DNA of 18,149 nt, from NCBI GenBank assembly GCA_945871415.1, contig CAMBWG010000005.1:1-18149 (forward strand). The letters run 5' to 3'. The translations under genes were made by a program, and so were the position numbers. This DNA comes from an uncultured Desulfovibrio sp. Its GTDB lineage: Bacteria > Desulfobacterota > Desulfovibrionia > Desulfovibrionales > Desulfovibrionaceae. Positions 1-18,149 of the stretch are shown here, piece by piece; positions within the stretch are counted from its first letter, which is position 1; each line of letters opens with the position of its first letter. A model generated the notes under the pieces. That model was not told the origin of the DNA. It saw only the letters and a program-made list of their open reading frames with translations, and ran no database searches.

Positions 1-269
1 TGGGCCGAGAGCGCACGGATGTCCCCGCGCAGCCCTTCCATCTGTTCGTTGGTGTGGAGCTTGTCCATCCGCGCTTCAAGACTTGCCAGCCGCTCCACAT
101 GCTGATGATGCTGGGCCTGCATACTGTCCTGCGCGGCCTCGAACTGGGAGCGCAGGCAGAAGTAGTGCCGCGCCGCCCACCACAACACGCCCCACAGGCT
201 CCCCCCCAGAGCAACCAGAGTAGGGAGCCCGATAGCGAGCAACGATTGTACGGACACTTCAATGGTCAT
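1..269 (-). CDS. DUF2730-type phage membrane/coiled-coil protein (partial, C-terminus outside window)
   Basis: The frame opens with ATG at 269 and is open to the window edge, giving 89 visible codons. The ATG overlaps the TGA of the Rz1 gene in an ATGA arrangement, so translation is probably coupled. Residues about 9-32 form one hydrophobic segment (LLAIGLPTLVALGGSLWGVLWW), followed by a basic turn and a polar, heptad-like stretch rich in Gln, Glu, His and Leu that looks like a coiled coil. A short N-terminal membrane anchor followed by a coiled coil, placed directly after Rz/Rz1, is what DUF2730 proteins of Mu-like phages look like. Their role is not established. The assignment rests on position and architecture, not on a catalytic motif. 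The missing C-terminus prevents a length check. Confidence 0.7.
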   Translation of the reverse strand, partial: MTIEVSVQSLLAIGLPTLVALGGSLWGVLWWAARHYFCLRSQFEAAQDSMQAQHHQHVERLASLEARMDKLHTNEQMEGLRGDIRALSA

Positions 270-520
270 TTTACTTTTACCTGTTTTTCCCAGGCCTCCA
301 GGGCCGCTTCGCATTCTTTCATGTACCAGACATGCTGTGCATGCCGTTGCAGCAATCGGCGTCTGGCAGCCTCGCTGCATTGCAGAAAATCGCCGTCCTC
401 AAATCGAACAAAATCAGGCCGCTGAGGCCGCGGCACGGGCACAAGCCGCGACTCCTGCCGCACGTCGGCACAGCCGGAAAGCAGCAGCGCGCAGGCCAGG
501 CTAAAAAGCATTGATCGCAT
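266..520 (-). CDS. Rz1-like outer-membrane spanin lipoprotein
   Basis: This 84-residue product starts MRSMLFSLACALLLSGCADV: a short signal sequence with a textbook lipobox (LLSGC) for lipidation at Cys17. The mature part has the proline- and arginine-rich stretch (VPVPRPQRP) typical of Rz1. Rz1 is the outer-membrane half of the spanin complex that fuses inner and outer membranes in the last step of lysis of Gram-negative hosts. Its start lies inside the 3' end of the Rz gene (20-base overlap), the usual nested or overlapping spanin arrangement. An AAAGGA lies 14 bases upstream of ATG 520. ATG 511 is an alternative start that would leave a shorter signal. The stop overlaps the start of the next gene. 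The mature part is longer than in lambda Rz1, so it carries an additional C-terminal segment of about 40 residues. Confidence 0.85.
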   Translation of the reverse strand: MRSMLFSLACALLLSGCADVRQESRLVPVPRPQRPDFVRFEDGDFLQCSEAARRRLLQRHAQHVWYMKECEAALEAWEKQVKVK

Positions 521-866
521 CGGTAAAGGCGGCATCCTTTGGCCCGTCGTTTTCGCTCCGGCTCTGCTGCGCCGGGCGCGCCGCAAGCCGTTCCGCCTGT
601 ATCAGCCGGGTCATGATGTCCGCGCTGTTGGCCCGGCTGCCTTCCAGCGCCGCGGCCAGGTCTTCCGCCTGCCTGCGGCTCTGCGCCAGTTCCTCCTGCG
701 TCCGGGCAAGGCGCGTCTCGGCAAGTTCCGTGCGGGCCTGTTCGCTGGCCGCGCCCCGAACCCAGCCAAAAGCAAACGCGGCGGCGCAGGCCAGCCCCAG
801 CAGCAGAATTTTCCCCGGCCACCGGCTCAGAATCTCCGGTATGTAGTGCAGAATGCCCAGCAGCAT
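501..866 (-). CDS. Rz-like inner-membrane spanin
   Basis: The 121-residue product from ATG 866 has an N-terminal membrane segment (ILLLGLACAAAFAFGWVRG) and then a long charged helix (SEQARTELAETRLARTQEEL and onward), which is the periplasmic coiled coil of an i-spanin. Together with the overlapping lipoprotein gene it forms the two-component spanin that disrupts the outer membrane after holin and endolysin have acted. The open frame extends upstream to 944, but the added residues are polar and would precede the membrane anchor, so ATG 866 is the more sensible start. No good ribosome-binding site is visible for either, so the exact start is uncertain. The C-terminal half diverges from any Rz I recognise, so the call rests on topology and the nested Rz1 gene. 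Confidence 0.8.
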   Translation of the reverse strand: MLLGILHYIPEILSRWPGKILLLGLACAAAFAFGWVRGAASEQARTELAETRLARTQEELAQSRRQAEDLAAALEGSRANSADIMTRLIQAERLAARPAQQSRSENDGPKDAAFTDAINAF

Positions 867-961
867 GAGGAGCCCCGTTTGATGATTCCGGCTCTCTGTG
901 GCAGGATGGCGGTCACATCTCAAAACTGCCATCAAGGGGCACAACCACAGGAGCCGGAAAA

Positions 962-1264
962 ATGATCGACAAGAATTTTCAACTTTTCATCTTGAGGACC
1001 GTGGCTTCAACCTATCCCCAGAGAGTGCCGACCAAACTCCCCGCACTTCTGGAAGCGGCTGGGGAAGGGACCATGCAGGAACGGATCGCTAGGCTACTCG
1101 TCAACCTGCACGCCCTTCAGGAGTTCGGTTATGTCATTGGAGCAACGGAGGTTTCAGATGAGGAAGAGGTTCGTCTCAGGGACTATTTCCGCATCACTGC
1201 GGCGGGATTGGTGATGGCGGGGCTAGATCCGCTGCATCCCGACACATGCCATGACCCGCGCTAA
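962..1264 (+). CDS. small winged-helix-like protein of unknown function, counter-oriented in lysis region
   Basis: This 100-residue product has a good ribosome-binding site (CAGGAG about 8 bases before ATG 962). It is the only + strand gene within the leftward lysis/late block, lying between Rz (ends in the leftward direction at 501, starts at 866) and the unknown gene at 1301-1621. The residues around 10-45 could form a helix-turn-helix (PTKLPALLEAAGEGTMQERI), and the following segment ends in a hydrophobic hairpin and RITAAGLVMAG, a pattern common at the wing of winged-helix proteins. I do not recognise a named family. Its isolated, reversed position suggests independent expression, possibly in the lysogen. 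DNA binding is an inference from the fold-like pattern only. No terminator is obvious between it and the convergent gene. Confidence 0.7.
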   Translation: MIDKNFQLFILRTVASTYPQRVPTKLPALLEAAGEGTMQERIARLLVNLHALQEFGYVIGATEVSDEEEVRLRDYFRITAAGLVMAGLDPLHPDTCHDPR

Positions 1265-1300
1265 AATCCAGCGACGGAAGTTCGGCGTGGCTGTTCTCGT

Positions 1301-1621
1301 TCAGCGCCTGCGAAAACCTTTCGTAAACACCGCCGCTTCCGCCGCCTGACGGTGAACGGGGGCGTTTCTGGGGGAAAGCACGGGATACCTGGGCTCCTCA
1401 GACACCCCCGTCAACCTGGCCAGCGTGCAGGCGTTCGCGAGAATGTCCCCGCTGTCCGCGGAATTAAAGCACCACACTCCCGTCTCAACCTCAAACTCTC
1501 CAAAAAGAGAGGGCCCCAATTGGAGACAAAATCGGCTTTCCTCTCGCGAAAAGGGCAGCGCAATGAGCATCGTGCCGGCATCCCAGGTGATGCCGGTAAT
1601 ATTGCCACGAAAAACTTCCAC
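1301..1621 (-). CDS. hypothetical phage protein in late/lysis block
   Basis: I do not recognise this protein. The chosen start is GTG 1621, one base after the TAA stop of the upstream gene and with a purine-rich ribosome-binding site (GAAGGGGGG) about 5 bases before it, giving 106 residues beginning MEVFRGNITGITWDAGTMLI. The frame is open further upstream (ATG 1642, first start 1663), but those starts lie inside the preceding gene and add only basic residues. The N-terminal half alternates hydrophobic and polar residues, suggesting a beta-rich fold, and no membrane segment or signal is visible. It is translationally coupled to the gene before it and is the last gene before the reversed gene at 962-1264. 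Its place between holin-like and spanin genes suggests a lysis or early-late role, but nothing in the sequence shows it. Confidence 0.65.
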   Translation of the reverse strand: MEVFRGNITGITWDAGTMLIALPFSREESRFCLQLGPSLFGEFEVETGVWCFNSADSGDILANACTLARLTGVSEEPRYPVLSPRNAPVHRQAAEAAVFTKGFRRR

Positions 1622-1622
1622 C

Positions 1623-1913
1623 TTATCCCCCCTTCTCCGCATCTCCCGCGGCTTCGCGCTCACGATAGAGCCTCACCAGCGTGCACATCAGATCAAGAAG
1701 CGCCTGCCCGTGAATCACGTCGTCGAAAGCCCGATTAAAGACCTGTTTCAGGTCCTCCCTGCTTTTCCCCTCAATGGCATTGACTGCCAGGAAATTAGCT
1801 GTGATCTCCATAGGGGAAGCAGTGTTTCCCGCCTGTTGGACAGCATCCGCCAGAGTTGCATCGGGGTGTTCACACAGCCAGTCGCAGAAACGTTTTTTTT
1901 CCTGCTCCGTCAT
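1623..1913 (-). CDS. hypothetical small phage protein
   Basis: This 96-residue protein starts at ATG 1913 (MTEQEKKRFCDWLCEHPDAT), with GGAAGGG as ribosome-binding site. The ATG overlaps the TAA of the holin-like gene (TAATG). The sequence is predicted to be almost entirely helical, acidic and soluble, with a short run resembling a helix-turn-helix (ATLADAVQQAGNTASPMEIT) near residues 19-38. I do not recognise a family. The tight coupling on both sides (upstream TAATG, downstream TAAGGTG) shows it belongs to the same leftward transcript as the endolysin. It could be a small regulator or a lysis accessory protein, and I cannot decide between these from sequence. Confidence 0.65.
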   Translation of the reverse strand: MTEQEKKRFCDWLCEHPDATLADAVQQAGNTASPMEITANFLAVNAIEGKSREDLKQVFNRAFDDVIHGQALLDLMCTLVRLYREREAAGDAEKGG

Positions 1914-2197
1914 TACAGCCCTTCCCCGTCCCAGGGATTCCCCGCGCCGCGGCCCCAGACGCCGCTCCCGCCCCACTCAAAGCGGGATTGCAGGGCCTTT
2001 GCGCCCTGCGCGCCGCCGATGATGGTCACATCCTGCCAGGTAAGCGGTATCAGCCGCCCTTCATACAGACAGAAGCCCACCCACATGCACAGCACCACGG
2101 CAGTCACCAGCAGGCTTGCCACCCGCATGGCCGACCACTGCCCGTTGGGGCCGGTCAGAGTGTCGCGCATGGCCGCGCGCACGCCGTGAGTGCTCAT
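1913..2197 (-). CDS. holin-like phage membrane protein
   Basis: The 94-residue product begins MSTHGVRAAMRDTLTGPNGQ and has one clear membrane segment (VASLLVTAVVLCMWVGFCLY, about residues 27-46), then a second weakly hydrophobic stretch (TIIGGAQGAKALQ) and a Trp/Gly-rich polar tail. A small membrane protein directly after the endolysin, sharing an ATGA overlap with its stop, is where a holin or anti-holin is expected. The ribosome-binding site GGAGGACT before ATG 2197 is strong; ATG 2170 (MRDTL) is an alternative start and could give a dual-start product. The endolysin has no visible signal sequence, so a pore-forming holin is needed somewhere, and this is the best candidate in view. The family identity is not certain, and a non-holin membrane role is possible. 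Confidence 0.65.
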   Translation of the reverse strand: MSTHGVRAAMRDTLTGPNGQWSAMRVASLLVTAVVLCMWVGFCLYEGRLIPLTWQDVTIIGGAQGAKALQSRFEWGGSGVWGRGAGNPWDGEGL

Positions 2198-2763
2198 CAG
2201 AAGTCCTCCGCATATTCGCCCGTGACAAACTGCCTGCCCAGCTCAACCGCCCGGCGGCCCACCTGCGACCACCAGCGCGAGTTACGCAGGCCGCCTTCCA
2301 CCAGCAGCCAGCTCCCCCCGTTCATGGCACTGTCAATGAGGCCCAGCGTGGCGCGAAACTTCAGCAGGCCGTCCACCCCCAGATTGAAGGCCATGTTCAA
2401 CAGGGCCTCGGCCCGGGCAATATCGCCGGATTCAGCCAGCCGCCGGAACTGAGGACAGCGCAAAAAGAGCGATTCCCGGCAGGCGATCACTTCATCCAGC
2501 AGGGCGGCACGCGCCCGCTCCCTGTCCCAGCTCACACCCTGCTGCAACAGGGCCGCCATGAGGTGCGAACCGCGCAGCTTGCCGACCATGACCTGCCGCC
2601 GCAGCTCGGGGTCGTCGATATACTGCGGATGCGCGTCAAGGTTCGTGCCGTAGCCGATGGTGCAGGCTCCGGCAGTACAGAGGTAGGGACGGGCCCGGAA
2701 GCCCTCGTGACGTTCCAGCTGATTCAGCAGCTGCTGGCTGGGGATACCGTACAAATCAGACAT
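2197..2763 (-). CDS. phage endolysin, GH24 (T4-type) muramidase
   Basis: From ATG 2763 (ribosome-binding site GGAGGAAC about 9 bases upstream) the product is 188 residues. The family signature is clear near the N-terminus: Glu20 in RHEGFRARPYLC and then TAGACTIGYGT. Glu20 matches catalytic Glu11 of T4 lysozyme, Cys29 falls where T4 has Asp20, and Thr35 matches Thr26. The enzyme hydrolyses the MurNAc-GlcNAc bond of peptidoglycan during lysis. The lower half (RWWSQVGRRAVELGRQFVTG) matches the usual C-terminal R..W..GR..E pattern. No signal peptide or SAR anchor is seen, so it should depend on a holin. It is the first gene of the leftward late block, with about 200 bases of non-coding DNA before it that must hold the promoter. 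Its stop overlaps the next start (ATGA). Confidence 0.92.
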   Translation of the reverse strand: MSDLYGIPSQQLLNQLERHEGFRARPYLCTAGACTIGYGTNLDAHPQYIDDPELRRQVMVGKLRGSHLMAALLQQGVSWDRERARAALLDEVIACRESLFLRCPQFRRLAESGDIARAEALLNMAFNLGVDGLLKFRATLGLIDSAMNGGSWLLVEGGLRNSRWWSQVGRRAVELGRQFVTGEYAEDF

Positions 2764-2804
2764 GGCGACTGTTCCTCCGTGGCCCGGCAACTACTGAAAC
2801 GGAA

Positions 2805-2828
2805 GGGCGGCCCCCAAAAGGGCCGCCC
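2805..2828. promoter_or_regulatory. GC-rich hairpin in leader of the endolysin gene
   Basis: A perfect 9-bp inverted repeat GGGCGGCCC / GGGCCGCCC with a 6-base loop lies 42 bases upstream of the endolysin ATG. Neither strand has a clear run of T after it (the - strand has TTCCGTTT), so it is not a typical intrinsic terminator. It would form a stable stem in the leader mRNA of the lysis genes and could delay or attenuate late expression. No open reading frame of convincing quality occupies 2764-3027. This stretch holds this hairpin, the hairpin cluster at 2913-3016 and presumably the leftward late promoter, which I cannot place. Confidence 0.4.
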
Positions 2829-2912
2829 GCAACAGGATACGCTACCGCCGATCCATGCCAGGCATCACAACCATGAACTCACAGGAGACGAAAAAACAGC
2901 AAAACGGGAGAC

Positions 2913-2939
2913 AAAAATTGGCAACGGTTGCCGGTTTTT
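2913..2939. repeat. inverted repeat with GGCAAC/GTTGCC core
   Basis: Two 13-base arms flank a single G: the inner part is GGCAAC-G-GTTGCC and the outer part is an A run on the left and a T run on the right, with two G-T pairs. It would form a hairpin followed by T residues on the + strand. The same GGCAAC/GTTGCC core recurs at 3005-3016 on the other side of the terminator at 2948-2986. Confidence 0.5.
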
Positions 2940-2947
2940 GAAATAGC

Positions 2948-2986
2948 AAAAGGCGTAACCTGTTGAAATAACAAGTTACGCCTTTT
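2948..2986. terminator. bidirectional intrinsic terminator downstream of the endonuclease gene
   Basis: Two 17-base arms (AAAAGGCGTAACCTGTT and AACAAGTTACGCCTTTT) pair with one mismatch around a 5-base loop. The arms begin with four A and end with four T, so the stem carries a T run on either strand. It lies 41 bases after the stop of the endonuclease gene (leftward transcription) and would separate the repressor-endonuclease unit from the lysis/late block. Confidence 0.75.
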
Positions 2987-2988
2987 CA

Positions 2989-3016
2989 TTGCCGAAAATT
3001 TTTCGGCAACGTTGCC
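2989..3016. repeat. two overlapping perfect palindromes near endonuclease stop
   Basis: Positions 2989-3009 are a perfect inverted repeat with 10-base arms (TTGCCGAAAA / TTTTCGGCAA) around one T. Positions 3005-3016 are a perfect 12-base palindrome (GGCAACGTTGCC) that shares its left arm with the first. The two structures are mutually exclusive as hairpins. Both contain the TTGCC/GGCAA element also seen at 2913-2939. They could be additional terminators for leftward transcription or protein-binding sites. Confidence 0.5.
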
Positions 3017-3027
3017 AGTTTTTTCAG

Positions 3028-3780
3028 CTAGTCCCACAGGCCCGACGCCTGACAGGCCTCCTTGACGCGAAGATTCTCATTCCCCTGTAGCTGCTCAATA
3101 CGCCGCGTTCGCGTGCACTCCCAGCGATCCACCGGGAACTTCCTGTCCCATGCCTCAAAAAGCTGACGCTGCTGTCGGCTCAGGCGATACTTTGGGTAGC
3201 TGTCAGCCATATACAGGGCCGCACGCGCCACCTGCCCTTTCGCGCGCGCCGGTGGTTCAAACCTGTTGCCGTCAATTCTGGCCTCACAGCTCCCGAACGC
3301 GGACGGCGAACCGGGAAGCTCGGAATATTGTTTGTTGCTTCGCGCCGCATTTACCGCGCCGATAGCCGGAAAAAGATTGTACATGTCCGCCTGCATGTAC
3401 CTGTACTCCATATCTACCTTTTCCGCGCATCTGCGGCCCTTGAAAGGCTTTCCCTTGCTCACGCACTGCGGATCACCCTCGCGCCATGCCTCAAAAATCC
3501 GCCCGAAGTTTTCCGCCGGAACGGCGTGTTCCCACTCGACTTTGAGTGCGCGCTTCTGATGCTTTTCCGTGACGAAGCCCTGGGGCAATTCAATGCGCTT
3601 GCTCTCGTCAAAAGCGGCTCCGCAGTAGATCGTCTGACGATGATCCATGTAGACTTGGCGCTCCAGCATTTTCTTTGCTTTGTTGAAGCTGTCGTTCGTT
3701 GTGTTCCCGGCGGCCAGTCCGTCCTGTGGCCATGCGGAAAGCAGACATGCCGCCCCGAGTGCCAGCACTAACAGTTTCAT
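3028..3780 (-). CDS. secreted endonuclease I (EndA/Dns family) carried by the prophage
   Basis: From ATG 3780 (AAGGAG 8 bases upstream) the product is 250 residues. Residues 1-24 form a signal peptide (MKLLVLALGAACLLS...GLAA), so it should act in the periplasm or outside. The mature protein shows the two Endonuclease I hallmarks: VEWEHAVPAENFG with His85, the expected catalytic histidine of the beta-beta-alpha-metal site, and QADMYNLFPAIGAVNAARSN with its conserved Asn residues. Known members cleave DNA non-specifically and need Mg2+. The TTG at 3786 could start three residues earlier, but ATG fits the ribosome-binding site. It follows the repressor gene by 49 bases on the same strand with no terminator between, and is followed by strong hairpins, so it is probably expressed with the repressor in the lysogen. 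Several cysteines (53, and others later) could form disulfides as in Vibrio Vvn-type enzymes. Confidence 0.9.
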   Translation of the reverse strand: MKLLVLALGAACLLSAWPQDGLAAGNTTNDSFNKAKKMLERQVYMDHRQTIYCGAAFDESKRIELPQGFVTEKHQKRALKVEWEHAVPAENFGRIFEAWREGDPQCVSKGKPFKGRRCAEKVDMEYRYMQADMYNLFPAIGAVNAARSNKQYSELPGSPSAFGSCEARIDGNRFEPPARAKGQVARAALYMADSYPKYRLSRQQRQLFEAWDRKFPVDRWECTRTRRIEQLQGNENLRVKEACQASGLWD

Positions 3781-3829
3781 GCGCAAGACTCCTTTATGTG
3801 AGAGATTCCCCCATTCTTCCGCGTTCCGG

Positions 3830-4234
3830 TCACATTTTCAAGTTGTGAATGTTCTCGGCAATGACGGTCTTTCCGCCCGGTTCCGTGTGCACGTTGCCGC
3901 CAACAATCCGGCGTCCAGAATTTTTTGTTTCTGATCCCGCCAGCAGGGCGGCCCTGGCCGCCGCACGCACCGCTTCCGGCGCATTCTTCCATGCCGCCAG
4001 CATCTCCTTTTCTTCCGGCGTCAGGACGGGGTCGCCACTGCGCCGGCCGGTCAGAACGTACTGCACGTCTACGCCCGCCTCTGCTATGGCCGCTAGATAG
4101 GCGGCAAACGCGGGCAGCCGTTCTTTTTCATATTCAATCTGGCTTTTTTTGGTCGTTCCTGCCTTCTCGGCAAAATCTGTTTGATTCATTTTCAGGCGTT
4201 TACGTTCTTCTAAAAGTCTTTTTGAAATAGTCAC
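3830..4234 (-). CDS. phage repressor, XRE-type HTH (c repressor)
   Basis: The preferred start is GTG 4234, because a ribosome-binding site (TTGGAGAG) lies 6-7 bases before it, giving 134 residues. ATG 4252 is in frame but has no ribosome-binding site. Residues about 3-50 are a lambda-repressor-like helix-turn-helix (ISKRLLEERKRLKMNQTDFA, then EKAGTTKKSQIEYEKERLP), continuing AAYLAAIAEAGVDVQYVLTG, a pattern very common in repressors of Mu-like phages. There is no S24 peptidase domain, so inactivation by RecA-driven self-cleavage is not expected. The C-terminus (about 105-134) is a Gly-, Val- and Asn-rich stretch ending TVIAENIHNLKM. It diverges from the early operon, and two repeat systems lie in the 140 bases between them. 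It should hold the early operon off in the lysogen and probably controls its own promoter. Confidence 0.85.
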   Translation of the reverse strand: MTISKRLLEERKRLKMNQTDFAEKAGTTKKSQIEYEKERLPAFAAYLAAIAEAGVDVQYVLTGRRSGDPVLTPEEKEMLAAWKNAPEAVRAAARAALLAGSETKNSGRRIVGGNVHTEPGGKTVIAENIHNLKM

Positions 4235-4271
4235 CAAAATCTCTCCAAGCATATTGACTATTGGTCACTAT
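4227..4271. promoter_or_regulatory. inverted repeat pair over the repressor start, candidate operator
   Basis: ATAGTCACCAA at 4227-4237 and TTGGTCACTAT at 4261-4271 are inverted copies matching at 10 of 11 positions. They flank the in-frame ATG at 4252, and the left one covers the GTG start of the repressor. The right copy abuts an AT-rich core (TATATAG, 4269-4275) that could be a -10 region for the repressor promoter. Repressor autoregulation is an inference. Confidence 0.5.
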
Positions 4272-4284
4272 ATAGTTACCTTTT

Positions 4285-4324
4285 CCCCACGAACCCCGAC
4301 GAATCCCCACGAAAACCAACGAAA
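4285..4324 (+). repeat. four tandem 10-bp repeats, consensus CCCCACGAA(N), in the repressor/early control region
   Basis: Units start at 4285, 4295, 4305 and 4315: CCCCACGAAC, CCCGACGAAT, CCCCACGAAA and ACCAACGAAA, followed by a partial copy (CGAAA). The period is exactly 10 bases, close to one helical turn, so a protein could bind all units on one face of the DNA. They lie between the repressor start and the first early gene, in the untranslated leader or promoter of the early operon. Candidate binders are the repressor or the gp16-like HTH protein. Confidence 0.75.
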
Positions 4325-4374
4325 CGAAAGACCCAAAAAAAGGCCGTTCCCGGCCATGCACAAAGGAGAAGACC

Positions 4375-4743
4375 ATGCCCCGAAAAAAGACGATCTCCCC
4401 GGCCATCCCCCGGCCCAACCGCCCTCTGCCGTGCCTGCTGTCCCTGCCCGGCGTTGATTCCGCAACCATGGACGACGGTAGGATCATGCAGGAAGGGGAC
4501 GACCTGACCTTTTCCTCCGACATCGTGACCCTGCACCACACGGCTACCGGCGCCGCCTCCCTGCAAAAGCTGCTGCGGGATCTGGAGCAGCTGCCGTGTG
4601 TCTGCCGCTTTTCCTTTCTGCCCGACAGCATCACCCTGCGCCGCACGAAGGATGGTGGGGTGGAACCGTATGGCCCCTGCCGCCTGCGTTTCCGCATGGC
4701 CAATGACCCGGCGTGCGACCACTGCCCCCTCCATTCCGTGTAA
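4375..4743 (+). CDS. hypothetical protein, first gene of early operon
   Basis: This 122-residue product has a good ribosome-binding site (AAAGGAG six bases before ATG 4375) and is the first gene after the control region. The N-terminus is basic and proline-rich (MPRKKTISPAIPRPNRPLPC). The rest is a mixed alpha/beta sequence with a cysteine pair near the C-terminus (CDHC). No membrane segment or known motif is visible and I do not recognise the family. First position in the rightward operon means it is made earliest after derepression, which fits a regulator or a host-takeover protein, but nothing in the sequence proves that. Confidence 0.7.
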   Translation: MPRKKTISPAIPRPNRPLPCLLSLPGVDSATMDDGRIMQEGDDLTFSSDIVTLHHTATGAASLQKLLRDLEQLPCVCRFSFLPDSITLRRTKDGGVEPYGPCRLRFRMANDPACDHCPLHSV

Positions 4744-4796
4744 CGACATTGCACCGCCCTTACCAAAAAACAGTTCTTCTGAAAAGGAGAGGAAAA

Positions 4797-5006
4797 ATGG
4801 AAACCATCCGTACCGCCGAAGAAATCAAGCGCGATCTTGAGCGCGAAGGCCGCAGCATTGCCGATCTGGCCCGCTCCAACGGCCTGCGCCCGTCCGTGGT
4901 CTATGACCTGCTGGGCGGCCGCATCCGCGGCACCCGCGGCGAAAGCCACCGCGCCGCCGTGCTGCTGGGATTGAAGGACGGCACCGTTGAACAGCAAACC
5001 GTTTAG
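4797..5006 (+). CDS. BcepMu gp16-family small HTH DNA-binding protein
   Basis: From ATG 4797 (GGAGAGG just upstream) the product is 69 residues. The frame is open upstream to 4713, but that overlaps the previous gene and adds an unrelated tail. The sequence KRDLEREGRSIADLARSNGL, continuing RPSVVYDLLGGRIRGTRGESHRAAVLLGLKDG, is the typical pattern of the phage-associated BcepMu gp16 family: a helix-turn-helix, then the R..G..GE.H..A..LGLK signature. These proteins sit near the repressor in BcepMu-like phages and are thought to regulate early transcription, like Ner in Mu. It is a candidate ligand for the tandem repeats at 4285-4324. The family match is by eye. Confidence 0.85.
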   Translation: METIRTAEEIKRDLEREGRSIADLARSNGLRPSVVYDLLGGRIRGTRGESHRAAVLLGLKDGTVEQQTV

Positions 5007-5017
5007 GATGCAACGCC

Positions 5018-5281
5018 ATGAAAATGCTCATTGTCAAACGCAATGTTTGCGGCTTCTGCGGGCGTCACGTCGGCGGCGGCAGAATGGGAAAGCTGCCCTT
5101 CGGCCCCGCTATCTGTCCCGCCTGCGCCGGCCTTCCCATTGACGCGCTGCTCGGAGCAAACGGGGGCAACAAAAAAGCCCCCGCAGCGGACACTGCGAGG
5201 GCACCGAGAAATGCGCGGGAGACGACTCCGCGCCTGTTCCGAATACACAGGACAGCCCCCGCAGTCAAGATCGCCCTCTGA
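5018..5281 (+). CDS. small zinc-finger-like protein
   Basis: This 87-residue product starts at ATG 5018 with a modest AGGA site. Residues 11-14 (CGFC) and 33-36 (CPAC) form a four-cysteine zinc-binding pattern resembling a ClpX-type zinc-binding domain or treble clef, followed by a low-complexity basic tail rich in Ala, Pro and Arg. The function is unknown. Its stop TGA overlaps a CTG codon that is the only plausible start of the next gene. A run of six A at 5171-5176, directly followed by a 10-bp hairpin with one mismatch (5177-5186 / 5193-5202), lies in the second half. The tail after the A run looks less protein-like than the part before it, which raises the question of frameshifting into the next frame. 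Confidence 0.6.
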   Translation: MKMLIVKRNVCGFCGRHVGGGRMGKLPFGPAICPACAGLPIDALLGANGGNKKAPAADTARAPRNARETTPRLFRIHRTAPAVKIAL

Positions 5282-5682
5282 TTTACCTTGCCGGGCCGTA
5301 CAGCGCCCCGGAGCACTGCTCCCCCGAAGAGGCAAAAAAGATCCATGCGTTCAGAGCCGCTGAACATGCCCGGGCGGCCGCCCATCTCAAGTCTCTGGGC
5401 TCCCCCGTCCTGTCCCCCGTCGTCATGGGTCATGCCATCGCAGACGGCCGGACGCTGGCCGGGGACTATGCCGGGTGGGAAGAGGAATGTCTGGCCATGC
5501 TCCACGCCTGCAAGGCCGTTGTCGTCCTCAACATCCCCGGCATGTACGAAAGCCGGGGGCTGGATGCCGAGCTGGGCGTTGCCGCAAGGCTGGGCCTGCC
5601 CGTCCGTGTCATGAGCCGGATCGGGACCATCTGGACGTTTCGCGACTTTGACGTTTCCCGCTGGCTGCACGGGGAGTGCTGA
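5278..5682 (+). CDS. DUF1937 family protein, probable CTG start
   Basis: Read from CTG 5278 the product is 134 residues beginning (M)IYLAGPYSAPEHCSPEEAKK. The first motif (IYLAGPYS), the central LHACKAVVVLNIPGM and ESRGLDAELGVAARLGLPV make it a DUF1937 protein, a family related in fold to nucleoside 2-deoxyribosyltransferases; the S.G..AE motif carries the expected catalytic-type Glu. DUF1937 proteins normally start Met-Ile-Tyr-Leu-Ala-Gly-Pro, which exactly fits CTG as initiator. No ATG, GTG or TTG lies in frame between the upstream stop at 5140 and the IYLAGP motif. The first ATG (5425) would delete the first motif. The CTG overlaps the TGA of the preceding gene (CTGA), suggesting reinitiation; a frameshift from the preceding gene is the alternative. 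The substrate is unknown. Confidence 0.75.
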   Translation: MIYLAGPYSAPEHCSPEEAKKIHAFRAAEHARAAAHLKSLGSPVLSPVVMGHAIADGRTLAGDYAGWEEECLAMLHACKAVVVLNIPGMYESRGLDAELGVAARLGLPVRVMSRIGTIWTFRDFDVSRWLHGEC

Positions 5683-5683
5683 C

Positions 5684-5893
5684 ATGGAACCATCCCGGAA
5701 AATGCGCTGCCCATTCTGCCACCACGACGGGGCGGTGCTGTGCACCGTGCGGGAGCTGAACCGCCCGCAGTGCCATTTTATGATTTGCCCCGACTGCCAG
5801 GCCTGCGGGCCGCGCATGATGACCGGCAGCGGGGCCGTAAGAAGCTGGAAACGGCTGCTGGAGACACTGCGCCGCGCCGAAAGGAGGAACTGA
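5684..5893 (+). CDS. Lar-like small zinc-ribbon protein
   Basis: This 69-residue protein starts at ATG 5684, two bases after the DUF1937 stop, with GGGGAG as ribosome-binding site. It reads MEPSRKMRCPFCHHDGAVLC, later CPDCQACGP: two CxxC pairs around a short beta-rich core, as in the Lar (restriction alleviation) family found in many phages. Lar of the Rac prophage reduces restriction by type I enzymes. Whether this copy does so is unknown, since the same zinc-ribbon shape is used by many small phage proteins. It ends at TGA 5893, three bases before the next ATG. Confidence 0.65.
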   Translation: MEPSRKMRCPFCHHDGAVLCTVRELNRPQCHFMICPDCQACGPRMMTGSGAVRSWKRLLETLRRAERRN

Positions 5894-5895
5894 CC

Positions 5896-6606
5896 ATGAC
5901 CACATCGAACAATGACATCCATGCCTGGGCTATCTCCCACTGCCCGTTTTGCAACCTGAACGTGCAGACCGTCACCAGACGCACCCCGCTCCAGGGGCCT
6001 GCCATTTTCCGCGTCACCTGCGGGAACTGCGGCGCACAGGGGCCAGAATGCTCCGACGCTGTTCAGGCAATCCAGGGCTGGAACCGTCGCGCCACCACGG
6101 CCCCGAAGCATCGCCCCTCGGAAGTCCTGACCACTAAAGACTGCCGCGACCTCGGAGACATTCTGTTCCAAAACGACATTTATATTGAACATGTGCTGCC
6201 TCTTCATGCCGCGCCCGCGACAACCCACCTTGAGGAGAGCTGGGAGGCGCTGGGCGACCGGCTGGATGGCATGTACGAAGAAGAGCTGGGAAAGATTTTC
6301 GGCCCGGATATCGGCGGCTTTATCGCGGACGTTCTGGACGAGAACGAGGCCGAAGCCTTGCTTATGGCTCTTCGGCGGATCGGCGGCTGGGTCATCTTGG
6401 GAACCTACCCAACTGTGGAGAATATCAAGCTCAACGAATCCGGTCACTTTGCATCCTGCTCCGTAATCTGCGGAATCCAGCGCATGTTCATCGTGTGGGG
6501 CCGGAACTACAAGCAGGCCGTGGCCCGGGCCGTGCGCGAACAGCGGCGCTATTTCCGGTCCGAGGTCGAAAAAGCGCGGGAGGCCGCCGGATATGGCCGG
6601 GCGTAG
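5896..6606 (+). CDS. two-part protein with N-terminal Lar-like zinc ribbon
   Basis: From ATG 5896 (AAGGAGG upstream) the product is 236 residues. Residues about 12-58 repeat the zinc-ribbon pattern (HCPFCNLNVQ, then CGNCGAQGPECSDAVQAIQGW), with the A...W N pattern that ends Lar-like domains. The remaining ~170 residues are a separate domain with an acidic helical part (about 95-160) and a mixed segment with a hydrophobic strand (WVILGTYPTV). It ends in a basic helix. I recognise no catalytic motif in it. Position in the early operon and the paralogous zinc ribbon next door suggest a host-interaction or anti-restriction role; this is inference. The 3' end overlaps the next gene by 14 bases in another frame. 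Confidence 0.7.
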   Translation: MTTSNNDIHAWAISHCPFCNLNVQTVTRRTPLQGPAIFRVTCGNCGAQGPECSDAVQAIQGWNRRATTAPKHRPSEVLTTKDCRDLGDILFQNDIYIEHVLPLHAAPATTHLEESWEALGDRLDGMYEEELGKIFGPDIGGFIADVLDENEAEALLMALRRIGGWVILGTYPTVENIKLNESGHFASCSVICGIQRMFIVWGRNYKQAVARAVREQRRYFRSEVEKAREAAGYGRA

Positions 6607-6901
6607 CCAGGTGGAGCGCTGTCTTGCCGTGGTGGAACTGCTGTTCTCCCATGTGCTGGACGGCATGAGCAACAAGAGCATCGCCCGCCAGCTCGGGGAA
6701 AGCGAAGTCAACATCTGCCGCGACCTCGGCGCGCTCGAAAAGGCCGGATGGGTGCAGAAGCTGCCCGGCGGTCAATGGGCGCTCACCACCAAGCCCGTGG
6801 CACTCATGCGAGTCTACAATCTCTTTATGAACGAATGGCGCGACAGGGCGGAAGCCTTTGATGCCCGCGTCAACGCGCAGGCCCGCCAGCTGGGCCGATA
6901 G
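6593..6901 (+). CDS. winged-helix DNA-binding protein (IclR-like HTH)
   Basis: The 102-residue product starts at ATG 6593, inside the 3' end of the previous gene. Residues about 10-60 contain a classical winged helix: VVELLFSHVLDGMSNKSIAR, then QLGESEVNICRDLGALEKAGWV with a recognition helix, then a wing (KLPGGQWALT). This pattern resembles the IclR/MarR-type N-terminal domain. A basic helical C-terminus follows. Small winged-helix proteins in this place, just ahead of the transposition genes, are common in Mu-like phages. The target is unknown. The ribosome-binding site is weak, so translation probably depends on coupling to the upstream gene. Confidence 0.8.
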   Translation: MAGRSQVERCLAVVELLFSHVLDGMSNKSIARQLGESEVNICRDLGALEKAGWVQKLPGGQWALTTKPVALMRVYNLFMNEWRDRAEAFDARVNAQARQLGR

Positions 6902-6910
6902 GAGACGACA

Positions 6911-8146
6911 ATGGAAAACAACTTGGAAAGTCTGCCCCTGCCTCGGCGTCTTGAGGAGCTCTTTCAGGAAATCGTGTCGAGCCTGGGACAGGAAGACCGG
7001 GCGGCATGGGAAGATCACAAAAAAAGCGCACAGCTCAAGGTCTGCGCCCGCTATACCAGCAAGCTGCTCCGGCAAGGGGAAGATCCTCTGAGACTCATAC
7101 CGGAAACGGTCAGCAAGCGGTGTCTGATTCCCCTGCTGAAGAAATGCGCCGCGATGGGCGCCGCCGATCTTGATCTGGCCTGCGGGTGGGAAACGACGCA
7201 ATCCCCCGTGCCCCTGGACATCGAAACGGAACAGGCCGTCGCCACCCTGCGCGGTCAGGCCGTGACCGTGACCGACGCGGAGTTTGACGCCACCAGCATT
7301 GTCATCGAAACCCGCGGGGCGCTCCAGCAGTCCCAGTTCATCGAAACTGTTTCCCGCACGTCCATGCTCGCCCGGCTGGCACATGTCAAAGAAAGCAAGA
7401 GCTACCGGGGAGCGCGCGTCCGCGATGCCGGGGGAACCATCGTCACGATCAAGACCTGGGATGACTACTGCAAGGCTCTGGGAATGAGCCGCCGCACGGT
7501 GGACGAAGACCTCGCAAACCTTGCCGCCTTCGGGGACAACCTGCTCAAGATGCAGGACAGTCTTGGCATAGGCTACCGGGAATTGCGCAAGATGCGGGCC
7601 AACATGGCCGGACTGCCCGAAGCCGACCAGCAGCAGCTGCGGGCCGAGATTGAGAAGGCCGAGGACAAGGACGAACTGCTCGCGACGCTGGACGAAATGG
7701 GCGCGCGCAATGCCCGGCTGAACGCGGAAAAGAAGGAACTGGAAAAGCAGCTGGCCACCAACGACCGCCTGCTCAAGGAAGCCCGGGAAAAGGAATACGC
7801 CACGCGCCAGAAGATGGAAAAAGCCATCAATCCCGCCGGGCAGGATGACGAGGAAAAGGCGGCGGAACTCCAGCTGGAAAGTCTGCGGGCAATGATATCC
7901 GGCAAGTGCGTGGCTCTGGAAAACGCGGGTTCGTCGATGGCCGCCGCCTTCCGCCGCATGCTTTCTGATGAAGGACGCGGCAGGCTGACAGACCAGCAGC
8001 TGGACGATCTGGTCAACTGGGCCAACGACAGACTGTCCCTGGCCTGCGCCAAGGTAGCCGACTATCTGCTGACCGCCGGGGCGGATGTGGACATGGCCAC
8101 CGCAATGCAGGCCATCGACCTGACCCGCGAAGAACCGGAGGACTAG
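6911..8146 (+). CDS. 411-residue protein with HTH-like and coiled-coil regions, function unknown
   Basis: ATG 6911 has an AGGAG site seven bases upstream, and the stop is two bases before the transposase gene, so the two are tightly linked. I do not recognise a characterised family. Three regions can be seen: an N-terminal helical part (1-95); a middle part (about 100-210) that ends in WDDYCKALGMSRRTVDEDLA, a helix-turn-helix-like pattern also found in DUF3102-type or ParB-like phage proteins; and a long charged coiled coil (about 240-306) before a helical C-terminus. The HTH-like segment points to DNA binding and the coiled coil to oligomerisation. Placement immediately before the transposase suggests a role in replication or transposition, for example a synapse or host-factor adaptor. 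That is inference. Confidence 0.75.
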   Translation: MENNLESLPLPRRLEELFQEIVSSLGQEDRAAWEDHKKSAQLKVCARYTSKLLRQGEDPLRLIPETVSKRCLIPLLKKCAAMGAADLDLACGWETTQSPVPLDIETEQAVATLRGQAVTVTDAEFDATSIVIETRGALQQSQFIETVSRTSMLARLAHVKESKSYRGARVRDAGGTIVTIKTWDDYCKALGMSRRTVDEDLANLAAFGDNLLKMQDSLGIGYRELRKMRANMAGLPEADQQQLRAEIEKAEDKDELLATLDEMGARNARLNAEKKELEKQLATNDRLLKEAREKEYATRQKMEKAINPAGQDDEEKAAELQLESLRAMISGKCVALENAGSSMAAAFRRMLSDEGRGRLTDQQLDDLVNWANDRLSLACAKVADYLLTAGADVDMATAMQAIDLTREEPED

Positions 8147-8148
8147 GC

Positions 8149-9945
8149 ATGGACAAGGCACAAGCCCAGATCATCCACACGCTGGCTCAGGAACTGACGG
8201 CCAGCACCCCGAAAGGGCGCGGCGAACTGGTGCAGCGTGCCGCCCTGGCTTTGGGTAAAAGCGTCAAGACCGTTTACCGTCTGCTCAAAGAGGCGGGCTG
8301 GGAGACAGGTCGCAAAGCACGCAGCGACGCGGGACAAAGCGCCGTTGATGAAAAACTGGCTCTGACCGTGGGCGGCCTCGTAACACGAGCAACCCGCGCC
8401 AACGGCAAGCGCACGCTGACCATCGAGGGAGCCTGCCGCCTGCTTGAGGCTCAGGGCTACGGTGTGAAAAACGCCGAAACCGGAGAAGTCGCCATGCCAA
8501 GCCCTAAAACCATCAGCACCGCCATGCGCCGCCTGGGCTGTCACCCCGACCAGGTGGCGCGCGGCAAGGCCACAGGCCGCCAGCGGTCGGAACATCCGAA
8601 TCACGTCTGGGAGGTGGACAGCTCCGTGTGTGTGCTGTTCTACCTTCCCGGCTCCGGCGGCAAAAAGATGCGCCTCATGGATGAGCGCCTCTACAATATA
8701 AAGAAGCCCGGCCGCCTCGTGGAAATCGGTCGGCAGCGCGTAATACGCTACGTCGTCGTGGATCACTGCTCCCATGCCCTCTATGTGCGCTACGAACAGG
8801 CATCCGGGGAAGATGCCGCCGGAGTCCTTACAACTCTTATTGATGCCATGAGCGACCGTGGGCCGCGTGACCCCATGCACGGCGTGCCGCGTGTCATCTA
8901 CATGGACAAGAGCGGCGGCAACCAGTCCCGTCTGATCAGGAACTTCTGCGCCACCCTCGGCATCGACGTACAGTATCACGCTGCGGGCAGTGCCAGTGCG
9001 ACCGGCAGCGTCGAGGTCGCCCAGAACATCGTGGAACGTGAGTTCGAGAGCCGCCTGCGCTTCATGGAAATAGGGCAGCTGGCTCAGCTTCAGGAGGCGG
9101 CCGACAAATGGCGGCGGCACTTCAATGCCCATGCCCGGCATCGCCGTCTGGGCTGTTCCCGCAATCAGGCGTGGCTGCGCATCACACGAGAGCAGCTGCG
9201 CGTGGCCGAACGGGACGTGCTTACGGCCGTTGCCCACTGGGGCGAACAGGAGCGCACCGTGCAACCGGATTACACAATCCGGGTAGACACCCGGAGCCAC
9301 GGCGTACAGACCTATGACCTGCGCGTGCTGGGCCTGCACGGCGTGCATGTGCGGGACAAGGTCGCAGTGACGCTGAATCCGTTCAACGCACCGGAAATTG
9401 TGGTCAGCAAGGCCATGCCCGACGGTACGGAACTGCGTATCCACGTGCAGCCCATGCAGCGGGACGACTACGGCTTCGATGCCGATGCTCCTGTCATCGG
9501 TCAGGAATGGGGACGGCAGCAGTCCACCCCCGTGGAACGGGCTGTGGAAAAGATGGAAGCGCTGGCCACGGCGGATGGCTCCGCCTCCCGTCCCTGGGAG
9601 CATATCGACGCTATGGCCGATGTGCGCGAGGCCCCGCTGCATCTGCGCCGCGAAGGCACGCAGCTGGAGACCCCGGCCCCGGAGATTCCCGCCATGCCGC
9701 TTTCCCGAGCTCAGGCAGCGCAGAAGCTGCGGGCTATGGATGCCGCTCCCTGGGAGGCAGACGCCCGGGCCTGCATGTCCTTCCTGCGTGAAACCTACGG
9801 GGACGCCATTCCCGAAGAATCCCTTCCCCGGATTCTTGAAATGCTGCGCAACCGCATGGCGTTGCGGACACTCAGTCCACAGTCTGAAACGGCCCGTTGC
9901 CTGACATTCACCCCCCGGCAGGAGGCCCGCACATGCAGTGCTTAA
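8149..9945 (+). CDS. Mu-type DDE transposase (MuA-like)
   Basis: The product is 598 residues, close to MuA (663). The start ATG 8149 has a GGAGG site. N-terminal helices include a helix-turn-helix (LALGKSVKTVYRLLKEAGWE, residues about 34-53) and a second DNA-binding part around 85-135. The catalytic core starts at about 150: Asp157 in HVWEVDSS, Asp253 in VIYMDKSGG and Glu289 in GSVEVAQNIVE. Asp253 and Glu289 are separated by 35 residues, the classical DD35E spacing. A beta-barrel-like region (about 365-435) and a helical C-terminus that could contact the MuB-type ATPase follow. The enzyme joins phage ends to target DNA for integration and replicative transposition. Its stop overlaps the start of the ATPase gene. 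All catalytic residues are present. Confidence 0.95.
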   Translation: MDKAQAQIIHTLAQELTASTPKGRGELVQRAALALGKSVKTVYRLLKEAGWETGRKARSDAGQSAVDEKLALTVGGLVTRATRANGKRTLTIEGACRLLEAQGYGVKNAETGEVAMPSPKTISTAMRRLGCHPDQVARGKATGRQRSEHPNHVWEVDSSVCVLFYLPGSGGKKMRLMDERLYNIKKPGRLVEIGRQRVIRYVVVDHCSHALYVRYEQASGEDAAGVLTTLIDAMSDRGPRDPMHGVPRVIYMDKSGGNQSRLIRNFCATLGIDVQYHAAGSASATGSVEVAQNIVEREFESRLRFMEIGQLAQLQEAADKWRRHFNAHARHRRLGCSRNQAWLRITREQLRVAERDVLTAVAHWGEQERTVQPDYTIRVDTRSHGVQTYDLRVLGLHGVHVRDKVAVTLNPFNAPEIVVSKAMPDGTELRIHVQPMQRDDYGFDADAPVIGQEWGRQQSTPVERAVEKMEALATADGSASRPWEHIDAMADVREAPLHLRREGTQLETPAPEIPAMPLSRAQAAQKLRAMDAAPWEADARACMSFLRETYGDAIPEESLPRILEMLRNRMALRTLSPQSETARCLTFTPRQEARTCSA

Positions 9946-11093
9946 AACAGTTGCAAAGCGACCACGGCGTATCGTTGCGGGAGCTGGCAAGGGAACTGGG
10001 TATCAGCCCGGCCACGGCCCACCGGATGATCCACGGACAAAGAATGCCCAGCCGAAACCGTGAGCAGATACGCGATGGGCTGCTGACAATGTTTTCCCGG
10101 AGAGGGGCCTCGGAAGAGGACCTTCACAGGCTTGAAAAAGAACTCAATGCCCAGCTGACACCCAACAATAATGAAACCGAGAACGAAGGAGACGACATCA
10201 TGCTGTTAAGCAAGCAAAGCCTCAGCCCCGCGGCCAGACGCCACTTCAAGCTGATACGCGATCCGTTTGATGACCCCCGCAGCGAGCGCGAAGTCTTTTT
10301 GACCGATGACGCCCGCTACGTCCTGGGCTCCATGATGGACGCGGCCCTCCACGGCAATTTTCTGGCCGTGGTTGGCGAAAGCGGCAGCGGCAAGACAACG
10401 CTCCGGCGTCTCATGCTGGAGCGCCTCAAGACGGAAGGCGAGAACGTCATCATCATTGAACCGTACATCCTCACAACCGGCGGACAGGGCAAGGACGCAA
10501 AGCCCCTGCGTGCCGGGCACATTGCTGAAGCAATTCTTGCCGCCGTTGCCCCCGGCAGGCGCGTTCCCGCAAGCTCCGAAGCACGCAGCCGCCTCCTCCA
10601 TGAGCAGCTTCGCCAGAGTAACCGGGGCGGCAACCGGCATCTTCTGCTGATTGAGGAAGCTCACGACCTGCATACCCACACATTGAAGAGCCTCAAGAGG
10701 TTTTTTGAGCTTGAAGACGGACTTCAGCGCCTGTTGTCCATTGTTCTTATCGGGCAGACGGAGCTTGGCGTGAAGCTCTCCAGCTCCGGGGCCGATGTGC
10801 GCGAAGTCGTGCAGCGCTGTGACGTGGTGCATCTTCCCCCCCTGCGTGACGTGCCCGGGTACATCCGGCATCGGTTCAACTGTGCCGGGGTCGAGCTGGA
10901 TTCCGTATTCGAGCCCGACAGTCTGGATGAACTGCGTCAGCGCCTGATTGTCTCCCGCGGCGGCAAGGCTGGCGGTACGGATCTGGCGTATCCGCTGGCC
11001 GTGGCAAATCTTGCGACTCGCAGCATGAATCTTGCTACAAGCATCGGGGAACCGCTTGTGACTGCGGATGTCGTCAGGCAGGTGAAGGCATGA
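9933..11093 (+). CDS. MuB-like AAA+ transposition ATPase
   Basis: ATG 9933 has a strong AGGAGG site and overlaps the transposase gene by 13 bases; it gives 386 residues. Residues about 12-40 are an XRE-type helix-turn-helix (VSLRELARELGISPATAHRM), as at the N-terminus of MuB. An acidic linker follows (about 76-88), then the AAA+ domain: Walker A GESGSGKT (148-155), Walker B LLLIEEAHD (about 237-245) and a sensor segment (VLIGQTEL). It resembles the ExeA/MuB/TniB group. Such ATPases coat target DNA, stimulate the transposase and give target immunity. At 386 residues it is longer than MuB (312). ATG 10201, just after the linker, could in principle give a shorter product without the HTH. Confidence 0.93.
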   Translation: MQCLKQLQSDHGVSLRELARELGISPATAHRMIHGQRMPSRNREQIRDGLLTMFSRRGASEEDLHRLEKELNAQLTPNNNETENEGDDIMLLSKQSLSPAARRHFKLIRDPFDDPRSEREVFLTDDARYVLGSMMDAALHGNFLAVVGESGSGKTTLRRLMLERLKTEGENVIIIEPYILTTGGQGKDAKPLRAGHIAEAILAAVAPGRRVPASSEARSRLLHEQLRQSNRGGNRHLLLIEEAHDLHTHTLKSLKRFFELEDGLQRLLSIVLIGQTELGVKLSSSGADVREVVQRCDVVHLPPLRDVPGYIRHRFNCAGVELDSVFEPDSLDELRQRLIVSRGGKAGGTDLAYPLAVANLATRSMNLATSIGEPLVTADVVRQVKA

Positions 11094-11296
11094 GCGAAAA
11101 GGGCACGCCTCGCTTTCAGGCTTTCAGGAGCTTGGGAGGGGGATGGTTCATAGAGGATGGGCTGGACGGCAGCCGAGTTGCCGTCGTTTTTCATGGAAGT
11201 CGAGCCCCGGAAAAGACTGCGGCAATGGCGCGCGTCATGGTGGATGCCCTGAACAGGGCTGGAACCCGCGGGGGAACAAAACAGGAGAGTGACTAA
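11090..11296 (+). CDS. hypothetical small phage protein
   Basis: This 68-residue product starts at ATG 11090, overlapping the ATPase stop (ATGA), and its own stop overlaps the next start (TAATG). Coupling on both sides supports it as a real gene. The sequence has a beta-rich N-terminal half (FRSLGGGWFIEDGLDGSRVA) and a helical end. I recognise no family. Confidence 0.65.
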   Translation: MSEKGTPRFQAFRSLGGGWFIEDGLDGSRVAVVFHGSRAPEKTAAMARVMVDALNRAGTRGGTKQESD

Positions 11297-11907
11297 TGGA
11301 ATCGATTAACGGACACGACTACATGCGCGACAGTCAGGGCCGTCTGTGCCCCGTGGAAAGCGTCAGCGATCTGGACAAGATGCGCGACAGCACGGTGATG
11401 GAACTGGTGGAAAAGGCCCAGGGCCTCAGCGGCGTGCTGGCTGCGGCCAAGGCGGAAATGCTTGAGACAATCGAAACCTTCGTCCAGATCAGCGCGGAGC
11501 AGTACGACGCCAAGGTGGGCGGCGAAAAGGGCAACGTCTCCCTGGTCAGTTTCGACGGGCAGTATAAGGTACAGCGGGCAATGCAGGACAACATCACGTT
11601 TGACGAGCGCTTGAGCGTGGCTCAGTCCATCATCTCCGCAGTCCTGCGCGACCTGACGGACGGCTCCAGCTCCGATTTGCGCGCCCTGGTCGAATCCGCG
11701 TTCCAGGTAAACAAGGATGGACAGGTCAGCGCCGCCCGCATACTGGGCCTGCGCCGGGTCAAGATCAGTCATCCCCGCTGGGCGGATGCCATGAAAGCCC
11801 TGTCTGACTCCATCCAGCCGCTATACTCCAAGGCCTTCGTCCGTATCTACAAGCGGGACGCCAACGGAGGCTGGCAACCCATCCCGCTGGACATCTCCAA
11901 GGCGTAA
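11296..11907 (+). CDS. DUF3164 family phage protein
   Basis: The 203-residue product starts at ATG 11296, overlapping the previous stop. It shows the features of DUF3164, a family found in Mu-like phage early regions: a helical N-terminus (LDKMRDSTVMELVEKAQGLS), the central GNVSLVSFDGQYKVQRAMQD segment, a helical part, and LGLRRVKISHPRWADAMKAL near the C-terminus. The biochemical role is unknown. It sits where Mu carries its semi-essential early genes, between the transposition genes and gemA. No enzymatic motif is visible. Confidence 0.85.
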   Translation: MESINGHDYMRDSQGRLCPVESVSDLDKMRDSTVMELVEKAQGLSGVLAAAKAEMLETIETFVQISAEQYDAKVGGEKGNVSLVSFDGQYKVQRAMQDNITFDERLSVAQSIISAVLRDLTDGSSSDLRALVESAFQVNKDGQVSAARILGLRRVKISHPRWADAMKALSDSIQPLYSKAFVRIYKRDANGGWQPIPLDISKA

Positions 11908-11919
11908 AAGGAGGATATC

Positions 11920-12318
11920 ATGGCGCGAGCTACTGCCGGGCTGATCAAGGCGATCCACGCGGGCAAGCGCTCCCTGGGCATGGACAACGAAACCTACAGG
12001 GCTATGCTCATCAATCTTACGGGGCGTGAATCATGTTCCGGTATGACCGCCGATGAACTCAAAAAAGTGCTTGCCCACTTGCGGCAGGTGGGCTTTGCTC
12101 CGAAGCCCCCATCTCCCCAGGAACGTAAAATCCGCGCCCTCTGGCTTCTTCTGCATGAGGCCGGTCAGGTAAAGGACGCCAGCTTCAAGGCCATGCGAGG
12201 GTATATCCGACGTATGCTCCGGCATGACTCCCCCGCGGCAAGCAATGAGCTGGCTCAGGTTATCGAAACTCTCAAGGCATGGTGCCGCAGGGCCGGGGTG
12301 GAGTATGAGGGCTGCTAG
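11920..12318 (+). CDS. gemA: GemA-like regulatory protein (Mu gp16)
   Basis: ATG 11920 has an AAAGGAGG site. The 132-residue product begins with the family pattern LIKAIHAGKRSLGMDNETYR, then AMLINLTGRESCSGMTADEL, and continues through a KIRALWLLLHEAG segment typical of the GemA/DUF1018 family. In Mu, GemA affects host gene expression and DNA topology early in infection. The molecular mechanism is not settled. The gene overlaps the Mor-type gene by 14 bases in another frame, so the two are coupled, as in other Mu-like phages where gemA is directly followed by mor. Confidence 0.92.
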   Translation: MARATAGLIKAIHAGKRSLGMDNETYRAMLINLTGRESCSGMTADELKKVLAHLRQVGFAPKPPSPQERKIRALWLLLHEAGQVKDASFKAMRGYIRRMLRHDSPAASNELAQVIETLKAWCRRAGVEYEGC

Positions 12319-12625
12319 TCCCTCTCCCTCGGATGAGTTCCTGGCCGATCTGGAGCTGGTTCTGCGTGAGCAGGGAGTCGAGCCGGACAAGGCCAGAGCC
12401 GCCGCGGTATCCGTCGGCGTCCGCTGGGGTGGACAGTCGGTCTACATACGTCTCCGCGGACGTTACCTTGCCAGGGCCATTGACGCCGCATTCAATGGCA
12501 ACAACGCCGGAGAACTGGCAACGCGGTTCAGAGTCTCCCGCGCACAGGTCTACAAACTGCTGGCCAAAGCCCGCGAGGACACAGCCGCAGCTACTCCCGA
12601 GCAGGGCAGACTCCCAGGCACATAA
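12305..12625 (+). CDS. mor: Mor-type transcription activator
   Basis: The start ATG 12305 lies inside the end of gemA and gives 106 residues; the longer open frame from 12224 overlaps gemA too deeply. The pattern VRWGGQSVYIRLRGRYLARA, followed by IDAAFNGNNAGELATRFRVSRAQVYKLL, is the Mor/C family core: the GG..iYiP-like strand and then a helix-turn-helix at about 66-92. Mor activates middle and C activates late transcription in Mu. Here only one Mor/C-type gene is seen, and it is the last gene before the phage end, so it may act on the diverging late arm more than 9 kb away. A strong terminator follows. Confidence 0.9.
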   Translation: MRAASPSPSDEFLADLELVLREQGVEPDKARAAAVSVGVRWGGQSVYIRLRGRYLARAIDAAFNGNNAGELATRFRVSRAQVYKLLAKAREDTAAATPEQGRLPGT

Positions 12626-12646
12626 CGCATCGCCCACCACAAAACT

Positions 12647-12681
12647 AAAGGAGGTCGCCAGAATTGGCGGCCTCCTTTTTT
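12647..12681 (+). terminator. intrinsic terminator of the phage early operon
   Basis: Arms AAAGGAGGTCGCCA (12647-12660) and TGGCGGCCTCCTTT (12665-12678) pair over 14 positions with one G-T pair and a 4-base loop, followed by T residues to 12681. It lies 22 bases after the Mor stop and ends rightward transcription before the phage end. Confidence 0.9.
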
Positions 12682-12696
12682 ATGCCCTTTCCCCGA

Positions 12697-12805
12697 CATC
12701 CTCATTCCGCATTGTGTAATCCGATTACATTTGACCATCCCGGTACATGCCACGTCATCCCCATTTATCCCATCCCTAACCCCTCTCTTTTCTCGTCTGT
12801 CGTCA
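12697..12805 (-). repeat. phage end region with repeated GGATG sites and a palindrome
   Basis: On the - strand, GGATG occurs at 12775, 12760, 12740 and 12701 (first base, reading leftward). Two of these are part of longer copies: AATGGGGATGACGTGG (12764-12749) and AATGAGGATGTCGGGG (12706-12691) match at 13 of 16 positions, and GGGATGG...AAATG occurs twice (from 12776 and 12741). A perfect palindrome, TGTAATC-C-GATTACA, lies at 12715-12729. The stretch has no gene. Mu-like phages carry several transposase-binding sites within about 200 bases of each end, and this is the expected position, but the exact end (5'-TG on the - strand) is not fixed; one candidate is the TG at 12805-12804. Confidence 0.55.
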
Positions 12806-12894
12806 ATCTCCATACTGATGCGGGAGGAGGAACAGCCGTGCAGCAGCGGGAACAGCGTCAGCATGAGCAGGCACACGAGCGCGCGGGATTTCAC
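12802..12894 (-). pseudogene. tssJ: 5' fragment of T6SS lipoprotein gene tssJ, cut by the prophage
   Basis: The GTG at 12894 overlaps the TGA of the FHA gene (GTGA), so a coupled gene starts here. Its first residues are MKSRALVCLLMLTLFPLLHG followed by Cys21 and SSSRISMEID: a lipoprotein signal with an LHGC lipobox and then an S..I.ME-type strand. TssJ lipoproteins start this way and follow the FHA gene in HSI-2-type T6SS clusters. After about residue 31 the frame (open to 12550) becomes basic and unlike TssJ and then reads through the phage terminator, so the rest of the gene has been displaced to the other side of the prophage. TssJ anchors TssM to the outer membrane. The name rests on lipobox and position; only ~31 codons are visible. 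Confidence 0.75.
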
Positions 12895-14237
12895 TTTTCG
12901 TCTCCTTGGCGGTTAACAAAGGCGGGATGCAGCGTCCGTACCTGCATTTCATAGGCCCGGGCAAAGTCTTCCAGAAAAAAGGCGGCAAAGCCGTTGTCCG
13001 CGTCGCGCAGTCGCGCGTGCATGCGCGCATAGGTATTCCACAGGCGGCGCGTACGTAAAAAGCGTGCCGTGCCGACGGTATCCAGCGCCATTTCGACGGC
13101 CTTGGGGCTGATGCGCGTCAGCATGGCCTGAATGGCGGCGCGCGCTCCGGCCATCAGCCCCAGACTGTGACTGTGCAAATCCTCGAAGCCGCTTTGCATG
13201 GCCTGCGCGGGCGGCAGAAAATCGTCCTCCGGGGAGGCCAGCAGATAATGGAGCGCCGCTTTGCCCGTGGGTGAAAATTTCAGGGGATTGTTTCCGGCCA
13301 GCGTCATGGTGGTGACGGGCAGGCGCAGCTCGTTCTTGCTGTCGGCCCTGTTGCGCAGTGCCTGGAGCATTCCGTCTACCGAGGCCGTGATCAGTTCGGC
13401 CGCCCGGAGCATGATTTGCTCGCGTTCCGCCCGTGTTGCGGGAGCCGAAGCAAAGCCCAGCGCCCGGAAAAAGGCTTCCACCTCCGGCGAGGGCGCTTCG
13501 GGCCCGCCATCGCTTCGGGGCGGCTCCGCCGCCTGCGGATGGAGGTCGGGGACGGGCTCCGGCATCGCGGGCGGAGGGGCGGGCTGTGTTGCGGGCGGGG
13601 GCGTCTCCTGCGTCTCGGGAAGGGGCGCAACCTGTGTCGCGCCTGATTCCTGTTCGTCGATGTCCTCGTTCCAGTCTTCCGGGACAAGGGCGATTTCCGG
13701 CATGGAGGCAAGCGGCGCTTCCGTGTGATCGGCCTGAAGCGGCGTTTTTTCCGGCTCCGCCTCCAGCAGATCGCTATAAAGGCCGAGGCGCTTGCGCGCG
13801 TCGAGTTCGTCCTGCTGTTCCAGCGCCAGCAGAGGATCTTCCGCCAGAAGCTCCCCCTCGGGAATCAGGTCACCGGCCTGCATTTCCTGCCCGGACAGAT
13901 AGGAATCCGGTTTGTGCAGCAGTCGGGCCTGAATGCTGTATTCGCCTATGATATAGGTGTTGCCATGTTCTATCCGGTATTTTTTCCCTTTTTCCAGACG
14001 TTCTCTGCCAAGCGCGTTGTAGATGCCGTTTGTGCTGACATCTTCAATGGCAAAACCCGCATGTTCAAAGATGATCAGGGCGTGACGCCGTGAAATCTGC
14101 TTCGTCTTGTCGATAAGTATCCATTCGCATTCCTCGTCGCGGCCGATATAGCCGCCAACCTCGCTGAAAACATGCTGTATGCTGTCCTGACTGAGAGAAA
14201 ATTTCTGACGGCTGATAATCTCAAGCATAAGTTCCAT
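12891..14237 (-). CDS. tagH: T6SS FHA-domain protein (TagH/Fha-like)
   Basis: ATG 14237 is chosen for its AAGGGG site; the frame opens at 14267 without a good site. The product is 448 residues. The N-terminal FHA domain (about 5-95) contains GGYIGRDEECEWILIDKTKQ, ISRRHALIIF and STNGIYNA, the conserved GR, SRRH and TNG elements that bind phosphothreonine. A long acidic, proline-rich linker follows (about 110-250), then a helical C-terminal domain from about 255 (FFRALGFASA onward) with LKFSPTGKAALHYLL and LHSHSLGLMAGARAAIQAML, the pattern of the T6SS FHA C-terminal domain. Known FHA proteins act in the phosphorylation-controlled switch of T6SS assembly. It lies 59 bases after the sigma-54 activator and is coupled to the lipoprotein gene by GTGA. 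Confidence 0.92.
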   Translation of the reverse strand: MELMLEIISRQKFSLSQDSIQHVFSEVGGYIGRDEECEWILIDKTKQISRRHALIIFEHAGFAIEDVSTNGIYNALGRERLEKGKKYRIEHGNTYIIGEYSIQARLLHKPDSYLSGQEMQAGDLIPEGELLAEDPLLALEQQDELDARKRLGLYSDLLEAEPEKTPLQADHTEAPLASMPEIALVPEDWNEDIDEQESGATQVAPLPETQETPPPATQPAPPPAMPEPVPDLHPQAAEPPRSDGGPEAPSPEVEAFFRALGFASAPATRAEREQIMLRAAELITASVDGMLQALRNRADSKNELRLPVTTMTLAGNNPLKFSPTGKAALHYLLASPEDDFLPPAQAMQSGFEDLHSHSLGLMAGARAAIQAMLTRISPKAVEMALDTVGTARFLRTRRLWNTYARMHARLRDADNGFAAFFLEDFARAYEMQVRTLHPAFVNRQGDEK

Positions 14238-14296
14238 GAATATTTTCCCCTTTATAAAGCGTTCCATCTTTGAAAAAGGCGGAACGCGAGGCGGCG

Positions 14297-15781
14297 TCAG
14301 TCCGTATGCGACGAGGCCATGCGACGCCGGAGCGTGCGCGGGTGCACGTCAAGGGCGCGCGAACAGGCCTGCATATCGCCCCCGTAGAGCCGGAGAGCCT
14401 GCTGAATGAACCAGCGTTCCTGCATCTCTCTGAATTTTGCCAGAGAAATGCAGTGCAGCGTTTTTCCTGTGCAGGATTCCAGTATATCTGTCCCAAGTTC
14501 GACGCAGTCCGCGTCCGCCGTGTTGACGGCCCGTTCCACCAGAGATTCCAGTTCCCGGATATTGCCGGGATAGGAATAGCCCAGCAGCATAAGGAGCGCT
14601 TCCGGCGAAAAGCGCAGCGAAGATCGACCGGTTTTCCGGCAGCAGCGCTCGAGAAAGACCGCGCAGAGAGCGGGAATGTCTTCCCGCCGTTCCCGAAGCG
14701 GCGGAATATGTATTTTGAGAACGGCCAGACGGTGATACAGATCGCGGCGGAAGGCCCGCGTCTTCATGGCCTCGTCAACGTCCCGGTTGGTGGCGGCAAT
14801 GACGCGCATGTTGACGGGATGGAACCGGGTGCCGCCTACCGGGCGCACCTTGCGTTCCTGCAGCACCTGAAGCAGCGCAACCTGGAGCTGCGGCGGCATT
14901 TCGCCTATTTCGTCAAGAAAGACCGTGCCCCCCTCCGCGCTGCGCAGCAGACCTCTGGTCGTGGATACCGCGCCGCTGAACGCGCCTTTGACATGGCCGA
15001 AAAGCTCGCTTTCCAGCAGACCGGCCGAGAGCGCGCCGCAGTTGATGGCCAGAAAAGGACCGCCGCGGCGGTCCCCGGCCTCGTGCACCATGCGGGCCAG
15101 CAGGCTTTTTCCCGTGCCGGTTTCTCCTGTAATGAGCAGGGGCGCGTTTGAGGCGCTCACCCGGGCAATGGCCGCGCGCAGATTGTGCGTTGCGGGGCTC
15201 TCCCCGACGAGCGCCGGAAGCTGCCGCCGTTCCCTGTCCTCTTTCAGCCGGCGTACTTCCTTTTCCAGACTTTGCAGTGCATAGCCGTTCTGTTTGCGGC
15301 CGCGGGCCAGTTCCAGCAAAGCCCCGGCATAGAGGCAGAGGGTCTGGCAGGCGGCCTGCGCTCCGCGCGGGGGAGCTCCGTAAAGAGCAAGCGCGCATCC
15401 CGCGGCGCTGCCGCCGGGAATCTTGATGGGATAGGCCTTGCAGCTGCCGACCTGCGGCGACGTTGAAACAAACCGTGCCGATTCGGGAAGCTCGGAAAGC
15501 TGTGTAAACGAGGCGGCCAGCCCTGTATGCAGGCAGTAGCACAGGGGATCGTCCCAGCTTTCGGCCGACAGACGGGGCGTTTCTTCCTGCGACGTCGGCT
15601 CCTCGGGAAAACGACCGGCAAGAAAGAGCGTTTCCCCCGCGTAGTCCCGCAGATAGACGCCCGCGGCCAGAGCGCCGTCCATGACGCAGAGGGCTTCCGC
15701 CAGCGTCCGGGAGACGGCCGCATAGTCCCCGGCACTGGCGCGCAGGCGTTCAAGAAGCGTCGGCAGGAGGGGGGGCGTCAT
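14297..15781 (-). CDS. vasH: sigma-54-dependent activator of the T6SS cluster (VasH/Sfa-like)
   Basis: The 494-residue product starts at ATG 15781, overlapping the ClpV stop (ATGA). Residues about 1-160 form a GAF-type sensor domain. The AAA+ domain starts at about 190 (ALVGESPATHNLRAAIARVS) with Walker A GETGTGKS (219-226), Walker B TVFLDE (286-291) and the RRDLYHRL arginine-finger region (about 345-352). The sigma-54 contact loop reads GAFSGA (266-271) where most activators have GAFTGA. A Fis-type HTH ends the protein (about 465-486, GGDMQACSRALDVHPRTLRR). VasH/Sfa proteins sit between clpV and the fha gene in several T6SS clusters and drive hcp and related promoters with RpoN. No receiver domain is present, so control is presumably through the GAF domain. 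Confidence 0.9.
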   Translation of the reverse strand: MTPPLLPTLLERLRASAGDYAAVSRTLAEALCVMDGALAAGVYLRDYAGETLFLAGRFPEEPTSQEETPRLSAESWDDPLCYCLHTGLAASFTQLSELPESARFVSTSPQVGSCKAYPIKIPGGSAAGCALALYGAPPRGAQAACQTLCLYAGALLELARGRKQNGYALQSLEKEVRRLKEDRERRQLPALVGESPATHNLRAAIARVSASNAPLLITGETGTGKSLLARMVHEAGDRRGGPFLAINCGALSAGLLESELFGHVKGAFSGAVSTTRGLLRSAEGGTVFLDEIGEMPPQLQVALLQVLQERKVRPVGGTRFHPVNMRVIAATNRDVDEAMKTRAFRRDLYHRLAVLKIHIPPLRERREDIPALCAVFLERCCRKTGRSSLRFSPEALLMLLGYSYPGNIRELESLVERAVNTADADCVELGTDILESCTGKTLHCISLAKFREMQERWFIQQALRLYGGDMQACSRALDVHPRTLRRRMASSHTD

Positions 15782-18149
15782 GCCGGATGGTCCCCGGTAT
15801 CCGGACGGCAGGTAAGAACCCCCTGTTCCGGGTCCAGATCGACGTACAGTCCGGGATGCGGCCCGGGACGCCCCATGTTGCCGAGCAGCGCGGTTGCCAT
15901 CCGGGGCAGCAGCGAGGCATTGATGATGTGATCAATATTGCGCGCGCCGGTATCGACGGCCGTGCAGCTTGCCGCAATGGAAGAGACAACGGCGTCGCTC
16001 CAGGACAGGGGCACGCGGTGCTGGGCAAAGAGACGATCGGCAACGCGGGTCAGTTTCATGCCGACGAGTTCCCGCAGGATTTCCGGCCGCAGCGACATGT
16101 AGGGAACAATGGTCATGCGCCCAAGCAGAGCCGGACGGAAGAACTGCGTCAGGGCGGGGCGCAGCGCCTGCTCCAGCCGGAGCGGATCGGGCGGCGTATC
16201 GCCGTCGCACAGGCCGGCCACAATCTCGCTGCCCAGATTGGAGGTCAGAAAGATCATGGTGTTGCGAAAATCAATTTCTCGACCTTCGCCGTCGGCAAGA
16301 ACGCCCTTGTCGAAGACCTGATAAAAAAGGTTGATGACATCGGGATGGGCCTTTTCCACCTCGTCGAAGAGCACGACGGAATACGGCTGGCGGCGCACGG
16401 CTTCCGTCAGCCTGCCCCCCTCGCCGTAGCCGACGTAGCCCGGAGGCGAGCCGATGAGGCGCGAGATGGTATGCTTCTCCTGAAACTCGGACATATTGAT
16501 GCTGATCAGCATCTCTTCGCCGCCGTAAATCTCGTCGGCAATGGCCAGCGCCGTTTCCGTCTTGCCCACGCCCGACGGGCCGACCAGCAGAAAGATGGCC
16601 GTCGGGGCCTGCGGGTTGTTCAGGCCGGTACGCGCGGCCAGCACGGCCTTTTCCACCCTTTCCAGCGCATGATCCTGTCCCCGGATGCGCTGATGGAGGC
16701 GCTCTTTCAGGCCGGACAGCCTGTGCGCCGTATCTTCCGCGAGCTTGCCCAGCGGAATACCGGTCCATTCGGACACAATTTCCGCAACGAGCTGCGGCGT
16801 GACTTCATGGAAAACCAGCGGGGCGTCTCCCTGTTCGGCCTTCAGGCGCGCAGCTAGATCTTCCGGCGCGGGCTCTTCCCCGGCGGAAAGGGCGTTGTCC
16901 TGTCCGGCTTCTTCGGCGGGAACCGGGGCGTCCGTCGCGGGAGCGGCGTCGGGAGCGGGCTTTTCCCGCCGGGCCAGCAGGGCCTCCACCAGCGCTTTTT
17001 CCCGTTGCCAGCGCGATGTGATATCCTCGATGCGCTCCTGCAGTGTTGCGACGCGTCCCTGAAGGGCGGCATGGCGTGCGGCGTTCGACGCATCGTCATC
17101 CGCCGCCACGCCGTGGCTGCGATCCCGTTCCAGGGCGGTCAGTTCCCGCCGGATGCCCGTAAGTTCGTCTTCCAGATCGCTCAGCACGGCCGGTTTGGCC
17201 CCCAGACTGACCTTGACCCGGGCGCAGGCCGTGTCCAGCACGTCAACTGCCTTGTCCGGCTGCTGACGGCCGCTGATGTAGCGGGTGGACAGTTCCGCGA
17301 TGGCCCGCACGGCATCGTCCCGGATGTAGACGTGATGCGCCTGCTCGTAGCTGGGCACCAGACCGCGCAGAATGGCGACGGTTTCTTCCTGCCCGGGCTG
17401 ATCCAGACGCACCAGCTGGAAGCGTCTGGCAAGAGCCGCGTCCTTTTCAAAATATTTCTTGTATTCGCTCCAGGTGGTGGCGGCCACGGTCCGCAGCTCG
17501 CCCCGGGCCAGCGCCGGTTTGAGCAGGTTTGCGCCGTCGCCGCCGCCCGCGGCGTTGCCGGAGCCCACCAGCGTGTGCGCTTCGTCAATGAACAGGATGG
17601 TTGGCACGGGCGAGGCCTTGATTTCGTCAATGATGCCCTTGAGGCGTTTTTCAAATTCTCCCTTGACGGACGCGCCCGCCTGAAGACGCCCCATGTCCAG
17701 GCCGACAAGGCGGGTACCCTTCAGCACGTCCGGCACTTCGCCCCGGACGATTTGCAGGGCCAGTCCCTCCACAACGGCGGTCTTGCCCACGCCGGGATCG
17801 CCCACAAGAATGGGATTGTTCTTGCGGCGACGCGTCAGTATATCGATCATCTGGCGGATTTGCGGGCCGCGGGCAAAAACGGGATCAATGCGATTCTGCC
17901 GGGCTTCTTCCGTAAAGTCCGTGGCGTAACGCTGCAGACAGCCTTCATGTCCCGGGCCGGGGCCGGGGCGCTCGCTCTGCCGGGCGGCGGATTCGTTCAG
18001 ACCCGCCATGAGGCGTTTCAGCGCGTCGGCGGGGATCCTGTCCAGTTCTCTGAAAAACTTCATGGCGCTGTACCGGGAGGGATTGGCCAGCAGCGCCAGA
18101 ACGAGCGTGAAAACGTCGATCCGGTTGTGTCCGAGTTCCAGACTGGCCA
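15778..18149 (-). CDS. clpV: T6SS ATPase ClpV/TssH (5' end outside window)
   Basis: The frame is open beyond the ATG at 18063 to the window edge, and those 28 extra residues (GHNRIDVFTLVLALLANPSR) match the end of the ClpV N-domain, so the gene starts outside. About 789 residues are visible (full family length ~850-900). First AAA+ domain: Walker A GDPGVGKT (visible 116-123), Walker B ILFIDEAH (about 184-191). An M-domain with coiled coil and an Ala/Pro-rich acidic insert (about 398-435) follow. Second AAA+ domain: Walker A GPSGVGKT (523-530), pore loop PPGYVGYGEGG (about 568-578) and Walker B VVLFDEVEKAH. ClpV disassembles contracted TssB/TssC sheaths for reuse. It is the first gene of this operon in view and overlaps the activator gene by four bases. 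Confidence 0.95.
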   Translation of the reverse strand, partial: ASLELGHNRIDVFTLVLALLANPSRYSAMKFFRELDRIPADALKRLMAGLNESAARQSERPGPGPGHEGCLQRYATDFTEEARQNRIDPVFARGPQIRQMIDILTRRRKNNPILVGDPGVGKTAVVEGLALQIVRGEVPDVLKGTRLVGLDMGRLQAGASVKGEFEKRLKGIIDEIKASPVPTILFIDEAHTLVGSGNAAGGGDGANLLKPALARGELRTVAATTWSEYKKYFEKDAALARRFQLVRLDQPGQEETVAILRGLVPSYEQAHHVYIRDDAVRAIAELSTRYISGRQQPDKAVDVLDTACARVKVSLGAKPAVLSDLEDELTGIRRELTALERDRSHGVAADDDASNAARHAALQGRVATLQERIEDITSRWQREKALVEALLARREKPAPDAAPATDAPVPAEEAGQDNALSAGEEPAPEDLAARLKAEQGDAPLVFHEVTPQLVAEIVSEWTGIPLGKLAEDTAHRLSGLKERLHQRIRGQDHALERVEKAVLAARTGLNNPQAPTAIFLLVGPSGVGKTETALAIADEIYGGEEMLISINMSEFQEKHTISRLIGSPPGYVGYGEGGRLTEAVRRQPYSVVLFDEVEKAHPDVINLFYQVFDKGVLADGEGREIDFRNTMIFLTSNLGSEIVAGLCDGDTPPDPLRLEQALRPALTQFFRPALLGRMTIVPYMSLRPEILRELVGMKLTRVADRLFAQHRVPLSWSDAVVSSIAASCTAVDTGARNIDHIINASLLPRMATALLGNMGRPGPHPGLYVDLDPEQGVLTCRPDTGDHPA

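Follow-up and report, generated by a model that had tools for sequence, protein, structure and literature searches.

In Pseudomonas, type VI secretion system (T6SS) clusters of the HSI-2 type are ordered clpV, sigma-54 activator, fha, tssJ, tssK, tssL, tssM. Mu-type transposable phages have TG and CA ends, a target duplication of 5 or 6 bp and genomes of 36 to 39 kb with head and tail genes. In the transposable phage PM105 (Beetrevirus), the gene order is repressor, Ner-like HTH protein, transposase, MuB, DUF3164 protein, GemA and late activator, the last five being oriented towards the phage end, and the lysis genes are found on the other side of the repressor; its record opens with TGA and a GGGA-rich end. 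The Pseudomonas phage B3 is reported to duplicate 6 bp of its target (PMC8705779). Mu-like prophages with spontaneous release have been reported for Desulfovibrio piger (PMC12724379), that is, for the same host genus as the phage described here; the main text of that paper has no occurrence of "type VI" or "T6SS". Among the matches listed for the accessible literature, judged by titles and the starts of abstracts, there was no report of a Mu-like prophage splitting a T6SS gene.

The window, i.e., the whole stretch of DNA that we analysed (18,149 bases), is the entire contig C5 of a Desulfovibrio bin (2.56 Mb, 435 contigs, 79% complete). Its left 12.8 kb are prophage, with the contig ending inside the phage, and the host flank of the prophage on the contig measures 5.3 kb. 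We propose, with a probability of roughly 0.92, that transposition carried a B3-like phage of the Mu superfamily into codon 30 of the tssJ gene of one T6SS operon, the host being a gut-type Desulfovibrio close to D. piger. The features on which this reading is based are as follows:

2197 to 2790, minus strand: endolysin of the leftward lysis/late region (phrog_7, E 3e-8)
3830 to 4252, minus strand: phage repressor (phrog_8, phrog_2328)
4713 to 5006, plus strand: Ner-like HTH protein (phrog_925, E 1.8e-21)
8149 to 9945, plus strand: MuA-like DDE transposase (tblastn; rve domain at 30.4 bits, below the Pfam cut-off of 32.6)
9897 to 11093, plus strand: MuB-like transposition ATPase (AAA_22 and an N-terminal HTH; placed as the DNA transposition protein of PM105)
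11296 to 11907, plus strand: DUF3164 phage protein (PF11363, E 1.4e-70)
11920 to 12318, plus strand: GemA (PF06252, E 2.3e-26)
12288 to 12625, plus strand: Mor-type late activator, the last early gene (PF08765, E 2.2e-9; start uncertain, frame open from 12224)
12647 to 12681, plus strand: hairpin and T run after the last early gene, a probable terminator by folding energy, possibly in both directions
12736 to 12805, plus strand: terminal region with repeated ATCCC/TTATCCC, predicted as probable transposase-binding sites (similar elements at related ends)
12805, plus strand: early-end terminus of the phage, ending in TCGTCA (compared with seven related prophage ends in the genus)
12806 to 12811, no strand: predicted 6-bp target duplication ATCTCC (from six of six relatives; second copy off the contig)
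12806 to 12894, minus strand: 5' stub of tssJ with signal peptide, lipobox LHGC and about nine mature residues (homology stops at the junction; compared with protein P0246)
12891 to 14267, minus strand: T6SS FHA protein, TagH/Fha (PF20232, E 2.1e-44; FHA, E 3.1e-12; open frame)
14297 to 15781, minus strand: Sfa-like sigma-54 activator of the T6SS operon (PF00158, E 1e-63; open frame)
15778 to 18147, minus strand: ClpV/TssH ATPase (AAA_2, AAA_lid_9, ClpB_D2-small; 5' end beyond the contig)

The gene content of the left part confirms the transposable prophage of the original prediction. Both a DDE transposase and its AAA+ partner, the pair expected of a Mu-type phage, are present, the rve Pfam score alone lying below its cut-off, and the layout is that of PM105. 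Rightward genes run in the order Ner-like HTH protein, phrog_1368 regulator, phrog_4623 protein (function unknown), transposase, MuB-like ATPase, DUF3164 protein, GemA and Mor-type activator. Leftward, the repressor is joined by the endolysin, on the far side of the repressor as in PM105, and by a phrog_6861 protein (no function in PHROGs), which we presume to resemble a secreted endonuclease. The PHROG search gave no match for four of the small proteins farther to the left. With tblastn, the transposase matched 58 phage records, each at less than 60% identity (33.9 to 37.1% among the 30 matches listed; about 36% for PM105), and it is 66 to 70% identical to relatives in G017, G022 and G013. 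It or a relative was found in 9 of the 79 genomes of the genus, at ten places including the window's own. A viral contig collection searched with the transposase yielded none, the genome search having found these relatives. Unlike B3 and PM105, which are Pseudomonas phages, the window phage has a Desulfovibrio host, and no nucleotide match of window positions 11920 to 12894 was found in the phage collection. With no DNA match in that stretch and a transposase about 36% identical, the phage has a B3-like layout and is not a member of the genus Beetrevirus. Integration at a fixed attachment site was considered and set aside: no site-specific integrase was found among the 15 phage proteins searched against families, the late part of the phage lying off the contig.

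The position of the phage end follows from related prophages of the genus. In the window, 41 nt lead from TTATCCC to the terminal TCA, exactly as in G017, G024, G006, G064, one of two prophages in G091 (G091a) and G063; the early end of the second (G091b) has the TCA terminus, with TTATCGC at the matching place. In ungapped alignment, the window end is identical to that of G017 at 31 of 41 positions and to the six others at 21 to 24. G017 carries the nearest prophage with its early end on a contig, its other end being off the contig; G022 and G013 were left out of the set of early ends, as their contigs stop before it. The motif TTATCCC-N31-TCA occurs once in 151,211 bp (the window and seven T6SS stretches, both strands), at the window phage end. 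The terminal region additionally contains a 17-nt direct repeat (71%). Before it, the hairpin after the last early gene folds at -25.1 kcal/mol (z -5.1) on the plus strand and at -21.1 kcal/mol (z -4.2) on the minus strand. A consensus terminator scan of 12300 to 13000 returned no site, possibly since the T run is consumed by A-T pairing in the stem.

Both ends could be recovered in six relatives (G024, G006, G064, two in G091, and G063), all of which have TGA and TCA termini and a flanking 6-bp direct repeat. The two ends were located by sequence motif alone in G024, G091a and G063. In G006, G064 and G091b, one end was located via the repeat beside TG or CA, where the repeat is not independent evidence; these three are weaker support for the 6-bp rule, and their repeat-located ends resemble the other ends. 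Seven places matched TGATGCGCG, of which three were taken as late ends and four were dropped because the terminal sequence did not continue alike. The original prediction had expected a duplication of 5 bp; 6 bp were found in every relative with both ends, in agreement with the report on B3 (PMC8705779). At the window locus, the single phage end on the contig ends in TCA. The relative in G024 spans 37,199 bp between its two ends, whereas 12.8 kb of the window phage are visible. A search of the bin that contains the window (G000) with the terminase-like protein of G024 found none; the same query also missed G022 and G013 and was weak in G017.

On the host side, a lipoprotein gene starts at 12894 on the minus strand, its GTGA overlapping the stop of the FHA gene. 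The stub reads MKSRALVCLLMLTLFPLLHGCSSSRISMEI, and tssJ character is gone after codon 29/30. Compared with the tssJ gene of G098, 70 of 89 bases are identical before the junction and 20 of 89 after it. The corresponding values are 61 and 23 for G094, 63 and 24 for G097, and 61 and 22 for G092, so that identity past the junction is at about chance level in all four relatives. The full frame (12550 to 12894) has no Pfam match, including to TssJ (PF12790), and retains only the lipobox and about nine mature residues; by homology of this stub, it is a truncated gene of the TssJ family. A first TssJ protein search (207 matches) gave no allele close to the stub among the 120 matches listed. Querying with the TssJ of G098 gave 85 proteins, among which P0246 (217 aa; 28 member sequences on 9 contigs) agrees with the stub at 28 of 29 residues and then runs on as an ordinary TssJ. 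The sole difference is residue 30, which is Ile in the stub, Val in P0246 and Ile in P0245, and the codon for this residue in the stub spans the phage junction. Public data thus contain an uninterrupted allele almost identical to the stub, from which we take the insertion to be probably recent. Consistent with this, open frames are seen for the named early genes of the phage and, on the host side, for fha, the activator gene and the visible part of clpV.

The homology break coincides with the independently located phage terminus at 12805. We conclude that the insertion into tssJ, as claimed by the original prediction, is real. Of the interval in which it had been placed (12690 to 12894), positions 12806 to 12894 stand as host remnant, while 12690 to 12805 belong to the phage. 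The coincidence also bears on whether an assembly or binning error joined a phage contig to a T6SS contig. A fragmented bin (435 contigs, 79% complete), in which the downstream T6SS genes were not found, would be compatible with such a chimera, but phage and host are joined exactly where relatives place the phage terminus, a base that a random misjoin would not be expected to hit, and we regard this explanation as very improbable. Additionally, virions of Mu carry about 2 kb of host DNA, and the longer host flank of the window, at 5.3 kb, speaks for a chromosomal insertion.

The operon beside the phage was compared with its relatives. Searched with the FHA protein at E 1e-20 or better, the genus gave 8 matching genomes out of 79, one of them the window's own, and an order-level search added G048 as a good match; G050, a marginal match (38%, FHA domain only), was set aside as an FHA relative. 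Scanning a genome contig collection with the FHA protein produced 39 pattern matches, none of which was confirmed as a relative; the relatives came from the separate genome search. The nearest genome found with the same operon is G098, of the same genus (FHA protein 80% identical), whose TssJ (P0241) carries the public-source label Desulfovibrio piger. In all eight comparison genomes with the operon (G098, G094, G092, G097, G010, G064, G086 and G048), an uninterrupted tssJ frame directly follows the FHA gene. The start of tssK follows tssJ in seven of the eight (recognised by pattern, except in G092, where the sequence was read by eye); none was found by pattern in G086. Genes resembling tssL and tssM, assigned by order and length, come next in G010 and G098, which thereby share the complete gene order of the Pseudomonas HSI-2-type cluster. 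The HSI-2-like arrangement that had been predicted is thus present in relatives. On the contig itself, clpV, the sigma-54 activator, fha and the start of tssJ make up the initial part of this order; unlike in the Pseudomonas cluster, a prophage interrupts it within tssJ.

We also searched the bin for the far side of the insertion. The tssJ family gave two matches, both in other clusters (contigs C3 and C216), and the tssK family gave two on the same contigs. The tssM genes of G010 and G098 had no match in the bin, in a search run without positive control. Junction DNA matched itself and eight weak sequences (E 0.5 or more). The predicted other junction, ATCTCC/TGAYG (slash at the phage border), occurred once, on C35; this match was rejected, as it lies inside a long open frame that is not TssJ-like by eye. 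As the bin is 79% complete, little can be read into the failure to find the far phage end, the remainder of tssJ, or tssK, tssL and tssM. With the far side not found in the bin, the phage may adjoin a deletion or rearrangement. If the insertion proceeded as proposed, the B3-like phage would have transposed into codon 30 of tssJ and duplicated the 6 bp ATCTCC, and the rest of tssJ, followed by tssK, tssL and tssM, would lie beyond the far phage end.

On C3 (L020) and C216 (L021), a small protein, which we take to be PAAR-like, tssJ and tssK stand in a row, unlike in the window operon. The C3 cluster has a ClpV-sized open reading frame of its own, and the neighbours and tssK genes on both contigs differ from the window operon type by eye. 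A complete tssJ elsewhere next to tssK, which the original prediction had named as evidence against the insertion, does therefore occur in the bin, but by these differences the genes belong to other T6SS clusters, of which the bin has at least two, and do not refute the insertion. Because of them, the cell need not lack every T6SS.

In the lysogen, the proposed insertion would remove TssJ and, by polarity, cut tssK-L-M off from the clpV-side transcript. The T6SS of the window operon would then be non-functional, while other T6SS clusters of the genome may stay active. In the Sci1 system of E. coli, a tssJ mutant is reported to regain Hcp release with wild-type TssJ, and not with a loop deletion (PMC3213119). 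This result, together with the likely polarity of a phage of about 37 kb (the size in G024) with a hairpin near its end, leads us to consider loss of the window-operon T6SS likely. The insertion itself would also be compatible with a working T6SS, in which the paralogues on C3 or C216 supply TssJ or TssJ is dispensable, and tssK-L-M are transcribed from another promoter. Two complete tssJ genes are indeed found elsewhere in the bin, and Acinetobacter baumannii is reported to assemble a T6SS without TssJ (PMC10564176). However, the paralogues come from clusters that differ by eye, Hcp release in E. coli Sci1 was restored by tssJ complementation (PMC3213119), and the Acinetobacter exception depends on replacement proteins specific to Acinetobacter (PMC10564176). 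A working T6SS in this lysogen therefore appears unlikely to us.

The original prediction further tied phage excision or transposition to T6SS function. Such a reversible switch (active lysogeny) could draw on the location of the phage and on the uninterrupted, near-identical allele in public data. The six related prophages, however, sit at six different 6-bp targets, with no sign of a fixed attachment site, and Mu-type phages transpose by copying, with precise excision known to be rare for Mu. We found no support for the claim, and a regulatory role of this kind is hardly credible. The phage lysis genes on the contig share their orientation with the T6SS genes, and late read-through from the phage into tssK-L-M upon induction is possible. 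That transposable prophages create a T6SS on/off polymorphism among gut Desulfovibrio strains, with induction possibly transcribing tssK-L-M from the far phage end, is speculative, and we give it little credence.

A T6SS gene of Desulfovibrio here carries a B3-like transposable prophage whose insertion is resolved to the base and probably abolishes function; for this phage group, the comparison also yields a 6-bp duplication rule and a terminal motif within the genus. The insertion adds one more case of transposable phage mutagenesis, a process already well known. Its main interest is the likely strain-level knockout of one T6SS; otherwise it is an ordinary phage insertion. If such insertions were common, T6SS presence in gut Desulfovibrio would be a trait of strains rather than of species.

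The related prophages allowed some additional observations. In G024, the prophage (C6, 18539 to 55737; L034, L032) lies within a CRISPR array, with copies of the repeat GTTTCAATCCACGCCTCCGCGCGGGAGGCGAC on both sides: 10 within 700 bases of one end, and the last one 36 bases before the other. Its duplication, ACTGGG, spans the end of a repeat and the start of a spacer, so that the phage splits a spacer. One of the two G091 prophages (L052; G091:C1:2709223-2711043) has a TAA inside its transposase frame and keeps both ends and the 6-bp duplication. In G017 (C33; L029:13452-13499), the phage end falls at the 3' terminus of a small host gene, whose stop codon seems, by eye, to come from the terminal TGA of the phage.
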